From: Candidatus Poribacteria bacterium
Lineage (GTDB): Bacteria; Poribacteria; WGA-4E; WGA-3G
Reading direction: 5' to 3'
Assembly: GCA_028821605.1 (NCBI GenBank)
Contig: JAPPFM010000044.1
Coordinates: 1-64,000, forward strand
DNA: 64,000 nucleotides
Both the position numbers and the translations under genes were made by a program. The notes below the pieces were generated by a model that saw only the letters and a list, made by a program, of their open reading frames with translations, searched no databases and was not told the DNA's origin. Every line of letters starts with the position of its first letter. Within the stretch, counting starts at the first letter, position 1. Of the stretch, positions 1-64,000 are shown piece after piece.

Positions 1-534
1 CGAATTGGAACCGAACAGTTTATCGCCAGTATCGCTGATTCACTGCGTAAAGAGAACATTATGGAAGCCGTTTCCACTTGCGAAGAAGCTGGTGGCCCGC
101 TTGCGAATGTGCTTAAAGCAGGATTGCTGCGATACAGCCAAGCCCAAATTGAGGAACGCGATATTAGCAAAGAGGAAATTCAGGAAGCTATTGAGGAAGC
201 AAGCCTCCTTGAAATCCCTGAACTCGAAAGGAACCTACCGGTTCTCGGTACAGTTGCAGTCGTTTCTCCGCTGTTTGGTTTGCTCGGAACAGTTACAGGT
301 ATGATTAGTGCGTTTACGACAATCGCACTTGAAGGTACTGGTGACCCGCAGCAGCTCGCCGGTGGTATCTCACAGGCACTTCTCACAACTGCTGCTGGCT
401 TGACAGTTGCTATTCCTTGCCTGATTTTCTTCCAACTCTTCGATAGCTGGGTTAACAGACACATGGTTGAGATCTCTCAGGTTTCTACCGAGATCGTGAA
501 CCAGCTGATTGTTGGAGAAGGCGGCGAAGCTTAG
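1..534 (+). CDS. ExbB/TolQ/MotA-family proton channel protein (5' truncated)
   Basis: The reading frame is open from base 1 to a TAG stop, so the gene begins outside the window. The visible 177 residues hold the conserved C-terminal half of the MotA/TolQ/ExbB family. There is a cytoplasmic stretch (about residues 20-75), then two hydrophobic helices around VAVVSPLFGLLGTVTGMI and the LLTTAAGLTVAIPCLIFF segment, with the Thr/Gly/Pro pattern typical of ExbB. The family forms the inner-membrane proton-conducting pentamer that energises TonB- or Tol-type envelope machines. Two ExbD genes follow at 80 and 53 bp, so this is an exbB-exbD-exbD operon. No TonB is visible here. Whether it serves TonB transport or a Tol/gliding system cannot be told from the sequence. 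Confidence 0.9.
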   Translation, partial: RIGTEQFIASIADSLRKENIMEAVSTCEEAGGPLANVLKAGLLRYSQAQIEERDISKEEIQEAIEEASLLEIPELERNLPVLGTVAVVSPLFGLLGTVTGMISAFTTIALEGTGDPQQLAGGISQALLTTAAGLTVAIPCLIFFQLFDSWVNRHMVEISQVSTEIVNQLIVGEGGEA

Positions 535-614
535 TCAGCTGAGTCTTGGAACGGAACGGGCGGGTGCTTCACTCGCCCCCTCCTAAATCTCATTAATGAG
601 AAAGGAGATTTTGA

Positions 615-1067
615 ATGGCACAAGTCAACGGAGAACAGAAATTAACGCTGCTTGCAACCAAGATTCGGGAACGCAAGCCGCCAACACTCAGTATGGCACC
701 TATGATTGACTGCGTGTTCCTGCTTTTGATCTTCTTCATGGTCTCGACAACCTTCTCGCCGATTCCAGGTCTTCGGGTGCAGCTCCCGCCACCGGGGAAA
801 CCATCACCCGATAAACCGAAAGGTCTGACCGTTCGAATCGCTAACCCGGAACCCGGTGCTGACAGAGGCACTATGGTGCTGAACGACGAGGTTGTCCAAC
901 TTGATGAAATGTTCAATAGATTCATCAATGCCCCTGAAGAAGCAACAAGCATGCTGATTATCCAATCCGAACGAGAAGTACTCCATGAACAGATCGTGCT
1001 AGTGATGGATATCGCGAAACAGGCAGGTATAGATAAAATCGGGTTCGCTATTGTTGCCAGAGACTGA
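615..1067 (+). CDS. exbD: ExbD/TolR-family biopolymer transport protein (first copy)
   Basis: 150 residues. A short cytoplasmic N-terminus ends in PPTLSMAPMIDCVFLLLIFFMVS: a single transmembrane helix (about 28-48) carrying the membrane-embedded Asp that conducts protons in ExbD/TolR. It is followed by a periplasmic domain of about 100 residues. The start is fixed by AAAGGAG 9 bases upstream of ATG. It should work with the ExbB just upstream. The second ExbD at 1121 shares the MAPMIDCVFLLLIFFMVS core but diverges after it, suggesting a heteromeric ExbD pair as in some Bacteroidetes and Proteobacteria operons. Confidence 0.9.
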   Translation: MAQVNGEQKLTLLATKIRERKPPTLSMAPMIDCVFLLLIFFMVSTTFSPIPGLRVQLPPPGKPSPDKPKGLTVRIANPEPGADRGTMVLNDEVVQLDEMFNRFINAPEEATSMLIIQSEREVLHEQIVLVMDIAKQAGIDKIGFAIVARD

Positions 1068-1120
1068 CCTCTCTTATACAGTGGCAATAGCATTTCATTC
1101 TCTACAGAAGGAGAATTCAG

Positions 1121-1543
1121 ATGGCTTTGAACATGTCTCGACGGAAGAAAACAGGCGACGATGATGACATTCCGATGGCACCAATGATCGATTGCGTGTT
1201 TTTGTTGCTCATCTTCTTCATGGTATCTGCTATCATGAAAGCTCAACCGCCTTTTACGATCACCTTACCCGATTCCGCAACGAAGCACGAATTTACACGG
1301 AAGAAGTTTAATCTCTTCATTAGCCCTGACGGACGGTTTTCGATTGATGATCAGGAGATGTTGACACTGGCAGATTTGGAGATGTTCATTTCAGCCCATG
1401 AAAATCAGATCAGCACCCTAATTATCAAGGCAGATAAGCGTGCAAAACACGGTATCGTCATTGACATAGTAGAACGAGCGAAACAACGCTCCAGTAAAAC
1501 GGAGGGGCTTGAAATCGCTTTCGCGGTCTCGGAAGAAGACTGA
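1121..1543 (+). CDS. exbD: ExbD/TolR-family biopolymer transport protein (second copy)
   Basis: 140 residues. After a basic, Asp-rich N-terminus (RRKKTGDDDDIPMAP) comes the ExbD transmembrane helix with its conserved Asp (MIDCVFLLLIFFMVSAIM), then a periplasmic domain. AGAAGGAG lies 8 bases before ATG. It is the last gene of the ExbB/ExbD/ExbD operon and is followed within 30 bp by a rho-independent terminator. The soluble domain is unlike that of the first ExbD, so the two are old paralogues rather than a recent duplication. Confidence 0.9.
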   Translation: MALNMSRRKKTGDDDDIPMAPMIDCVFLLLIFFMVSAIMKAQPPFTITLPDSATKHEFTRKKFNLFISPDGRFSIDDQEMLTLADLEMFISAHENQISTLIIKADKRAKHGIVIDIVERAKQRSSKTEGLEIAFAVSEED

Positions 1544-1564
1544 GGACTGCACGATGCAGTTAAC

Positions 1565-1593
1565 AAAAAAGGCAGCTTCGGCTGCCTTTTTTT
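1565..1593 (+). terminator. Rho-independent terminator of the exb operon
   Basis: A perfect 6-bp stem GGCAGC/GCTGCC (1571-1586) closes a stable TTCG tetraloop and is followed by seven T residues. It is preceded by six A residues, so it could also stop transcripts on the other strand. It lies 27 bp after the last exbD stop codon. Confidence 0.9.
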
Positions 1594-1607
1594 GTCTCAT
1601 ACGGAAG

Positions 1608-1659
1608 GGCGAGGTTACTAGGGGAAACACCCAAGCAAAACACCTCGCCAGCGGTAGTG
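1608..1659. repeat. GCGAGG palindromic repeat, copy with enlarged loop
   Basis: Arms GGCGAGGT (1608-1615) and ACCTCGCC (1642-1649), then AGCGGTAGTG. In other copies the spacer is about 7 nt; here it is 26 nt, so a short insertion seems to have entered the loop. See copies at 1682, 8253, 8307, 9813 and a partial one at 46432. Confidence 0.7.
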
Positions 1660-1681
1660 CGGAGAAAGTGGTAGTGGGAAA

Positions 1682-1709
1682 GGCGAGGTTACAAACATCG
1701 CCAGCGGTA
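1682..1709. repeat. GCGAGG palindromic repeat
   Basis: GGCGAGG, then TTACAAA, then CATCGCC (one mismatch to the consensus CCTCGCC), then AGCGGTA. It abuts the stop codon of gltB, where it could act as a 3' stabilising hairpin. It lies 22 bp after the previous copy. Confidence 0.75.
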
Positions 1710-1710
1710 T

Positions 1711-4700
1711 TTAACGTTTTCGCGCTCTCCGTGATGCAGCTCTTCGTTTAAGTTTAACAGGTGCGGGAAGAGGTGGCGGTGGCGGTGTCACAACTTTCCA
1801 AAAGTGTGGCAGGAAGTCCTCCCAATTGGTGAGAATGTCTTCAGCGTGTTCACTGCCAGTGTATGTCGCGTGATTCTGTATAAGTGCCAGCAAATTTTTA
1901 ATATCCGTTTCACCGGTCACTTTTTCCAGTTTTACCCAATCTGAGTTGTACTTTTTCTCGAATTGCTCTTCCTTGTCAAGGACATAAGCGGTACCGCCCG
2001 TCATCCCTGCTCCAAAGTTTCTACCTGTTTCACCCAGAATTACGACGGTTCCCGCGGTCATGTATTCACACCCATGGTCTCCAACGCCTTCCACAACAGC
2101 AGTGGCACCACTATTTCGGACACAGAACCGCTCACCGGCTCTGCCTGCTGCATAAAGCGCACCATCTGTAGCACCATACAACACCGTATTTCCGATGATT
2201 GTATTTTCATAAGTTTCAAACGGTGCGGTTGACGCGGGTTTGATAATCAGTTCTCCACCCGCCAGACCTTTACCTACATAGTCATTGGCTTCTCCCATCA
2301 ACACCAATTGCACACCGCTGATACAGAAAGCACCGAAACTTTGCCCGGCACTGCCCTTAAAGTTGCACTGAATCGTTCTGTCAGGCAAGCCAGCATCGCC
2401 ATAGCATACAGCGATTTCACCGGATAACTTCGCTCCCACTGTGCGGTGTGTATTCTGGATAGGATAGGAGAGTTGGATTGAGGTTTTCTGCGCGATTGCT
2501 TCCTCTGCGTCCTCCAAAATCTGATCATCAAGAGAAACGCCATCTCGATCATTTCGTTCCTGCAGGTGATAACGGGGTTGTGTTCCAGTTGGATCCGCAG
2601 GCATCAGGATCTCACTCAAGTCCAGCGTGTCCGCTTTCGGGTAATCTGCTAAATCGACGGGTTGAAGCAATTCCGGACGCCCAATAATGTCGTTCAAACT
2701 TCGGTGTCCAAGGTTAGCAAGAATGGCTCGGACCTCGTTTGCAACACCGAGCATGAAATTTACAACCATTTCAGGAGTACCGGGATATTTCGCACGGAGT
2801 GCTGGATCTTGCGTAGCGACACCGACTGGACAGGTATTTAAGTGGCACTGACGCGCCATCACACATCCCGTTGCGACCATTGCTATCGTCCCAAAGCCAT
2901 ATTCTTCTGCTCCCAGCATCGCAGCGATGACAATATCACGTCCAGAACGCATCCCGCCATCCGCCCGTAATACCACACGATCTCGCAATTCATTTTCTAC
3001 GAGTGAGCGCTGTGTTTCCGCGATTCCAAGTTCCCACGGAGTGCCCGCGTTTTTAATGGAACTAAGCGGGGAGGCACCGGTGCCCCCTTCATGTCCGCTG
3101 ACTTGGATGACATCAGCGTAGCCCTTTGCTACTCCCGATGCAATCGTTCCAACCAGAAATTCGGATACCAGTTTCACAGCGACCTTGGCGCGCGGATTCG
3201 CTTGCTTCAGATCATAGATGAGCTGCGCTAAATCCTCAATAGAATAGATATCATGATGCGGGGGCGGCGAGATGAGCGGCACGCCCGGTACGGAGTGTCG
3301 AATAGAAGCAATTTCGGCTGTTACCTTATGTCCTGGAATCTGTCCACCCTCTCCCGGTTTCGAGCCTTGCGCCATCTTGATTTCCAATTCCTTCGCTGAA
3401 GCGAGGTAGGTCGGGGTCACACCGAAGCGTCCAGATGCCACCTGTTTGATAGCACTGGAGGCAAGGTCGCCGTTGGGTTGTGGCTTGAAGCGTGCGCTAC
3501 TTTCACCGCCTTCTCCACTTCCCGATTTCGCGCCGAGGCGATTCATCGCTACTGCTAAGGTCTCATGTGTCTCACGACTTAACGCCCCGAACGACATACT
3601 ACCGGTTGTAAAACGCCGAACAATATCTTCGGCTGGCTCTACCTCCTCAATCGGGATGGGAGTGCTGGGTTTGAAGGCGAGGAGGTCTCGTAGACTGGAG
3701 GGTTCTCCTTCTTCAATAGCGGCAACGTATTTCTCATAATCCTCCGACTCACCTCCCTTGACAAACTTGTGAAGTGATTTAAACACCGCCGGATTGAACG
3801 CATGGAATTCGCCGTTTCTACGGAATCGAAAATAACCTGCCTCTTCCAGTGATATATCGCCATCGCTTCCGGAAAATGCTTTTGCATGGAAGTGGAGCGT
3901 CTCCGCGGCAATTTCATCAAACCCGATGCCGCTTAAGCGCGAGGTTGTGCCCGTAAAGCACTTATCAATGACCGTTGCATTAATACCGAGTGCCTCAAAA
4001 ATCTGAGCACCGCGGTAACTGGACACTGTTGAGATCCCCATTTTTGCCATGATTTTCAGGATCCCTTTTTCGACGGTTTCTTTATAGGTTTCAATGGCTT
4101 TCGGTGTTGTGAGTTCCTCTTCAAATTCACCATCCTCGACAAGTTGAGCAATCGTTGAGAACGCGAGATAAGGATTGATTGCACCTGCTCCGTAACCGAG
4201 GAGAACGGCGAAATGGTGTTCTTCTCTCGCATCTCCTGTTTCGGCGATGAGGCTTGCCCGCATCCGCTTTCCTTCTCGAATCAGATGGTGATGGACAGCC
4301 CCAACAGCAAGTGCCATCGGAATTGGTGCGGTATCAGGACCAACATCTTTGTCGCTTAGCACAAGCAGGGTTTTCCCAGCATCAACTGCCTCAGAGGCAC
4401 GTTGGCACAATTCTTCCAGTGCGGTTCCTAAGCCTTGTTTGCCAGAGGCTACCGGGAAGCACACGGAGAGTGTTGCTATCTGAAAATCGGGTATATCAAG
4501 ATCTCGTAACGCTTGTAAATCCTCATTTGTCAAGACGGGTGAGGACAACCGAATGAGCCGCGCATGTGCTGGTGTCTCTGTAAGTAAACTGTACCGCCGC
4601 CCAAGGTAAGTTGTGAGCGACATCACCAAGCGTTCCCGGATTGAGTCAATGGGTGGATTTGTAACCTGTGCGAAACGTTGCTTAAAATAATTGTAGAGCG

Positions 4701-6207
4701 ATCGGGGATTCCGAGAAATCACAGCGGGTGGTGTGTCGTCACCCATTGAACCGACTGCTTCTTTTGCCTGTGTTACCATCGGCTTGATAAATCGTTCTAC
4801 ATCCTCAATCATATAGCCGAAAGCCTTCTGGTATGTCGCCAGCTGCTCAGGAGTGGTATCTATCGTTACGCTTGAATCGGTTTTTTCGGTTGGGAGTGTT
4901 ACGATACCCTTCTTTACCCACTCAGCATAAGGTTTCCGTTTCGCAACGTTATGTTTAATCTCTGAATCTTTTATTAATTTTCCTTGGGCTGTATCGACGG
5001 CTATCATCTGCCCAGGTCCTAAACGTCCTTTCTCTACGACCCCACTATCATCAAGTCCAATGATACCAACCTCGGATCCCATGACAACGGTTCCGTCTTC
5101 TGTGACTTTATAGCGTGCGGGTCGTAGTCCATTTCTATCCAGACTTGCACCGACGATAACACCGTCTGTAAACGCGACCGCTGCGGGTCCGTCCCAAGGT
5201 TCACTGACACATGAAAGGTATTCATAGCAGTTTTTCAACACGTCCGGCATATCTGGAATCTGCTCATACGCTTCAGGAATCAGACACATCATAGCATGTA
5301 GGATATCACGACCAGAGTGTGTTAGCAACTCTAAGACGTTATCCAAGCTCATTGAATCACTTCCGTGTTGGTTGATAATTGGGACGAGTTTCTGGATATG
5401 TTCGTTCCAGAGGGGGGACTGCAAGTCGGCTTCGCGCGCCCTCATCCAATTGCGATTGCCCATCAAGGTGTTGATTTCACCGTTGTGTGCGAGCGTATGA
5501 AAGGGTTGCGCAAGCATCCACGTGGACGAGGTATTGGTGCTGTAGCGTTGGTGGAAGACAGCAAGTGCTGCCTGAAAATCTGGATCCCTTAGATCTGGAT
5601 AAAAGTGATCAAGTTGGGGTGCTACCAGCAATCCCTTATAGACAACGGTTCGATGCGAAAAAGAGGCGATATGGAATTCATCAAGTCCAGCCGCCGCGAC
5701 CCGGTGTTCCAACTCTTTGCATATCAGATACAAACGTTGTTCAAAAGCATCATCGGTAAGTTGTTCTGGACGTCCTACCAATACCTGTTGAATCTCCGGC
5801 AGTGTTTCCAGTGCCTTAGCACCGAGTGCGGAAAGATCCTGAGGGACCGAACGCCATCCGAGAAGGGGAACACCGTAGTGTTGTAGTGTCTTTTCAACGA
5901 TCGCGCGTCCCCGATCCTGAGCGTCCTTGTCATGCCTTGGCAGGAAAATCATCCCGACACCCATGTCATTTATCGAATTCAGGTGGACTCCAAGCTTCTC
6001 AAGTGCTTTTTGAAATATTTTCTCCGGAATTTGTGTTAGAATACCTGCTCCGTCGCCTGTCTTTGCATCAGCCGCTACGGCACCTCGGTGCGTCAGATTT
6101 GTGACCGCTTGCGTTGCCATCTTAATAATCTCATGACTCCGACTTCCGAAGCGGTTCGCAACAAAACCAACGCCACAGGCATCTTTTTCTCTTAAATCAT
6201 TATACAT
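1711..6207 (-). CDS. gltB: Glutamate synthase large (alpha) subunit
   Basis: 1498 residues, the usual length. GltB makes two glutamates from glutamine and 2-oxoglutarate. The class II glutaminase nucleophile is Cys11 (KDACGVGF); mature enzyme normally starts there, so a 10-residue propeptide is expected. Order of domains: glutaminase (about 11-430), central domain (about 460-760), FMN/2-oxoglutarate barrel (about 830-1200) with the 3Fe-4S cysteines in GCVMARQCHLNTCPVG, and the GXGXG beta-helix (about 1240-1430). The last 25 residues are a proline run plus a very basic tail (RRAASRRARKR), which is unusual. No gltD is present in the window. Start ATG has a weak GGAG 13 bases upstream; a near-consensus promoter lies about 370 bp further up. 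Confidence 0.96.
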   Translation of the reverse strand: MYNDLREKDACGVGFVANRFGSRSHEIIKMATQAVTNLTHRGAVAADAKTGDGAGILTQIPEKIFQKALEKLGVHLNSINDMGVGMIFLPRHDKDAQDRGRAIVEKTLQHYGVPLLGWRSVPQDLSALGAKALETLPEIQQVLVGRPEQLTDDAFEQRLYLICKELEHRVAAAGLDEFHIASFSHRTVVYKGLLVAPQLDHFYPDLRDPDFQAALAVFHQRYSTNTSSTWMLAQPFHTLAHNGEINTLMGNRNWMRAREADLQSPLWNEHIQKLVPIINQHGSDSMSLDNVLELLTHSGRDILHAMMCLIPEAYEQIPDMPDVLKNCYEYLSCVSEPWDGPAAVAFTDGVIVGASLDRNGLRPARYKVTEDGTVVMGSEVGIIGLDDSGVVEKGRLGPGQMIAVDTAQGKLIKDSEIKHNVAKRKPYAEWVKKGIVTLPTEKTDSSVTIDTTPEQLATYQKAFGYMIEDVERFIKPMVTQAKEAVGSMGDDTPPAVISRNPRSLYNYFKQRFAQVTNPPIDSIRERLVMSLTTYLGRRYSLLTETPAHARLIRLSSPVLTNEDLQALRDLDIPDFQIATLSVCFPVASGKQGLGTALEELCQRASEAVDAGKTLLVLSDKDVGPDTAPIPMALAVGAVHHHLIREGKRMRASLIAETGDAREEHHFAVLLGYGAGAINPYLAFSTIAQLVEDGEFEEELTTPKAIETYKETVEKGILKIMAKMGISTVSSYRGAQIFEALGINATVIDKCFTGTTSRLSGIGFDEIAAETLHFHAKAFSGSDGDISLEEAGYFRFRRNGEFHAFNPAVFKSLHKFVKGGESEDYEKYVAAIEEGEPSSLRDLLAFKPSTPIPIEEVEPAEDIVRRFTTGSMSFGALSRETHETLAVAMNRLGAKSGSGEGGESSARFKPQPNGDLASSAIKQVASGRFGVTPTYLASAKELEIKMAQGSKPGEGGQIPGHKVTAEIASIRHSVPGVPLISPPPHHDIYSIEDLAQLIYDLKQANPRAKVAVKLVSEFLVGTIASGVAKGYADVIQVSGHEGGTGASPLSSIKNAGTPWELGIAETQRSLVENELRDRVVLRADGGMRSGRDIVIAAMLGAEEYGFGTIAMVATGCVMARQCHLNTCPVGVATQDPALRAKYPGTPEMVVNFMLGVANEVRAILANLGHRSLNDIIGRPELLQPVDLADYPKADTLDLSEILMPADPTGTQPRYHLQERNDRDGVSLDDQILEDAEEAIAQKTSIQLSYPIQNTHRTVGAKLSGEIAVCYGDAGLPDRTIQCNFKGSAGQSFGAFCISGVQLVLMGEANDYVGKGLAGGELIIKPASTAPFETYENTIIGNTVLYGATDGALYAAGRAGERFCVRNSGATAVVEGVGDHGCEYMTAGTVVILGETGRNFGAGMTGGTAYVLDKEEQFEKKYNSDWVKLEKVTGETDIKNLLALIQNHATYTGSEHAEDILTNWEDFLPHFWKVVTPPPPPLPAPVKLKRRAASRRARKR

Positions 6208-6584
6208 TTGTAAATTGACTCTCCATACATCCTTCTATAATTTCTTTTGCATTGGCATTGTAGAGCGACCGCTCCATTCCACGTGATTCCATCTTTAATC
6301 TGCCGAGCGAGGTTTGCGTGCCTTAACCCCACCCTTTTCTCAAAGGTACAAACGAGCGAAAAACGGACTTCGCTTTCAAGGGCTGGATAGGGTGTTTCGC
6401 ACGGCTTAAATCGGACGCTGACTACTCGTATCCTGCCAGAGGTAGCGCGCCCCAAGGCAAGAGAGCCTTTGGAATCAACGGCGATCCGCGATCGCGTCAA
6501 CGATGATTCGCGACCGGTTTGGCGGGCTTACATGCTTCGGTTCGGTTCTCAATCTTTGAGCCAAAACCATCTGCTATTCTTAAT
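6208..6584 (-). other. Long untranslated leader of gltB
   Basis: No convincing gene here. Between the promoter at 6585-6613 and the gltB start lie about 370 nt. The leader is GC-rich, with many short inverted repeats such as GGCTCAA/TTGAG near 6551-6570 and CGCGATCGCG near 6487. A 102-codon open frame crosses it but has no Shine-Dalgarno site and no recognisable domain. A structured regulatory leader is possible. Confidence 0.4.
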
Positions 6585-6613
6585 ATTATACTTTAATCTA
6601 AACTAAAAGTCAA
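6585..6613 (-). promoter_or_regulatory. Sigma70-type promoter for gltB
   Basis: On the minus strand, TTGACT, 17-bp spacer, TATAAT. This is one of the best matches in the window. It faces gltB, with no other gene between. Confidence 0.75.
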
Positions 6614-6754
6614 GAAATTCCCTAAACTGAGCCTTGCTACTTTCTCGCCAATCCACTATAGCATAAGCGACTGCTTTTGTCAAATTTAGCGACAAGGAGG
6701 TTGAAAAAGGGCATCTCTGAACTGAGATTTATGGGATTTAGGAATTATAAGGAG

Positions 6755-6774
6755 GTGTAAATATTTTGTCAATA
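6755..6774. repeat. 20-nt repeated motif (copy 1)
   Basis: GTGTAAATATTTTGTCAATA occurs here and, without any mismatch, at 58074-58093. Both copies sit in gene-free regions and both are preceded by a GG-rich stretch. The region 6614-6987 holds no gene. Confidence 0.6.
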
Positions 6775-6913
6775 TACCATAGTCAAAAAGAGTTTTTAAT
6801 CTTTTTCCTAATGAAAATGTAAAAAATTTACCATTTACTATTAACTTTTTGAGTTTCATCCTTATAAGTAATATAGTGGATATTTGTCTGTATCATTATG
6901 CAAAATTTCATGT

Positions 6914-6957
6914 CCCGTCTATAAGGGAAACCGAAGGTACATTTTTCGGTTGACGGG
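6914..6957 (+). promoter_or_regulatory. Leader hairpin before the STAS gene
   Basis: Two-tier stem: CCCGTC (6914-6919) pairs with GACGGG (6952-6957), and AACCGAA (6929-6935) pairs with TTCGGTT (6945-6951), with a 9-nt one-sided bulge. It ends about 20 bp before the AAAGGAG ribosome site of the STAS gene, so it could modulate translation or be a processing site. Confidence 0.5.
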
Positions 6958-6987
6958 CTCCGAAAAAAAATAATAAAGGAGAAACCC

Positions 6988-7335
6988 ATGAAAACGATGA
7001 TGCGTCTGAAAGATGGTATTCCGATTTTGGAACCCCACGGTAAAATTGTCGGTCCTGCGGTATCGGAATTGCGAGAGAAACTCGCGTTAGAGTTATTAGA
7101 CGCTTCCCATACGCCCTGCTTTCTTATCAATTTCGAGCACGTTCACAAGATAGATAGTTCGGGTCTCGGCATGCTGGTAAATGTGCATGTTATCGCGGCG
7201 CAGATGAAAAGTCGTATCGGTATTATCAATGTGGGGCGACACATTAAGAGTTTCCTCGTCCTAAGTCGGCTGATGAATATTTTTGAACATTTTGAGAGCG
7301 AGGATGCTGCGATTTCGGCACTCACCAGCGATTGA
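6988..7335 (+). CDS. STAS-domain anti-sigma factor antagonist (RsbV/SpoIIAA-like)
   Basis: 115 residues, a single STAS domain. The phosphorylatable serine motif DSSGLG is intact (about residues 56-61). In partner-switching systems the unphosphorylated antagonist binds an RsbW-type kinase and frees the sigma factor. It is closely similar to the product at 22696-23043 (shared INVG, R-L-x-x-IFEHF and EDAAISAL blocks), so these are paralogues. AAAGGAG is 9 bases upstream of ATG. The next gene downstream encodes a sigma-like protein, which is a natural target for such a system, though a separate promoter lies between them. Confidence 0.9.
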   Translation: MKTMMRLKDGIPILEPHGKIVGPAVSELREKLALELLDASHTPCFLINFEHVHKIDSSGLGMLVNVHVIAAQMKSRIGIINVGRHIKSFLVLSRLMNIFEHFESEDAAISALTSD

Positions 7336-7372
7336 GGCAGAGAAACCGTTTTGAAAGATTTTGAAATTCACA

Positions 7373-7401
7373 TTGATTTTTCTCGTTAAAAATTATAGAA
7401 T
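7373..7401 (+). promoter_or_regulatory. Promoter for the sigma-like gene
   Basis: TTGATT, 17-bp spacer, TAGAAT. The same hexamers and spacing occur at 16445-16473 before the STAS/RsbW pair. Confidence 0.5.
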
Positions 7402-7500
7402 AGATAAACGGTCAATGGATTTTGATAGTGGCACGACAAATGCCTGCTGTCAAGGTAGCATATCGCACGTCAAGGACTTGTTTTCATGGAGGGCAAATTC

Positions 7501-8151
7501 ATGAAATTGAGATGTCAATTGAAAGGCATAAAATGCCCACGTTATAAGCATCATGGGGTTTTCCATCCTGATGACGAAACGGTAAAACGACTGCTGCCGG
7601 ATTTGAATTGGTGTGCTAACTGTATGGCGTATGCCACCCCGCAGTGCCCTGATATCCGGGATGATTTGCTGCAGATTGCCTCCATTGTCCTCGTCGAAAA
7701 GGGACCTGGGTTCAATTCGACACATCAGAGTGGGGCGAGTTTTGGCACCTTCATCCGCCCACAAATCTGTGGAATTTTGAAGAACGCAAAAGAGAAGGAA
7801 CTCTTACACAGTAGGCGTGAACTGCCGCATGTTGATGCAGGGTGGAATTTGCACGGAGATGTGGATGCTGAAGCTGATCAGGATGTCGGATGGTTGCACG
7901 AGGTTTCAGACTTGAACTCCGAATTTGAGGATGAACTCGTGCAAGACATCAGTTTTCAGGAGACCTTACCGGAACTCCTACAAACGTTGACGGCGCGTGA
8001 ACGCGACGTTTTCTCTTGCCTTCGTGAGAATCAGCAGAATCACGAAATTGCTGAGACGTTGAAACTTTCTGCAGCGCGCGTCAGCCAACTGGTGAAACGG
8101 GTAACGCTGAAACTGACACAGGCGGGACAAAGGCTCGGTCTCGCAGAATAA
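7501..8151 (+). CDS. Sigma-70-family-like protein with Cys-rich N-terminus
   Basis: 216 residues. The C-terminal 60 residues form a sigma region 4 helix-turn-helix (LTARERDVFSCLRENQQNHE, then IAETLKLSAARVSQLVKR), which recognises -35 elements. The middle (FGTFIRPQICGILKNAKEKE) resembles the end of sigma region 2/3 in type III sigma factors. The first 50 residues carry five cysteines (5, 12, 38, 41, 49) and a His pair, which could bind a metal; this is unusual for a sigma factor. An ATG 15 bp upstream is possible, but GGAGG sits 9 bases before the ATG at 7501, so I chose that. The STAS gene lies immediately upstream. Regions 1 and 2 are poorly conserved, so activity as a full sigma factor is unproven. 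Confidence 0.7.
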   Translation: MKLRCQLKGIKCPRYKHHGVFHPDDETVKRLLPDLNWCANCMAYATPQCPDIRDDLLQIASIVLVEKGPGFNSTHQSGASFGTFIRPQICGILKNAKEKELLHSRRELPHVDAGWNLHGDVDAEADQDVGWLHEVSDLNSEFEDELVQDISFQETLPELLQTLTARERDVFSCLRENQQNHEIAETLKLSAARVSQLVKRVTLKLTQAGQRLGLAE

Positions 8152-8199
8152 CTATTTTTGGAGGCACTCTCTTGGACATAACTACATTTCAAAGGTAGC

Positions 8200-8250
8200 G
8201 GCGATTGTGGATACCAGTTTAATCTGGAACGCAATCGCCTTTTTTATTTT
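8200..8250 (+). terminator. Rho-independent terminator of the sigma-like gene
   Basis: Outer stem GGCGATTG/CAATCGCC (8200-8207 and 8232-8239) encloses a smaller CCAG/CTGG hairpin, followed by a run of T residues. Confidence 0.8.
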
Positions 8251-8252
8251 AA

Positions 8253-8279
8253 GGCGAGGATACAATCCTCGCCAGCAGC
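8253..8279. repeat. GCGAGG palindromic repeat
   Basis: Arms GGCGAGGAT and ATCCTCGCC around ACA, followed by AGCAGC. It directly follows the terminator. A near-identical copy lies 27 bp downstream. Confidence 0.75.
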
Positions 8280-8306
8280 GAGCAGAGCACTACTCACATT
8301 TATGAA

Positions 8307-8334
8307 GGCGAGGATACAATCCTCGCCAGCAGCG
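8307..8334. repeat. GCGAGG palindromic repeat
   Basis: Same arms as the copy at 8253 (GGCGAGGAT/ATCCTCGCC), then AGCAGCGG. The pair is separated by sequence containing ACTACTCAC; a GCTACTCAC follows this copy, so the duplicated unit is about 54 bp. Confidence 0.75.
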
Positions 8335-8364
8335 GTGAGAGTGCTACTCACTGGGAATTTGAGT

Positions 8365-8394
8365 TTGACAGCCCTCCGACCTTTGTGATAAAAT
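8365..8394 (+). promoter_or_regulatory. Promoter for lpd
   Basis: TTGACA, 18-bp spacer, TAAAAT. Transcription would start near 8401, which supports ATG 8424 rather than any start further upstream as the lpd start. Confidence 0.65.
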
Positions 8395-8423
8395 TCAATT
8401 CATCTTACAAAACAGGAGCAATC

Positions 8424-9809
8424 ATGTCTATGTATGATGTTGGAATTATCGGTGGGGGACCAGGGGGGTACGTTGCAGCTATTAAAGCGGCGCAACTCGG
8501 TGGCAGTGTCTGCCTGATAGAAAAAGGGGAGTGGGGTGGGACCTGTCTGAATCGAGGGTGCATCCCAACAAAAACGCTTTTTGCGGTTGCCAACCTTGCG
8601 ACACAGGTTCAGGAAGCATCTGCCTTCGGTATACATATCGGTGGTGAAGCAACAATTGACTACGCGCAGGTATTAGATCACAAAGCCTCTGTCATCAAGC
8701 AACTGACAGGAGGTATTGCGCAACTGCTGAAGGCAAACGGGGTTGATACCTTCAACGGAACAGCGACACTTACTGACAGAAACAGCATTGTCGTCAGCAA
8801 ACCTGATGGGACAATCGAGCCATTGCACGCGAAAAATATTATTATTGCTACGGGTTCTGAACCCGCAGAACCACCCATCTTTGACATCGACGAGGAGCAG
8901 GTCTTGACGACGACAGGAATTCTCAACCTTACAGAACTTCCTGAGAGTCTTTTGATTGTTGGCGGTGGCGTTTCAGGTTGTGAGTTCGCTTCCATCTTTA
9001 GTGCTCTCGGATGTCAGGTGACCGTGCTGGAACTCCTCCCGACAATTTTGGCGACTGAAGACCTCCAGGTTATTCGTCATATCCAACTCTTTATGAAGCG
9101 AAAAGATATCACGATCCACACCGGTGCGAAACTTACCCATGTCAAAAAATCGGAAGCAGGTGTCACTGCAGTGCTTGAATCTGGCGAAGAACTTGCGGCA
9201 GAAAAGATGCTCGTCTCGATTGGGAGACGCTACAATACAGAAAACATAGGATTGGAAGCGGTTGGTGTCCATACCGCGGATGGAAAAATCGTTGTGGACG
9301 CACAGATGCAGACGAACCTTCCGGGTATTTACGCGGTTGGAGATGTCGCGAGTCGGTACTTGTTGGCACATGTCGCATCGACAGAGGGGAAGGTTGCAGC
9401 GCAGAACTGTCTTGGTGACCGCGTTGAGATGGATTATCAGGTTGTCCCGTGGTGTGTTTTTACCTTACCAGAAATTGGACATGTCGGTATGACGGAAAAA
9501 GAGGCAACAGATGAGGGTTATGAAGTAAAGGTAGGACGATTCCCATACGCTGCAAACGGGAAGGCATTGGGATTAGGTGAAACGGATGGGTTTGTTAAGA
9601 CCGTTTCTGATGTTGAGAGTGGGGATATTCTGGGGGTTCATATCGTGGGTGCGCAGGCATCAACCCTTATTCATGAAGCAGCAGTCGCAGTGCGTTTAGG
9701 GGCTTCTGCTGAAGATATAGCACACACTGTTCACGCACACCCAACCCTCTCAGAAATGGTGATGGAGTCCGCTGAAGCAGCGTACGGTAGGGCAATTCAC
9801 AGTTTGTAG
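8424..9809 (+). CDS. lpdA: Dihydrolipoamide dehydrogenase
   Basis: 461 residues, class I flavoprotein disulfide reductase. FAD-binding GIIGGGPGGY is at the N-terminus. The redox-active disulfide is in GGTCLNRGCIP, NAD(P)-binding VGGGVSGCEF is near residue 180, and the C-terminal His-Glu catalytic pair is in HAHPTLSEMVMES. It reoxidises dihydrolipoyl groups of 2-oxoacid dehydrogenase or glycine cleavage complexes. No E1, E2 or Gcv genes are adjacent, so its complex is encoded elsewhere. Start chosen from AGGAG 7 bases before ATG and from the promoter position. It is a single-gene unit ended by a palindromic repeat. Confidence 0.95.
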   Translation: MSMYDVGIIGGGPGGYVAAIKAAQLGGSVCLIEKGEWGGTCLNRGCIPTKTLFAVANLATQVQEASAFGIHIGGEATIDYAQVLDHKASVIKQLTGGIAQLLKANGVDTFNGTATLTDRNSIVVSKPDGTIEPLHAKNIIIATGSEPAEPPIFDIDEEQVLTTTGILNLTELPESLLIVGGGVSGCEFASIFSALGCQVTVLELLPTILATEDLQVIRHIQLFMKRKDITIHTGAKLTHVKKSEAGVTAVLESGEELAAEKMLVSIGRRYNTENIGLEAVGVHTADGKIVVDAQMQTNLPGIYAVGDVASRYLLAHVASTEGKVAAQNCLGDRVEMDYQVVPWCVFTLPEIGHVGMTEKEATDEGYEVKVGRFPYAANGKALGLGETDGFVKTVSDVESGDILGVHIVGAQASTLIHEAAVAVRLGASAEDIAHTVHAHPTLSEMVMESAEAAYGRAIHSL

Positions 9810-9812
9810 AAG

Positions 9813-9839
9813 GGCGAGGTTACAAACCTCGCCAGCGGT
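9813..9839. repeat. GCGAGG palindromic repeat (perfect copy)
   Basis: Arms GGCGAGG and CCTCGCC around TTACAAA, then AGCGGT. It lies 3 bp after the lpd stop codon. With no poly-T tract it is more likely a repeat or mRNA-end hairpin than an intrinsic terminator. Confidence 0.8.
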
Positions 9840-9895
9840 GGTGAGGTGTTTTGTGTTTTCCAAAGTGCCCTCTTATGTTCGGGCTTTACCATATA

Positions 9896-10801
9896 TTAGA
9901 AACGGACAGCCTCTTGAAGTTCACGATAACGGGATGAGATCTCGGAAAATTGCACATCTTTTTGTCGGTTGACGCTGAAATCTTCAATGTTAAAAGAGGC
10001 AACGACTGTCCCATACACCATCGCGCTGCGTATCGCTTTTTCAGACGTATCCCCAACAGAAGCGAGGTACCCCATCATCCCACCAGCGAAACTATCGCCT
10101 GCCCCCGTAGGATCCGTTACCTGTGTGAGTGGGTATGCCGGAGCAGAAAAAAAAGACGATTCTGTGACGCTGATTGCGCCATGCTCCCCTTTCTTAACGA
10201 TAACCCGCTTTGGACCGTAGCGTAAAATTGCCTGTGCTGCTCGCATCAAATTGGAATCGCCAGTGAACAGGAGTGCTTCGCTATCGTTTAAGATGAGAAT
10301 ATCCACGTGTGCTAAGAGTGCTTCTAACGCCTCTCGCTCCTCGTTAATCCAAAAGTCCATCGTATCACAGACAATAAGTTTCGGATTCGTTGCTTGTTCA
10401 ATGATGCTCAAATGTAATACTGGTGAACTATTTGCCAAAAAAAGATAGGGGGCATCTTTGTAAACTTTAGGCAAAACAGGCTGGAAATCGGCAACGACAT
10501 TTAATTCTGTAAAAAGTGTATCACGTACGTTAAAGTCTTCGGTATAACGACCACCCCATCGAAATGATTTGCCGTTATCAACCCGCTCCAGACCTTGGAG
10601 ATCAATGCCTTGGGTTTCGAGGAAATCCGTGTACGTGTCCGGAAAATCAGCACCAATGACACCAACCAGTTGGACAGGTCCTTTAAAAAAACTCGCGGCG
10701 ACAGCGGCATACATCCCAGAACCGCCAAGGACATCTTCAACCCGTTTACTCGGTGTTTCTACCGTATCTAAAGTCACTGTGCCGACGACCAAAACGCCCA
10801 T
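9896..10801 (-). CDS. PfkB-family carbohydrate/nucleoside kinase
   Basis: 301 residues, ribokinase fold. The N-terminal GGSGMYAAVAASFF substrate-side signature and the C-terminal catalytic DPTGAGDSFAGG (Asp base, anion hole) are both intact. The substrate cannot be read from the sequence. The gene is followed upstream on the same strand by a small membrane protein, ahcY and metK. Because AhcY releases adenosine, a role as adenosine kinase completing SAM recycling is an attractive inference, but sugar or other nucleoside kinases are equally possible on family grounds. An AAGGAG ribosome site lies about 13 bases before ATG. Confidence 0.85.
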   Translation of the reverse strand: MGVLVVGTVTLDTVETPSKRVEDVLGGSGMYAAVAASFFKGPVQLVGVIGADFPDTYTDFLETQGIDLQGLERVDNGKSFRWGGRYTEDFNVRDTLFTELNVVADFQPVLPKVYKDAPYLFLANSSPVLHLSIIEQATNPKLIVCDTMDFWINEEREALEALLAHVDILILNDSEALLFTGDSNLMRAAQAILRYGPKRVIVKKGEHGAISVTESSFFSAPAYPLTQVTDPTGAGDSFAGGMMGYLASVGDTSEKAIRSAMVYGTVVASFNIEDFSVNRQKDVQFSEISSRYRELQEAVRF

Positions 10802-10862
10802 TCTAAAATCTTATCTCCTTCACTGACCGATTGTCTACATATTTTCGGGCTTTACTATAAAA

Positions 10863-11093
10863 TCAGAAAGGACCAGGTTTATTTTTATTTTCACGAAACG
10901 CGCGGATAACGCGTCGCAGTCGGCGAGCGAAAATTACACCGAGCACGATGATGACTGGATACTGTAAAAAACTCAGCACTTTTAACAGTGTTGGCGAGAG
11001 TTCTATTTGTTGAGAAGATGCCAGCCAGATTGGTAATAATAGTACTGCTGATAGGAGTAATATCACTCCTTCCACAATCTCTGATTTCTTCAT
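10863..11093 (-). CDS. Small two-helix membrane protein
   Basis: 76 residues with two hydrophobic helices (about 9-27 and 44-61) and a strongly basic C-terminal tail (RRLRRVIRAFRENKNK). This predicts an inner-membrane hairpin with both ends in the cytoplasm. GAGGG lies 6-7 bases before ATG. It sits between the PfkB kinase gene and ahcY on the same strand, in a 294-bp gap that would otherwise be empty. I do not recognise the family; no function is proposed. Confidence 0.6.
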   Translation of the reverse strand: MKKSEIVEGVILLLSAVLLLPIWLASSQQIELSPTLLKVLSFLQYPVIIVLGVIFARRLRRVIRAFRENKNKPGPF

Positions 11094-11156
11094 AAGGTTC
11101 CCTCACAAAGGGACGACATCCAAAACGGTATATCAGACAGTTCAAAGAAAACGGTG

Positions 11157-12419
11157 TTAAGTTCCCATTTCCCACGAGTTGAGATACTTTTCCTGCTCTG
11201 CAGTAAGCGTGTCAATTTCAACGCCGAACGCTTGCAGCTTCAACTCTGCCACGGTCTCGTCGATAGATTCAGGAACATCGTACACGCGATTCTCAAATTG
11301 ATCGTGATTTTTAGCAATGTATTCAAGAGAGAGTGCTTGGTTCGCGAAACTCATGTCCATAACACTCGCGGGATGTCCCTCGGCAGCAGCAAGGTTGACC
11401 AACCTACCTTCACCAACAAGGTAGAGTTTCCGTCCATCCGCAAGTGTATACACATCTACATAGGAACGCGCGCTTCCTTTATCTATGCTCAATTTCTCCA
11501 ACGCCGGTATATCAATTTCAACATCAAAATGACCAGAATTCGCGATAATCGCGCCATCCTTCATCGCTTCAAAATGCTCCTTGCGTAAAACATGAATATC
11601 CCCTGTGAGCGTTACAATCAAATCCGCTTCTTGGACTGCTGTCTGCATGGACATCACCCGAAATCCGTCCATCACTGCTTCTAATGCTCTTAATGGATCG
11701 ACTTCGGTTACGATGACGCTCGCCCCTAAACCGCGTGCTCGGTTCGCGACACCTCTACCACACCACCCGTAGCCTGCAACGACAACCGTTGTCCCCGCAA
11801 TCAACAGGTTAGTTGCCCTGATGATACCATCTAACGTACTTTGCCCTGTGCCGTATCGGTTGTCAAAAAAGTGTTTCGTCCGTGCGTCATTTACAGCGAT
11901 AATCGGGTATTTCAGTACACCTTCAGCTGCCATGCTTTTGAGTCGGATGACCCCTGTTGTTGTCTCTTCTGTCCCTGCGACGACTTGTTCAACTAAAGCT
12001 GGATTTGTTTCTTCAGAATGAAGTCTTGAAACGAGATCAGCCCCGTCGTCCATAGTGACCGTTGGTTGTGTATTAAGAGCGGCATCAATGTGTTTGTAAA
12101 AGGTTTCTATATCCTCTCCGTCAATAGCAAAAACACCGATCTGCTCGTCAACGACAAGGGATGCGGCGACATCATCCTGCGTGCTGAGAGGGTTTGAGGC
12201 ACAGAGAACGGTTTCGGCACCGCCTGCCTTCAGCGTTTTCATCAAGTTTGCGGTTTCAGTCGTGACATGCAGACATGCGGCTACCTTTAACCCATCCAAT
12301 GGACGTTCTTTTTGAAATCGTGTGCGGATAGATTCTAAAACGGGCATAAATCGGTTCGCCCATTCAATTCGTTGTTTGCCATCCGATGCGAGTTCTGTTG
12401 TTTTAATATCGTAGTTCAT
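11157..12419 (-). CDS. ahcY: Adenosylhomocysteinase (S-adenosylhomocysteine hydrolase)
   Basis: 420 residues, the length of the bacterial/archaeal form without the plant-like insertion. It reversibly hydrolyses S-adenosylhomocysteine to adenosine and homocysteine using tightly bound NAD. Substrate residues lie in MDDGADL, EETTTGV and [18 protein letters not shown]. The NAD-binding Rossmann fold is at [11 protein letters not shown] (about 215) and [10 protein letters not shown] lies further on. A TTG one codon upstream is possible, but AAGGA is correctly spaced for the ATG at 12419. It sits 40 bp downstream of metK on the same strand, so SAM synthesis and recycling are co-located. Confidence 0.96.
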
Positions 12420-12459
12420 CAATTTCCTTTTTATTCACTGGTGTTTTCAGTTTTTCAAC

Positions 12460-13584
12460 CTACTGGAGTTTTTCGACGTAATCGGTTTCTTCCCAAGTGA
12501 AACCGGGTTCCTCGCGCCCAAAATGCCCATACGCGGCAGTATTTTGATAGATAGGTTGACGTAGTTTCAGGCGTTCTATAATACCCGCGGGTGTTAAATC
12601 AAAATGTGTGTTGACAAGTTCAGTGAGTGCTTCGTCATCCCCAGTGCCAAACGTATCCACCATAACAGAGATGGGGTCTTTTCTACCGATTGCATAGGAG
12701 ATTTGAATCTCACACCGTTCAGCAAGCCCGGCGGCAACGAGATTTTTAGCAACGTGTCGTGCAGCATAAGTTGCACTTCGGTCTACTTTGGTTGGATCTT
12801 TCCCAGAGAGTGCCCCGCCGCCGTGCCGTCCCATTCCACCATACGTATCGACAATAATTTTTCGTCCTGTTAACCCAGCATCACCTTGGGGTCCACCGGT
12901 CACAAAACGACCAGTTGGATTAATGTGATATTTAATGTCTGGACTTTGGAGATTTTCGGGAATAACTTTTTTGATAACCTCTTCAATAATTGCTTCCCGC
13001 AGTTCGGTATCCTCCACATCAGGGTTATGTTGTGAGGCAATAATAACTGTGGTGACAGCCTTGGGTTTACTGTCAACATATTCAACGGTTACTTGAGATT
13101 TTCCATCGGGACGGATAAAGGGGAGGGTGCTATCTTTGCGAACTTTCGCTAAACGCCGTGTTAGTTGATGGGCAAGGGTAATTGGTAGTGGCATCAACTC
13201 TGGCGTTTCGGTGCATGCATAGCCAAACATTAGCCCTTGATCGCCAGCACCTCCGGGATTCACGCCCATTGCGATATCAGGGGACTGCTTATCAATGACA
13301 CTTAACACAGCACTGCGTTCAGCATCAAAGCCGTACTCAATATTGGTGTAGCCGATATCGGCTATTACCTTTCGTGCGACTTGTTGTGCATCGTAATTTG
13401 CAGTCGTCGTGATTTCGCCCGTAATGATAGCAAGTCCAGTTGTGACTAAGGTCTCACAAGCGACCCTACCCATTGGATCGGTTCTGAATATGGTATCAAG
13501 CACCGCGTCAGAGATCTGGTCTGCAATTTTGTCCGGATGTCCCTCAGTGACAGATTCGGACGTAAACAAAAAATTTTTGCTCAA
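12460..13584 (-). CDS. metK: S-adenosylmethionine synthetase
   Basis: 374 residues. It makes SAM from methionine and ATP. The signature motifs are present: [16 protein letters not shown] near the N-terminus, [15 protein letters not shown] in the middle, and [17 protein letters not shown] as the P-loop-like segment. The start codon is TTG (TTG AGC AAA AAT), since no ATG or GTG precedes the conserved [13 protein letters not shown] block. GGGAGA lies about 8 bases upstream. It heads the metK-ahcY-small protein-pfkB set. A promoter (TTGATT-18-TAGATA) is seen just upstream. Confidence 0.96.
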
Positions 13585-13605
13585 TTCAGCGTCTCCCAGT
13601 CTACG

Positions 13606-13635
13606 TATCTATTTTCGTTTTGTTTTGTGAATCAA
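13606..13635 (-). promoter_or_regulatory. Putative promoter for metK
   Basis: Minus strand: TTGATT, 18-bp spacer, TAGATA, ending 21 bp before the TTG start codon. Confidence 0.4.
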
Positions 13636-13699
13636 GGTTCCCATGAAAGAGACAGTGGGTGAGCGTGCAACCCACCCAGATATGCGATATAACGAAAAC

Positions 13700-13724
13700 G
13701 GGCGCGCAAAAACGCGCCCCTACA
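13700..13724. repeat. Hairpin repeat ending CCTAC (metK/rpsA gap)
   Basis: GGGCGCG and CGCGCCC flank a 6-nt loop, followed by CTACA. Similar hairpin-plus-CCTAC elements occur at 45048, 46327 and 52575. On the minus strand it is followed by GTTTTCGTT and could terminate rpsA. Confidence 0.6.
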
Positions 13725-13823
13725 TTTTAAACGTAGACACACTTTGTAGCGAGGTTTTCGTTTTGTATTTCCGCCTCCGCGCCGAAAGTTTGGAGCTAAT
13801 CTGGAACGAAGATACAAGAAACA

Positions 13824-16130
13824 TTACTTTTCGGAGTTTTCTACACTCTCAACGTTCTCGGGACTTTCTGCATCCTCGACGTTTTCAGAAGTCTCTGCAC
13901 TCTCAACGTCCTCAGAGGTTTCTTTACTTTCGACAATTTCGACACTCTCAGGAGTCTCTGTGGTCGCAGCGTCCTCAGAGTTCTCTGCGTTTGACTTACC
14001 CATTTCTTCTTTGAGTAAAGCCCCTAATGTCGTGACAGTCTCTTCGCGTGTCGCTGCTTGTCGTCGCTGTTCTCGTTCGCGTCGTGGACGCGATGGACGT
14101 TCGGGCCGTGTTCTCGCTGCCGGCTCTCCTTCAGGTGCTGCAGCGCGTTCTTGTTCGGCAAGGAGCGCTTTCAAGCTTAATCCGATCCGTCGATCTTTCG
14201 GAGACAGATTAATCACTTTCAAGTCTAACTCATCGCCTACAGAGACGATTTCCTCCGGCTTTTCAATTCGCCGGTCTGCGAGTTCAGAAATGTGAATTAA
14301 ACCCTCAATGCCTTCCTCAAGTTTGGTGAATGCTCCAAAACTGGTGAGGTTGACAACTGTTCCGCGTACGACGGAACCAACCTTGTACTTTTCGGGGACT
14401 TCTCCCCAGGGGTCAGGCTGCGTCTGCTTGAGGCCCAATGAGACTCGACGTTCAGCAGCGTCAATCTGCAGGACGACTACCTCAATCTCACTGCCTTCCC
14501 TAAGTTCCTCGTTGGCTGCAGCCCCGCGTTTGGTCCACGAGAGATCTGAGGTGTGAATTAAACCGTCAATCCCGGGTTCAATTTCAACAAACGCGCCAAA
14601 ACTTGTCAAATTTCGGATACGTCCAATAATTTTGCTACCGACAGGGGACCTTTCTTCCAAAAGTTCCCAAGGATTTTGTTGCAGCTGCTTCAGCCCAAGC
14701 GAAATCCGCTTATCTTCCCTTGAGATTTCAAGCACTACAGCTTCAATTTCATCCCCCTTATTGACGATTCGCGAAGGTGCGACATTGCGGCGAGTCCACG
14801 CCATCTCAGAGACATGAATCAAACCTTCAACGCCCTCTTCAAGTTGTAAGAACGCGCCATAATTGACAATATTGACAACGACACCGCTGACCGTGGCACC
14901 GACTGGATATTTTTCTTCAATATTTTCCCATGGATCCGGTGTCTTCTGTTTCAAACCCAGAGAGATTTTCTCGTTTTCCTGATTGATGCCGATAACTTGG
15001 ACTTCAATTTCTTCGGCGACGGAGACGACATCAGATGGATGATGGATTCGCTTCCATGCCATATCCGTCTTATGAAGTAACCCATCAACGCCGCCAAGAT
15101 CAACAAAAGCCCCGAAAGCAGTGATATTTTTCACTACGCCAGTTATGAGTTGACCGACTTCAAGCGTATTGAGTACCTCCGAACGCTTTTGGAGAAGTTC
15201 GGTTTCCAACCATGCCCGCCGCGATAAGACGATGTTATGCCGCCGCTTGCTGAGGCTGATAACCTTCATGTCAAGCGTTTGTCCTACATACTGCTCAAGA
15301 TTCTGGATAGGACGCAATTCAACTTGTGAAGCCGGTAAAAAGCCTCGCAGTGAACCGACGCTCACCCGTAAGCCACCTTTAATCCGTTCAGTAATACGCC
15401 CCTTCACTGGCGCACCGCTCTCATGCGCAGCGGCTATCTCATCCCAAATGAGTGTCTGATCGGCAATCTTCTTTGAAAGGACTATCTGTCCTTCCGAATC
15501 TTCACGCCGCACGATATAGACATCAATTTCATCGCCTACCTGTACAGCAGGTAAATCGTCTTGTCCAACGTCAAATTCTGATGCCGGTATATAGCCTTCC
15601 GACTTAAAGCCGATATCGATCATGACCTCATCGCGGTTGACATCTACGACGATGCCTTTAACAATTTCGCCGTCTGTAAACGCTTTGATCGAATTATCAT
15701 ACGCTTCTTCCAGGGATTCCGCGCTCATTGGCTCCGGTGGTTCTTCCGGTGCTGCTGTTTCCACAGTAGCCGTTGCTGCCTCATCAGCATCAGCAACGGT
15801 TACTTCCGCTACCTCTTCAGAGGCACTCTCATCGATAGATGTTGCTGCTTCACCTTCATCAGCATCACTATCAGCCACTTCTACCGCTGCCTCGGAAGCA
15901 TCTTCATTGGTAAGCGTTGCCTCTTCAGAATCGGTATTATCAGCGGTCACTCCCATCTCGCTGTCCGTGACTTCTTCATGCTCTTCAACGTCTGCGTCGG
16001 TTGCAGAAGCTGCCTCTGCTTCTGTTTCGCCCGCTACTTCCTGATTCACTTCAACTGAGCCTGTAGTTGACTGTTTTTCTTCTTCCACATCAACAGTGGA
16101 CTCATTTGTATTTACTTGTTCGTTGTTCAT
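13824..16130 (-). CDS. rpsA: 30S ribosomal protein S1-like protein, six S1 domains
   Basis: 768 residues, longer than the usual 550-600. The first about 150 residues are acidic and Ala/Glu/Val-rich low complexity. Six S1 RNA-binding domains follow (about 155-620), the last four with the standard FGAFV and GLIH motifs. The C-terminus is first basic (RPERPSRPRREREQRRQ) and then an acidic tail of roughly 9-residue repeats (ETSEDVESA-like). S1 recruits mRNA to the 30S subunit. The acidic N-terminal extension and repeated tail are unusual and probably disordered. ATG has AGGT 7 bases upstream. Codon usage in the two low-complexity ends is biased by the repeats. Confidence 0.93.
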   Translation of the reverse strand: MNNEQVNTNESTVDVEEEKQSTTGSVEVNQEVAGETEAEAASATDADVEEHEEVTDSEMGVTADNTDSEEATLTNEDASEAAVEVADSDADEGEAATSIDESASEEVAEVTVADADEAATATVETAAPEEPPEPMSAESLEEAYDNSIKAFTDGEIVKGIVVDVNRDEVMIDIGFKSEGYIPASEFDVGQDDLPAVQVGDEIDVYIVRREDSEGQIVLSKKIADQTLIWDEIAAAHESGAPVKGRITERIKGGLRVSVGSLRGFLPASQVELRPIQNLEQYVGQTLDMKVISLSKRRHNIVLSRRAWLETELLQKRSEVLNTLEVGQLITGVVKNITAFGAFVDLGGVDGLLHKTDMAWKRIHHPSDVVSVAEEIEVQVIGINQENEKISLGLKQKTPDPWENIEEKYPVGATVSGVVVNIVNYGAFLQLEEGVEGLIHVSEMAWTRRNVAPSRIVNKGDEIEAVVLEISREDKRISLGLKQLQQNPWELLEERSPVGSKIIGRIRNLTSFGAFVEIEPGIDGLIHTSDLSWTKRGAAANEELREGSEIEVVVLQIDAAERRVSLGLKQTQPDPWGEVPEKYKVGSVVRGTVVNLTSFGAFTKLEEGIEGLIHISELADRRIEKPEEIVSVGDELDLKVINLSPKDRRIGLSLKALLAEQERAAAPEGEPAARTRPERPSRPRREREQRRQAATREETVTTLGALLKEEMGKSNAENSEDAATTETPESVEIVESKETSEDVESAETSENVEDAESPENVESVENSEK

Positions 16131-16229
16131 TAAGATACCTGGTCCATCTAAAAACGCGCAACCGCGTTAATCCGCCAGTTCCTCCTTATATTCAAAGTGC
16201 TCTTGACACTTTCAAATCGGTTATCTAAT

Positions 16230-16259
16230 AGTATATCACAAACACATAAAGAAAAGCAA
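16230..16259 (-). promoter_or_regulatory. Putative promoter for rpsA
   Basis: Minus strand: TTGCTT, 18-bp spacer, TATACT, giving a leader of about 90 nt. The 392-bp region 16131-16522 holds no gene; it carries this promoter, a repeat copy (16319-16340) and the plus-strand promoter at 16445. Confidence 0.5.
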
Positions 16260-16318
16260 TAATTTTTTTATTAATGCGATTTGGTTTTCGGAAGGACATC
16301 TTGTTGGAAAAACCTCTC

Positions 16319-16340
16319 TATAGTAAAGTCCGAAAACATG
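16319..16340 (+). repeat. AGTAAAGyCCGAAAA short repeat
   Basis: TATAGTAAAGTCCGAAAACA plus TG. The same sequence with two changes occurs on the minus strand at 10838-10859, and a more diverged copy at about 9875-9896. All are intergenic. Confidence 0.5.
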
Positions 16341-16444
16341 CAGAAATTTATCAAAGACACACGCCAGTGAGCGTTTCCTGACATCGCCACTCCACACCAC
16401 GCAACGACGTATGCATAATTTGCGATTCAGGTGAAGAATTTCGT

Positions 16445-16473
16445 TTGATTTTTTTGCTGAGTTAAGATAGAAT
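16445..16473 (+). promoter_or_regulatory. Promoter for the STAS/RsbW-like pair
   Basis: TTGATT, 17-bp spacer, TAGAAT. Hexamers and spacing are identical to those at 7373-7401. It lies 50 bp before the start at 16523. Confidence 0.55.
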
Positions 16474-16522
16474 TTAAAAACGGTTCCTAAAGTCGTAATT
16501 AATTTATTTGGAGGTGCTTGCT

Positions 16523-16867
16523 ATGGATTCAACAAAATTAATGAACCTCCGGGAAGAATCCGGTATAAAAATAATTGAAATAAAAACAGACTTGAGTAGT
16601 TACGCAGCATCTGATTTACGGAAGGTGCTTGAGGGACTCTTAGCAGAAAAGGTCGAGAAAGTTGTTGTCAACCTTAGTCAGGTGAGCCATATCAACAGTA
16701 CGGCTGTAGGTGCGTTGGTGGGTGTTGCGAAACGACTTCGCCAAAGCGGTGGCGACCTTAAGATTTGCGCGCTCGCGGACAACTTGACGCGAACCTTCAA
16801 TCTTATAGGTGCATCCAGTGTTGTCGAAATCTATGAGTCAGAAAACAGTGCCCTTGCCGCATTTTAA
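16523..16867 (+). CDS. STAS-domain anti-sigma factor antagonist
   Basis: 114 residues, single STAS domain. The usual DSSGLG phosphosite is replaced by INSTAVGALV; the serine and fold remain but the preceding Asp is Asn. This is the most diverged of the four antagonists here. GGAGGTG lies 9 bases before ATG 16523, and a TTG 15 bp upstream falls before that site, so it was rejected. The RsbW-like kinase gene follows after 19 bp, the classic rsbV-rsbW order. Confidence 0.88.
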   Translation: MDSTKLMNLREESGIKIIEIKTDLSSYAASDLRKVLEGLLAEKVEKVVVNLSQVSHINSTAVGALVGVAKRLRQSGGDLKICALADNLTRTFNLIGASSVVEIYESENSALAAF

Positions 16868-16886
16868 ACAAAACAGATTTTAGGAC

Positions 16887-17378
16887 ATGGCGCAAGCAGA
16901 TATTCAACTTCAGATTCCGAGTGCTGTCTTTTATATAGAACCTGTTCGGGTATTTGTTGGGAACCTTGCGCGCAGCCTCGGATTCTCAAGGAAACGTGTG
17001 GCAGACATTCAACTTGTGCTTGATGAAATCTGTAGCAACGCAGTCCATCACGGTTCGGTGGATCCTACAGATAGCGTTAAATTGCATATCGGTATTGATA
17101 CACATGCTCTTGAAATTTTAGTAAAGGATACCGGTCCACAGCAGGCAGGGAAAAAGAGTTGGCTGACGGATGAACGACTTTCAGAGATTGAAACGAACCG
17201 TTCCCCAAGTAATGAAAGGGGACACGGTATTTTTATCGTGAAAACTCTTTCGGATATGCATGAAATGCAACCGAACGAGGCAGGTGGAACGGATGTCCGC
17301 GTCGTTTTTCACTTTCCAAAACCCAGCGATATTAAAAATTTAATTCTCCCGCGAAACTTCAATAGCAATAAGCGTTAG
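16887..17378 (+). CDS. RsbW/SpoIIAB-like anti-sigma serine kinase (HATPase_c_2)
   Basis: 163 residues, one GHKL ATPase domain. The N box is in LVLDEICSNAVHHG, G1 in VKDTGP and G2 in RGHGIFIVKTLSD. Proteins of this kind hold a sigma factor inactive and phosphorylate STAS antagonists. It is cotranscribed with the STAS gene just upstream. Its 3' end overlaps the 3' end of the convergent RsbU-like gene by 39 bp, so antisense interference at the ends is possible. The ribosome site is weak (TAGGAC), which suggests coupling to the upstream gene. Confidence 0.85.
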   Translation: MAQADIQLQIPSAVFYIEPVRVFVGNLARSLGFSRKRVADIQLVLDEICSNAVHHGSVDPTDSVKLHIGIDTHALEILVKDTGPQQAGKKSWLTDERLSEIETNRSPSNERGHGIFIVKTLSDMHEMQPNEAGGTDVRVVFHFPKPSDIKNLILPRNFNSNKR

Positions 17379-18530
17379 GTCATCATCTTTTGGGCAGTTA
17401 TCGGTGAAGGTATCAATAGCCTCAGAGACGTTGGTGACCAATTCTGCTGCAGATTGTTCCGTCCACGTGCCCACCACTTGTCGAAGCCGATCTACTGTAA
17501 ATTCTTCACCTTTCGGATTTTTGGCTTCGTAAACACCATCGGTATAGAGAAACATTCTGCTCAACTGGTCAAATGGGTAATGCGTTGTTTCATACACCGA
17601 ATCTCGCCAAATGCCCAGCCCATTTCCCGTATTCTTATCGCCGATAGGATGGTATGTTTTTTCCTGTGCATTGTACAAAAGTGGGAATGAATGTCCAGCA
17701 TTCGCACAGACGAGTTCGCCTTTACTGAGGTCAATGATTCCGCAAAAGGCAGTTGCAAACATAAACAGCCTTGAACTAATGAGATCGTTAAAACGGGTGT
17801 TTAGTATTTCAAGTAGGTGTCCTGGATCATTCTCGATCTGTTGCTGAAATTCCGCCAAAATTGTTTTAATAAAAACCGTTACAAACGCAGCTGAAACGCC
17901 GTGTCCCATAACATCGGAGATAAAAACACCAAGTCGATTCGGGGCAATTTCCCAGACATCAAAAAAATCCCCACCGACAGCCATTTCAGGACAACAGTGG
18001 GAGGCGACACGAAACCCCGATAATTCCTGTACGCCATCCTGAGGAATCAGAATTTCTTGAATGCTCCGTGCCATTTGGAGTTCTTCTTGTAAACGAGCAT
18101 TGTATTTCGCGAGCGTATCCTGGTAGTGCTTGATTCGCAAGAGTGAACGAACCCGCGCAAGTACCTCTACGCTGTCAAAAGGTTTTTCAATAAAGTCATC
18201 GGCACCTGCCTCAATGGACTTGATTCGATTTTCACGTGTATCCCGCAGAGCGGTTATCATTACAATTGGGATAAATTCGGTTGCTTCATTCGCGCGGACC
18301 TGTTTGACAACTTCAAACCCATCCATTTTCGGCATGTTAATGTCCAATAAGATGAGATCTGGCATCTCTTTCTCAACGATATCAAGTGCTTCAAGTCCAT
18401 CAGCGGCTGTACAGACTGTGTATCCCCGTGCGTTGAGATGAATTTGGAGAATTTTGACATTTCTCGGTTCATCATCAACAACAAGTATTTTCGCGGTTTC
18501 TTGCAGTTCAGGCGTTGCTTCCTCGTTCAT
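17340..18530 (-). CDS. Receiver-PP2C (RsbU/SpoIIE-type) phosphatase
   Basis: 396 residues. An N-terminal CheY-like receiver (about 13-130) has phospho-acceptor Asp63 in LLDINMPKMDG and Lys in EKPF. A short coiled linker (LQEELQMARSIQEILIPQ) is typical of RsbU/RssB-like phosphatases. The C-terminal SpoIIE phosphatase domain carries metal ligands in GGDFFD, DVMGHG and DDLTL. The phosphatase dephosphorylates STAS antagonists, so a phosphorelay signal would be turned into sigma release. Its start overlaps the preceding response regulator gene by 23 bp, implying translational coupling. It completes the kinase/antagonist/phosphatase triad with the convergent pair at 16523-17378. Confidence 0.93.
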   Translation of the reverse strand: MNEEATPELQETAKILVVDDEPRNVKILQIHLNARGYTVCTAADGLEALDIVEKEMPDLILLDINMPKMDGFEVVKQVRANEATEFIPIVMITALRDTRENRIKSIEAGADDFIEKPFDSVEVLARVRSLLRIKHYQDTLAKYNARLQEELQMARSIQEILIPQDGVQELSGFRVASHCCPEMAVGGDFFDVWEIAPNRLGVFISDVMGHGVSAAFVTVFIKTILAEFQQQIENDPGHLLEILNTRFNDLISSRLFMFATAFCGIIDLSKGELVCANAGHSFPLLYNAQEKTYHPIGDKNTGNGLGIWRDSVYETTHYPFDQLSRMFLYTDGVYEAKNPKGEEFTVDRLRQVVGTWTEQSAAELVTNVSEAIDTFTDNCPKDDDLTLIAIEVSREN

Positions 18531-18945
18531 GTGTCCGTCCTTTGATGTGAGTTTCTACGCGTTCCACCAGGACCTTGATGTCAATAGGCTTGCTAAGATA
18601 ATCGTCGCAGCCTGCCTTGAGAATACGTTCTCTGTCCCCGGACATCGCTGCAGCTGTTAGCGCGATAATCGGTATATGTACCCACGCCACATTTGCTTTA
18701 ATCTGTCTCGTTAAATCTTCACCGCTTTGTCCGGGTAAAGCAATATCCATGAGAATGAGTTGCGGGACTGCTTCTTCTAAACTGGCGATTGCTTCCACAG
18801 CGTCAGTCGCTTCCACGACTGTATACCCTTTTGATTGTAGGACAATCCGAACAACTTTACGGTTCAACTCCTGGTCTTCAATTACCAAGATCCGCTTTGG
18901 TGTTTCTGCCTGTTCTTCGACTGGAGGTGGGTTTTCAGTTTTCAC
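18508..18945 (-). CDS. Single-domain response regulator (CheY-like)
   Basis: About 145 residues: a Pro/Glu-rich leader, then one receiver domain (RILVIEDQELNR, phospho-acceptor Asp67 in LILMDIALPG, Lys in YLSKPI). There is no output domain, so it probably relays phosphate within the system. The GTG at 18945 has AAAGGG 6 bases upstream; a TTG 18 bp earlier is less well placed. It lies between the histidine kinase and the receiver-phosphatase gene and overlaps the latter. Confidence 0.85.
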   Translation of the reverse strand: MKTENPPPVEEQAETPKRILVIEDQELNRKVVRIVLQSKGYTVVEATDAVEAIASLEEAVPQLILMDIALPGQSGEDLTRQIKANVAWVHIPIIALTAAAMSGDRERILKAGCDDYLSKPIDIKVLVERVETHIKGRTHERGSNA

Positions 18946-19021
18946 GGGTCGCCCTTTGTTCAAGCAAGGAGTTCCGAAGCGGGATGGAAAGATGTTGTCA
19001 AACCTCTATGCCCCAGTTTCT

Positions 19022-21367
19022 CTACGCTGCCTTATCAGATCCGTTACCGACTTTATCTTTTAAGTGTTGTAAGGGAATCTTCAGAGCAAAATTGCTCCCT
19101 TTCCCTTCTTCGCTTTTTACGGTAATTTCGCCGCCATGCAACTGGATAAGTCTATGTGTCAACGCTAAACCAAGCCCCGTTCCACCATACCGCCGAGATT
19201 TTGACGTATCAATCTGTGTAAATGGAGCGAAGAGTTTCGCCTGGTCTTCCTCAGCGATCCCTATACCCGTATCAATAACTTGGGCAGACAGTTCCGTATC
19301 GGTAATTTCTAACTCCGTTGCAACTTTGCCACCCTCCGGCGTGAATTTCACTGCATTGGAGAGTAAGTTGTAGAAGACTTGCTTGAATTTAACCCGGTCG
19401 GCTTCGATCATGCTGTTCCGATTATAGTTCAAGGTGAGGTCCAAATCCTTCTTTACAGCGAGCGCAGTGATAATAGCGTTCACTTCCTCGACCGCTTCAA
19501 CAATAGAGAATGTTTCCAACTGTAGTGCCATTTTCCCAGCCTCAATCTTTGACAGGTCGAGGATGTCGTTAATCATCTCCAGCAGATGTTCACCACTAAT
19601 ATGGATGTCATTGACGCATTCTTTCTGTTCATCGTTGATACTCCCGACGAGTTCATCCCGCAGAATCTCAGCAAACCCAATGATTGCATTTAACGGTGTG
19701 CGCAGTTCATGACTCATATTCGCGAGAAAATCACTTTTCGCACGACTTGCGTATTCGGCTGTTTCTTTCGCTTGTTGCATCGCCTTTTGGGTTTTTATCC
19801 GCTCTGTAATATCCAGAGCCATACTAATACCCAAGTGTCTTTTACTTGGACCCGGAAGTTCACCAAGCAACGATGAACTAAACTCCCAAATCTGTTTTTT
19901 GCCAGACTTGGTAAAAATTTCATACTCGCCCTCTGCCACGCGCTCCGTAGAACTATACAATTGGGCAAGATGTGCTTTGATCTTCTCAGCTTCCTGATTA
20001 TTCGCCTGCTCCAACCATTTTGAGACTGTAGGTATATCTTCGAGGGTGTACCCCGTTAATTCTGTCCACGCCCGGCTAATTTGCAAGACTTCACCATCCT
20101 CAGCATGAATCATGATAGGTAGCGGTGCGCTCAGTACGGCACGACGAAAACGTTCTTCGCTGTGCTGCAATTCAATTTCTGCTTGCTTCCGATCCGTGAT
20201 ATTCGTTGATGCCATCACGAACCCAACCAATTCTCCGTCCTGTTGAATTGGACCGATACAGGATGCGTACCAATATCCACTTATCAGTCCCTGAACTTCA
20301 TAGGTCGCAACTTCGCCAGTTTCGATGACCCGGGCACAGGCTTCCCTGAACCCTTTATGATGTTCTTCAGTGAGAAATTCAAAGACGCTTTTTCCGACGA
20401 TGTCTTGCGGTGTTAATCCGAGGGCAGGGGGGAGCCTGTTGATAAATTCGAGGCGATAGTCAAGGGTCATCGTTGAGATGAGGTCAGGGACACTTTCAAC
20501 AAGAGAACGCCAGTTTGCTTCAGAATCTCGGACGGCTTGTTGTGCGCGATAGTACTCCGTTATATCCCGTGAAATGCCGCACGTTCCATTGATGCGTCCT
20601 TCTCTATCTCGAATTGGAACTTTGGTCGTTGAGACCCACGTATCTTGTTCGTTGGGCCAAGTCTCTTTTTCCTGTATACCTTCAATTGGTTTTCCAGATT
20701 CGATGACATCTTGCTCGTCCTGATACGCCTGTTGGGCATGTTCACGGGTAAAGAAATCAAAATCCGTTTTATTGACTGCCTCGGCGGGATTCTTTAGACC
20801 GAACCGTTCCGCCAAAGAGCGATTGATTCGTATGAACCGGCTCTCCAGATCCTTGAAGTAGATGTGGTCGGGTGTATTCTCCATTAGGGTATGCAGCAGA
20901 TCACCCTCTTGCGCGCGCTTCGCTGCCAATTGCTGAAAGCGGGTTTCACTCTCTTTCAACTTCGCTTCCAGCCGCTTTTGCGGCGTGATGTCTGTTGCGA
21001 CGACGTAACAGCCTTGTTTTTTCGGATCTTTTGTTATGCGCCATCTTAACCACTTGTAAGACTCATCTTTGCATTGAAATCTGCTTTCAAAGGTAGCAGT
21101 ATGGTGTTTACCTGTTTTTACCTTCTCAAGTTCAGTGAGTGTGCCTTGCCGTTCCTTCGGATGTACAAACACGTGCCATTCCGGACTTTGGAGTTCCGAT
21201 TTAGTAAATCCGAGATTTTCTTCCCACGCCGAATTAAAAGCAAGAAAACTACCGTCACAACTGATATACCCGAACATATCCGTAGAAATTTCCAAAAGAC
21301 AGTTATGTTCAATGATTTCGTCCGCGTCCGTTAATATGTGTTTGCGAGCTTCATCCTTAGGTTCCAT
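19022..21367 (-). CDS. Hybrid-sensor-type histidine kinase with four PAS domains
   Basis: 781 residues with no transmembrane segments, so a cytoplasmic sensor. Four PAS/PAC units span about 25-150, 165-290, 290-405 and 405-535. HisKA follows with phospho-His553 in SHELRTPLNA, then HATPase_c with the N box NLLSNAVKFTPEGG, G1 DTGIGI and G2 GGTGLGLAL. GGAGGTAAAT precedes ATG 21367 exactly; an in-frame ATG 33 bp further up lacks a site. Downstream genes encode a single receiver and a receiver-phosphatase, its likely phosphorylation targets. The PAS ligands (heme, flavin or none) cannot be read from the sequence. Confidence 0.93.
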   Translation of the reverse strand: MEPKDEARKHILTDADEIIEHNCLLEISTDMFGYISCDGSFLAFNSAWEENLGFTKSELQSPEWHVFVHPKERQGTLTELEKVKTGKHHTATFESRFQCKDESYKWLRWRITKDPKKQGCYVVATDITPQKRLEAKLKESETRFQQLAAKRAQEGDLLHTLMENTPDHIYFKDLESRFIRINRSLAERFGLKNPAEAVNKTDFDFFTREHAQQAYQDEQDVIESGKPIEGIQEKETWPNEQDTWVSTTKVPIRDREGRINGTCGISRDITEYYRAQQAVRDSEANWRSLVESVPDLISTMTLDYRLEFINRLPPALGLTPQDIVGKSVFEFLTEEHHKGFREACARVIETGEVATYEVQGLISGYWYASCIGPIQQDGELVGFVMASTNITDRKQAEIELQHSEERFRRAVLSAPLPIMIHAEDGEVLQISRAWTELTGYTLEDIPTVSKWLEQANNQEAEKIKAHLAQLYSSTERVAEGEYEIFTKSGKKQIWEFSSSLLGELPGPSKRHLGISMALDITERIKTQKAMQQAKETAEYASRAKSDFLANMSHELRTPLNAIIGFAEILRDELVGSINDEQKECVNDIHISGEHLLEMINDILDLSKIEAGKMALQLETFSIVEAVEEVNAIITALAVKKDLDLTLNYNRNSMIEADRVKFKQVFYNLLSNAVKFTPEGGKVATELEITDTELSAQVIDTGIGIAEEDQAKLFAPFTQIDTSKSRRYGGTGLGLALTHRLIQLHGGEITVKSEEGKGSNFALKIPLQHLKDKVGNGSDKAA

Positions 21368-21418
21368 ATTTACCTCCGCATGGTGCGAGGTAGGAAGCAC
21401 TTCATGAGTTACGCAGAT

Positions 21419-22180
21419 TTATTTTGTCACGAGGACTGCACGACTTGCTAATTTTACAACGGTTTGCGTAGTGCTTTGGAAAACGAGTTCATATAATCTT
21501 CCGTGGTGGCTTGCACTCAGCGCGATGAGATCACAGTCATTCTCCTCTGCGTTCTCCAAGATATTTGTTACTGTAAAGCCGCGAGCAGTAAGGAAATCGG
21601 CTTGAACGTCATAATATTTCAAGTACGCTTCCATCTGTTGCTGAATCTGCATTGCTTCCGGTTGTGTGCTTGAAAGGGCAAGTCCGAGAATTCCAGCTTT
21701 TGTCAATTCTCCGATTTCTGCGACAAGACCTAAGGCGTGGTCAGAATAGGCATCCCCGTGATGGACAGCAAGAATCTTCCGTAGCAGTGTGCATTGTTCG
21801 TGCACTACAATAATAGGTCTTGTGATATGTAGGAGTACATCGTCAATTTGGTTCTGAATAAGTTTAAGGCGACGTTTTCTTATATCTTCAGGGAGCCCAA
21901 CGACAACGAGGTCAGCGGAGTGTGCTTTTTCGCAGATCATCTGCCGTGGGTTGCCAGCAACAGCCTCAACGTGGTAGTCCAAAAAATCGTAGAGCGAACA
22001 TTCCGCTTCTGTCCGACGTAGAACGGTCGCTGCGACATCAGCACTTCCACCGTGCTGGCTATCTTGAAAGAAAACACACGACAGGTGTGTTCCCAAAAGC
22101 ACCGCCAGTTGTCCGGCGTATTCAAAGGCATTTTTTTCGTAATCTGTATCGCCGATGGCAACGAGGATATTTTTTATCAT
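21419..22180 (-). CDS. Tandem universal stress protein (two Usp domains)
   Basis: 253 residues. Domain 1 (about 2-128) starts IKNILVAIGDTDYEKNAFEY and ends IVVHEQ. Domain 2 (about 132-253) starts RKILAVHHGDAYSDHAL and ends ASRAVLVTK. The G-2X-G-9X-G(S/T) ATP loop is not clear in either, so ATP binding is uncertain. It lies 51 bp upstream of the histidine kinase start and 105 bp downstream of a STAS gene on the same strand. Its place inside the partner-switching island fits a general stress role. Confidence 0.85.
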   Translation of the reverse strand: MIKNILVAIGDTDYEKNAFEYAGQLAVLLGTHLSCVFFQDSQHGGSADVAATVLRRTEAECSLYDFLDYHVEAVAGNPRQMICEKAHSADLVVVGLPEDIRKRRLKLIQNQIDDVLLHITRPIIVVHEQCTLLRKILAVHHGDAYSDHALGLVAEIGELTKAGILGLALSSTQPEAMQIQQQMEAYLKYYDVQADFLTARGFTVTNILENAEENDCDLIALSASHHGRLYELVFQSTTQTVVKLASRAVLVTK

Positions 22181-22285
22181 GAGACATCCCTTTATAAGCG
22201 CAAGGCGGTAGGACTTTACCCGCGAGTCTCCGATATTCCTAACGCACCTTGTGCTACAACAAAACTAAAGTTAGTCTGAATTTCA

Positions 22286-22636
22286 TTAGGGGTGCTGCAG
22301 CAAAGCAGCAACAGCATCATCTTCGCTTTCAAAACTCTTGAAAACGGTGATTAATCGCGCCATGACAATGAGGTTTTTGACATGCTTGTTCACATTAACC
22401 ACTGCAATCTGCCCCCCACGCGGGTGGATATCGGAATAGATTTTCATGAGTGCGCCAAGCCCGGAACTATCCATCCCAGTTACCTCTTTAAAATCAAGTA
22501 CCAGTTTCGGAGGCGAGGAGTCCGCTCCGAGTGCTTCCTCTATAGTTTCCGAAAACTCCTTGATACCCGGTGTGATAATCCTACCGCTCAGCCTGAAAAT
22601 AACGATCCCTTCCTTCTCAGACACGGTGATTGGCAT
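22286..22636 (-). CDS. STAS-domain anti-sigma factor antagonist
   Basis: 116 residues, one STAS domain with an intact phosphosite in TGMDSSGLGALM. AGGAG lies 6-7 bases before ATG. It is 59 bp downstream of another STAS gene. The C-terminal VFKSFESEDDAVAALL pattern matches the other antagonists in this window, pointing to local duplication and divergence. Several antagonists feeding one or more RsbW-type kinases would let different signals converge. Confidence 0.9.
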   Translation of the reverse strand: MPITVSEKEGIVIFRLSGRIITPGIKEFSETIEEALGADSSPPKLVLDFKEVTGMDSSGLGALMKIYSDIHPRGGQIAVVNVNKHVKNLIVMARLITVFKSFESEDDAVAALLQHP

Positions 22637-22695
22637 AGTATACTCCTAATATTACCGCCCATTTTAAGTGTTAGGTGGGTTTCCCACCACGGCAC

Positions 22696-23043
22696 TTAAC
22701 TTTCGTTTGATAGTGCCGAAATTGCAGCATCCTCGGTGTCGAAGTGTTCAAAGATACTGACGAGTCGACTACGGACTATCAAGTTTTTGATGTTTGTTCC
22801 GACGTTGATGACCCCGATACGCCCCTTCTTCCGCGTTGCAGCGACATGTGCGCCCATCAGAGTGCCCAAGCCAGAACTGTCCATCATATTGACTCGGTCA
22901 AAATTAATGAGGATGCGTGGTGCGTCGGAAGCATCTATCTGTGAAGTGATTGCCTCCCGTAATTCCGAGACTGAAGCTCCCATTATTTTTCCACTCGGTT
23001 CTAAGATCGCAACGCCATCTTTCTGACGAATCGTAGTTGCCAT
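22696..23043 (-). CDS. STAS-domain anti-sigma factor antagonist
   Basis: 115 residues. The phosphosite lies in VNMMDSSGLGTLMGAH. It is the closest paralogue of the protein at 6988-7335. AAGGAG is 8 bases before ATG 23043, which fixes the start; a longer form starting 45 bp upstream has no site. It is the first gene of a probable six-gene minus-strand operon (two STAS, Usp, histidine kinase, response regulator, phosphatase) driven from the promoter at 23097-23125. Confidence 0.92.
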   Translation of the reverse strand: MATTIRQKDGVAILEPSGKIMGASVSELREAITSQIDASDAPRILINFDRVNMMDSSGLGTLMGAHVAATRKKGRIGVINVGTNIKNLIVRSRLVSIFEHFDTEDAAISALSNES

Positions 23044-23096
23044 GATTCTCTCCTTTTCGTTTGTTAGAAACTGAAATGTCAACCCCACTTCTTTAA

Positions 23097-23125
23097 ATTT
23101 TACACTATTTCCAACTATTTGTCAA
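23097..23125 (-). promoter_or_regulatory. Promoter of the STAS-Usp-kinase-phosphatase operon
   Basis: Minus strand: TTGACA, 17-bp spacer, TAAAAT. The -35 lies inside a 19-bp tandem repeat, so a second TTGACA is present 19 bp upstream (23139-23144). Confidence 0.7.
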
Positions 23126-23154
23126 TATCCAATTTATTTGTCAATATCCAATTT
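23117..23154. repeat. 19-bp perfect tandem repeat
   Basis: ATTTGTCAATATCCAATTT occurs twice with no gap (23117-23135 and 23136-23154). It covers the -35 of the STAS operon and lies just upstream of the divergent radC promoter, so it could be a duplicated operator. Confidence 0.8.
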
Positions 23155-23175
23155 AGATGTGCCATCAGATTTTGT

Positions 23176-23204
23176 TTGTTTTTAACACCTAAACAGAGTA
23201 TAAT
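23176..23204 (+). promoter_or_regulatory. Promoter for radC
   Basis: TTGTTT, 17-bp spacer, consensus TATAAT; 33 bp before the radC ATG. Confidence 0.7.
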
Positions 23205-23237
23205 AGTGGCGAATTCATACTACCAGAAAGGAAAACA

Positions 23238-23981
23238 ATGTATAAAGCGAACCCTCGAATTAAGGATCTTCCCGAGGATGAACGTCCCCGTGAAAGACTC
23301 CGTAAATATGGACCAGAGAGTCTGAGAGACTCCGATCTCTTAGCCCTTATTCTCAAAAGTGGCTTCAAAGGGACAACAGCTGTTCAACTTGGCGAACAGA
23401 TTCTCACGACGTTTGAAGGTGATTTGAAGCGGATGGCTGATAACAGACTCAAGCAATTTGAGAAAATTAAAGGCGTTGGTGAAGCGAAGGCGGCACAGAT
23501 CGTCGCGGCGTTTGAACTCGGAAAACGGTTGGCACGTTTTCATGCGGATCGCGACAAGATTACGTCTCCAGCTGATGTTGCAGACCTGATGATGTCTAAA
23601 ATGCGGTACTTACAGAAAGAAGTCGTTTGTGTTTTGTGCCTTGATACCAAAGGCGGTGTGACAACCAAAGGTGTCGCTGGTGATTTGGGTGGCGATTTGA
23701 CTTGGGGGAAAAGATTGTCAGAGGGAACAGTTTTTGAAGGTACTCTAAACGCGAGCGTTTTTCACCCACGCGAAATCTTCCGATTCGCGATTGAGGAGTC
23801 AGCGAATTCAATCGTTCTTGTTCATAACCACCCATCCGGCGATCCGCAGCCGAGTCAAGAGGACATTCGAGCGACAAAACAGTTGATCGAGGCTGGCAAT
23901 CAAATTGGGATTAAGGTACTGGATCACATCATCATTGGCGATGGGATTTTTGTTAGTCTGAAAGAGGAAAATCTCATTTGA
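23238..23981 (+). CDS. radC: RadC-family JAB/MPN-domain protein
   Basis: 247 residues. The N-terminal helix-hairpin-helix region (about 30-85, KIKGVGEAKAAQIVAAFELG) is followed by the RadC JAMM metal-binding motif HNHPSGDPQPSQED (about 195-208). Once assigned to DNA repair, the family's activity is still unsettled; it is probably a metal-dependent hydrolase acting on or near DNA. AAAGGA is 7-8 bases before ATG. Its stop lies 11 bp from the convergent rlmB stop. Confidence 0.93.
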   Translation: MYKANPRIKDLPEDERPRERLRKYGPESLRDSDLLALILKSGFKGTTAVQLGEQILTTFEGDLKRMADNRLKQFEKIKGVGEAKAAQIVAAFELGKRLARFHADRDKITSPADVADLMMSKMRYLQKEVVCVLCLDTKGGVTTKGVAGDLGGDLTWGKRLSEGTVFEGTLNASVFHPREIFRFAIEESANSIVLVHNHPSGDPQPSQEDIRATKQLIEAGNQIGIKVLDHIIIGDGIFVSLKEENLI

Positions 23982-23992
23982 GGGCCGCCGAT

Positions 23993-24736
23993 TTATGCTT
24001 CACTACGTTGTCGGATCACTTCGTACAGCAGAACACCTGCAGCGACCGACACATTGAGGGATTCAATCTTTCCTAACATCGGTAGATGAACAAGGTAGTC
24101 GCATTTCTGCTTGACTAACCGCCGAATGCCTTTACCTTCACTTCCTAAAACGAGGCACAACGGCACCCTAAAATCCGCATCTGTATATGGACAAGAGGCA
24201 TCCTCGGTAGCAGCACCTGCAATCCAGATACCAGCGTTTTTAAGCATGTCCAGGGTGTGCGCAACGTTTGTTACCCTAACGATAGGGATATGTGTAGATG
24301 CACCTGCTGATGCTTTGTGTACAGTGGCTGTAACATCAGCAGTACGGTTCTTTGGGATGAGAACAGCATCGGCATTCACAGCCTCGGCGGTACGGAGGAT
24401 CGCCCCAAGGTTCCTTGGGTCTTGAATGTTATCTAACATGACTAACAACGCGTTGTGCTTACTGGATTCTATTTTCGCGAGGACTGATGCCAAATCGTTA
24501 TAGCGTGTCGGGCTGACGAGAGCGATGACCCCTTGGTGTGGTAAAGAAGGTTCGAGCTTATCCAACTCGCGTCGAGCGCAGCGTTTTACCGGGATACCTG
24601 CTTCTTCTGCCATTGCGACAATACGGCGAATGCGGGAATGGGTTGTGCCTTCGGCAATCCAGATCTTTTCTATCCCTTGAGTCTTATGCTGTAGGTACTC
24701 TATAACTGGATTTCTACCAACAATGTATTCAGACAT
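23993..24736 (-). CDS. rlmB: 23S rRNA (guanosine-2'-O-)-methyltransferase RlmB (SpoU/TrmH)
   Basis: 247 residues. N-terminal L7Ae-like substrate-binding domain (about 1-80, GRNPVIEYL). The C-terminal trefoil-knot SPOUT methyltransferase has motif 1 LDNIQDPRNLGAILRTAEA, motif 2 LVLGSEGKGIRRLV and motif 3 LPMLGKIESLNVSVAAGVLLYE. It methylates the ribose of a guanosine in the 23S peptidyl-transferase region. A TrmH paralogue acting on tRNA cannot be excluded, but length and motif order fit RlmB. It is downstream of the small zinc-ribbon gene on the same strand. Confidence 0.93.
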   Translation of the reverse strand: MSEYIVGRNPVIEYLQHKTQGIEKIWIAEGTTHSRIRRIVAMAEEAGIPVKRCARRELDKLEPSLPHQGVIALVSPTRYNDLASVLAKIESSKHNALLVMLDNIQDPRNLGAILRTAEAVNADAVLIPKNRTADVTATVHKASAGASTHIPIVRVTNVAHTLDMLKNAGIWIAGAATEDASCPYTDADFRVPLCLVLGSEGKGIRRLVKQKCDYLVHLPMLGKIESLNVSVAAGVLLYEVIRQRSEA

Positions 24737-24775
24737 ATTGAAGTATGGGAGAATAGGGTTATCCGCCCGTACAGG

Positions 24776-25015
24776 TTAGTCCCCGCGAACGAATTTAATG
24801 TCTGGACCGCGCGGCTCAATCTTAATATCTGGATCCGCGGTTTGGCATCCGATACAGGTGATATCGCCGACATTTGCATTCTCCATGCGCGGTGCGAGTT
24901 TTCCCAACTTAAACACAAACCCTAAGATGTCACCTGCCGGAATCTTCTGATCACATGAATTGCAGGGAATAGCTACCCCCGATTTGACTTTCGCTAAAAG
25001 TTCTGATGCTTTCAT
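24776..25015 (-). CDS. Small zinc-ribbon-like protein
   Basis: 79 residues with two CxxC pairs (CNSCDQ and CIGCQ) about 36 residues apart, the layout of a zinc ribbon. I do not recognise the family. The start is set by AAAGGC 7 bases before ATG 25015 (MKASELLAKVK); a longer frame upstream overlaps iolD and has no site. It sits 26 bp after the iolD stop, probably in the same transcript. Confidence 0.65.
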   Translation of the reverse strand: MKASELLAKVKSGVAIPCNSCDQKIPAGDILGFVFKLGKLAPRMENANVGDITCIGCQTADPDIKIEPRGPDIKFVRGD

Positions 25016-25041
25016 GACTTGCCTTTCATTCGCAAAATTGA

Positions 25042-26907
25042 TTAGAGGAAGTAACGCTCTTTTTGCTTGTCCGATTCGTACTCTTCGTACGCCTCCTGTG
25101 CTGTGTCCACTTCGGAGACTTCCGCGATAGGCACATCCCACCAAGATTCGTAGCGCGGGACCCCTTGGTAGTAGTCTACATCAATCTTCACAACGGTTGT
25201 ATGTGCTGCTTCGCGCGCCTCATGCAGGGCGGCTTTCAAGCTTTGCAAGGTTGTTGCTTCAATTACTTTGGCACCAAGACTGGCGGCATTCGCAGCGAGA
25301 TCTACCGGTAAAAAGTCGCCTTCAAGTTCACCGCTTTCTTCATCACGATAACGAAAGCGGGTAGCGAAGCCTTGGGCACCGGTCGCCCGAGACAATCCAC
25401 CGATGCTGCTATGCCCCTCGTTGTTCACGAGTACGACAATTAGTTTATAACCTTCCTGAATTGATGTGATGATTTCCTGTGCCAACATCAAATATGAACC
25501 GTCGCCCACCATGACATAGACATCACGACTCGGATCAGCCATTTTAATACCTAATCCGCCAGCGATTTCGTAGCCCATGCATGAGTATCCGTATTCCAAG
25601 TGGTACTGCTTCGGATTACGGGTCCGCCACAATTTGTGCAAGTCCCCCGGTAGGCTGCCCGCGGCGCAGACCATAACATCTTCAGGACGCGAAAATTCGT
25701 TCACCACGCCAATCACTTCACTTTGACTTGGCAACGGCGCATGTCCAAGGTGATAAAGTCGATCTACCTCTTCTTCCCATTCGTCCCGATATTTCTCAAT
25801 TTGCGCGGCATAGGTTGCGTCAACGCGGTAGTCTCCTACAGCAGCGGCAAGCTCCTCAAGCGCGACACGGGCATCTGCGACCAAAGGCAAAGCCGCATGT
25901 TTAAACGCATCGAACTCAGCAACGTTGATATTGATGAAACGGACGTTCGGATTTTGGAAAGCAGTTTTGGAAGCAGTTGTGAAGTCGCTTAAGCGTGTGC
26001 CGATTGCGATTACTAAATCCGCCTCCCGTGCAGTAATGTTCGCTCCGGGTGTTCCAGTTGCTCCTATTGCCCCAAGATTCTGTGGATGATTGTATGACAG
26101 TGAACCTTTTCCAGCGAAGGTTTCACCGACAGGAATACCGGTTTGTTCTACAAATTGGGCAAGTTGCGCTGTGGCTTCGCTATAGATAACGCCACCACCG
26201 GCGATGATTAAGGGACGCTCACTCTCACGAATCCATGCGACTGCCCGATTAAACAAACCCGCATCAGCACGAGGGCGAGATATGGTATAAACGCGCTTTT
26301 CAAAAAGTTGTGCGGGATAATCAAACGCCTCGGCTTGTACGTCCTGGGGGAGCGCTAAAGTTACAGTCCCTGTTTCCGACTGTGATGTCAGCACCCGCAT
26401 CGCTTCTGGCAGTGCAGTGATTATCTGTTCTGGACGATTAATCCGATCCCAATAGCGTGAGATTGGTTTGAAGCAATCGTTCACCGAGTAATCTTGTGAA
26501 CTGGGAGACTCCAGCTGCTGTAAAACTGGGGCAACTAAACGGGTGGAGAAAATGTCGCCCGGTAACAAGAGGACCGGTATCCGGTTAATTGTTGCGCCCG
26601 CTGCACCTGTAATCATATTTGTTGCGCCTGGTCCGATAGATGTCGTGCAGGCAAAGGTTCGCAGGCGGTTGCTCATCTTGGCAAATGCAGCGGCGGTGTG
26701 CACCATCGACTGTTCGTTCCGGGTCTGATAGAAACGGAAGGAATCGGAATACTGATGCAATGCTTGCCCGATACCGGCAACGTTTCCGTGACCAAAGATT
26801 CCGAACATACCGGCGAAAAATTGGGTTTCGTTCCCGTCTCGTTCAACATATTGTTGTTGCAGAAATTGGACGATGGCTTGTCCCATCGTGAGTTTTCGTG
26901 TTTCCAT
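25042..26907 (-). CDS. iolD: 3D-(3,5/4)-trihydroxycyclohexane-1,2-dione acylhydrolase (IolD)
   Basis: 621 residues, thiamine-diphosphate enzyme of myo-inositol breakdown that opens the cyclohexanedione ring to 5-deoxy-glucuronate. N-terminal PYR domain with the catalytic Glu region near residues 50-60 and the QTRNEQSMVHTAAAFAK block. Middle domain with IIAGGGVIYSEA. C-terminal PP domain with the ThDP motif GDGSYLMLAQEI running to VLVNNEG. Start ATG 26907 follows AAGGA; a longer frame includes a repeated leader sequence and is rejected. An IolC-like kinase gene lies upstream on the same strand. Confidence 0.92.
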   Translation of the reverse strand: METRKLTMGQAIVQFLQQQYVERDGNETQFFAGMFGIFGHGNVAGIGQALHQYSDSFRFYQTRNEQSMVHTAAAFAKMSNRLRTFACTTSIGPGATNMITGAAGATINRIPVLLLPGDIFSTRLVAPVLQQLESPSSQDYSVNDCFKPISRYWDRINRPEQIITALPEAMRVLTSQSETGTVTLALPQDVQAEAFDYPAQLFEKRVYTISRPRADAGLFNRAVAWIRESERPLIIAGGGVIYSEATAQLAQFVEQTGIPVGETFAGKGSLSYNHPQNLGAIGATGTPGANITAREADLVIAIGTRLSDFTTASKTAFQNPNVRFININVAEFDAFKHAALPLVADARVALEELAAAVGDYRVDATYAAQIEKYRDEWEEEVDRLYHLGHAPLPSQSEVIGVVNEFSRPEDVMVCAAGSLPGDLHKLWRTRNPKQYHLEYGYSCMGYEIAGGLGIKMADPSRDVYVMVGDGSYLMLAQEIITSIQEGYKLIVVLVNNEGHSSIGGLSRATGAQGFATRFRYRDEESGELEGDFLPVDLAANAASLGAKVIEATTLQSLKAALHEAREAAHTTVVKIDVDYYQGVPRYESWWDVPIAEVSEVDTAQEAYEEYESDKQKERYFL

Positions 26908-26916
26908 ATTTTTTGA

Positions 26917-26962
26917 TTTTCCTTGCGGTTCGTTGAGGAGGGTTTTTCGAGAACGCTCCTTT
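26917..26962. repeat. 46-bp leader repeat, copy 1
   Basis: On the minus strand it runs from AAAGGAGCG to AACCGCAAGGAAAA and ends in the ribosome site of iolD. It differs from the copy at 27030-27075 by one base. An internal AGGAG/CTCCT pair could form a hairpin. Confidence 0.8.
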
Positions 26963-27029
26963 CCGTTCATCCAGCCCGGCGCGATGCTTGGGCTTACAAT
27001 ATTTGGCTAAAGACTCAAAAGAAAATTTA

Positions 27030-27075
27030 TTTTCCTTGCGGTTCGTTGAGGAGGGTTTTTCAAGAACGCTCCTTT
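27030..27075. repeat. 46-bp leader repeat, copy 2
   Basis: One mismatch to copy 1, starting 113 bp away. It also carries the CCGCAAGG ribosome-site sequence on the minus strand, but no open frame of any size starts behind it before iolD. Confidence 0.8.
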
Positions 27076-27121
27076 GCTAAAGTGGTGTACAGCTGCGGTA
27101 CGGTGACTTAGCCAAGACATG

Positions 27122-28129
27122 TTACCATCCGCCGCGTTCAGCGACAAATTCGTCAACCTCGAGCATTGTCGGCATAAAATTGGCACACCCATGCCGTGTT
27201 ACGACAATTGCCCCGGTTGCATTGCCAAGACGGGCAGATTTTTCCCAGTCCCAACCGCTGAGATGACCGTAGATAAAACCGCTCGCGAAGGCATCTCCAG
27301 CACCGAGCGTATTGTAGACCTCAACTGGAAACGGCTCGGCGTGAATGACTTCGCCGTTTGTTAGATAAACATCTGCACCTTCAATACCACGTTTTACGAT
27401 GAGTGCCGCTGGACCGGCACCCAAAAGCGTCTCAATAGCAACTGCCATATCTCCTTCAATCGTTGGATTTGAGATTTGGGAGTGTTCAATTGTGAGTTGC
27501 GAAACACTTGTAAGCGTGGCGGCTTTGATTTCTTCTTCTGTGCCGATAGCGATGTCAATATAGCGTAAGGCAGACCTCATAACAACACCAAACGCTCTTG
27601 GATCGTGCCACTGATCTGCCCGGAAATCAAGGTCGAGGAAGACGCGATTGCCGAGTGCTTGTGCTTGTTCCGCGGCGTAAAGGGTCGCACTACGGCTTGG
27701 TTCTTTGCTCAAGCCTGTCCCCGATATTAGTGTCGCTCGGCTTTCAGCAATCGGTGCAGCAACAACATCATCAATGGTGAGTTCAATATCGGCGCAGTTG
27801 TCGCGGTAATAGATTAACGGGAACCGATCTGGTGGTTCAATGCCCAGCACGACGGCACTTGTCCGGTGTCCAGGTTTCTGTGGAATAAACCGAGTCTCAA
27901 CGCCTTCGTTTCTCAAAAACTTAAGTAGGAACTCCGCGACAGGATCCTCACCTACAGCAGTTAACAGCACAGCCTGAAGCCCAAGTCGTTGAACACCAAC
28001 ACTAATGTTCGTAGGACACCCTCCGACGAAGGCACCGAAACTTTCAATGTCTGGAAATGCGGCACCGATGTCATTCGCATAGAGATCCAGAGAACTTCGT
28101 CCGATTGTGAGGATATCGTAGGTTTTCAT
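27122..28129 (-). CDS. iolC: IolC-like 5-dehydro-2-deoxygluconokinase (PfkB family)
   Basis: 335 residues, ribokinase fold. The opening DILTIGRSSLDLYANDIG and the GAFVGGCPTNISVGVQRLGL block are characteristic of IolC. The catalytic motif is NTLGAGDAFASGF. It phosphorylates 2-deoxy-5-keto-gluconate, two steps after IolD. There is no C-terminal DUF2090 aldolase domain as seen in some fusions. Its ATG overlaps the stop of the HpcH aldolase gene (ATGA), so the two are translationally coupled. Confidence 0.88.
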   Translation of the reverse strand: MKTYDILTIGRSSLDLYANDIGAAFPDIESFGAFVGGCPTNISVGVQRLGLQAVLLTAVGEDPVAEFLLKFLRNEGVETRFIPQKPGHRTSAVVLGIEPPDRFPLIYYRDNCADIELTIDDVVAAPIAESRATLISGTGLSKEPSRSATLYAAEQAQALGNRVFLDLDFRADQWHDPRAFGVVMRSALRYIDIAIGTEEEIKAATLTSVSQLTIEHSQISNPTIEGDMAVAIETLLGAGPAALIVKRGIEGADVYLTNGEVIHAEPFPVEVYNTLGAGDAFASGFIYGHLSGWDWEKSARLGNATGAIVVTRHGCANFMPTMLEVDEFVAERGGW

Positions 28130-28902
28130 TTTGAAGTCTCTGCGTTTTTAAATTTCTGATGCTCCTCGGCAAATTTACGGGTTAAGAGAAACGCATCATT
28201 TCCACATGCAATAAGTTGAACACCCAGGCTCAGCCACTGTTCACCGCTCTCAAAGTCGTTGACATAACACCCCAAAGGCACATCGTGGGTCTGTGCAAGC
28301 CTGATAATTTGTTTTATAGTGTCTAAAAGTAGCGGATGGTCCAGCTCACCAGAGATGCCCATAGATGTGGATAGATCATAAGGACCGATAAACACTACAT
28401 CTAATTCACCCGTGGTGAGAATGTCACTCAGGTTTTCAACGGCTTGGACGGTCTCAATCTGTCCGATGATGAGGATTTCCTGATTTGCGTTGCGGACGTA
28501 TTCTTTGGTATCAAGTTTTGTGAAATCTCCATAATCGGTGTGTCCGATGCCAAATGCGACGCCGCGATCACCTTCGGGCGCGTATTTTGTCCATTTTTTA
28601 ATTTTCTCAATATCCTCACGAGATTCGACTCGTGGAACCATGACCCCCGTCGCACCAGCATCAAGTACTCGAGAGACAAAATGGCGCTCAAGCATAGGGA
28701 CACGGACAATACAAGGAAGACTTGATCCACGCGCGTTCCGAATTATCCGACCCATGGTTTCTATGGAAAAGGAACTATGCTCTAAGTCTGCGATAACAAA
28801 GTCTGCACCGGCATTCGCAAGCAGTGTTGCAACCGCGGAGCCACCGAACTCAAGTACAAATGTTCCAACGAGTACTTCTCCGCGTTTCAAAGATGCTTTC
28901 AC
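28126..28902 (-). CDS. HpcH/HpaI-family class II aldolase
   Basis: 258 residues, pyruvate/phosphoenolpyruvate-type TIM barrel. Motifs: DFVIADLEHSSF, the catalytic Arg in IVRVP, GVMVPRVES with the metal ligand and IGQIETVQAVEN with the Glu ligand, then DVVFIGPYDLSTSMG. The family cleaves 2-keto-3-deoxy acids to pyruvate and an aldehyde. Coupled to an iolC-like gene, it may replace the usual IolJ aldolase or act on a related sugar acid; that is inference. The start is GTG, with GAGGA about 10 bases upstream. Confidence 0.87.
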   Translation of the reverse strand: MKASLKRGEVLVGTFVLEFGGSAVATLLANAGADFVIADLEHSSFSIETMGRIIRNARGSSLPCIVRVPMLERHFVSRVLDAGATGVMVPRVESREDIEKIKKWTKYAPEGDRGVAFGIGHTDYGDFTKLDTKEYVRNANQEILIIGQIETVQAVENLSDILTTGELDVVFIGPYDLSTSMGISGELDHPLLLDTIKQIIRLAQTHDVPLGCYVNDFESGEQWLSLGVQLIACGNDAFLLTRKFAEEHQKFKNAETSK

Positions 28903-28915
28903 GTATGTAGTTCCT

Positions 28916-30853
28916 CTAATTTTCTACGGGGATTTCCGACATCAATTTCTGTGCTTCGCTAACCATTTTTGTCGGTACGGACATCTTTTCACCGACCGCA
29001 AGGATTAACATGTAGAAATCATAAGCGGTTTGTAATTCACCATTGAGGTGCGCACTTTCAGCAGCGTTGAAATAGCAAATGGTTGCCATTCGGTGAGATT
29101 CTTCGACAAGAGATGGCATGTTCGCATAGCCGTGGTTATACCCGGCAAGGATATAAGATTTTCCGGCTTCTTCCCATGAACGTTGTAGTTCAAATTGGCG
29201 TGCAAGGCGTGTGTAATAAACGCCACCTTTTTTGGCATTCTTTCTGGCAAGACGCTGTTTCTCAGCGACTGTGTAAGCGAAGCGGGCGCGCGTATAACAG
29301 TTGGCAACGAGTTCTAAGTCATCTTTCTTGACAAAGTTGTTAGCCTGTTTTTGATAGAACCTGCCGAGCTTTCTATAGAGTACGTGGCACTGTCGGGTCC
29401 TTCCTTGTTGTTCAAAGATTTGAATCTGCCGGAAGATGTGGAGTGCTTCATTTTCATGAGGATATTGGATGTCGCTATGAACCTGATCAAGTAGGAATTC
29501 CGGGGAGGCTTCCTCAATTACGAGTCGATAACTACCAGACGCTCTAATTCGGGGTTGTATGGGGGTTACATCAGTTATTTCTTCTTGTGGGACAGATGGT
29601 GGCTGCTCAAACCATTCACGAAGGACAGCATTTTCATTCTCCGGTAATTTCCGAATGAGCGCGGCAATTTCCTCAACGGTCGGATTTACTGGAAGTCCAG
29701 TACCTGCAGTACTAAGTTTTTTGAACAGACTATCCACAGTTTTGGCTACACCTTGATCGTCAGTAGAAAGGCGACTTGCTCTGTGAAGTTCTGCCAATGC
29801 GCTCGGGTAATCTTGGTTTTCGACGTAACGTGTGGCAAGCGTATAATGCCTTTGGATCTCGGCTGCTAACTTTTCGCGTTTAACGTTCTCCTCTTTCTGG
29901 CGTCGCTCAAAAAAGAGATTCTGATTCATTCGCTCTGCGTCAGGGAGTGAAAGGCGGAACGTTTTTCGGTATCGTTCAAGTGCTTCTATTAATCTTGAGT
30001 TATTGGAAGTGACGCTTGCATTGATAAGCTGCGAAGCCTGCTTGACATATTCATCCTGGCGGATCCGATCCAACTCTTCATACATCTCGGTAGCACTTTG
30101 ATGACGCTCCTCGAGTTGTCGGTGGAGTGCCTTTTGTAAGAAATTACGGAGGACTTCCGGGCACCTATGGATCTCCTCAATTTCCCCAGCTGCTTTCTTT
30201 TTATCAATTTCTTTGTTTTCGCCCGAAAAAGGAAATCGTCCGGTTACGGCTTGATACAGAATTAAAGCTGTGGAATAGAGATCGGCGCGGTAATCATAGG
30301 CTCCATAGTGTTGTTCGGGTGCCATATACCGTCGAGTGCCAGCCATGGTCTCAGCGAATTCAGTAGTCTCACCAAATATGCGAGCGATGCTGAAATCGGC
30401 GACTTTCGCTTGCTTTTCGGTTGTGAGCAGGATATTCTGTGGTTTGATGTCGCGGTGCATAATCTTGTGCACATGCGCTTCTTTTAATCCACTACAGATG
30501 TCTAAACCGATATTGAGTGTATCTGTTAAACTGAGTGCCCCCTCCTGCATGAGGTCGTGAAGGCTCTTGCCCTCAACATACTCCATCACTATCCACGCGA
30601 CATAGTCGTCCGCTCCCGGTTCAACGGTATGAATGGAGACGATATTCGGATGTCCCCAAATCTTTGACATTGCTTGAAACTCGGTTAGCAAAAACTTCAT
30701 TCTACTGGCAGGATAGGCAGTTTTAGCTAAGGCTTTAATCGCAACTTCGCGGTTTGTCATTTCTTCGCGGGCGCGAAAAACCGACGAGAATCCTCCTGAA
30801 TTGAGAAACTCAAGCAATCTATATTTACCTAAGATTAATTGGTCAATCTGCAT
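28916..30853 (-). CDS. Ser/Thr protein kinase with helical C-terminal region
   Basis: 645 residues. Hanks-type kinase domain (about 8-265): Gly-rich loop LNSGGFSSVF, Lys in VAIKAL, catalytic HRDIKPQN, APE in YMAPEQ. The magnesium loop reads DFS rather than DFG; the essential Asp is kept, so it is probably active. The remaining 380 residues are helical, with TPR-like or coiled segments and no transmembrane helix, unlike most PknB-type kinases. The gene starts a transcript from the promoter at 30897 and ends 13 bp before the HpcH aldolase start, suggesting cotranscription with the inositol-type genes. Confidence 0.92.
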   Translation of the reverse strand: MQIDQLILGKYRLLEFLNSGGFSSVFRAREEMTNREVAIKALAKTAYPASRMKFLLTEFQAMSKIWGHPNIVSIHTVEPGADDYVAWIVMEYVEGKSLHDLMQEGALSLTDTLNIGLDICSGLKEAHVHKIMHRDIKPQNILLTTEKQAKVADFSIARIFGETTEFAETMAGTRRYMAPEQHYGAYDYRADLYSTALILYQAVTGRFPFSGENKEIDKKKAAGEIEEIHRCPEVLRNFLQKALHRQLEERHQSATEMYEELDRIRQDEYVKQASQLINASVTSNNSRLIEALERYRKTFRLSLPDAERMNQNLFFERRQKEENVKREKLAAEIQRHYTLATRYVENQDYPSALAELHRASRLSTDDQGVAKTVDSLFKKLSTAGTGLPVNPTVEEIAALIRKLPENENAVLREWFEQPPSVPQEEITDVTPIQPRIRASGSYRLVIEEASPEFLLDQVHSDIQYPHENEALHIFRQIQIFEQQGRTRQCHVLYRKLGRFYQKQANNFVKKDDLELVANCYTRARFAYTVAEKQRLARKNAKKGGVYYTRLARQFELQRSWEEAGKSYILAGYNHGYANMPSLVEESHRMATICYFNAAESAHLNGELQTAYDFYMLILAVGEKMSVPTKMVSEAQKLMSEIPVEN

Positions 30854-30896
30854 AATGGTAGCTTAAACGGGACAGGATACGACTTTATAGTAATTA

Positions 30897-30925
30897 AAAT
30901 TAACAAAATTAAGATTAATTGTCAA
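30897..30925 (-). promoter_or_regulatory. Promoter for the Ser/Thr kinase gene
   Basis: Minus strand: TTGACA, 17-bp spacer, TAATTT; 43 bp before the ATG. Confidence 0.55.
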
Positions 30926-30949
30926 TACAAAAAGGCATTTTTAACAGGT

Positions 30950-31609
30950 TTAAGCCAGATTATTCGCTGAACGGGCGCGTTGTACCTCTTTGACGAGCCT
31001 CTCCGCTCGTTTAGTGAGCGTTGCAAATTCACCGGCTGCAATGAGTTGATTATTAACAAGCGAACTTCCAACGCCCAAAGCAGTAGCACCAGCAGTGATG
31101 AAATCAGCAGCGTTTTCCGCACTAATGCCACCCGTTGGAACAAGCGGGATCTGCGGCAGTGGTGCTTTCACGTCTTTTATATAGGCAGGACCGACACTGC
31201 TTGACGGAAATACTTTCACATAATCTGCTCCTGCTTCCCATGCGGCTAAAATTTCTGTTGGCGTAAAGGCACCGGGAATAACAACTTTGCCGTAGCGGTT
31301 ACAGATATCAATTACGTCTGGTTTCGTAACTGGACTGACGATGAATTCAGCACCAGCGAGCATCACCGCCCGCGCTGTTTCTGCATCCAGGACGGATCCT
31401 GCACCAACGAGAACGGCATCTCCATACGCCGATGAAACATCGTTAATGACTTGTAACGCATTTGGTGTCGTCATCGTCACTTCAATTACGTTAACACCGC
31501 CAGCATGGATTGCCGCCGCTGTTTCAATCAATTCATTTGCACTGTTGGCACGAATTATAGCGACAATACCACACGCTTCAATCCGTTGCATTTGTTCTAA
31601 CTTTGTCAT
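30950..31609 (-). CDS. eda: 2-keto-3-deoxy-6-phosphogluconate aldolase
   Basis: 219 residues, class I aldolase TIM barrel of the KDPG/KHG family. Motifs: IVAIIRA near the start, the Glu in NVIEVTMTTP, the Schiff-base Lys in ADYVKVFPSS, and VPTGGIS. It splits KDPG to pyruvate and glyceraldehyde 3-phosphate (Entner-Doudoroff), or the related 4-hydroxy-2-oxoglutarate or KDPGal. ATG 31609 is 6 bases after AAGG; the ATG 6 bp upstream overlaps that site. It is close to other sugar-acid genes, but a promoter separates it from them. Confidence 0.92.
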   Translation of the reverse strand: MTKLEQMQRIEACGIVAIIRANSANELIETAAAIHAGGVNVIEVTMTTPNALQVINDVSSAYGDAVLVGAGSVLDAETARAVMLAGAEFIVSPVTKPDVIDICNRYGKVVIPGAFTPTEILAAWEAGADYVKVFPSSSVGPAYIKDVKAPLPQIPLVPTGGISAENAADFITAGATALGVGSSLVNNQLIAAGEFATLTKRAERLVKEVQRARSANNLA

Positions 31610-31827
31610 AGACATCCTTAAAATTCCGCACTAATTGCTTGAGGTTATGAGGTATTTTTAATTTTCACCTATAAACAATGATAAAAAGAGGGTGATATAT
31701 TTTTGTTGCGATTTTTCTGTTAATATGTTATCATTAAGTAAATAGAGCGACCCCGATTACAAATTACCGATAATAATGACACTTTTCGGTGCACGAGATG
31801 CGCTGATAAATTGTCTCCGAAAAAAGA

Positions 31828-33174
31828 ATGGAAGTTGTTCCACTACTCCCTTATCTGCTCAGTTTAACAGGGTTACTTGTCCTCTCAGGCTTCTTCTCCG
31901 GATCTGAGACGGCTTTATGTGCACTTACTCAAGTCCAAATTGAGCGGCTCCGTCTTGAAAAAGGCGGTGCGTCTGCAATTGTCAATTTTGTTGACAACCC
32001 ACGCAGATTGTTTATTACCGTTTTGCTTGGTAACAACCTTGTCAACGTCTCGTTCGCGATCCTCATGCTATGGCTCGTTAAGCGAGTTCTCCCCGGCTAT
32101 ACAGAGGTTCTCCAATTTGCCACAGCCACAGCCGCCAGTGTCCTCCTTATGCTCATCTTCGGTGAGATGACTCCGAAGAGCTTCGCAATTAAACACGCGG
32201 AATTCTTTGCGAAAATAGCAGCACCCCCGCTATGGGTATTTTCTGTTCTTATTTCACCGTTACGTTCTTTACTACGCAAAATCATCGACTTTCTCATCCC
32301 AATATTCGGTGGACATTCATCACCTACAGAACACCTCACAGCATCAGATCTTAAAGAAATGCTTGATACTTATCAAGAGGAAGCACTTCCAGCCGATGAA
32401 CGAGAAATTGTGGGTAATATTCTTCAATTACGCGACATTGAGGCAAAAGAAATTATGGTGCCACGCACTGAAGTCATCGCAGTTCCAACGTCAAATACCA
32501 TTCAAGAAACACTAAAGCAGGCAAAGGAACATGGATTTTCGCGCATTCCAGTTTATCAAGAGCAAATTGACAATATTTGTGGTATTTTCTACGTTAAAGA
32601 TTTAGCACTGTGGCGGCACGCCGCAATAGATTCACTTACCATTGATGCCTTCCTTGAAAAACGAAACCAGATTTCCGAGACATCGCCCAGCACCTCTCTC
32701 ATCCGTGAATCTTTTTTCGTCCTTGAGACTCGTAAAATCGGGATGTTGTTACTACAACTCACACGTGAAAAAACCCAAATGGCGATTCTTCAAGATGAGT
32801 ACGGCGGTGTTTCAGGAATTGTCACCACCGAAGACATTGTTGAACAGGTCGTCGGGGATATTGTCGACGAACACGACAGAGACAATTCTCCGCCTGATTT
32901 TGTCAAACACTCTGAAGAACCGTTGTTACTTGAAACTTCCGGACGAATGAGCATCCGGGAACTCAATCAGCAATTTGAATTAAAACTCAGCGAAGATGAT
33001 GCTGACACCATTGGCGGCTATGTCCTTGGACTCTTCGGACGAATTCCGTCTGTTGGTGAATCTTATACCGATGAGAACGGCATCGAATTTGAAATTACCA
33101 CTACAGAAGGCAATGCCATCACAGGTTTGTTTATCAAAATGCCGGTTACTCACGAAACCAAAACGGAAGTATAA
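31828..33174 (+). CDS. CNNM/CorC-HlyC-family membrane protein with CBS pair
   Basis: 448 residues. The DUF21/CNNM transmembrane domain (about 1-190) starts with a signal-anchor-like helix and the family motif SGFFSGSETALCAL. A CBS pair (about 205-330) follows with IMVPRTEV and the QDEYGGVSGIVTTEDIVEQ block, then the C-terminal CorC_HlyC domain (about 350-440). The family is linked to magnesium or cobalt efflux. A homologue lies 24 bp downstream. No clear ribosome site precedes ATG 31828, so the exact start is uncertain. Confidence 0.9.
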   Translation: MEVVPLLPYLLSLTGLLVLSGFFSGSETALCALTQVQIERLRLEKGGASAIVNFVDNPRRLFITVLLGNNLVNVSFAILMLWLVKRVLPGYTEVLQFATATAASVLLMLIFGEMTPKSFAIKHAEFFAKIAAPPLWVFSVLISPLRSLLRKIIDFLIPIFGGHSSPTEHLTASDLKEMLDTYQEEALPADEREIVGNILQLRDIEAKEIMVPRTEVIAVPTSNTIQETLKQAKEHGFSRIPVYQEQIDNICGIFYVKDLALWRHAAIDSLTIDAFLEKRNQISETSPSTSLIRESFFVLETRKIGMLLLQLTREKTQMAILQDEYGGVSGIVTTEDIVEQVVGDIVDEHDRDNSPPDFVKHSEEPLLLETSGRMSIRELNQQFELKLSEDDADTIGGYVLGLFGRIPSVGESYTDENGIEFEITTTEGNAITGLFIKMPVTHETKTEV

Positions 33175-33198
33175 CAACAGATACCGGATACATAGCAA

Positions 33199-34560
33199 TT
33201 GAAAATTCTTGTATTATCGCTCTTTTTAATCGGTGCGGGTAGCACAGCACAAATCGCTGTGCTAAGTTCGTTTGTGCTGGCAGTTCTTGTCTGTCTTGTC
33301 CTGTCAGCTTTCTATTCCGGTTCCGAAACAGCCTTAGTGTCTGTTAACAAAATCCGGATTAACCAACTTGTTGAATCCGAAGATACCAAAGCGGGTATCA
33401 TTCACCGCTTAGTAGAATCACCGCAGCGGATGCTCGCACTTACACTGGTCGGAACGAATCTTGCAAATGTGCTTATCGCACAATTCGGTGAAGGACTCGT
33501 TTCGCGCGGATTCCCAAACCTCACGGTAAGTCTACAAGGTGCCATTGCGACTGTTGGCGTAACGACCTTACTTCTTATCTTTGGAGAGATTTTACCGAAA
33601 ACTATCTTCCGTGTCAAGGCAGATGCGTTAGCACTGCGCTACGCCTATCTCTTACGCCTTTCTGAATGGGTTTTAGCACCGCTTATCTATTTCGTGCAAA
33701 CTTTGACGCAGTTCATTGTTAAACCTGCAGATAAAGGGTCAAGCAGACCAAGTCCTGATGCGCAACGTGAAGAGTTACGACTTCTCGCAACGATGGGAGA
33801 ACGTTCCGGCAATTTATACACAGATCAGCGACGGATGATTCATAGCCTGCTCAATCTACAAGATCGGACAGTTGAACAAGTTATGGTCCCACTTGTCGAT
33901 ATCGTTGCAATAGAAAAAAATACAAGATGCGAAGATTTTCTGCAAATCGCTGCTGACTCCGGCTTTTCAAGGATCCCGGTCTACGAAGAACGGATTTACA
34001 ATATCGTTGGAGTCGTCAACCTTCTCGATGTTATTTACAATGACGTTGAATCAGAAACTGCCTCAAATTCTCACGACGAATCGGACACCTTGCCTGAAAC
34101 GGTTGAACCGTTTATCCGAAAAGTGTTGCACGTACCTGAATCCAAAAATATCAATGCGCTTCTCAAAGAGATCCAGCATACTCGGCATACGATGGTATTT
34201 GCTGTTGATGAGTATGGTGGCACCGTTGGTCTTGTCACTATCGAAGACTTGGTTGAAGAAATTGTCGGCGAATTTGCCGATGAACGCGATGCTCCCGAAC
34301 TTATCCGTTTAATTGCAACTAACATCCTTGAGTGCGATGGAAGAACCGAAGTAGATCTGCTTGAAGAACATTATGGGCTCGCAATTCCTGAAGGTGACTA
34401 TGAGACGGTCGCTGGCTATATTCTGGATCGGACTGGTACTATCCCAGAAACTGGCACTGAGCTTGATTTAGATGATGCCATCATCACAGTCATAGATGCC
34501 GATCCACGTGCTATCCGCAAGGTTCGCATTCGGCGACGACTCGGACGTTTTACCTCTTAA
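33199..34560 (+). CDS. CNNM/CorC-HlyC-family membrane protein with CBS pair (second copy)
   Basis: 453 residues with the same layout as its neighbour: DUF21 membrane domain with SAFYSGSETALVSV, a CBS pair with VMVPLVDI and AVDEYGGTVGLVTIEDLVEE, and a CorC_HlyC tail (ETVAGYILDRTG). The two are diverged enough to be an old tandem duplication and might form a heterodimer. The proposed start is TTG with a poor ribosome site; a shorter start before the first helix is possible. The stop is 76 bp from that of the convergent SDR gene. Confidence 0.88.
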   Translation: MKILVLSLFLIGAGSTAQIAVLSSFVLAVLVCLVLSAFYSGSETALVSVNKIRINQLVESEDTKAGIIHRLVESPQRMLALTLVGTNLANVLIAQFGEGLVSRGFPNLTVSLQGAIATVGVTTLLLIFGEILPKTIFRVKADALALRYAYLLRLSEWVLAPLIYFVQTLTQFIVKPADKGSSRPSPDAQREELRLLATMGERSGNLYTDQRRMIHSLLNLQDRTVEQVMVPLVDIVAIEKNTRCEDFLQIAADSGFSRIPVYEERIYNIVGVVNLLDVIYNDVESETASNSHDESDTLPETVEPFIRKVLHVPESKNINALLKEIQHTRHTMVFAVDEYGGTVGLVTIEDLVEEIVGEFADERDAPELIRLIATNILECDGRTEVDLLEEHYGLAIPEGDYETVAGYILDRTGTIPETGTELDLDDAIITVIDADPRAIRKVRIRRRLGRFTS

Positions 34561-34636
34561 CATTCACAGGCACAATGGTCTAATTCTCTATAACATTAGG
34601 TTATTCGGTGTTAGACAGGATTTAGGCACATTCCGT

Positions 34637-35401
34637 TTAAAGAATTCCGAGCGGCGGCATTACAACGATTTCTTCTGTCACCATACCGGGCGGCTGCTGA
34701 CAGATAGAGATAATCGTATCTGCGACATGTTCGGGTTTTAACATCTGGTCAAAGTCGGGGTGTTGCGGGACATCATCCCAAAATGGCGTATGCACCGAGC
34801 CGGGTAAGACAGCGGTAACCCGAACATTCTGCTGGCGAACCTCACTGGCTAAAACTTTTGTTAGTGCTAACGCCCCTGCCTTTGCGGCACAATAAGCAGC
34901 CGACGCTTCAAACGCTACCTTTGCTGCGATCGAAAGTACGTTGATAATCTGCCCACCACCTTGCGCCAACATGGACGGAAGCGCATACTTCGCGCAGAGG
35001 TAAATCGCCTTTAAATTAGAATTGAGGACGGTGTCCCAGTCGTCAGGAGCGAAATCGACAACCGGTCCAAAATGACCGATTCCGGCGTTGTTGACAAGGA
35101 TATCCACGTGTTGGTAAACATCCAGTGTCCGTTGAATAAGTCGCTGCACAGCATCCGCGTCAGTGACATCCGTAGGAACAACAAGTATGGAATCGGGGTT
35201 AGAAACCCCTCCTCCGCTAAGCTCGCGTGCGACCTGTTCAAGTGTCTCGCGTGTTCGGGCAGCGAGTACAACTTTCGCGCCTGCTGCTGCGAAAGCGGAA
35301 GTGGTTGCTTTGCCTATTCCTTTTGATGCCCCGGTCACCACCACGACCTTTCCGTCAAGTCTCCCTATCTCTGTTGCATTAGGATGACTCGGAGAAACCA
35401 T
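34637..35401 (-). CDS. Short-chain dehydrogenase/reductase
   Basis: 254 residues, classical SDR. Cofactor motif TGASKGIG, structural NNAGIGHF, and active-site Ser-Tyr-Lys in NVLSIAA and YCAAK. Basic residues after beta-2 (AARTRE) suggest NADPH. GGAGGTGAAC precedes ATG 35401. It lies downstream of folE and the tandem PTPS on the same strand. That arrangement recalls the tetrahydrobiopterin pathway, whose last step is an SDR (sepiapterin reductase); the assignment is inference, and a general oxoacyl reductase is equally compatible. Confidence 0.9.
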   Translation of the reverse strand: MVSPSHPNATEIGRLDGKVVVVTGASKGIGKATTSAFAAAGAKVVLAARTRETLEQVARELSGGGVSNPDSILVVPTDVTDADAVQRLIQRTLDVYQHVDILVNNAGIGHFGPVVDFAPDDWDTVLNSNLKAIYLCAKYALPSMLAQGGGQIINVLSIAAKVAFEASAAYCAAKAGALALTKVLASEVRQQNVRVTAVLPGSVHTPFWDDVPQHPDFDQMLKPEHVADTIISICQQPPGMVTEEIVVMPPLGIL

Positions 35402-35470
35402 GTTCACCTCCACATTTCCGCTATGCGCTTGAATTTGTATGATGTTAGTGCTTACAACGACAAAAAAGTT

Positions 35471-35564
35471 AGGACTTGCGCATATCCGTTCTGTGTGCTG
35501 GCGTGGTTAGAAGTTTCGTCCCCTGTAAATAGACACCAACCAGAGATGCGGGTGCGTAAGTCCT
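35471..35564. mobile_element. MITE-like element with 12-bp terminal inverted repeats
   Basis: AGGACTTGCGCA at 35471-35482 and TGCGTAAGTCCT at 35553-35564 are inverted copies (11 of 12 match) bounding a 94-bp segment with no open frame. The AGGACTTACGCA terminus is like those of small non-autonomous elements I know from other bacteria, for example cyanobacteria. No target duplication is obvious. Confidence 0.5.
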
Positions 35565-35575
35565 GAGAAACTATA

Positions 35576-36154
35576 TTAGGATATCTGGACGCACCTCAAA
35601 AACTCTGCCCGCGTTGAACTATCCTCGCGGAACGCCCCGCGCATGACATTCGTTGCCATTTTCGGTGCCTGCTTTTCAACACCGCGTGCCATCATACACA
35701 GGTGTTGCCCCTCCATCACGACCGCGACACCTCTCGGATCAAGTGCGGTTTCGAGTGCCTCGGCAATCTCACGTGTGAGACGTTCTTGAACTTGCAAACG
35801 CCGAGAAAACATATCCACAATGCGTGGGATTTTACTCAGACCGATGATCCGGTTTTTCGGAAGATACCCAACGTGACATTTGCCCCAAAAAGGGAGGATA
35901 TGATGTTCGCAGAGACTGTAAAATTCAATCTCCTTGACAATCACCATTTCGTCAAAGTCTTCGTCAAAGATAGCACCGTTCAGAATATCATCAATGTTTT
36001 GGTGGTAGCCGCTTGTCAAGAATTCCATCGCCTTCGCGGCACGGTGTGGCGTTTTCACCAAGCCTTCGCGGCTCGGGTCTTCACCTAAAGTCTCAAGAAT
36101 TTTGGTGAAAAGCCCCGTTAATTCTGGGGTAACGTTAGCCTGACCATACTCCAT
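35576..36154 (-). CDS. folE: GTP cyclohydrolase I
   Basis: 192 residues. It converts GTP to 7,8-dihydroneopterin triphosphate. Zinc and active-site motifs are intact: [20 protein letters not shown], the [20 protein letters not shown] helix, and the second Cys ligand in [11 protein letters not shown]. Length is that of the short bacterial enzymes. The product feeds folate, tetrahydropterin or 7-deazaguanine pathways; the tandem PTPS gene 62 bp upstream uses the same product. Confidence 0.96.
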
Positions 36155-36216
36155 TATATTAAAATATGTCTCCGTTGCGCTCTTTTTTTACTACGCTTAC
36201 TGCGCAGAGAAACAGA

Positions 36217-37044
36217 TCACTCGCCATAGTAGTCGAAATGATTTTTGGGTGTTTCCCGTAAGCGCAGGCGGTGTAAAACCACTGGGCGCAAGTTCGGTTC
36301 CAGCACATCCCAAAGCACTTTGACAAAGTTCTCCGAGGTCGGATTGAGCATCTCAAACTCAGGCGTATCAAGATTCAGATGCTTGTAATCGAAACGTGCA
36401 TAGACCTGTTTATGAACGACCTCGTCAAGAAGATTCAAACCAGCAACCAGACCGGTTTTCGCATCCACGTCACCCTTTACGGTAACTTCAAGCACATAGT
36501 TATGTCCATGTCCAGCTGGGTTATTACACTTTCCGAAGATGTCCAAGTTCTCTTCGTCACTGAGCGCGTGGCTGTGTAAGCGATGGGCTGCGCTGAATTC
36601 GTAGACTTTGGTAAGATAAACCATCAGTTCTACCCCATAGTAGTCTGCAAAATTCGTGGTGCTTTCATACAGTCGCACCCTGTGCAACATTCCATCCGGC
36701 AGAGAAGTCACAAGCCGTTGCCAAATCTCAATAGCGATGTTCTCACATGTCGGCTGTAGGTGCGGTTTCTTCAAGAAAACCGGATGCTGACGGTTCAGAT
36801 GTTTGTGATCGTAATTGGCGAGCACCTCTGTTTTCAGTAATGCATCCAAGGTCACCAAATTGATAACCATACCGTCATCTGGATCCACGCTACCTTTGAC
36901 CATCACTTCAAGCACATAGTTATGCCCGTGGCTGTTTGGATTTGCGGATGCACCAAACAGTTCAAAGTTCTCAGCATCGCTTAATTCAGGGATACGGTTG
37001 TAATGTGATGCCTCAAACGCTGTCTGTCGGGTCAAGTAGTACAT
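36217..37044 (-). CDS. Tandem 6-pyruvoyl-tetrahydropterin synthase / QueD-like protein
   Basis: 275 residues made of two complete PTPS/QueD domains (about 1-140 and 141-275). Each has a zinc His near its start (FEASHYNR; FSAAHRLHS), the HGHNY pair and the YDHKHLN or FDYKHLN catalytic Asp/His. The catalytic Cys is present only in domain 2 (FGKCNNPAGHGHNY); domain 1 reads FGASANPNSHGHNY. Domain 1 may therefore be structural or have changed activity. Single-domain PTPS proteins form hexamers of trimers, so a fusion would give pseudo-symmetric assemblies. It lies next to folE, which supplies the substrate. Confidence 0.92.
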   Translation of the reverse strand: MYYLTRQTAFEASHYNRIPELSDAENFELFGASANPNSHGHNYVLEVMVKGSVDPDDGMVINLVTLDALLKTEVLANYDHKHLNRQHPVFLKKPHLQPTCENIAIEIWQRLVTSLPDGMLHRVRLYESTTNFADYYGVELMVYLTKVYEFSAAHRLHSHALSDEENLDIFGKCNNPAGHGHNYVLEVTVKGDVDAKTGLVAGLNLLDEVVHKQVYARFDYKHLNLDTPEFEMLNPTSENFVKVLWDVLEPNLRPVVLHRLRLRETPKNHFDYYGE

Positions 37045-37080
37045 CGGTTTTTTGTGCTGTTAACTTATGTACTTAGCGAT

Positions 37081-37374
37081 TCACGTATTGTGTCGCGGAG
37101 GTACTACGAGTTCGTCATCAACGGACTCATATTGAACTGTCATAAGCCATTCGCCGGTTCCACGTATCTGGACGTTGCACTTTTTCAGCCACTCGATTAA
37201 GGTGACGCTGTCGCGTGCCTCCCATTCGCAAACCAATCGTCCTGACAGCGTATCGCACAAGACTCGGATGCTGCTTACATCGGCGTTTTCTTCTTCTTTG
37301 AAACGTTTCAGTAGACGTGTGACATCTTGACGCGTCATGCAGGCGATTGCATGGGTAGAAATAAATTTAGGCAC
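37081..37374 (-). CDS. Small conserved protein, DUF4242-like
   Basis: 97 residues from GTG 37374 (PKFISTHAIACMTRQDV), with AAGG 12 bases upstream in the sequence CCGCAAGG. The pattern of a helix after MTRQ, then GRLVCEWEARDSVTLIEWL, resembles the ferredoxin-like DUF4242/SCO4226-type small proteins, but I am not certain. A longer frame from an ATG at 37446 lacks a ribosome site and runs into a repeated leader element. It lies 36 bp upstream of the tandem PTPS gene. Confidence 0.6.
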   Translation of the reverse strand: MPKFISTHAIACMTRQDVTRLLKRFKEEENADVSSIRVLCDTLSGRLVCEWEARDSVTLIEWLKKCNVQIRGTGEWLMTVQYESVDDELVVPPRHNT

Positions 37375-37434
37375 TTTTAATTTTACCTTGCGGAGGAATA
37401 ACGGACGCTTCGACTTTGATAGACGTTCCTCATA

Positions 37435-37461
37435 TCCGCTCTCCATTACATTACGAGCTAC
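37435..37461. repeat. 27-bp repeated leader block, copy 1
   Basis: It matches 48223-48249 at 25 of 27 bases. In both places the block lies upstream of a minus-strand gene whose ribosome site reads CCGCAAGG. Confidence 0.65.
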
Positions 37462-37552
37462 AGATTTTGTGACTATCTCAAGAGGTGCCCTCTGTTAGAC
37501 GAACACCGCTTAACCGATAACTGAAAACCAAAAACCGACAACCATTCTTCCT

Positions 37553-38401
37553 TTAGTCGCGTGCGATAGGTGCTCCGACAAGATTGCCCCATTCCGTCCA
37601 GCTGCCGTCGTAGTTGCGGACTTTTTCATAACCAAGTAGATACTTCAGCACGAACCAGGTATGCGATGAACGTTCGCCGATACGACAATAAGCGATTGTC
37701 TCTTTACTATCGTCAACACCTTCGCCACCGTAGATGGCTTGCAGTTCATCGTGAGACTTAAAGGTGCCATCTTCAGCGACTGCTGTTGCCCACGGGATGT
37801 TCGCTGCACCGGGGATATGTCCGCCTCGTTGTGCGGTCTCGCTCATACCGGGTGGTGCGATGACTTCGCCGGTGAATTCAGCAGGTGAACGAACATCAAC
37901 AAGGTTAACAGTACCTTGCCCGAGTGTGTCTCGAACGTTACCCGCTGTGGCGCGAACGTTGTCATCAGGAAATTTCGCTTGGTATCCGGTACTGGAATGA
38001 TCTGGCACATCGGTGACAAGTGCTCTACCTTCATCAATCCATTTTTGGCGACCACCGTTCATCACTTTCAGCAGACTTTCATCGTGTCCGTAATAGCGGA
38101 ATTGCCACAAGGCATAAGTTGCGAACCAGTTGTTATTATCACCATAGAAGATAACCGTTGTGTCGGTGGCGATACCACTATCATTACAAAGTGCCTCAAA
38201 CTGATCTTTCGTGAGAATATCGCGTCGCACTTGGTCACACAATTGTGTTTCCCAATTTAAGCCGACTGCCCCAGCGATATGTCCTTCAGCATAAGCCGAG
38301 GTATCAACATCAACTTCAAGCAGTCGGATACCAGCATCACCACCGTGTACAGCCACCCATTCCGTACTCACCAAAACATCAGGATTTGCGTAATCAGCCA
38401 T
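37553..38401 (-). CDS. sseA: Two-domain thiosulfate/3-mercaptopyruvate sulfurtransferase (rhodanese)
   Basis: 282 residues. Inactive N-terminal rhodanese domain (about 1-130, LVSTEWVAVH, LLEVDVDTSAYAEGHI) and catalytic C-terminal domain with NLVDVRSPAEFTG and the active-site loop CRIGERSSHTWF, Cys as sulfur carrier. It transfers sulfane sulfur to cyanide or another thiol; loop sequence alone does not settle thiosulfate versus mercaptopyruvate. Start ATG 38401 follows AAGGAGG by about 13 bases. It has a perfect-consensus promoter at 38498. Confidence 0.93.
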   Translation of the reverse strand: MADYANPDVLVSTEWVAVHGGDAGIRLLEVDVDTSAYAEGHIAGAVGLNWETQLCDQVRRDILTKDQFEALCNDSGIATDTTVIFYGDNNNWFATYALWQFRYYGHDESLLKVMNGGRQKWIDEGRALVTDVPDHSSTGYQAKFPDDNVRATAGNVRDTLGQGTVNLVDVRSPAEFTGEVIAPPGMSETAQRGGHIPGAANIPWATAVAEDGTFKSHDELQAIYGGEGVDDSKETIAYCRIGERSSHTWFVLKYLLGYEKVRNYDGSWTEWGNLVGAPIARD

Positions 38402-38461
38402 TTCTGTTTTCAAGCCTCCTTGTTCTGTCTTTGCTAAGATTCTCTTAAATACAATAGCCTT

Positions 38462-38490
38462 GCGAGATGCACCCTCGTAGAGCGTCTCGC
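38462..38490 (-). promoter_or_regulatory. Hairpin in the rhodanese leader
   Basis: GCGAGA (38462-38467) pairs with TCTCGC (38485-38490), extended by an inner GC pair step. It begins about 8 nt after the -10 element, so it forms near the 5' end of the transcript. Confidence 0.45.
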
Positions 38491-38497
38491 TGCTTAT

Positions 38498-38526
38498 ATT
38501 ATACATTTCTAAGTGCTGTTTGTCAA
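38498..38526 (-). promoter_or_regulatory. Consensus sigma70 promoter for the rhodanese gene
   Basis: Minus strand: TTGACA, 17-bp spacer, TATAAT, a full match to the consensus. Confidence 0.85.
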
Positions 38527-38629
38527 ATAGAAATGCGCTTCTGCTATTATCTTGTCTATTTTCGTGGGATTTGTCAAGTTTTTTCTTGTTAGGAAGAGTG
38601 CGTCAGTCCACATCCCGCGTGTTGCTGAA

Positions 38630-38670
38630 TTGGAAAAAAGAAAAGCCGCGTCAATTGTTTGACGCGGCTT
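38630..38670 (-). terminator. Rho-independent terminator after the DUF4159 gene
   Basis: A 12-bp perfect stem AAGCCGCGTCAA/TTGACGCGGCTT with a 4-nt loop, followed on the minus strand by TTTTCTTTTTT. It lies 34 bp beyond the DUF4159 stop. The rest of 38402-38704 holds only the rhodanese promoter and leader. Confidence 0.85.
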
Positions 38671-38704
38671 ATGGATAACTATGCACTACTCTTTATCAGG
38701 ACTC

Positions 38705-39412
38705 CTACAACCGATTTGCAGCAGCCGGTGCCTTTTTCGGGACGTTGTCTGTCCCTTCACCGACGAGAGCGTCTGCGGGGATATAGTTGCTATAATCCGA
38801 GATACTTCCATGTGTTACCGCGTAGATGACAATGTTAATGAGTTGCCGTGCGGCAGCCGGTGCGAATTCATCTAAAATCTTATTCCGGTCCTGATAGTGA
38901 CCGAAGAAAGGTTTCTGCACTGCCCCATCCATCACATGTATCATTGCCTCTGTATCGACGAGAACAGCGAGTCTATCGTCGATGAAAACGCCCTGTAACT
39001 GCCCGTAGGGACCGTGATGGAGAATGGTACTCCCCATTTTCCGAACAGGAAATCGGAGGGGTCCGTTCAACTCATAGTAACTATTGTAAATCTCATGATC
39101 CTGAGGGATCGTGGTGAGGTGGTATTCAGGAAGAATTTGACGCAGGACGCGAAGCGCGGGTTGCATTGCCAATTCCGTGTTCCCGTGCGTGGGCATATAG
39201 ATAAACCCACCGCGATTGATAATATATTCGCGAATCCGTTGTGCTTCCCGATCCGTATAACCGAAGGAAGGACGACTCCCTTTCGTTTGCCAGATAGCAC
39301 TACCACGCAACAATCCATTTTCGAGCTTTCCGCCAGAAGTGGAAATCGGTTCCATAAAGATAATCGGTGATTCAAAGAACGCCGCGTCCGTGATTTGGAC
39401 TGCGTCAACCAT
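38705..39412 (-). CDS. DUF4159 protein, downstream part of a frame split by UGA
   Basis: From ATG 39412 there are 235 residues of DUF4159 (class I glutamine amidotransferase-like fold; function unknown, often in envelope protein clusters). Features: TGIQTQM leading in, FFESPIIFM, GGFIYMPTHGNTE, ILPEYHLTTIPQDHEIYNSYY. The ATG has no ribosome site, and the same frame stays open upstream to 39499 with domain-like sequence (GIGHLRFGAGLPYLVKSLN), stopping only at the UGA that ends the upstream gene. So this part very probably belongs to one protein with the frame at 39500-40279. Either the gene is broken, or the UGA is read through or recoded, or translation restarts. Confidence 0.8.
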   Translation of the reverse strand: MVDAVQITDAAFFESPIIFMEPISTSGGKLENGLLRGSAIWQTKGSRPSFGYTDREAQRIREYIINRGGFIYMPTHGNTELAMQPALRVLRQILPEYHLTTIPQDHEIYNSYYELNGPLRFPVRKMGSTILHHGPYGQLQGVFIDDRLAVLVDTEAMIHVMDGAVQKPFFGHYQDRNKILDEFAPAAARQLINIVIYAVTHGSISDYSNYIPADALVGEGTDNVPKKAPAAANRL

Positions 39413-39457
39413 TTGGGTTTGGATACCTGTTTCTGTATTCAGCGACTTGACTAAATA

Positions 39458-39502
39458 GGGCAGACCTGCCCCGAATCGGAGATGTCCGATGCCGCTGCCT
39501 CA
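39458..39502 (-). promoter_or_regulatory. In-frame UGA and downstream hairpin (possible recoding site)
   Basis: The UGA is at 39500-39502 (minus strand). Starting 28 nt after it, GGGCA-GGTC-TGCCC forms a perfect hairpin (39458-39471), preceded by a smaller ATCGG/CCGAT hairpin. GCAGGTCTGC is also the apex of the E. coli fdhF selenocysteine-insertion element as I recall it. Both frames are in phase across the UGA. Confidence 0.4.
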
Positions 39503-40279
39503 GAAATCAAGGTTCGGATGCAACGGATCATCAAGGCGGACGAGATGGAGTCTTCCAATAATCTCCTTGCCGCGTCCTTGAATAATAGCACCTGGGCTTC
39601 CCTTGGGAAGCTGCGGTACACCGTTACCCAGAACCATGTTCTGTTCTACATCTGACAACGAGGCATTGATATTCGCAGCACCTGCACCCTCAACGAGTGT
39701 GTTTAACCTACCACTGCCTTGTGTCCTTGCTTGCCCAAAACCGGATCCCGAACCGAAAGAGCCGCGTCCAGTGCCGCTCCCTAAACCATCTCCGACACCT
39801 GCACTGAGACCATCTGTAATTCCACCGCTTGACAAGCCCGCGGTCGGTAGTGCGTCTGATGTTGTCGGCAGTACTGCGGCAGTTGACAGCGACTGTTCAG
39901 TATGCTGGAGCACAGGAGATCTGCTGGGAACTTTGATTTGCTGTCCCCTCGGTGCGGCTGGTGCGCCAGCCGTTAGTGACGCTGCAGGCGCTGCAGTTGC
40001 AGACGACCTCGCTGCTCGTGCGAGTGTTGCGCGACGCGATGTTGTCTCCGTTTGTGGAACGACTCTCAAATCCGGAACAGGGGTTGCTACAACCGCTGGC
40101 TTAGCGATGACATCTCTTTTAGCCGCTTGTGGCGGTGTAACAATGAAAAAACTCACATCAATGGCATCTTGTGCCTTCAATTGTTTAGATGAGATCGCTA
40201 TGTACCCAATAACGACTGCAAAACAGGCGTGTAAAAGGAACGATACCATCCATACAAGAGGCATACGGCGCGATTTCAT
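39500..40279 (-). CDS. TonB-like N-terminal membrane protein; upstream part of the DUF4159 frame
   Basis: 259 residues to the UGA. N-terminal basic stretch and one transmembrane helix (about 5-27, LVWMVSFLLHACFAVVIGYI), then IDVSFF as in TonB-type proteins. An Ala/Pro/Ser/Gly-rich linker of about 150 residues follows, then a short folded segment. The last residues (KEIIGRLHLVRLDDPLHP) look like the first strand of a DUF4159 domain, which would otherwise be missing from the downstream part. AGGAGGT is 7 bases before ATG 40279. Together the two parts would make a 528-codon inner-membrane-anchored DUF4159 protein. Confidence 0.75.
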   Translation of the reverse strand: MKSRRMPLVWMVSFLLHACFAVVIGYIAISSKQLKAQDAIDVSFFIVTPPQAAKRDVIAKPAVVATPVPDLRVVPQTETTSRRATLARAARSSATAAPAASLTAGAPAAPRGQQIKVPSRSPVLQHTEQSLSTAAVLPTTSDALPTAGLSSGGITDGLSAGVGDGLGSGTGRGSFGSGSGFGQARTQGSGRLNTLVEGAGAANINASLSDVEQNMVLGNGVPQLPKGSPGAIIQGRGKEIIGRLHLVRLDDPLHPNLDF

Positions 40280-40419
40280 GTTACGCACCTCCTATATAGT
40301 TAAATATTCGCGCTTTAACGTTTGTTACATCTAATTTTATGCTTGATGCAATACCTTGCAACATACCCTCTCGTTCATATTTTGACAAAAACTTTACACA
40401 CCCGTGCTTGAGTCCAGCC

Positions 40420-41019
40420 CTACCGTTTTTTTAGCTCCGCCCAAGTTGTCGTTAAGCGATTCCGGGGATGCACAGCAAAACCCTCAATTTCATTCGGTAG
40501 TTTGGGGACAGCGTTGGGGTCTATTGCCATGTAAACGGCATCCAAACGGGTATCGCCTTCCCTAGACCAAAATGTAACGGTATGTTTCCCCAATTTCAGA
40601 TCAAAGGTCAACGGATTCTTTTCGCGCCATTTTACTTTTGCCCACGTCCACTCCTGATGCTGACCTGTATCCCAGATCATGTTGGCATCACCCGGTTGTG
40701 GACTTTTCTTCTGATCGACTGTGACATGGAAAGAGTCCTTCGCCGTATCTTGGGCAATCACCCGCCCCCACATCGTGTACTGACCGGGTGTTCTAACGTT
40801 AATCACGAAATCGGCTTTACCGGGGTGGCGACCACCCCCGCCCTTTCCCGCTGATATATACATACCGCCTGAAGCTTTCTTATCCTCATAAATTTCCATG
40901 ATTGCTACAATTTCATCTGCGTCTTCGGCTTCAAAGCCAATCTCAGTAGCAATGCAATAACCGACCAATCCCAATACAAGCAGTACAAATTGAATCAATA
41001 ACAACCGCATATATTTCAT
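40420..41019 (-). CDS. Secreted carbohydrate-binding-module-like protein
   Basis: 199 residues. Signal peptide (about 1-25, RLLLIQFVLLVLGLVGYCIA), then one beta-sandwich domain: EIGFEAEDAD, the VINVRTPGQYTMWGRVIAQD block and KHTVTFWSREGDTRLDAVYM, as in CBM6/CBM35-like modules. No catalytic domain. The C-terminus RLTTTWAELKKR closely matches that of the LamG protein at 45097 (KLTTTWGEIKR). AAGGAGG lies 9 bases before ATG 41019. Sugar specificity is unknown. Confidence 0.75.
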   Translation of the reverse strand: MKYMRLLLIQFVLLVLGLVGYCIATEIGFEAEDADEIVAIMEIYEDKKASGGMYISAGKGGGGRHPGKADFVINVRTPGQYTMWGRVIAQDTAKDSFHVTVDQKKSPQPGDANMIWDTGQHQEWTWAKVKWREKNPLTFDLKLGKHTVTFWSREGDTRLDAVYMAIDPNAVPKLPNEIEGFAVHPRNRLTTTWAELKKR

Positions 41020-41040
41020 GCGTATAGCCTCCTTAGGTTT

Positions 41041-41355
41041 GTAATAGCGCAATTCATTGCGCGTGTTTTTCTCCTCGCTTTACCAATACAAAACACTGAC
41101 TTCAGCGTCTTAGATATCAAAGCGTACTACCGTGGACTGAAGTATTTACAAGAAACATTAAAAAGGCTTCCACAAAAACCTGAACCTATTGTTATTGACC
41201 AACTCACTGAACATCTGACTTCTATTGGCTCTATTCATCAAACACCTGCTCAACTCAGGCCTGATAAGTTGGTGAAGGTATTGTTGATATTAACAATATT
41301 AACAATACCTGCATTATTTGTCAAGAAAAATTCCATTTTTTCTTGCGTAATATAG
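41041..41355 (+). pseudogene. Possible gene remnant (open frame without start)
   Basis: The 480-bp region 41020-41500 has no intact gene. One plus-strand frame is open to TAG 41355 and reads like protein (DFSVLDIKAYYRGLKYLQET, then PEPIVIDQLTEHLTSIGSIH), but has no ATG, GTG or TTG start near its beginning. It may be the tail of a degraded gene. I do not recognise it. An inverted repeat TGTCCAA/TTGGACA lies at 41455-41471. Confidence 0.25.
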
Positions 41356-41500
41356 TTATGCAGTAGCAATTTTCATGCCAAAGTTAACTCAAATGTGAAA
41401 TCACTTGGAAAAGAAAGTTTCCCGATAATTCCGCTTCACAAAGTGAGGTCTTGCTGTCCAATTCTTGGACAACTTTGTTCAAAAGCTGAATCCGAAAGGT

Positions 41501-43951
41501 TTATACACCAAACCAATACCGACACTTAATCAGGAAGATATTCTTTCCTTCATCGGTGAAACTGCTTCCCAACCGGTGGAACGGACGAAACTCCAGATCC
41601 TCTGCACCCACTTCCTCTAACTGGATTGCGCGTGATTGGGACCACACTAAAAACAGGGTGCTGCCCGGCTGGAATTCCCAGCGGAGAACAGTGTTTCCTC
41701 GTAACGAACGCATGTGGAAATCAGGGTTTCGCTTCAGCGGATAGGGTTTGAATTGATAGGACCTCGGCTCGACCAACTCTTTGAAGTTGGCATAGTCGCC
41801 GATGGTAATGAAGGGTTGCACGTAGAATTGGAGGCTTAGTGTCGGTGTGAAACTAATGTTCGCGCGGGTAGTGAAGTCCAGTGTTTGACTCGTTAGTTCA
41901 CCATAAACGTAGTGTTTTTTGAGTTGTCCATTGATATTTTCTTCAACTAACTCCACCCACTGGGCATCATCAATCCGATAGCGGTACATCGGTCCGATGC
42001 TCAGTTCAATGTTTGACACCGGACGAATGTTCAGACGGAGACTGACCTCCTTTTCAGAAGTCTCGTTATCGTCGTCCCATGCAAAGATCGGATTTAGTTC
42101 AAGCTGAACCATTTTACGACTATCGGTAGAAAGTCGGGTAAAAATCCACCAGCCCGCGGGATTTTTAATTAACGTCCCGCCGCGCCGGACATCCTCGTCG
42201 TTAAATGATTCCAAGTTCCGACCGACCCACAGATCATACTCCCAGTAGTTTTTCAGTTTACCATCCGTCCATATCTCGGAGTAGCGACCGATGCTAACGC
42301 CATCATAATTCCATTCCCGCCAACCGAAGAGTCCCAAACTAACTTCCCGGAAAATGCTAAACGGCTGTTCTTTCTTGAGGATGAAGTCATAGAACCATCG
42401 CATCATATCGCCGCGTTGAACATAGCCTATGTCATTTATTTCAAAGTCTGGGGAAAGAACATTAAAACTGGTATCAAGCCGCCACCAGCCACCCTGTTTT
42501 TCAAATTCAATATTTGCGAGATAACCCGATTTGCGTGTCTCCAATTCTCCGGCTTGGCTTGCGGCGAGCATCCCGCTTATTTGGTACCGCTCTTTCGCAA
42601 GTTTCAAGTCCCAGTCAAGCCCACCGACATAAGCGGCGTTGGAAGTCTGTCGATTGACCGCTGTGGTTATCAGTCCGACGCGAGAATTCCCTTCCAAGAC
42701 ATCTTGTGTCACTCGACCCACAAAGTAGTTCGTTAAAGGTTCAACCAAGTGATCGTGGTTCTCGCCTTTTTGCGTAATTTGCGCATACTCCGGTGCCGTG
42801 ACAGCCTCCATGATACCGAAGGAGGTGTTGCTATTCGTTCTTCCGACGATCTTGGCAGCACCGAGAATTGTTGTCGATTCTGGACGACCCAGTTCTGTGG
42901 CACCCTCTGGAATCTCAAAATGTCCAGGTTGTCGTCCAATCCGCCGTGAGTAAAAGAATTGATTATTCCAATCTCCAGCGTTGAAAATGGATGACCCTTT
43001 GACAAAAAAGGGTCTCCGTTCCTCAAAATATTCTTCATACGCTGAAAGATTCAAGGTGGCAGGGTCCGCCTCTACCTGCCCAAAGTCGGGATTGATTGTG
43101 GCATTGAGCGTAATTCCAGAAGTGATACCGTATTGGACATCACCGCCCCCATTGCCCCACAAATCAGTATTGCTATTTAAGGTCGTTCTTCCCATAGCGT
43201 AGGGTATTAATTCCAGATGACGAGAGGGACGGATATTCTCTATCCCTACCAAATCACCAAAATGGGATAACCACCCCGGTTCACCCTTTTTAATTAAACG
43301 CCAGTGGGCACGCTCTTTTCTGCGACTAATCTCGCGCTCTACTTGGAGTCCCCACGTGTATTTATCTTTCGGTGAGAAGCGGAACATATAAAATGGGATT
43401 TTACATTCTACTGCCCAGCCATTTTCGTGGATGCGGGTTTTCGCTTCCCAAACCCCATCCCACGCATTGTTCCATTCGTTCCAACCGCTGCCTCCGACAA
43501 TGCCGTCTATTACAGAACCTGAAGGATAGACAGTAAACGAAAAACCGCGCTGCCGATTATAGTGCGGATCAAGAATAATCTGGATTTTATCGGATTCAAC
43601 GTAATCGTCGCGTCTGACGAGGCGGGAAACAATCTTATCGGCTTCACTGTCATAACACATGACAGCAAAATAGATCGCTTCGTCATCATAAGTAACTTGG
43701 AAGGTGGTACGTTGGGAAGCGGGTTCCCCTTCATCGGGATCGCGTTGACGGAAACCCTCGTGGAGGGGCGCGGTTTTCCAGATAGCATCATCTAAAACGC
43801 CATCCAATTGGGGTGGTGCCCCTTTAATGCGGACAGCAATTGCAACTCTGTGAGCGGATTCTGTTTCGGCCTTTACTATGCTTGGGAGTTGTAAGACAAA
43901 AAACGCTGTCAACAACACCAAAGCGCACCAAAACTCTGAGTCAGTTTTCAA
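41501..43951 (-). CDS. DUF5916 outer-membrane-type protein with CBM9-like N-terminus
   Basis: 816 residues. Signal peptide (about 1-28, ending VKA). The CBM9-like domain (about 38-220) has the family start PQLDGVLDDAIWKTA and the QVTYDDEAIYFAVMCYD strand. It is followed by the long DUF5916 region of alternating beta-strands, probably an outer-membrane barrel, ending in the aromatic RYWFGV. Such proteins are common in polysaccharide-using bacteria; no enzymatic role is established. The start codon is TTG, with GAGGGG about 8 bases upstream. Confidence 0.88.
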   Translation of the reverse strand: MKTDSEFWCALVLLTAFFVLQLPSIVKAETESAHRVAIAVRIKGAPPQLDGVLDDAIWKTAPLHEGFRQRDPDEGEPASQRTTFQVTYDDEAIYFAVMCYDSEADKIVSRLVRRDDYVESDKIQIILDPHYNRQRGFSFTVYPSGSVIDGIVGGSGWNEWNNAWDGVWEAKTRIHENGWAVECKIPFYMFRFSPKDKYTWGLQVEREISRRKERAHWRLIKKGEPGWLSHFGDLVGIENIRPSRHLELIPYAMGRTTLNSNTDLWGNGGGDVQYGITSGITLNATINPDFGQVEADPATLNLSAYEEYFEERRPFFVKGSSIFNAGDWNNQFFYSRRIGRQPGHFEIPEGATELGRPESTTILGAAKIVGRTNSNTSFGIMEAVTAPEYAQITQKGENHDHLVEPLTNYFVGRVTQDVLEGNSRVGLITTAVNRQTSNAAYVGGLDWDLKLAKERYQISGMLAASQAGELETRKSGYLANIEFEKQGGWWRLDTSFNVLSPDFEINDIGYVQRGDMMRWFYDFILKKEQPFSIFREVSLGLFGWREWNYDGVSIGRYSEIWTDGKLKNYWEYDLWVGRNLESFNDEDVRRGGTLIKNPAGWWIFTRLSTDSRKMVQLELNPIFAWDDDNETSEKEVSLRLNIRPVSNIELSIGPMYRYRIDDAQWVELVEENINGQLKKHYVYGELTSQTLDFTTRANISFTPTLSLQFYVQPFITIGDYANFKELVEPRSYQFKPYPLKRNPDFHMRSLRGNTVLRWEFQPGSTLFLVWSQSRAIQLEEVGAEDLEFRPFHRLGSSFTDEGKNIFLIKCRYWFGV

Positions 43952-44029
43952 TTGTTTTCCCCTCGACTTTTTGTAAGCCCGTTTATTTACTTATTGAAAC
44001 CCGATTCAGATAAAAAACTTCAGAATTTT

Positions 44030-44503
44030 TTAGGATTCGTCAGCAATATCCGCTCCGCATTGCGGACAGATATCGCCCCACGTTGAACGCTTGCCCTCGC
44101 CACAAACATCGCAGACACCAAGAGGATACTCATCAGGTTTCGCTCGACTGCCACCTTTCTTGTAGGTGATGATACGCCATACCGTTTCGCCATCCTCTTC
44201 ATAGCAGAGCCAGACCCCCTCTTTTCTGCCATCGGCGGAGCTGCCATCGTGTTCCCGATAGGGACCACCCCATTTACGATTGCCGTTCTCGTAATAGCAG
44301 ATATAATCGCCTTCGTTCTTGCCGGCTCGGAAGGAGGCTTCGCTCGCTTTGTTCCCATTTTTGTGATATTGGATCCAAAGCCCTTCTTTCTTCCCTTCAA
44401 TGTAACGACCTTCGCTCCGTTTGTGTCCGTTTGCGTAGTAGGTGACCCAATAGCCGTGTTTTTTGCCGTCGACCATTTCACCTGTATCTCGTGAACTTGC
44501 CAT
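44030..44503 (-). CDS. MORN-repeat protein with C-terminal zinc ribbon
   Basis: 157 residues. Four or five MORN/YwqK-like repeats (GYWVTYYANGHKRSEGRY, GLWIQYHKNGNKASEASF) occupy about 8-115. The tail is a zinc ribbon with CDVCGEG and CPQCG. It is a paralogue of the product of 47685-48161, and a decayed third copy lies at 45946. The ATG at 44503 matches the paralogue's start and follows GAGG by 7 bases; the ATG 3 bp upstream is too close. MORN repeats of this type are known from YwqK antitoxin-like proteins, but no toxin partner is seen. Confidence 0.8.
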   Translation of the reverse strand: MASSRDTGEMVDGKKHGYWVTYYANGHKRSEGRYIEGKKEGLWIQYHKNGNKASEASFRAGKNEGDYICYYENGNRKWGGPYREHDGSSADGRKEGVWLCYEEDGETVWRIITYKKGGSRAKPDEYPLGVCDVCGEGKRSTWGDICPQCGADIADES

Positions 44504-44543
44504 CATTTACCTCGTGTGCGGAATAGAAATGTCTGTCCGCTTG

Positions 44544-45008
44544 TTACAAATCTTCATTATTAAGGTATGCCTCAAAATTTTCTATCGTTTTCTTACCGAT
44601 GCCCTTGACCCCTTTCAGTTTACCTTCATCAATTGCTGTTCGGAGCGATAAGAGACTGTCAACACCCGCCTCCTGATACAAGAGTTTAATCGTTTTAGCA
44701 CCGAGTCCTGGGATAGGCATAAGTTCAACAATTGTCTGCGGGACGTTACTTGCGTGTTCCTGTAATTTCGAGCACGTTCCGGTTTCAACGTATTCAGTGA
44801 TGATCGTAGCGACTATATCTCCAACGCCTGCAATCTCCTCTTTCAACCGTCCTTGCGCGACCAATTCCGCCACAGATTCCTCCATGCGAGAAATTGTATA
44901 CGCTAAACGCGGGTAGCGCGTTGCATGGTCTTCCGGATAGTCAGCGACAATCAAAATAGTATGAAGTTCCATCAGTTTCTGTGCGATTTCATCGTTGGTC
45001 AGTCCCAC
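44544..45008 (-). CDS. Stand-alone PolX-N-like helix-hairpin-helix protein
   Basis: 154 residues. It resembles the N-terminal 8-kDa and fingers regions of family X DNA polymerases: helical TRYPRLAYTISRMEESVAEL, then HhH LMPIPGLGAKTIKLLYQEAG and HhH LKGVKGIGKKTIENFEAYL. There is no polymerase palm or PHP domain. It probably binds DNA. The start is GTG 45008, with GAGGTGA 5 bases upstream; a longer frame starting in the CCTAC hairpin repeat has no site. A paralogue is at 50963-51481. Confidence 0.78.
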   Translation of the reverse strand: MGLTNDEIAQKLMELHTILIVADYPEDHATRYPRLAYTISRMEESVAELVAQGRLKEEIAGVGDIVATIITEYVETGTCSKLQEHASNVPQTIVELMPIPGLGAKTIKLLYQEAGVDSLLSLRTAIDEGKLKGVKGIGKKTIENFEAYLNNEDL

Positions 45009-45047
45009 GGTATCACCTCGTTTCGCTGGTTCAATTAAAGGATTTTC

Positions 45048-45072
45048 GGGCATCCACAAGGGATGCCCTACA
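45048..45072. repeat. Hairpin repeat ending CCTAC
   Basis: GGGCATCC and GGATGCCC around ACAAG, then TACA. It closely matches the copy at 52575. Confidence 0.65.
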
Positions 45073-45096
45073 GTTAGAAAGTCGCGGAGATCGCTC

Positions 45097-45870
45097 CTAC
45101 CTTTTTATTTCCCCCCAAGTCGTTGTTAATTTACCAACGGGTGAAACAGCGAGGGCTTTCTCAAGTCCTTCCTCCATGACGGTACTTAAGTCGTCTTCAC
45201 TAAGCGGTGCATTGAAGATAGCGACTTCGTCAAGGACTCCCTTGAAATCCCATCCTGCTCCACCTTTCCAGCGGGTTAGCCAGATGGAACCACCATCGTG
45301 CTGCTGACTGAAACTTGGTTTGCCCACCTTCAAATCTGCGACGACTTCGCCATCGACATAGAGAGCAAGCGTTTTACCGTCGTGGGTTAAGGCGACAAAA
45401 CTCCATTCATCCATTTCCCATGTTCCGCCCCGGACTTGGCTGTTATCTATCGCACCGTTGAATAGGAAACTACCGTAGAAGTCGGTTTGCCCGATAAGAA
45501 TATTTGGATTGTGCCAATCCCTCTCTATCAATCGGACGTGGGGACCTGAAGGATTACCAAGCGGTTTCACCCAGAGCAGATATGTAAATCCGTCAAGGAA
45601 ATCATCTGTCGTCTCGCTGGCTGGGATAACCACATGACTGCTCCCATCAAATTCGATACCCATGCCTTCTTTTCCTTCGACCCGTTTAGCATCAACGATT
45701 TCACCATCATTACCGTTCGGAGAGGAATCTTTAACCGTATCCCCTTTCCCCTGATCAAAGTGCCACATTCCCATAAGGGACTCTGGATCAATTTCCGATG
45801 TGCTTTCCTGAACCCACATCGCTGAAATAAAGAGTACTATCATAGCAACCAAAGTAATTAGGACTCTCAT
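45097..45870 (-). CDS. Secreted LamG-like (concanavalin A-fold) protein
   Basis: 257 residues. Signal peptide (about 1-20), then a LamG/pentraxin-like jelly roll (about 35-235): MGMWHFDQGKGDTVKDSSPN, GNDGEIV, the DGFTYLLWVKP strand, WSFVALTHDGKTLALYVDG and GVLDEVAIFNAPLSED. It probably binds carbohydrate or another extracellular ligand. The last 11 residues KLTTTWGEIKR match the tail of the unrelated secreted protein at 40420. AAGGAG precedes ATG by about 11 bases. Confidence 0.82.
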   Translation of the reverse strand: MRVLITLVAMIVLFISAMWVQESTSEIDPESLMGMWHFDQGKGDTVKDSSPNGNDGEIVDAKRVEGKEGMGIEFDGSSHVVIPASETTDDFLDGFTYLLWVKPLGNPSGPHVRLIERDWHNPNILIGQTDFYGSFLFNGAIDNSQVRGGTWEMDEWSFVALTHDGKTLALYVDGEVVADLKVGKPSFSQQHDGGSIWLTRWKGGAGWDFKGVLDEVAIFNAPLSEDDLSTVMEEGLEKALAVSPVGKLTTTWGEIKR

Positions 45871-45945
45871 CGTTTTTAGTCTCCTTTTTTAAGAGTTATC
45901 AGTAGGCGTTTGGGGTAGTTCCGTTTCCTTTGAATACCACAAGCA

Positions 45946-46105
45946 TTACTGACAACTGTCAAGAACATTCAGTTCGGTACCACATCTTGGACAGGTATTG
46001 TCCCATTTCAAACGTCTGCCTTCACCACAAACATCACACACACCGAGTGGGAATTCGTCCCGTTGGAATGTAGACTTTGGGGCGATTCGCTCCTCAAGTG
46101 GTGTG
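45946..46105 (-). pseudogene. Decayed third MORN/zinc-ribbon copy
   Basis: On the minus strand the frame ending TAA at 45946-45948 reads DEFPLGVCDVCGEGRRLKWD and then NTCPRCGTEL, nearly identical to the zinc ribbons of the genes at 44030 and 47685. Upstream of about 46105 the frame meets a stop, and all MORN repeats are missing. So only the last 50 or so codons survive. Confidence 0.8.
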
Positions 46106-46326
46106 TCTTACATTTTATAAACAGAAGAAAAAAGTCGTCAATTTCGCAGAAAAGTGATACAATACGCATAGAAAATTCCTTGCGTGAGGATGCAAGTTAT
46201 TTCATTATACCAAAGGGATTTTCTTTCTACCACACTTTTATGGGTCTCACGCAGAAATTTTCAGTTGTCAGGTAAATTACAGTAAAATCTACTGCTCTGT
46301 CAGATTTCAAATGACGGATAGAAATC

Positions 46327-46347
46327 GCGAGTAAAACTCGCTCCTAC
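46327..46347. repeat. Hairpin repeat ending CCTAC (short copy)
   Basis: GCGAGT and ACTCGC around AAA, then TCCTAC. Confidence 0.5.
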
Positions 46348-46431
46348 ACAAAGATATTATGTTTCTTGCGAAATCTACATCCCTCAAATAGATAGTGCCA
46401 AAGCACTACAATCAATTAGACATTGACGATA

Positions 46432-46449
46432 GGCGAGGTTACAAACCCT
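46432..46449. repeat. Partial GCGAGG repeat
   Basis: GGCGAGGTTACAAACCC matches the left arm and loop of the repeat at 9813; the right arm is degenerate. Confidence 0.5.
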
Positions 46450-46496
46450 TCCTACAAGAACGTTCACAAAATGGCAACTTGTGTTAGGATATTCCA

Positions 46497-47642
46497 ATGA
46501 CGTATCAACCCCTTGCTGAAGTACGAAAAGTGCTTCGTGTAAAATGGTACCGGAGCAAAATAGATCACACAACCTTACGGAATCTATCAAAACGGAGTGA
46601 CCTGCAAGGTTGGTTTCAGGCAGGCGGGCATTTTGCTCTCTGGCTATTGACGGGTAGCTTGGTCTACTTCCTTTGGTCACAAGCGATGTGGCTTGGCTTT
46701 TTGATTGCGCTATTTGTGCATGGCACGGTCGCCAGTTTTTTCAAAGGGACAGCCAATCATGAATTGGGACACGGCACTGTATTTCGTACCAAGTGGTTGA
46801 ACAAATTTTTTCTTTACCTATTGAGTCTCATAAGTTGGTGGGACCATTTTGACTACGCCAGTAGCCACACCTACCATCACCGTTACACCTTATATCCTGA
46901 AGGGGATCGCGAAAACCTTCTCCCACTTGAACCCAAACTCGGTTCCCTGTTCGTTCTTCAACTGTTTACCATAAATTTGCTCACGCAACCCGGTCGCACC
47001 TTTAGCAAAGGTGGGTTGATTGCTGCAGTTATCTGCACGATCCGTAGTGCCTTTGGTAAAGAAGGACCGCCAGATATTCCGAGTCAGGAATGGCTGGCAT
47101 CATTACATGCCGACCAACCCGCAGAGCATAAAAATTCGATTTGGTGGTCTCGGATTCTACTCCTTTTTCACGGCACGCTGCTTGTCGTTTCACTCGCCAC
47201 GGGTTATTGGGTTTTCCTGCTCATCATCACTGCCAGCGCATTTATTGCAAACTGGGGATCTTATGCTGTTTCTATGCCCCAACATTGTGGTCTAAAGGAA
47301 AATGACCCTGACTTCCGCAAATGCACACGGACAATCACACTCAACCCTCTTGCAGAGTTCTTGTATTGGCGTATGAATTGGCACATTGAGCATCATACGT
47401 TTGCAGGAGTGCCTTGCTACAATTTGAAAAAATTGCATTATCTGGTTGCCGAAGATATGCCCGAACCGCGCACACTTTTAGGAGCTTGGCGAGAAATGCG
47501 CGAAACTTGGCAACGACAGAAAACTGATCCTGACTACTTTTTTGATACACCGCTGCCGCCAACGGCTCAGTATATCCCCACCGAAACACCCGATACGCTG
47601 GAAAGTTCCATTGGGGAATTGGCACCGAAAGGGTTGAAATAA
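46497..47642 (+). CDS. Membrane fatty acid desaturase
   Basis: 381 residues. Four or so hydrophobic helices in two pairs (about 45-85 and 215-260) and the three His boxes of integral-membrane di-iron desaturases/hydroxylases: HELGH, HTYHH and HIEHH. The SMPQHCGL block before the last box is typical of the FADS superfamily. It inserts a double bond or hydroxyl into a lipid chain, with electrons from a ferredoxin or cytochrome b5-like donor not seen here. It is the only plus-strand gene in 35-58 kb and stands alone. Confidence 0.9.
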   Translation: MTYQPLAEVRKVLRVKWYRSKIDHTTLRNLSKRSDLQGWFQAGGHFALWLLTGSLVYFLWSQAMWLGFLIALFVHGTVASFFKGTANHELGHGTVFRTKWLNKFFLYLLSLISWWDHFDYASSHTYHHRYTLYPEGDRENLLPLEPKLGSLFVLQLFTINLLTQPGRTFSKGGLIAAVICTIRSAFGKEGPPDIPSQEWLASLHADQPAEHKNSIWWSRILLLFHGTLLVVSLATGYWVFLLIITASAFIANWGSYAVSMPQHCGLKENDPDFRKCTRTITLNPLAEFLYWRMNWHIEHHTFAGVPCYNLKKLHYLVAEDMPEPRTLLGAWREMRETWQRQKTDPDYFFDTPLPPTAQYIPTETPDTLESSIGELAPKGLK

Positions 47643-47684
47643 GGCGACTATAAATCTTATAAGTAGCAACTTAGATTATCTAAC

Positions 47685-48161
47685 TTACATTAATAATGGA
47701 GCCAGTTCGTTACCGCACTTCGGACAGGTATTGCCCCACGCCAAACGTCTGCCTTCGCCGCAAACGTCGCAAACACCGAGCGGATATTCATCCGGCTTCG
47801 CGCGACTGCCACCCTTTTTGTAGGTGACGATTAGCCACATTGTCTCGCCATCCTCTTCGTAACCGTAAAACGGACCTTCCTTTTTGCCATCGTAAGATCT
47901 ACCCTCATGTTTGGGATAAGCCCCCGTGGATCTGAGGTTCCCGTTTTCATGATAGGTTATGCAAGGACCTTCGTATTTGTTATCGCGGAAGGAGGCTTCG
48001 CTCGCTTTGTTCCCATTTTTGTGGTAAGTGATCCAGGGTCCGTCCTTCTTACCATGGATGTAGGCACCTTCGCTCCGCTTATGTCCGTTCGCGTAGTAGG
48101 TGACCCAATACCCGTGCTTTTTGCCATCAACCATTTCGCCGGTTGTTAATGAATTTGCCAT
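47685..48161 (-). CDS. MORN-repeat protein with C-terminal zinc ribbon (paralogue)
   Basis: 158 residues. Same architecture as 44030-44503: TTGEMVDGKKHGYWVTYY, MORN repeats to about residue 115, then YKKGGSRAKPDEYPLGVCDV and a second CxxC. The first 45 and the 100-140 region are almost identical to the paralogue, while the middle repeats have diverged. Start ATG 48161 follows AAGGA by about 13 bases in the CCGCAAGG leader also seen before iolD. A longer frame would translate a repeated leader block and is rejected. Confidence 0.8.
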   Translation of the reverse strand: MANSLTTGEMVDGKKHGYWVTYYANGHKRSEGAYIHGKKDGPWITYHKNGNKASEASFRDNKYEGPCITYHENGNLRSTGAYPKHEGRSYDGKKEGPFYGYEEDGETMWLIVTYKKGGSRAKPDEYPLGVCDVCGEGRRLAWGNTCPKCGNELAPLLM

Positions 48162-48222
48162 TTTTCTAATTTTCCTTGCGGTTAAACAACACAGGTTTGA
48201 ACTCTGATATTCCGTTCTTAAG

Positions 48223-48249
48223 TCCGCTCTCCATTTCATTATGAGCTAC
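48223..48249. repeat. 27-bp repeated leader block, copy 2
   Basis: Partner of 37435-37461 (25 of 27 identical), about 60-90 bp upstream of the MORN gene start. Confidence 0.65.
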
Positions 48250-48351
48250 GCACTTTGATTTACTTCTTTCCACCAAACCGCTGATGTCTCGCCCCAATTC
48301 TCTCCTATTGATTTCGATTAAGTGCAATTCAAAGTTTAGGACGTTACACTA

Positions 48352-49173
48352 TTAGATGTCGCTGGTGAGTATGAAACCCCAATCCCACTTCTCCATACGA
48401 TGATGAACCACTGTGGCTGTGGCTGATGGGTAAATCGCTTGGAACTCCAGCACCTCAAGTAGTGGGTGATTTACCGAAACACAGAACATGTGGACATAAT
48501 CCTCAAGCGGTTCGGGATGTCCCTGCTCTGCACACGGCCCGAACTGAACGTGTAAGAGCGGCATCGCGGAACGTGTGCTTTGCAGAACGATGTCCTTTTT
48601 TCCTTTCAATGACAAATAAGAGACGCTCCCAAAGTGTTCTCGCAAGATTGGCTCAACTTTTCGCATGCTCTCAGCATCTAAGGAAACGATTCCTAACTTC
48701 GTTGCGATGGACATCGGTGCAAGTGGAAAACGTTTTAGCATGCGCGCAACACGGTTCGGACGTTCGCTGTCCGCATCCATGGAGATGGCATACGCGCGAG
48801 AGGAGAGCGGATACAGTTTTGGAAAGGCATGGACGAATATTGAGACAGGGAGATACCGTCCTTGGTAGTCAGGATGAACTTTCAAGTCACAAAGATACCA
48901 TACCGTCTTCGGCTTTTCACGGCTTGCAGGCGGTACACGGCGTAAGATCGCAGCAGCTACCGCTACCACCCGATCACCGTCAAGCGCAACATAGTAATGA
49001 AGCTGCCCCAGCCGTGTGAAGAATGCGAAGTAATCCTCACCGTGGTCAATCTCAAATCGGTCTTCACCCAGTGGATAACTCGTTCCCTTTTCTAAACCCG
49101 CGATCCGAGATTGGAAAACTTTCCACTCCTCATTATATAATTCTCTGATATTTAAAGAACGGTTCATCCGCAT
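48352..49173 (-). CDS. GNAT-like acyltransferase
   Basis: About 273 residues. The central part has the GNAT core: HYYVALDGDRVVAVAAAIL, then WYLCDLKVHPDYQGRYLP, where beta-4 and the acyl-CoA loop should lie; the Q-x-x-G/A loop is atypical. The C-terminal 100 residues are not recognised. It is the last gene of a three-gene unit with the heme-oxygenase-like and DUF3419 genes; its GAGGT ribosome site begins about where the upstream stop ends. Starts at 49173 and 49167 are both possible. An N- or O-acyl transfer onto a product of its partners is a fair guess. Confidence 0.7.
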   Translation of the reverse strand: MRMNRSLNIRELYNEEWKVFQSRIAGLEKGTSYPLGEDRFEIDHGEDYFAFFTRLGQLHYYVALDGDRVVAVAAAILRRVPPASREKPKTVWYLCDLKVHPDYQGRYLPVSIFVHAFPKLYPLSSRAYAISMDADSERPNRVARMLKRFPLAPMSIATKLGIVSLDAESMRKVEPILREHFGSVSYLSLKGKKDIVLQSTRSAMPLLHVQFGPCAEQGHPEPLEDYVHMFCVSVNHPLLEVLEFQAIYPSATATVVHHRMEKWDWGFILTSDI

Positions 49174-49190
49174 CCGACACCTCAAGGCTG

Positions 49191-49904
49191 TTACGATGCC
49201 CGTGTATGCGGTCCGCGCACATCGCGATAGATGCGACGCTTTCGTGCCTTGTAAAGCCCTTCATATAGCGAATTGAAGACGCACGCGCCGAGACGCAATC
49301 CCTGTTCAATGTAGTATCTATTTTCGACATCCGCGTCCCAAGCAGGACGGAGTACATCAAAGAAATCGTCTGCATGTTTAATATCAAGGTCTTCATGAAG
49401 ATTATAATGAATCAGTTTTTCCGCAGGCATCCAGCCATGATTGACAACCTGTTCTCCGAGCCATCCAGCAATGTCCGAGAACATCCGCTCAATGATTCCC
49501 ATGACACCAGCACCAATCAAGTACTCATCCATCACGCACGCACCCACAAGCACTGTATTAAACGCTCGAACTTCGGGCCACATTGCACGTTTCGCAATAT
49601 CTTCCGGTTTAATGCCAGCCAACCGGTCAAGAAAGGCGAGAAATGTTTTCTCGTGCATGAGTGATGTGTTACCTTCACCGTGTTCTTCCCAAACATTACG
49701 AATGACCTCTAAACGTAATTCTGACGTTGGGATCTTGGCGGCGAGTGCTGCCATCGGGCGGTTGAAGAACACGACGGCAAAATAGAATTGGATTTGGGTT
49801 TCGACAAAATCATCGAAATCAAAAGTATCGTCGCGTAAAGATTGAAAGTACGGATTCATCCATACATTCGTCTCTTTTAGGATGTTGTCAATGGTTATGT
49901 TCAT
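49191..49904 (-). CDS. Heme-oxygenase-like di-iron (iron-containing redox) enzyme
   Basis: 237 residues, all-helical TenA/PqqC/HDO fold. Candidate metal ligands follow the HDO pattern: Glu and His in NVWEEHGEGNTSLMHEKTF, Glu in MDEYLIGAGVMGIIE, and His/Asp/His in HYNLHEDLDIKHADDFF. Known members oxidise fatty acids or amino acids (UndA, BesC, SznF-type), often in specialised metabolism. It is preceded by a DUF3419 gene whose stop is 6 bp away and followed by a GNAT gene 17 bp on, a tight operon. AGGAG is 5 bases before ATG. The substrate is unknown. Confidence 0.82.
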   Translation of the reverse strand: MNITIDNILKETNVWMNPYFQSLRDDTFDFDDFVETQIQFYFAVVFFNRPMAALAAKIPTSELRLEVIRNVWEEHGEGNTSLMHEKTFLAFLDRLAGIKPEDIAKRAMWPEVRAFNTVLVGACVMDEYLIGAGVMGIIERMFSDIAGWLGEQVVNHGWMPAEKLIHYNLHEDLDIKHADDFFDVLRPAWDADVENRYYIEQGLRLGACVFNSLYEGLYKARKRRIYRDVRGPHTRAS

Positions 49905-49910
49905 CGGCTC

Positions 49911-50879
49911 CTATCTCCTTTTTCCGACATGAACGCTCGAATAAAACAAGCTGCGTTCGGTTTCTTGGAATCGGACTCCCAATGCCGCATTAAACTCGAA
50001 TGAATCGCCAAAGTAGGTTGAAAGATCGGTGTAATTATTGAGTTGGCGATACAGAACGTTCGCGCCAGGTTTCATCTCATTTTGAAGATAGCTGATAAGG
50101 GAGACAATCTCAGCTAACGGCATCCAATCCATGATATTGGAGAGAGATATTAGATCAAAACGTTGCAGCTCCGGCACCTGATCCAGTGTACCTTCGATCA
50201 TCTGAAAACGGTAATCCATAGACGGAGCTAAGAGATAGTAGGGTAGGCTCGCCGGGCGTTGGAGATAGTATCCAAGAAACACATGGTGAAGAAAGTAATT
50301 ATCGAACGCTGCCGTAGATGTCAACCCCTTTTCAAATAACGTCTGAAAGTAACGCGGATAACTCCCCGCTTCAGCGTGCTGTGTAGCATCCGGACCGAAC
50401 ATCGCATTCAGAAGGGAATCGCTAAAGTAGAGATCAAATGCCACTGACCAATACTTGCTTGAGAAGAGGAGCTCCGAGACCTCGGCAAGCCGATCTTTCT
50501 CTTCAAACAATCTGCGGATTTCTGCTTCGTCAGCAACCAAATCAAAGATAAACGCTCGTAAACCGCGGAATAGCGACTCAAAGTTACCACTCTGATTGAG
50601 TCCTTTTGGATCGCTGGTCCCAATATTAAATCTCCGATGACGTGTGGCTGTATCAACATCACGCAGTGCATTCATTTTTTCGCGAACTCGTTCTAACTGC
50701 GCCGGATTAAAATCAACCAGAGTAATATGCACATCGGGAAATAGTGCTTGCAGTGTTAAGGCAGTGCACCCACCGGAAGCGACTAACAACACGTTAGAGG
50801 CTCTGGTCAGACGAATCAACTCCGCTTCGACCATCGGATCTTCTCTGACGACCGCAAACTGGACCTTATTATTCCACAT
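49911..50879 (-). CDS. DUF3419/BtaA-like SAM-dependent transferase
   Basis: 322 residues. Opens with the DUF3419 pattern VQFAVVREDPMVEAELI, then the Rossmann motif VLLVASGGCTALTLQAL and VDFNPAQLERV. BtaA, the best-known member, transfers the 3-amino-3-carboxypropyl group of SAM to diacylglycerol in betaine-lipid synthesis. The partner BtaB methyltransferase is absent. First gene of the operon with an HDO-like oxidase and a GNAT. Start ATG 50879 has GGAG 9 bases upstream; a GTG 15 bp earlier has none. Lipid or small-molecule aminocarboxypropylation is the working guess. Confidence 0.8.
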   Translation of the reverse strand: MWNNKVQFAVVREDPMVEAELIRLTRASNVLLVASGGCTALTLQALFPDVHITLVDFNPAQLERVREKMNALRDVDTATRHRRFNIGTSDPKGLNQSGNFESLFRGLRAFIFDLVADEAEIRRLFEEKDRLAEVSELLFSSKYWSVAFDLYFSDSLLNAMFGPDATQHAEAGSYPRYFQTLFEKGLTSTAAFDNYFLHHVFLGYYLQRPASLPYYLLAPSMDYRFQMIEGTLDQVPELQRFDLISLSNIMDWMPLAEIVSLISYLQNEMKPGANVLYRQLNNYTDLSTYFGDSFEFNAALGVRFQETERSLFYSSVHVGKRR

Positions 50880-50962
50880 ATCCGTCAGCTCCACAGATAA
50901 TCGTTGCGTATATTTCTGTTGGGGCAGCCGAACCCGTAACGCGCGTCACCATCGACTCTTAA

Positions 50963-51481
50963 TCACAATACTTCATCAAGGTACGCTTCAATTTTCTCTA
51001 ATGTTTTTTTACCGATGCCTTTGAAACCTTTTAATTTCCCTTCATCAATTGCTGCTCGGAGCGAGACGAGGCTATCCACACCGACTTCTTCATAAAGTCG
51101 CTTAATCGTTTTGGCACCCAATCCGGGTATAGGTACAAGCTCCACAACCGTTCGCGGTGTATCACCGGCGAATTCTTCCAGTTTTGCGCTCGTGCCAGTG
51201 TTCAGAAATTCCTCAACGATTTTCGCCACGACTTCGCCAGCCGCTGGAATCTCCTCTATTAATCGTCCTTGGGCGATGAGATCCGACATCGGTTCGGGAA
51301 AACGAGAGATATAATTCGACAACCACGGATATCGCGAGGCGTGCTCTTCTGGATAGTCGGCGATAATCAAAAACGTATGAAGTTCCAAGAACTTTAGCGC
51401 AATTTCATCATTTTGATGCCAGCGCGTTCGCCCTTTTGCATCAATGTAAGATCCTTCTTCTAAGTCTTTTTCATCGCTCAT
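50963..51481 (-). CDS. Stand-alone PolX-N-like helix-hairpin-helix protein (paralogue)
   Basis: 172 residues. Same fold as 44544-45008: ADYPEEHASRYPWLSNYISR, GRLIEEIPAAGEVVAKI, HhH LVPIPGLGAKTIKRLYEEVG and HhH LKGFKGIGKKTLEKIEAYL. No polymerase or PHP domain. GGAGG lies 7 bases before ATG and is inside the end of the WD40 gene, which this gene overlaps by 11 bp, so the two are coupled. The last 70 residues are much more conserved between the two paralogues than the first 30. Confidence 0.82.
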   Translation of the reverse strand: MSDEKDLEEGSYIDAKGRTRWHQNDEIALKFLELHTFLIIADYPEEHASRYPWLSNYISRFPEPMSDLIAQGRLIEEIPAAGEVVAKIVEEFLNTGTSAKLEEFAGDTPRTVVELVPIPGLGAKTIKRLYEEVGVDSLVSLRAAIDEGKLKGFKGIGKKTLEKIEAYLDEVL

Positions 51482-52511
51482 TATTTTTCCTCCAGCGCAG
51501 TATTTGAATTGTGGTATCCCACAGTGCGACTGCGAGATACTCGCCGTTTGGTGAGAATGCCAACGCTTGAATGCCGGTCGGGTAGGTTTCCCAAATTACC
51601 GATTCGCCTTCGGAGATGTCCCACACCCGAAGATTACCTGCTTCATCACCCGAAGCAAGATAATCTGAAGTCGGTGAAAAGGTGAGTGCCCGGGTCCAGT
51701 ACGCTTCAAACTCGGATTTTGCGAGGCGTTGTCTGCCGGTCTTAACTTCCCAGACGCGGATTCCAGACTGAGCGTTTTTCTGTGTGTCAACGGCTATCAA
51801 CGTTGTGTCCGGCGAGAATAACACGTTCCAGACACCTAAAATCTCGCCGGTGTTGAAAACTTTCACCGGACGTTCATCGGTGGCGTTCCAGACTTCAATA
51901 GCGGTTCGGTGTCCCTCGCCATCTCGGTAACTCCCCTCCGCTGCGGCGATAAACTGACCATCACGAGAAAGCGTAAGCCCGTTCCTGACGGGGAACCTTG
52001 TCCGAAGTGTTTTCAACTTTTTGGCAAACGTCTGACCCGTTTCAGCCTTTGGATTCTGCTTGGCGAATTGCCAAACCTCAACCTCGTTATCACCTTTTGA
52101 CAGCACCGCGAGTGTATTATCAGCAGACAGACTGCCGCTTTCATATTGCCCACTCGTCAGTAATGTTTCATCCCCATTTTCCAGCGAGAGGAGAGCAATG
52201 TTGTCACTTGCTTTTCGGACTAATAGGTGATTTTCTCCAGTGGAATAGGCGAACCACCGTTTGGCACCGATGTGGCTTACCTCCCGTTTCTGTCGGGTCT
52301 GGATATCCCATTCCACCACGGTGCCACTTATTCCTTTTGCTATCAACTTCGTGCCAGTTTTGTTGAAGACGAGTCGTCGCGCGACATCTGGGAGTAGTAC
52401 ATCAAGCCGTGGCTGTTGCTTCTCGCCAAGTTGAAAAGCAAATTCTAAGGTTGCGGCTTGAACTGATAAGCATAGCAAATTAATCAAAAGAAAAACAATC
52501 AATTTTTTCAT
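51471..52511 (-). CDS. Secreted WD40-repeat protein
   Basis: 346 residues. Signal peptide (about 1-19, KKLIVFLLINLLCLSVQA), then WD40/quinoprotein-like blades with repeated LxFSPxxxxLAxxxxxxxIxxW strands (LTFSPTSDYLASGDEAGNLR, then VWDI; LAFSPNGEYLAVALWDT), about six or seven blades. A scaffold for protein contacts, probably periplasmic. Start at 52511 is chosen for the signal peptide; ribosome site weak. It overlaps the HhH gene, a strange partner for a secreted protein. Confidence 0.78.
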   Translation of the reverse strand: MKKLIVFLLINLLCLSVQAATLEFAFQLGEKQQPRLDVLLPDVARRLVFNKTGTKLIAKGISGTVVEWDIQTRQKREVSHIGAKRWFAYSTGENHLLVRKASDNIALLSLENGDETLLTSGQYESGSLSADNTLAVLSKGDNEVEVWQFAKQNPKAETGQTFAKKLKTLRTRFPVRNGLTLSRDGQFIAAAEGSYRDGEGHRTAIEVWNATDERPVKVFNTGEILGVWNVLFSPDTTLIAVDTQKNAQSGIRVWEVKTGRQRLAKSEFEAYWTRALTFSPTSDYLASGDEAGNLRVWDISEGESVIWETYPTGIQALAFSPNGEYLAVALWDTTIQILRWRKNNER

Positions 52512-52574
52512 GCGCCCAAGGCTATTTATGATGGATTTTAGAAGTAATTTGGACATTGTGACTGGTGCGTTTAT

Positions 52575-52600
52575 GGGCACCCACAAGGGGTGCCCCTACA
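52575..52600. repeat. Hairpin repeat ending CCTAC
   Basis: GGGCACCC and GGGGTGCCC around ACAA, then CCTACA; best match to 45048. Confidence 0.65.
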
Positions 52601-52634
52601 AGAGAACTGAATGACCCTATCATGTGATAAAAGG

Positions 52635-52668
52635 AAGTAGGGTGAGGCGTAGAGACCTCGCCCTACTT
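52635..52668 (-). terminator. Hairpin after the Rieske genes
   Basis: AAGTAGGG-x-GAGG pairs with CCTC-x-CCCTACTT around an 8-nt loop, then CCTTTTATC on the minus strand. It lies just beyond the stop of the Rieske operon; the T run is short, so terminator function is moderate. Confidence 0.55.
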
Positions 52669-52683
52669 TTCCAGTTAATTGTG

Positions 52684-54432
52684 CTATTCATAGAGGTCCG
52701 TGGCGGTTTCGCCTCGGGCGAAACGGTGGGCCGTCTGGACAGCGGAATCATTTCCAGCGTTTCTGCGAATATCCGTTGCCCACCGTGCCAACCCAACGAT
52801 CAGCTGATTTCTGGCAGGATGCGTCTCACACGTTTTCCATTCCTCAGACACGATGTAAATTGAGCTGAGGAGGTCCCCGCCGTTATCATCCTTGAGGATA
52901 CATAATCCCATTTCAGTCATTAACCGCTCCGCGGAGCACCCAGCGTTGAGATATTCACGGGTACGCCGTCCAATTTCCTGGATGCGAACAGATTCAATAC
53001 CATCTAAAATTTCGGCAATCGCCGCGTCTTCATCAAGAGAAACAGACGTTGTAGATGTTCTTGCTTCTGTAATCGATTGATGGCGGATGTTAAGCCATCG
53101 GTTGTTGAAAAACCGCCATGCAGCGTGGTAGAGTGCCATCGCGGCGACTTTGGTTCCGCCGAAGCGAAGCACCTTCCTCACCGCTGATGAAAGCTCCATC
53201 TCTTCCTGCAGATCCCACCACCCCGGACTCATGTTCACGGGTGTGCGTGCCATCCGATCCGCTGCCGTCATAACCATAGTCGTAGCCAACGTGTTAATCG
53301 GGACACCCGCAGTGAGCATTTCCGTTACGGCATCAAAAACTTCGTCGAGATCACCACTCACGAGCGCTGCTGAAAACTTGTCTTCGTCGTAATCAACAGC
53401 CGCTGCGGTTGATTTTTCTTGCGGAAGTTCATCAAAAATATGATCAATTTCTTCCAGTTTTTGAATGGCTTCACGGTGAAGTTCTCCGGGTCTACCGCGT
53501 CCCTGTCCAAGAATCTTTGCGCCGAGACTGCAAACTAACTCACCTGTTAGTTCCCATCCAAACTCTTCTTGCAATTCAGCCAAGTGTACGAGATTAATGA
53601 GATTGTTGGAATGGTTGAGGAAGAAGGATTCGACTGCACACTCAAAGAAAAGCGGAATGATTTTCTCATCATGTCCGCCTAACTGTCTGGCGGTGATAAG
53701 ACATTTTTCAATACCTTCCCACTCTTTATCGGTGGTGAACACCCGAATCCAGTCTTCGAGTTTCTGCCAGTCAATCGGTGGTGGGAGCGGTCGTCGATCG
53801 GGTCGATCGCCAAGTCTACCCGATGCTCCATCGGCAGCCATCATCAATGGGATGAGTCGGTCTTCAGGTTCGTACAACCGAGCGACCTTTACCCCGTTCA
53901 TCATCATTGCCAATTTTCTGCCACCCTCGAACGCTCCCCTATCTGTAGAGATATGTCGTCCCATGTGCCTCACCATCAGGTTCAACGTTTCCTCTTCCGA
54001 AACGCCCCTCGCTAACATAATGGCAATAGCTTTAGAAAGCGTCCAATTGTCGGTGGAGAGTAACCCTTCTTTCAGCAGGAGAAAATGGGCATCGTCTCGC
54101 TTCTTTCCACCACTGGCGACATCTACATAGATATCACCGTTGCGAACTTCAACAGGAAACGTGGCGAGGTCATCACAACCGCCCGTAAAGCAGCCGCCAC
54201 CTTCCATGTCGTAACTCCAACCGTGCCAATCGCAGGATAAAACACCCTTTCTGACACGTCCTCGGACGAGCGGGTACCCCATGTGCGGGCACTGGTTATC
54301 CGTGGCGTAGACGGCACCTTCATGCTGAAAGAGGGCAATACTATGTCCTTCAACTCTGACTGCCCTCGGTTTTCCCTCTGCTATATCATCAAGGGCAGCG
54401 ACTTTGACGAAATTGGTATTCTCGTTTAACAT
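52684..54432 (-). CDS. Rieske [2Fe-2S] protein with long helical domain
   Basis: 582 residues. N-terminal Rieske ferredoxin domain (about 8-105): cluster ligands in CPHMGYPL and CDWHGWSYD. The rest (about 115-582) is helical with no known catalytic motif that I can see; conserved spots include FFECAVESFFLNH and TPVNMSPGWWDL. It is a tandem paralogue of the gene at 54478, 45 bp upstream. Unlike Rieske oxygenases it lacks the mononuclear iron 2-His-1-carboxylate domain of the usual layout, so an electron-transfer or unknown redox role is likely. GGAG is about 11 bases before ATG. Confidence 0.85.
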   Translation of the reverse strand: MLNENTNFVKVAALDDIAEGKPRAVRVEGHSIALFQHEGAVYATDNQCPHMGYPLVRGRVRKGVLSCDWHGWSYDMEGGGCFTGGCDDLATFPVEVRNGDIYVDVASGGKKRDDAHFLLLKEGLLSTDNWTLSKAIAIMLARGVSEEETLNLMVRHMGRHISTDRGAFEGGRKLAMMMNGVKVARLYEPEDRLIPLMMAADGASGRLGDRPDRRPLPPPIDWQKLEDWIRVFTTDKEWEGIEKCLITARQLGGHDEKIIPLFFECAVESFFLNHSNNLINLVHLAELQEEFGWELTGELVCSLGAKILGQGRGRPGELHREAIQKLEEIDHIFDELPQEKSTAAAVDYDEDKFSAALVSGDLDEVFDAVTEMLTAGVPINTLATTMVMTAADRMARTPVNMSPGWWDLQEEMELSSAVRKVLRFGGTKVAAMALYHAAWRFFNNRWLNIRHQSITEARTSTTSVSLDEDAAIAEILDGIESVRIQEIGRRTREYLNAGCSAERLMTEMGLCILKDDNGGDLLSSIYIVSEEWKTCETHPARNQLIVGLARWATDIRRNAGNDSAVQTAHRFARGETATDLYE

Positions 54433-54477
54433 TGTATACTTCTCCTCTGTTGCGCGACTTAGTTTGTTGGGTAGAGC

Positions 54478-56214
54478 TTACTCCTCAAAAACCTCAATCG
54501 TTGTTCTACCTTCGGCGAAACGCATCGCGGTCGTCGCCGCAGACTTGTTGTCAGTGTTTGATCGGATATCTGTGACGTAGCGAGCCAACCCGACCAACAA
54601 CTGAGGCTGCGCCGGATGCCCTTCCGCATGCTTCCACTCTTCAAACACGGTGCGTAGTGTCGGCAGCACTTCACTCCCTGTATCATCCCAAAGCACCGTA
54701 TGCCCTATCTCTTCGAGCAATCGTTCAGCAGAATAGCCAGCATTTAGATAGCCAAGCACCTGTGGTCCCACACTTTGGACATCAAGGGTCTCGATTGTAT
54801 CAATAATGTGCTTGATACCCTCGGCTTCATTCGGAGCATCCAATCTCTCTTGGCTCAGCGGTTGGCTGAGTGCTCGTGCTGGAATGTTTATCCAGCGATC
54901 CGCGAAGATTTGCCACGCAACGTGGAAAATCCCTTTCGCTGCGACTTCATTGCCACCCACTCGTTGTGCACTCCGCAATGATGCGGCAAGGTTGAATTCC
55001 GTGGTTAAGTTCTCCCACCCCGCGTCTACATTCACCGGTGTGTTCGCCATTCTATCTGCAGCGAGAAGGACAAGCGAGGTAATAAGCCTTTCTAACTTAA
55101 CACCATCAGTTAAGACTGCTTGTACTGCCTCAAACGACCGCTGGAGATTAACACTCGTGAGTGCTTCAACGAAAGCGTCTTCGTCAAATTCAGAGGTTTG
55201 CTCCAAGGTAGCATCCTCAATGGTGGGAAGCATCTGACGCATGAGTTGAATTGCGTCTCTGCGGTATCGCTCTGGCTCATCCGGGTGATGTCCGACGAGT
55301 TGTGCCCCAAGATAGAAGAGCAGTTCTGAGGCGCGTTCCCACCCAAATTCATCAATCACCTCTGAAAGATAACTGACATAGAGCGGAATATGGGGTGCAT
55401 CGATAAAATGCGGTTCGACTGCACACTCAAAGAGTAGCGGACACAATTTATCTGCGTCCCCTTTGTTATATGCGGTAAACAAGCATCGTTCAATTCTTCC
55501 GGACTGTCCTTCATAAGAGAAATTACGAACCCATCGACTTATCTTCTCCCAAGCGACCGGTTCAGGCAACGGTACAACTTCGAGTCGCTCCGATGCGGGT
55601 CCAGCAGCAGAACAAGCGGCAGTCGTAACAGCGATGAGTCTATCAGCATCCGTATATCTACGTCCGACTTTGAGTCCATTGATGAGTCGGGAGACATCGC
55701 CGCCGCCTTCTGATCCGTGGGAACTAGCGATGTGACGGCTGACGTGTTCCAAGATTGAACCCATCACCTCTTCTTCCGGCACGCCACCTTTTAGCAATAG
55801 CGAAATCGCTTTGGACATCGTCCATCGGTCTTCGCTCAAAAGCCCTTCTCGGAGCAATTGTTTATGTTCTTCGGCGCGTCGGTAGATCAAATCTCCGGGT
55901 TCTATCCAAATTTCATTGCCTCGGACCTCAACGGGAAAGACGCGCAAATCATCGCATTCAACATGGAAGCAGCCACCGCCTTCCAAATCGAAACTGCGGC
56001 GGTGCCAATCACATGTTAGGATGCCGTTGCGAACGGTTCCCCGTGTGAGTGGATACCCCATGTGTGGACACTGGTTATCCGTCGCATAAATTTTTCCATC
56101 AACGTTGAAGAGTGCAATACTGCGCCCCTCTCCCATCTGAATCGCTTTCGGTTGCCCTTCAGGAACTTCACTTAACTCGGCGACTTTCACCCAGTTTTGT
56201 GTTTGATGCTCCAT
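54478..56214 (-). CDS. Rieske [2Fe-2S] protein with long helical domain (paralogue)
   Basis: 578 residues. Rieske ligands in CPHMGYPL and CDWHRRSFD, then a 450-residue helical region aligned with that of the downstream gene (LFECAVEPHFIDAP; TPVNVDAGWENL; EEWKHAEGHPAQPQLLVGLA). The shared tail ends in a VTDIRSNTDNKSAATTAMRF-like block in both. GGAGG lies about 11 bases before ATG 56214. First gene of the Rieske pair, expressed from the promoter at 56283. I do not recognise the helical domain. Confidence 0.85.
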   Translation of the reverse strand: MEHQTQNWVKVAELSEVPEGQPKAIQMGEGRSIALFNVDGKIYATDNQCPHMGYPLTRGTVRNGILTCDWHRRSFDLEGGGCFHVECDDLRVFPVEVRGNEIWIEPGDLIYRRAEEHKQLLREGLLSEDRWTMSKAISLLLKGGVPEEEVMGSILEHVSRHIASSHGSEGGGDVSRLINGLKVGRRYTDADRLIAVTTAACSAAGPASERLEVVPLPEPVAWEKISRWVRNFSYEGQSGRIERCLFTAYNKGDADKLCPLLFECAVEPHFIDAPHIPLYVSYLSEVIDEFGWERASELLFYLGAQLVGHHPDEPERYRRDAIQLMRQMLPTIEDATLEQTSEFDEDAFVEALTSVNLQRSFEAVQAVLTDGVKLERLITSLVLLAADRMANTPVNVDAGWENLTTEFNLAASLRSAQRVGGNEVAAKGIFHVAWQIFADRWINIPARALSQPLSQERLDAPNEAEGIKHIIDTIETLDVQSVGPQVLGYLNAGYSAERLLEEIGHTVLWDDTGSEVLPTLRTVFEEWKHAEGHPAQPQLLVGLARYVTDIRSNTDNKSAATTAMRFAEGRTTIEVFEE

Positions 56215-56282
56215 GGTTTTACGTTCCTCCAAATTGTGTTTCGCATACCTTAATTTCAACAAAAACTTAACGACTATAAAGC

Positions 56283-56311
56283 ATTATACCACAAAAAACT
56301 TAATATTTCAA
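56283..56311 (-). promoter_or_regulatory. Promoter for the Rieske pair
   Basis: Minus strand: TTGAAA, 17-bp spacer, TATAAT, giving a leader of about 60 nt. The 368-bp region 56215-56582 otherwise holds only the inverted repeat at 56419-56497. Confidence 0.7.
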
Positions 56312-56418
56312 CAGAAAACTAAAAATAAGTAAAATAAATTATGGTAGATTTTAGAATTATTTATCCACTCTGGATGGGTGAGGTTAAGCAATTTTACGAA
56401 ACAAATGTTAGGTTTTCA

Positions 56419-56497
56419 GGAAGGATGGAAGCGCGGGAAGACTGGAAGACCTGCCATGTTTGCTATCTTCCAACCTTCCGTTCTTCCAATCTTCCAA
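56419..56497. repeat. GGAAG/CTTCC inverted repeat
   Basis: Left arm 56419-56449 is built of GGAAG-type units (GGAAGACTGGAAGA); right arm 56467-56497 of TCTTCCAA-type units; imperfect complement around a 17-nt loop. The same units in direct array are at 58297-58329. Confidence 0.6.
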
Positions 56498-56582
56498 CGG
56501 ACCCAAAAGATATTTCCCAATGATATACACGCTAAAAAACCGATGGACGTTACAAATTATTTCGCCAGAATTGGGTTTCCTT

Positions 56583-57836
56583 TTACACGCGATTTGCATA
56601 TTCTATGAGGAAATTTGCAACCGATTTTTTCTTCGCTTTCCGGGCATAATCAAGAGGTGTTTTACCGTCGGTATCGCGTCTATTAATGTCGCCACCGTGC
56701 CCGATTAACAACCCTATCTGGTTTTTGCCAACCCCTTTTTGCGCGATGATGTGCATCGGGGTACGTCCCTTGTCATCCGTTACGTTTGGATCTGCCCCGT
56801 TTGCTAATAAACAAGCGACACCATTCGTTAAACCGCGTTGCGCGACCCAATGTAGGGGTGTCCACAGACCACGCCGATGTTTCCGACGCTCGTTGATGTC
56901 CCAACCTGTGGCAAGCAACTTTTTCACCAACGTATCAAACCGCTTCGGTCCCTGTCCAACAAGCACATACCAATCCCGAAAGTTGATTTCATAACCTGAG
57001 TCAATGAGCAGATCAACAATTGCGGGTTGTTGGGATTGAAGAGCTATCTCAAGCAGGGGCATGGTAGGTCCGATCTGATATGCATAGACATGCCCACCCG
57101 GAACTTCGTCCGTTTGCTCTGGTGACTTCAACGTTGGTATCACATAGCCTTTAGGGGATTTCACATTAATCCTGAGACTGAAGAGTTCGGGCTTTTTTTC
57201 AAATTCTGCCCTGGCACGTTCAACATTACCCATCACACAGTAGAGGACAACATCCGCCTCGGCACCCCGTTCAAGGAGATAGCGACACACCTCGGGCCGT
57301 CTTCTCATCGTCCATTGCGCTGGCGTGCCGTGATGGTCGCGGTCCCGTAGGTTTATGTCTGCGCCGTGCGTGAGGAGGAGTTCCACGATTCGGGGAGTCG
57401 CGGCGAAATGGAGTGGAGACATACCGTCAGACCCCAGTGCGTTGACAACTTCAGGGTCTTTGCGAATCAGTTCGGCGAGTTCCTCGAACATGTCCAAACC
57501 TGCGGCGGCGTGTGCGTCGATTGTCGCGCCTCGTTCTATCAGGTATTCGGCGAGTTCTCTGTTGTAGTTCAGCATGGAGCCGGTGACGTGGTGTAATGCC
57601 GAGGTGCCGCCTGCCCACCAACTGCTTTTGACATCAATATCCGCGCCAGCGTCGAGCAGTGCCTCGATGAGTTCGCGATTACCTGCCGCGGCGGCAAACA
57701 CGATGGCGGGGGCATCGAAACTGAACCACGGTGCATCGATTTGCGCAGCAAGCACTTCATCAGTCCCCAGTAGGTGCTTGACTGTATCCACATCGCCATC
57801 CTGTACGGCAGTGATAAACGGTTGCTTGTTTGTCAT
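56583..57836 (-). CDS. Ankyrin-repeat protein
   Basis: 417 residues. Ankyrin repeats of 33 residues are clear around 5-100 (IEALLDAGADIDVKSSWW), 135-200 (SPLHFAATPRIVELLLTHGA) and 300-410 (TPLHWVAQRGLTNGVACLLA, TPLDYARKAKKKSVANFL). A less regular part of about 90 residues lies between (200-290). No signal peptide, so cytoplasmic. AAGGA is 8 bases before ATG. Symbiont-associated bacteria often carry such proteins, but a host role is speculation. Confidence 0.9.
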   Translation of the reverse strand: MTNKQPFITAVQDGDVDTVKHLLGTDEVLAAQIDAPWFSFDAPAIVFAAAAGNRELIEALLDAGADIDVKSSWWAGGTSALHHVTGSMLNYNRELAEYLIERGATIDAHAAAGLDMFEELAELIRKDPEVVNALGSDGMSPLHFAATPRIVELLLTHGADINLRDRDHHGTPAQWTMRRRPEVCRYLLERGAEADVVLYCVMGNVERARAEFEKKPELFSLRINVKSPKGYVIPTLKSPEQTDEVPGGHVYAYQIGPTMPLLEIALQSQQPAIVDLLIDSGYEINFRDWYVLVGQGPKRFDTLVKKLLATGWDINERRKHRRGLWTPLHWVAQRGLTNGVACLLANGADPNVTDDKGRTPMHIIAQKGVGKNQIGLLIGHGGDINRRDTDGKTPLDYARKAKKKSVANFLIEYANRV

Positions 57837-57883
57837 AAAAATTTCCTTTTTCTATACATGTTTTTGCTAAATATCCTTTAACT

Positions 57884-57913
57884 ATTTTACCCGATTAGAT
57901 TATTAAATGTCAA
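57884..57913 (-). promoter_or_regulatory. Promoter for the ankyrin gene
   Basis: Minus strand: TTGACA, 18-bp spacer, TAAAAT; 47 bp before the ATG. Confidence 0.6.
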
Positions 57914-58073
57914 GTAAAAATGGGTAGGGGTACAGAGCGATTTAGTTTTCTCACTGTAGCATAGGCTGTTAGTCTGTGCAATATTCTATGTCCACGTAGG
58001 GGTTGGGTCCCCCAATCCGGCATCCTATCTGAAACGCACGAAAAACGTAAAACTAAATAACCCTGGTAGGGGT

Positions 58074-58093
58074 GTGTAAATATTTTGTCAATA
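58074..58093. repeat. 20-nt repeated motif (copy 2)
   Basis: Identical to 6755-6774. Confidence 0.6.
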
Positions 58094-58296
58094 GTTGTCT
58101 GAATCACGGATTTTTGCTGAATTCCGACTTTTTTCATCATTTATGACATTTTTTGCATTTTATGCACGAAATCGACTTAAAAATGGAGTCTTTAAGAGCA
58201 TAAGGCGATAGTTTGTACTTAACCGGACACCGAACTCACATTTAAATCTCATAACCTCATAGGATTTACACAAAATTCTGTCGTTCACTTGTGAGG

Positions 58297-58329
58297 TTGG
58301 AAGACTGGAAGATTGGAAGGAACTGGAAG
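58297..58329. repeat. GGAAGA direct-repeat array
   Basis: Tandem TGGAAGA-type units (about 10 bp each, three to four copies), like the arms at 56419-56497. Confidence 0.6.
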
Positions 58330-58521
58330 TGTAGTGGTGCTTCTCGCTTTCCTCGTAATAATAAGCAGATTAGGGCGGTTGATCCCTTGAAAATAGTGGA
58401 TCCTATCAAAGTGAGTTCCCTAATCTGTGTAAGCCCTGATGACCGAATTGGGAAGACGGAATTATTTTTTTGTAACCTTTTTACCCAATTTTTACACTTA
58501 ATTAGGAAAGGGTAGCTCTAA

Positions 58522-58741
58522 ATGCTAACCGATTATAAAAAATATAGTGATGTACAGCTTTTGCAACGCTATCAGCAAGGCGATGAACAAGCGGGAAATG
58601 TCCTCTTTCAGCGATATAGGGCTCCCCTTCACAGGTTTTTCAAATAAGGTTCAGTATCATCGGGCGTTAGTGGAATTTAAGAAGTGGCTAAAAAAGCATT
58701 ATTCTGATATCTATTATTTCTTAAATGGAGGGGGTGAGTAA
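58522..58741 (+). pseudogene. ECF sigma factor remnant
   Basis: From ATG 58522, with AGGAAAGGG upstream, 42 codons read like sigma region 2.1 of an ECF factor (YSDVQLLQRYQQGDEQAGNV, LFQRYRAPLHRFF), then stop. In the next frame the sequence continues as KWLKKHYSDIYYFL, possibly the C-terminus. Regions 2.2-4 are missing, so an internal deletion with frameshift is likely. Confidence 0.55.
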
Positions 58742-58827
58742 TCGAATAAATCGTTATTGGCTATTTTCGTCTTTATTTCATATAATGTGACGAAATAGTT
58801 TTGTATGTGGCAGTCTCCTATTTTTTG

Positions 58828-58874
58828 AGGGTGCGCCGAGGGTGGTAGTGACACCGGTCGGCGCGGAGAACCCT
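58828..58874. ncRNA. Strong structured element of unknown class
   Basis: AGGGT/ACCCT outer stem, then a perfect 7-bp GCGCCGA/TCGGCGC stem and an inner GGTG/CACC hairpin; the 5-nt bulge GGAGA lies on the 3' side. It is about 185 bp upstream of the Cys-rich peptide gene, in an otherwise empty 318-bp gap (58742-59059). It matches no riboswitch consensus I know. Confidence 0.4.
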
Positions 58875-59059
58875 GCCATAACCAGTCTATGACAGCGTTA
58901 GCCTAATTGTAGCATAAACGCGTTTGATTTTGTGAGACTTTTAGGTTAGCACCTTATACAACAAGGGATTGCCAAAGATCGCAAAAATACTTTCATTTCT
59001 TTTTGCCTTCCGAAAGCACTCTCAAATACGAAAGTAAAAAACTTATAAGGAGAAACCTA

Positions 59060-59317
59060 ATGTCCTTTTTGAAAAATAGGAAGGTTTCAGGTGTTGTCAC
59101 AATCCTTCTTGTGGTAATATTTGCTGTTGCTTTTTATATGAGTTACATAGTCTCGGGAGCGGAAGCTACCCGTGAATCGAGAAATCACTGGCACTACCCA
59201 GAGCAGGGATGGGGGGGGATAGGGCACGCAGTGTACCATAAAGGCGTTTCGAGTGGTTGTAATGCCGATCATTCTGGAATGAACATTTGTAACTGCTATT
59301 CGCCATGTAACTGTTAG
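59060..59317 (+). CDS. Small membrane-anchored/secreted Cys- and His-rich peptide
   Basis: 85 residues. Basic start and one hydrophobic segment (about 10-32, VVTILLVVIFAVAFYMSYIV) followed by GAEA, which could be a signal-peptidase site or an anchor. The exported part has His43, 45, 56, 60 and 71 and five cysteines in the last 19 residues (67, 77, 79, 83, 85) near a C-terminal CNCYSPCNC. AAGGAG lies 8-9 bases before ATG, so it is probably translated. It may bind metal or form disulfides; a modified-peptide precursor is a further idea. Not recognised. Confidence 0.65.
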   Translation: MSFLKNRKVSGVVTILLVVIFAVAFYMSYIVSGAEATRESRNHWHYPEQGWGGIGHAVYHKGVSSGCNADHSGMNICNCYSPCNC

Positions 59318-59338
59318 TATTTTTCTCAAAAAATATTA

Positions 59339-59375
59339 CACCTTCGCGGTCACACTTCTGGTGACTGTGAAGGTG
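59339..59375 (+). promoter_or_regulatory. Hairpin between peptide and His-rich protein genes
   Basis: CACCTTC and GAAGGTG, then GTCAC and GTGAC, with a 3x3 internal loop and 7-nt apex. No T run follows, so it is more likely an mRNA-processing or attenuation element than a terminator. Confidence 0.45.
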
Positions 59376-59401
59376 AAATATGCACAGGAGGTCTTTACAC
59401 A

Positions 59402-60427
59402 ATGAATTCTCAGAAAGAAATTTCTCCCCGTACTACCGTGATAGTTGGTATTTTGATTGTGTTGCTGAGTGTCAGCCTCTATTTATACATACGGCATGAT
59501 ACACAGAAGTTTGTGGCAAGTTTGCAAGGAGTACCAACTACACAACCCATCGATGCATCGCTATCCTCGGTTTCATTTACCGAGCCAATTTCTTCCATCT
59601 CTGAACCTGAAGATACCTCTTCCACCTCTGAACCTGAAGATACCTCTTTCACCTCTGAACCTGAAGACGTTCAGGAAGAAAAGGAAGAAAAAAAACAAAC
59701 CTCAGTAGGTGCCAGCAGCAAGCACGTGGGATGTAACCATGCAGGAAGTCACGCCCATGGATCAGGAAGTCACACCCATGCGGACGAAAATACGGAAGAT
59801 GTACGCAGTAACGAATCAGAACGTTATGGGGGCTTGACAATTGATGATCTAAATGATTTAGCTCTCGAACTGAGTCAAACAAATGTCCCGAATTTTGAAG
59901 AAAAGTTTGATTTATTAGAAGCGGCACTCATTGATAAATTGGGGCCCAACCCTGATATTCCAAAGTTGATAGCCAAGTCTAAAATTTTACATGCCGCAGA
60001 TGACATGGCACTCACACTGGACTATAGTGACGCAGCGGAGATAGATAAATATCTCAACTATGAACCTATAGCAGTCGCTAAGGAGATACTCAAACTCTCT
60101 GCCAGTATATATGGATACGATGAAGAAGTGTTCGCAGCATTCAACGTTGCTATACAGGATAAAGCAAAAGAAATAGAGAACATCAAACTCCTCCAAGAGA
60201 CGCGTCCCCCCCTCATACAATCTGCTATTGATGCGGGTGATCTCTCTCCAGAAGAGGGAGAAGCCGTCATAAAAGACGCAACCGGATTGAACGTTACTAT
60301 GCACAAGAGGAAAAACGTATCAACTGTGAATGAGCGTACATCTCCGGTAGAAAACGCAAGGGAGGCAAGAGGGACAACATTGCCTAAGAATGTTGACTTA
60401 AACACGCCATATTTTTCTGGAGACTAA
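59402..60427 (+). CDS. Membrane-anchored protein with His-rich segment
   Basis: 341 residues. One transmembrane helix (about 11-30). Then an acidic region with three 9-residue repeats TSEPEDTSx, a Lys/Glu run, and a His-rich loop (H108, C111, H113, H117, H119, H124, H126) that could bind metal. The C-terminal 200 residues are helical and acidic, of no family I recognise. AGGAGG lies about 11 bases before ATG. With the Cys/His peptide 84 bp upstream it suggests a metal-related envelope function, as inference. Confidence 0.7.
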   Translation: MNSQKEISPRTTVIVGILIVLLSVSLYLYIRHDTQKFVASLQGVPTTQPIDASLSSVSFTEPISSISEPEDTSSTSEPEDTSFTSEPEDVQEEKEEKKQTSVGASSKHVGCNHAGSHAHGSGSHTHADENTEDVRSNESERYGGLTIDDLNDLALELSQTNVPNFEEKFDLLEAALIDKLGPNPDIPKLIAKSKILHAADDMALTLDYSDAAEIDKYLNYEPIAVAKEILKLSASIYGYDEEVFAAFNVAIQDKAKEIENIKLLQETRPPLIQSAIDAGDLSPEEGEAVIKDATGLNVTMHKRKNVSTVNERTSPVENAREARGTTLPKNVDLNTPYFSGD

Positions 60428-60679
60428 CTTGGAAAAGACATCTGTTCCGTGTTCCCCGCTTACAGGGGAGAAAAAACGATGAGAGTCCGCCACACTTTTG
60501 AAACTTTTGAACGTGTCAGCGGGCTCTCCGTAATGATAACGCCACTAGAACTGACAACTCTCCCTTTTAAGCAAGTTTAAACATGTATTGCTAATTCTAA
60601 ACTTTACTATAAATTGGTAATGAACCGGCTGGGCTTTTCTGAGTTCAACTCACGTTTCGCAAAAGGAGCGAATCCACAG

Positions 60680-62371
60680 ATGAAATGGATACATACATGT
60701 TTACTGCTTTGCTTTGCTTTTGGAGTTATTCTTTCCTGTGCGATAGCCCCTCAGGAACAAGTTCCCGAAACCCGCTTTCTCCGTGCTGACCTGGGAGAGC
60801 AAAAAAATATCAGGCTACACGCACTCTACAAGGTGCCGCGCCGCATTCCGTTAGGGCCGAGTATTCCTCTGGGTGTCGCCGAAGGTTTGGACGCGGAAAA
60901 AGTCAGAAAGTCTATTGTGCAAGTGATTGACAGTGAGGGGCCTCAAGGTAGCGGCTTTTTCGTGGCACCTAACAAGATTGCCACGGCCATTCACGTTGTT
61001 ACCAGGGCTGATCTTGATACCTTACGCGTGAGAAGCGGAGACACAGATTATGCGATTCAAGGGGTTATCGCTTATGATGCCCAAAACGACCTCGTTGTCC
61101 TTAAGGTATCTGGTGAGGGAGTGCCGCTCGCCCTCGGCAACAGTGAGGCAGTGAGAAGAGGCGATACTGTTTTTTCTGTGGGATATTCCTTGGATAGATA
61201 CAATGTTGTGAAGAATAGTGTGGATTCTTTACAGGGGAGCGGCACATGCATTGAGGTGACACCCCATATCGTTCCGGGCAGCAGCGGTGGACCCATGTTG
61301 AATACTGAGGGTGAGGTCATCGGAATGAATGTCGGTGGTTCTGGTTTTTCGGGTTATGCGATTGTATCAAACGCCCTGAAAATATTACTCGTCGGGTCAG
61401 GAACACCGGAATCTGTCGGCCAGTGGGAACAGAGGGGCTCTGTGCGTGCCTATGTTGTCCTTGGTGAAGCACACAAGGCATTCTCTGCAGGAGACTATGC
61501 CAACGCAATAGCAACATTCAATAAAGGCATAGCGTTAAACCCTACGTATAGTCGGACGTACGTTGGGATAGTCCCGACATACTACAATCGCGGGTATGCG
61601 AAGACGTACCTTGGGCATACGGATTTTTCCAGTGGGAACATGGCGGCAGCGCGTCGCTCTTATGAGCAAGCCATAGAAGACCTTGATAAAGCTCTCACCC
61701 ACAACCCTGCGAATATTGCTGTGTATGCCAATCGCGGGTATGCGAAGATGTACCTTGGGCATACGGATTTTTCCAGTGGGAACATGGCGGCAGCGCGTCG
61801 CTCCTATGTGCAAGCCACAGAAGACCTTGATAAAGCTCTCACCCACAACCAAACGTATCCGCCTATATACACGAATCGCGGGGTAACAAAAGTCTGCTTA
61901 GGTCTCTCTCACGCCAGCCAAGGGCGTGCAGCGACAGCACTCGGATACTATTCTGGCGCGATTGAGGACTTTAATAAAGCTCTCAGCCTCGCTCCAGCAG
62001 ATGCCTATACCTACGGGTATACCTACGGGGCTCGTGGATATGCCAGAATATGCTTAGGCTATCTTGAATCGGGTAGAGGAAACACAGGCGCAGCCGAAAC
62101 CTTATACAAAGCAGCGATAACCGATGTTAATTCAGCACTTCGATTAAATACGGAGAATCCTTACTATTATCATACGCGCGGCGTTGCGAAAGCAACTCTT
62201 AATGATTACAGCGGAGCAGTTAACGATTTCAATAAGACTCTCAGTCTCAAATCGGATTTCGCCAGAGCCTATTATAATCGAGCACTTGCGAAGGCTGGAC
62301 TTGGACAACTGAATGCAGCGAAGGTAGATTTTGAAAAAGCGAGGAAACTCGGTTTGGATGTGGATCAATAA
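60680..62371 (+). CDS. Trypsin-like serine protease lipoprotein with TPR repeats
   Basis: 563 residues. Lipoprotein signal with lipobox VILSC (Cys20). DegP/HtrA-like chymotrypsin domain (about 70-270) with a full triad: His105 in TAIHVV, Asp137 in QNDLVVLKV, Ser202 in GSSGGP. No PDZ domain; instead several TPR units from about 275 to 560. Two adjacent 48-residue units are almost identical at DNA level (61585-61706 and 61729-61850), a recent duplication. AGGAG lies about 11 bases before ATG 60680; the longer frame has no site. The next gene overlaps its end. Confidence 0.88.
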   Translation: MKWIHTCLLLCFAFGVILSCAIAPQEQVPETRFLRADLGEQKNIRLHALYKVPRRIPLGPSIPLGVAEGLDAEKVRKSIVQVIDSEGPQGSGFFVAPNKIATAIHVVTRADLDTLRVRSGDTDYAIQGVIAYDAQNDLVVLKVSGEGVPLALGNSEAVRRGDTVFSVGYSLDRYNVVKNSVDSLQGSGTCIEVTPHIVPGSSGGPMLNTEGEVIGMNVGGSGFSGYAIVSNALKILLVGSGTPESVGQWEQRGSVRAYVVLGEAHKAFSAGDYANAIATFNKGIALNPTYSRTYVGIVPTYYNRGYAKTYLGHTDFSSGNMAAARRSYEQAIEDLDKALTHNPANIAVYANRGYAKMYLGHTDFSSGNMAAARRSYVQATEDLDKALTHNQTYPPIYTNRGVTKVCLGLSHASQGRAATALGYYSGAIEDFNKALSLAPADAYTYGYTYGARGYARICLGYLESGRGNTGAAETLYKAAITDVNSALRLNTENPYYYHTRGVAKATLNDYSGAVNDFNKTLSLKSDFARAYYNRALAKAGLGQLNAAKVDFEKARKLGLDVDQ

Positions 62372-64000
62372 ATCTGGGGCTTGCCAACAGAAAACGTTCT
62401 ACGCCACTCCCTGGCATCTAAATATTCTGATCTTTGTCTTCGGGAGCATCCTACTGCTCGCTTTCTGGGTGCGTATACAAGGGACAAGCAGGATTCCCGA
62501 CGGACAGTTTACAGGATATGATGCCTATCTCTACTATTGGCAGGCACACATCATATCAGAACATGGACACCTCCCTGCCCGCGACATGCACCGATGGTTA
62601 CCCCTTGGTAGAGATTTAGGGCAAACTCTAAATCTCTATTCTTATTTTCTTGCCTACCTCCACAAAGTAATCGTCCTATGCTTCCCAGAAGTGTCGCTTT
62701 ATCATGTCTCTCTTTACGCTCCACCTCTCTGTTTTCTCATAGCCCTTGGTTCCCTCTGCCTTTTCCTGTATTACACGAATGGGCTTCTCTTTTCTGGCAT
62801 TGTCGGTGTGCTGTTAGCAACTCTTCCGGGTGCTATCGGACGCAGTTCTGCCGGTTTTGGAGATAGGGATTCCTGGTGCTTTCTGCTTGCGGTCCTTGCT
62901 ACGACTACCTATCTCAGGTCTTTACAATCTCAACACCGTCAGGAGCGAATTTTTTGGACCCTTGCCAGTGGTAGCGTCGTTTTTCTGGGTGGCCTTAGCT
63001 GGGAGGCTTTCGGGCTTTTTGTTGCTATAATCCTCGCCGTGGAACTATGGAAATTCTGCTCCACTGAGAGGGAACAACATCTAAAAGAATACGCTCTATG
63101 GACATTTCTGTTTGTGCCCGGACTCTATCTTGTAAGCCCCGCCTATCGGGATGGTTATGGATTTGCTACCCATGTCGCAGCTTTGATGGTCTTCTCACCG
63201 CTCGTTGTTTTTGTACTTCGTAGTGTCAGGCACCTACTCCTTGGTTTTTCAGAGCACTTCCGGAGGTATGCCCGGCAACTTGCATGGCTCTTGACGCTCA
63301 GCGGGATCGCGATAGGTGTTTGCTACATTGTTATGAACTTTGATAACCTAGCCCTTACCGCCTATCCGCTTCGCGAAAATCGCCTGATGCGGAGCCTTGA
63401 AGAACTCACTAATCCACAGTTGAGCTATTGGAGGATACGCTATGGGAGTGTCTTCATCTTAGGTAGCCTGGGATTCATTATTGAAAGTCTCCGTGTATGG
63501 AAATGGAAAGCTATTCCTTTGAGTACTGCCCTCACACTCTTTTTTTTAACAACTTTCTTTCGCTTTCCTATCAGTAGGTGGATAGGCACGGATATGTGCA
63601 ATATACTCTTTTTCACTTCGCTGATACTCATTCCGCTTGGCCTCGGTATAGCGAGCCTGCGGAAAGAAGAGACTAAAAACGAACTTGTAACGCTCACGGC
63701 TATCGTGTGGACACTCCTATGGGTAGGCCTCGCGCGCGAAGGAAAACGATATGATTTTTTTGTTAGCGTGCCGCTCGCTTTGGGCACTGCATCACTTTTG
63801 TATTGGACTTCTACCTATCTAAAGCAAAAAATGATGGCAGTCAAGGAAATTAGTCCTTATGTCAGAAACAGGTGGGTACCTGCCTGTATTACGATCACTT
63901 TGTTTGTTCCCATCCTGTTTTGGCCTGCATTTGGTGGCCACGCAACACACGCTATCAAAAATGCCAATCAAGTGCGAGAACCTGTACCCGGACAAGGGGA
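62358..64000 (+). CDS. STT3/PglB/AglB-type oligosaccharyltransferase-like protein (3' truncated)
   Basis: 547 codons are open to the window end. Many membrane helices. The N-terminal loop GYDAYLYYWQAHIISEHGHL carries the Asp region of STT3 enzymes, and AGFGDRD matches the second acidic motif (external loop 2). Later segments (RENRLMRSLEELTNP, then LAREGKRYDFF) fit the family's long loop and Arg-rich positions; the WWDYG motif would lie beyond the end. STT3 transfers lipid-linked glycans to Asn of exported proteins. The ATG overlaps the protease stop by 14 bp and has a weak AGGA site, so it is translationally coupled. Family assignment is by motif, not full alignment. Confidence 0.75.
   Translation, partial: MWINKSGACQQKTFYATPWHLNILIFVFGSILLLAFWVRIQGTSRIPDGQFTGYDAYLYYWQAHIISEHGHLPARDMHRWLPLGRDLGQTLNLYSYFLAYLHKVIVLCFPEVSLYHVSLYAPPLCFLIALGSLCLFLYYTNGLLFSGIVGVLLATLPGAIGRSSAGFGDRDSWCFLLAVLATTTYLRSLQSQHRQERIFWTLASGSVVFLGGLSWEAFGLFVAIILAVELWKFCSTEREQHLKEYALWTFLFVPGLYLVSPAYRDGYGFATHVAALMVFSPLVVFVLRSVRHLLLGFSEHFRRYARQLAWLLTLSGIAIGVCYIVMNFDNLALTAYPLRENRLMRSLEELTNPQLSYWRIRYGSVFILGSLGFIIESLRVWKWKAIPLSTALTLFFLTTFFRFPISRWIGTDMCNILFFTSLILIPLGLGIASLRKEETKNELVTLTAIVWTLLWVGLAREGKRYDFFVSVPLALGTASLLYWTSTYLKQKMMAVKEISPYVRNRWVPACITITLFVPILFWPAFGGHATHAIKNANQVREPVPGQG

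Follow-up and report, generated by a model that had tools for sequence, protein, structure and literature searches.

A conserved gene trio of a DUF3419 protein, a heme-oxygenase-like dimetal oxidase and a GNAT-fold acyltransferase, a candidate new pathway in Poribacteria and other bacteria

Introduction

In the open-access literature that was found, proteins of the DUF3419 family are tied solely to betaine-lipid (DGTS) synthesis, in which BtaA moves the 3-amino-3-carboxypropyl (acp) group of S-adenosylmethionine (SAM) onto diacylglycerol and BtaB methylates the resulting head group. Acp transferases of natural-product pathways act on amines, lipids and other acceptors, and BtaA is reportedly not homologous to nicotianamine synthase or CntL, which transfer the same group in metallophore synthesis (PMC10491745).

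The heme-oxygenase-like dimetal oxidases (HDOs) are represented by HrmI, CADD/NePabS, BesC, FlcD and UndA. According to a review of the family (PMC13108848), validated functions are known for only about a dozen HDOs, the substrates of these are mostly amino acids and fatty acids, and the 3H/3C set is the majority ligand type; the sections consulted describe no DUF3419 partner for an HDO.

The locus considered here places a DUF3419 gene, an HDO gene and a GNAT-fold acyltransferase gene side by side. Among the open-access papers searched, neither a description of this trio nor any report linking DUF3419 with heme oxygenase-like proteins or with a gene cluster was found, DUF3419 being named in just four of them, and the pathway is apparently undescribed.

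Results

The trio locus

The window, meaning the whole stretch of 64,000 nucleotides that was analysed (positions 1 to 64,000 of contig JAPPFM010000044.1, assembly GCA_028821605.1), comes from the 5.99-Mb genome of a sponge-associated Poribacteria bacterium, in which the trio copy of DUF3419 is the only one. All three genes lie on the minus strand, with 6 and 17 nt between them. The DUF3419 gene (49911-50879; PF11899, 1.1e-25) encodes a BtaA-related, SAM-dependent protein of 322 aa, predicted by homology to be a 3-amino-3-carboxypropyl transferase; it is followed by the HDO gene (49191-49904; Haem_oxygenas_2, PF14518, 2.9e-18) and by the gene for the GNAT-fold acyltransferase of 273 aa (48352-49173). 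The first-pass annotation had named these three genes and their tight spacing, and the open reading frames and Pfam matches agree with it. At the DUF-HDO junction (49905-49930, minus strand), the AGGAG Shine-Dalgarno of the HDO gene, read directly from the sequence, falls within the last codons of the DUF3419 gene, a position that suggests translational coupling; the same gap is short in nearly all Poribacteria loci.

The assignment of the third protein depends on a weak match to Acetyltransf_1 (PF00583; 2.1e-4, 22.0 bits, barely above the 20.7 cut-off) together with YPLG and DHG motifs that are conserved across phyla. Its C-terminal half is conserved and lacks a domain assignment, and a sequence search of the PDB returned nothing useful for it. 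Translation may start at the ATG at 49173, which the alignment favours, rather than at the alternative TTG at 49185.

Around the trio, the Poribacteria flanks (helix-hairpin-helix, WD40, Rieske and MORN proteins) vary, are lineage-specific and derive from families repeated in these genomes. In the window, the MORN-repeat and helix-hairpin-helix proteins at 44030-48239 and 50963-51481 are such repeated paralogues, and a neighbouring pair of Rieske-domain proteins at 52684-56262, each about 590 aa long and with a long C-terminus that has no domain assignment, recurs near the trio in Poribacteria. A fatty-acid desaturase gene at 46497-47642 was considered as a further member and rejected, as it lies on the opposite strand and is not conserved beside the trio.

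Distribution and co-occurrence

Intact DUF3419 genes were found in 18 of 60 genomes of Poribacteria relatives, and the HDO in exactly those 18. Every intact-DUF3419 locus on a long enough contig has the order DUF-HDO-GNAT on one strand; all complete relatives keep the three genes together, so that their adjacency cannot be put down to chance. Profile sampling of 343 Planctomycetota genomes recovered 17 with the trio-type DUF3419 and 17 with the HDO, 16 being common to both, while in 284 Myxococcota genomes the two sets, of 15 each, are identical. Across the 687 genomes of these three phyla, both proteins occur in 49 and each alone in 1 (Fisher p = 8.6e-73, which expresses strength of association only, because the sampled genomes are related and kinship inflates significance). 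The two planctomycete exceptions, G130 with the DUF3419 only and G278 with the HDO only, are both at contig ends, and in G278 a GNAT fragment adjoins the HDO. In four planctomycete genomes of one lineage that have no local HDO, the HDO is on a separate contig; DUF and GNAT are still adjacent in three of them, and in the fourth (G255) no GNAT was detected on the short contig that bears the DUF3419 gene.

A genome scan placed the trio in Planctomycetota, Oligoflexales and Deltaproteobacteria as well (DUF identity 44-55%), and a plasmid search added a Mycobacterium riyadhense plasmid on which DUF-HDO-GNAT is followed by an RND transporter gene and adjoins recombinases (HDO 35% identical over 212 aa; DUF 25%). 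In at least five bacterial phyla, the three genes are present or absent as a set. Sequence distances are correlated between partners (DUF-HDO 0.75, DUF-GNAT 0.71). Two gene orders recur, DUF-HDO-GNAT and DUF-GNAT-HDO, beside a few rearranged loci, so the trio has been retained through shuffling. Profile searches found no viral relatives of the DUF3419 protein, nor was a phage relative found for the HDO. One record in the set titled Klebsiella pneumoniae behaves as Myxococcota, its phylum sample being that of G062, and is probably a mislabelled metagenome-assembled genome.

Genes in distant loci were called with a simple codon-usage program. In an all-versus-all comparison of called genes, the families of the trio were the only large groups: no fourth family recurs across loci, and neither BtaB nor another methyltransferase is a recurrent partner. 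The trio has RND/MMPL genes next to it in two distant carriers, a planctomycete and the M. riyadhense plasmid.

The oxidase

The structure model of the HDO (pLDDT 89.5) has the heme-oxygenase-like seven-helix fold. Its best matches are CADD (Z 26.5, rmsd 1.9 over 212 residues), HrmI (23.5), BesC (22.1) and UndA (19.8), with FlcD also matched, at sequence identities to solved members of about 12-19%. The closest PDB sequence is HrmI in a single-sequence search (3.3e-6) and CADD in a profile search. Profile alignment to CADD and HrmI predicts six metal ligands, E74, H84, E139, H170, D174 and H177, all of which are invariant among 43 HDO sequences, one of them truncated before E139. This is a 3H/3C set, and in both fold and ligand set the protein resembles HrmI, CADD/NePabS, BesC, FlcD and UndA, among which FlcD is the mononuclear exception; the site is probably a di-metal, di-iron one. 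The spacing of 10 between the first glutamate and histidine ligands equals that of E143 and H153 in DtpC. This Acinetobacter HDO was considered as an analogue of the trio and set aside, its operon containing katE and not DUF3419.

On Streptomyces plasmids (about 8292-9690 in the extracted loci, L059-L061), an EF-hand protein is paired with an HDO that shares about 60% identity with its mycobacterial counterpart, and no DUF3419 is annotated within 9 kb. These HDOs indicate that the family is not bound to the trio pathway everywhere.

The DUF3419 protein

In a maximum-likelihood tree of 76 DUF3419 proteins, all trio-type sequences group in a single clade of 40 members (ultrafast bootstrap 100, SH-aLRT 97), opposite 36 others that include Rhizobium BtaA, whose gene overlaps one for a class I SAM methyltransferase in the BtaB arrangement. 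The trio clade shares with BtaA the core residues E13, D14, G37, D56, G98, N194, G272 and Y313; it has invariant residues of its own, among them E101, F104, N248, D251, W252 and R278, and many positions outside the SAM core are replaced. Because the core is shared and the clade has its own invariant set, we infer that SAM chemistry was kept and the acceptor side changed. Rhizobium BtaA also has about 35 extra N-terminal residues, with its WED motif at residue 49, whereas the corresponding ED of the trio clade is at 13.

An AlphaFold2 model built from a 13-sequence alignment (pLDDT 90) shows a class I SAM fold that matches SAM methyltransferases in general. PDB sequence searches gave nothing useful, and a Foldseek search with the model gave nothing at E <= 0.001, nicotianamine synthase and CntL being among the weak matches only. 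These metallophore enzymes resemble the trio protein in their SAM-dependent class I fold and, presumptively, in acp transfer, but neither an opine dehydrogenase nor another recurrent partner was found at trio loci. A metallophore pathway argued from homology to them was discarded, the fold matches being weak.

A parallel cassette and other DUF3419 loci

At a myxococcal locus (L161:8540-11415) and a Poribacteria locus (L227:9385-14940), a DUF3419 protein of the other clade has two proteins close by, one GNAT-like and one of PF11266, the long-chain fatty aldehyde decarbonylase family of ferritin-like di-iron proteins; at L227 the matching segments are spread across several reading frames. A ferritin-like di-iron protein in the place of the HDO speaks for a di-iron O2 step as an inherent part of the arrangement, and if the trio and this cassette work alike, one class of di-iron enzyme would have taken the place of the other. 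Known N-oxygenases occur in both classes (PMC13108848).

Loci L161 and L162 were examined as trio variants and rejected, since the tree places both in the other DUF3419 clade. Other-clade DUF3419 genes also occur with PEP/pyruvate-binding (PPDK-like) proteins (L162:7027-12474 and L179:523-8507), with UbiA and AMP-binding proteins (L179, the same interval) and with MMPL transporters (L162 and L233); these loci possibly represent another uncharacterised pathway.

Discussion

The first-pass annotation had read the trio as a candidate new pathway distinct from ordinary betaine-lipid synthesis, a reading to be given up if the three genes seldom met in other genomes or if the HDO had lost its metal ligands; neither proved to be the case. 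The near-perfect co-occurrence of its genes in other genomes, the invariance of the HDO ligands and the separation of its DUF3419 clade from BtaA, with no BtaB nearby, all support that reading. The trio retains from the BtaA/BtaB system a DUF3419 domain and the SAM core residues, but it differs in clade and in having an HDO and a GNAT as partners. In siderophores, hydroxamates are assembled by an N-hydroxylase, which is a flavoenzyme, and a GNAT acyltransferase. The trio likewise pairs an oxidase with a GNAT-fold acyltransferase that would act later, but its oxidase belongs to the HDOs, not to the flavoenzymes, and it has in addition a DUF3419 protein that uses SAM.

The three genes very probably serve one pathway. 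In the chemistry proposed, the DUF3419 protein would bind SAM and move an acp group, rather than a methyl group, onto an acceptor; the HDO, with its di-metal site and O2, would oxidise the resulting amino acid or amine, most likely by N-hydroxylation or N-oxygenation as in HrmI; and the GNAT would acylate the amine or hydroxylamine to an N-acyl or hydroxamate-type product, which in some hosts an RND/MmpL transporter may export. N-oxygenation is not singled out by the structural comparison, because CADD, a pABA synthase, and BesC, which cleaves a C-C bond, are about as close to the HDO as HrmI is. This particular sequence, N-oxygenation followed by N-acylation of a small molecule to a soluble acylated product, is put forward tentatively, at somewhat short of an even chance.

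Its main rival is a lipid product. The DUF3419 protein could have kept the acceptor class of BtaA, diacylglycerol or another lipid alcohol, and form an ether-linked homoserine lipid, whose head group the HDO and GNAT would oxidise and N-acylate in place of BtaB methylation, giving a new non-betaine amino-lipid. The exclusive association of DUF3419 with betaine lipids in the literature found speaks for this, as does one myxococcal locus in which DUF-GNAT-HDO is followed, with overlapping genes, by a fatty-acid desaturase gene and one for a PAP2 phosphatase. UndA, itself an HDO, uses fatty acids, and the parallel cassette has a di-iron protein similar to fatty aldehyde decarbonylase. MmpL-type transporters, moreover, often export lipids. 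The trio clade, however, lacks the N-terminal extra of Rhizobium BtaA and is changed at many positions outside the SAM core, and no lipid gene was found to recur across trio loci. A lipid product is considered unlikely, though a serious contender. A further version dispenses with the acceptor: the DUF3419 protein would cyclise or cleave SAM to a small amino acid such as azetidine-2-carboxylate, homoserine lactone or similar, or would methylate, and the HDO and GNAT would then oxidise and acylate that amino acid. SAM-cyclising enzymes with a methyltransferase fold are known (PMC10491745), amino acids are HDO substrates (PMC13108848), a small molecule needs no more than three enzymes, and the trio clade kept its SAM core while changing elsewhere. 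Yet BtaA is an intermolecular acp transferase whose common residues the clade retains, and the DUF3419 family offers no tested precedent for acceptor-free chemistry, which makes this version improbable.

That the genes share no pathway, and are found together by accident or because one mobile segment carries them all, is already contradicted and is given very little credence. The patchy distribution, the recombinases beside the mycobacterial plasmid copy and a block loss in Poribacteria could be read this way; in the last case a deletion in a closed chromosome (L047, 8001-8585) has removed the HDO and most of the DUF gene, and the 32 DUF residues that are left run into a truncated GNAT. Two gene orders, five phyla and correlated divergence stand against it, and hitchhiking would not have retained the unlinked HDO that is still present in four genomes.

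The wider proposal, that SAM aminocarboxypropyl transfer, HDO oxidation and acylation yield a new class of metabolite in Poribacteria, Planctomycetota, Myxococcota, Bdellovibrionota and on a mycobacterial plasmid, with a parallel version employing a ferritin-like di-iron enzyme, is judged to be evenly balanced. Across phyla, one DUF3419 clade is bound to the same two partners, an O2-activating di-metal enzyme and an acyltransferase, and a pathway of three enzymes with no recurrent helpers would be cheap to reconstitute. Such a pathway would give BtaA-like enzymes an added role and HDOs a new reaction context.
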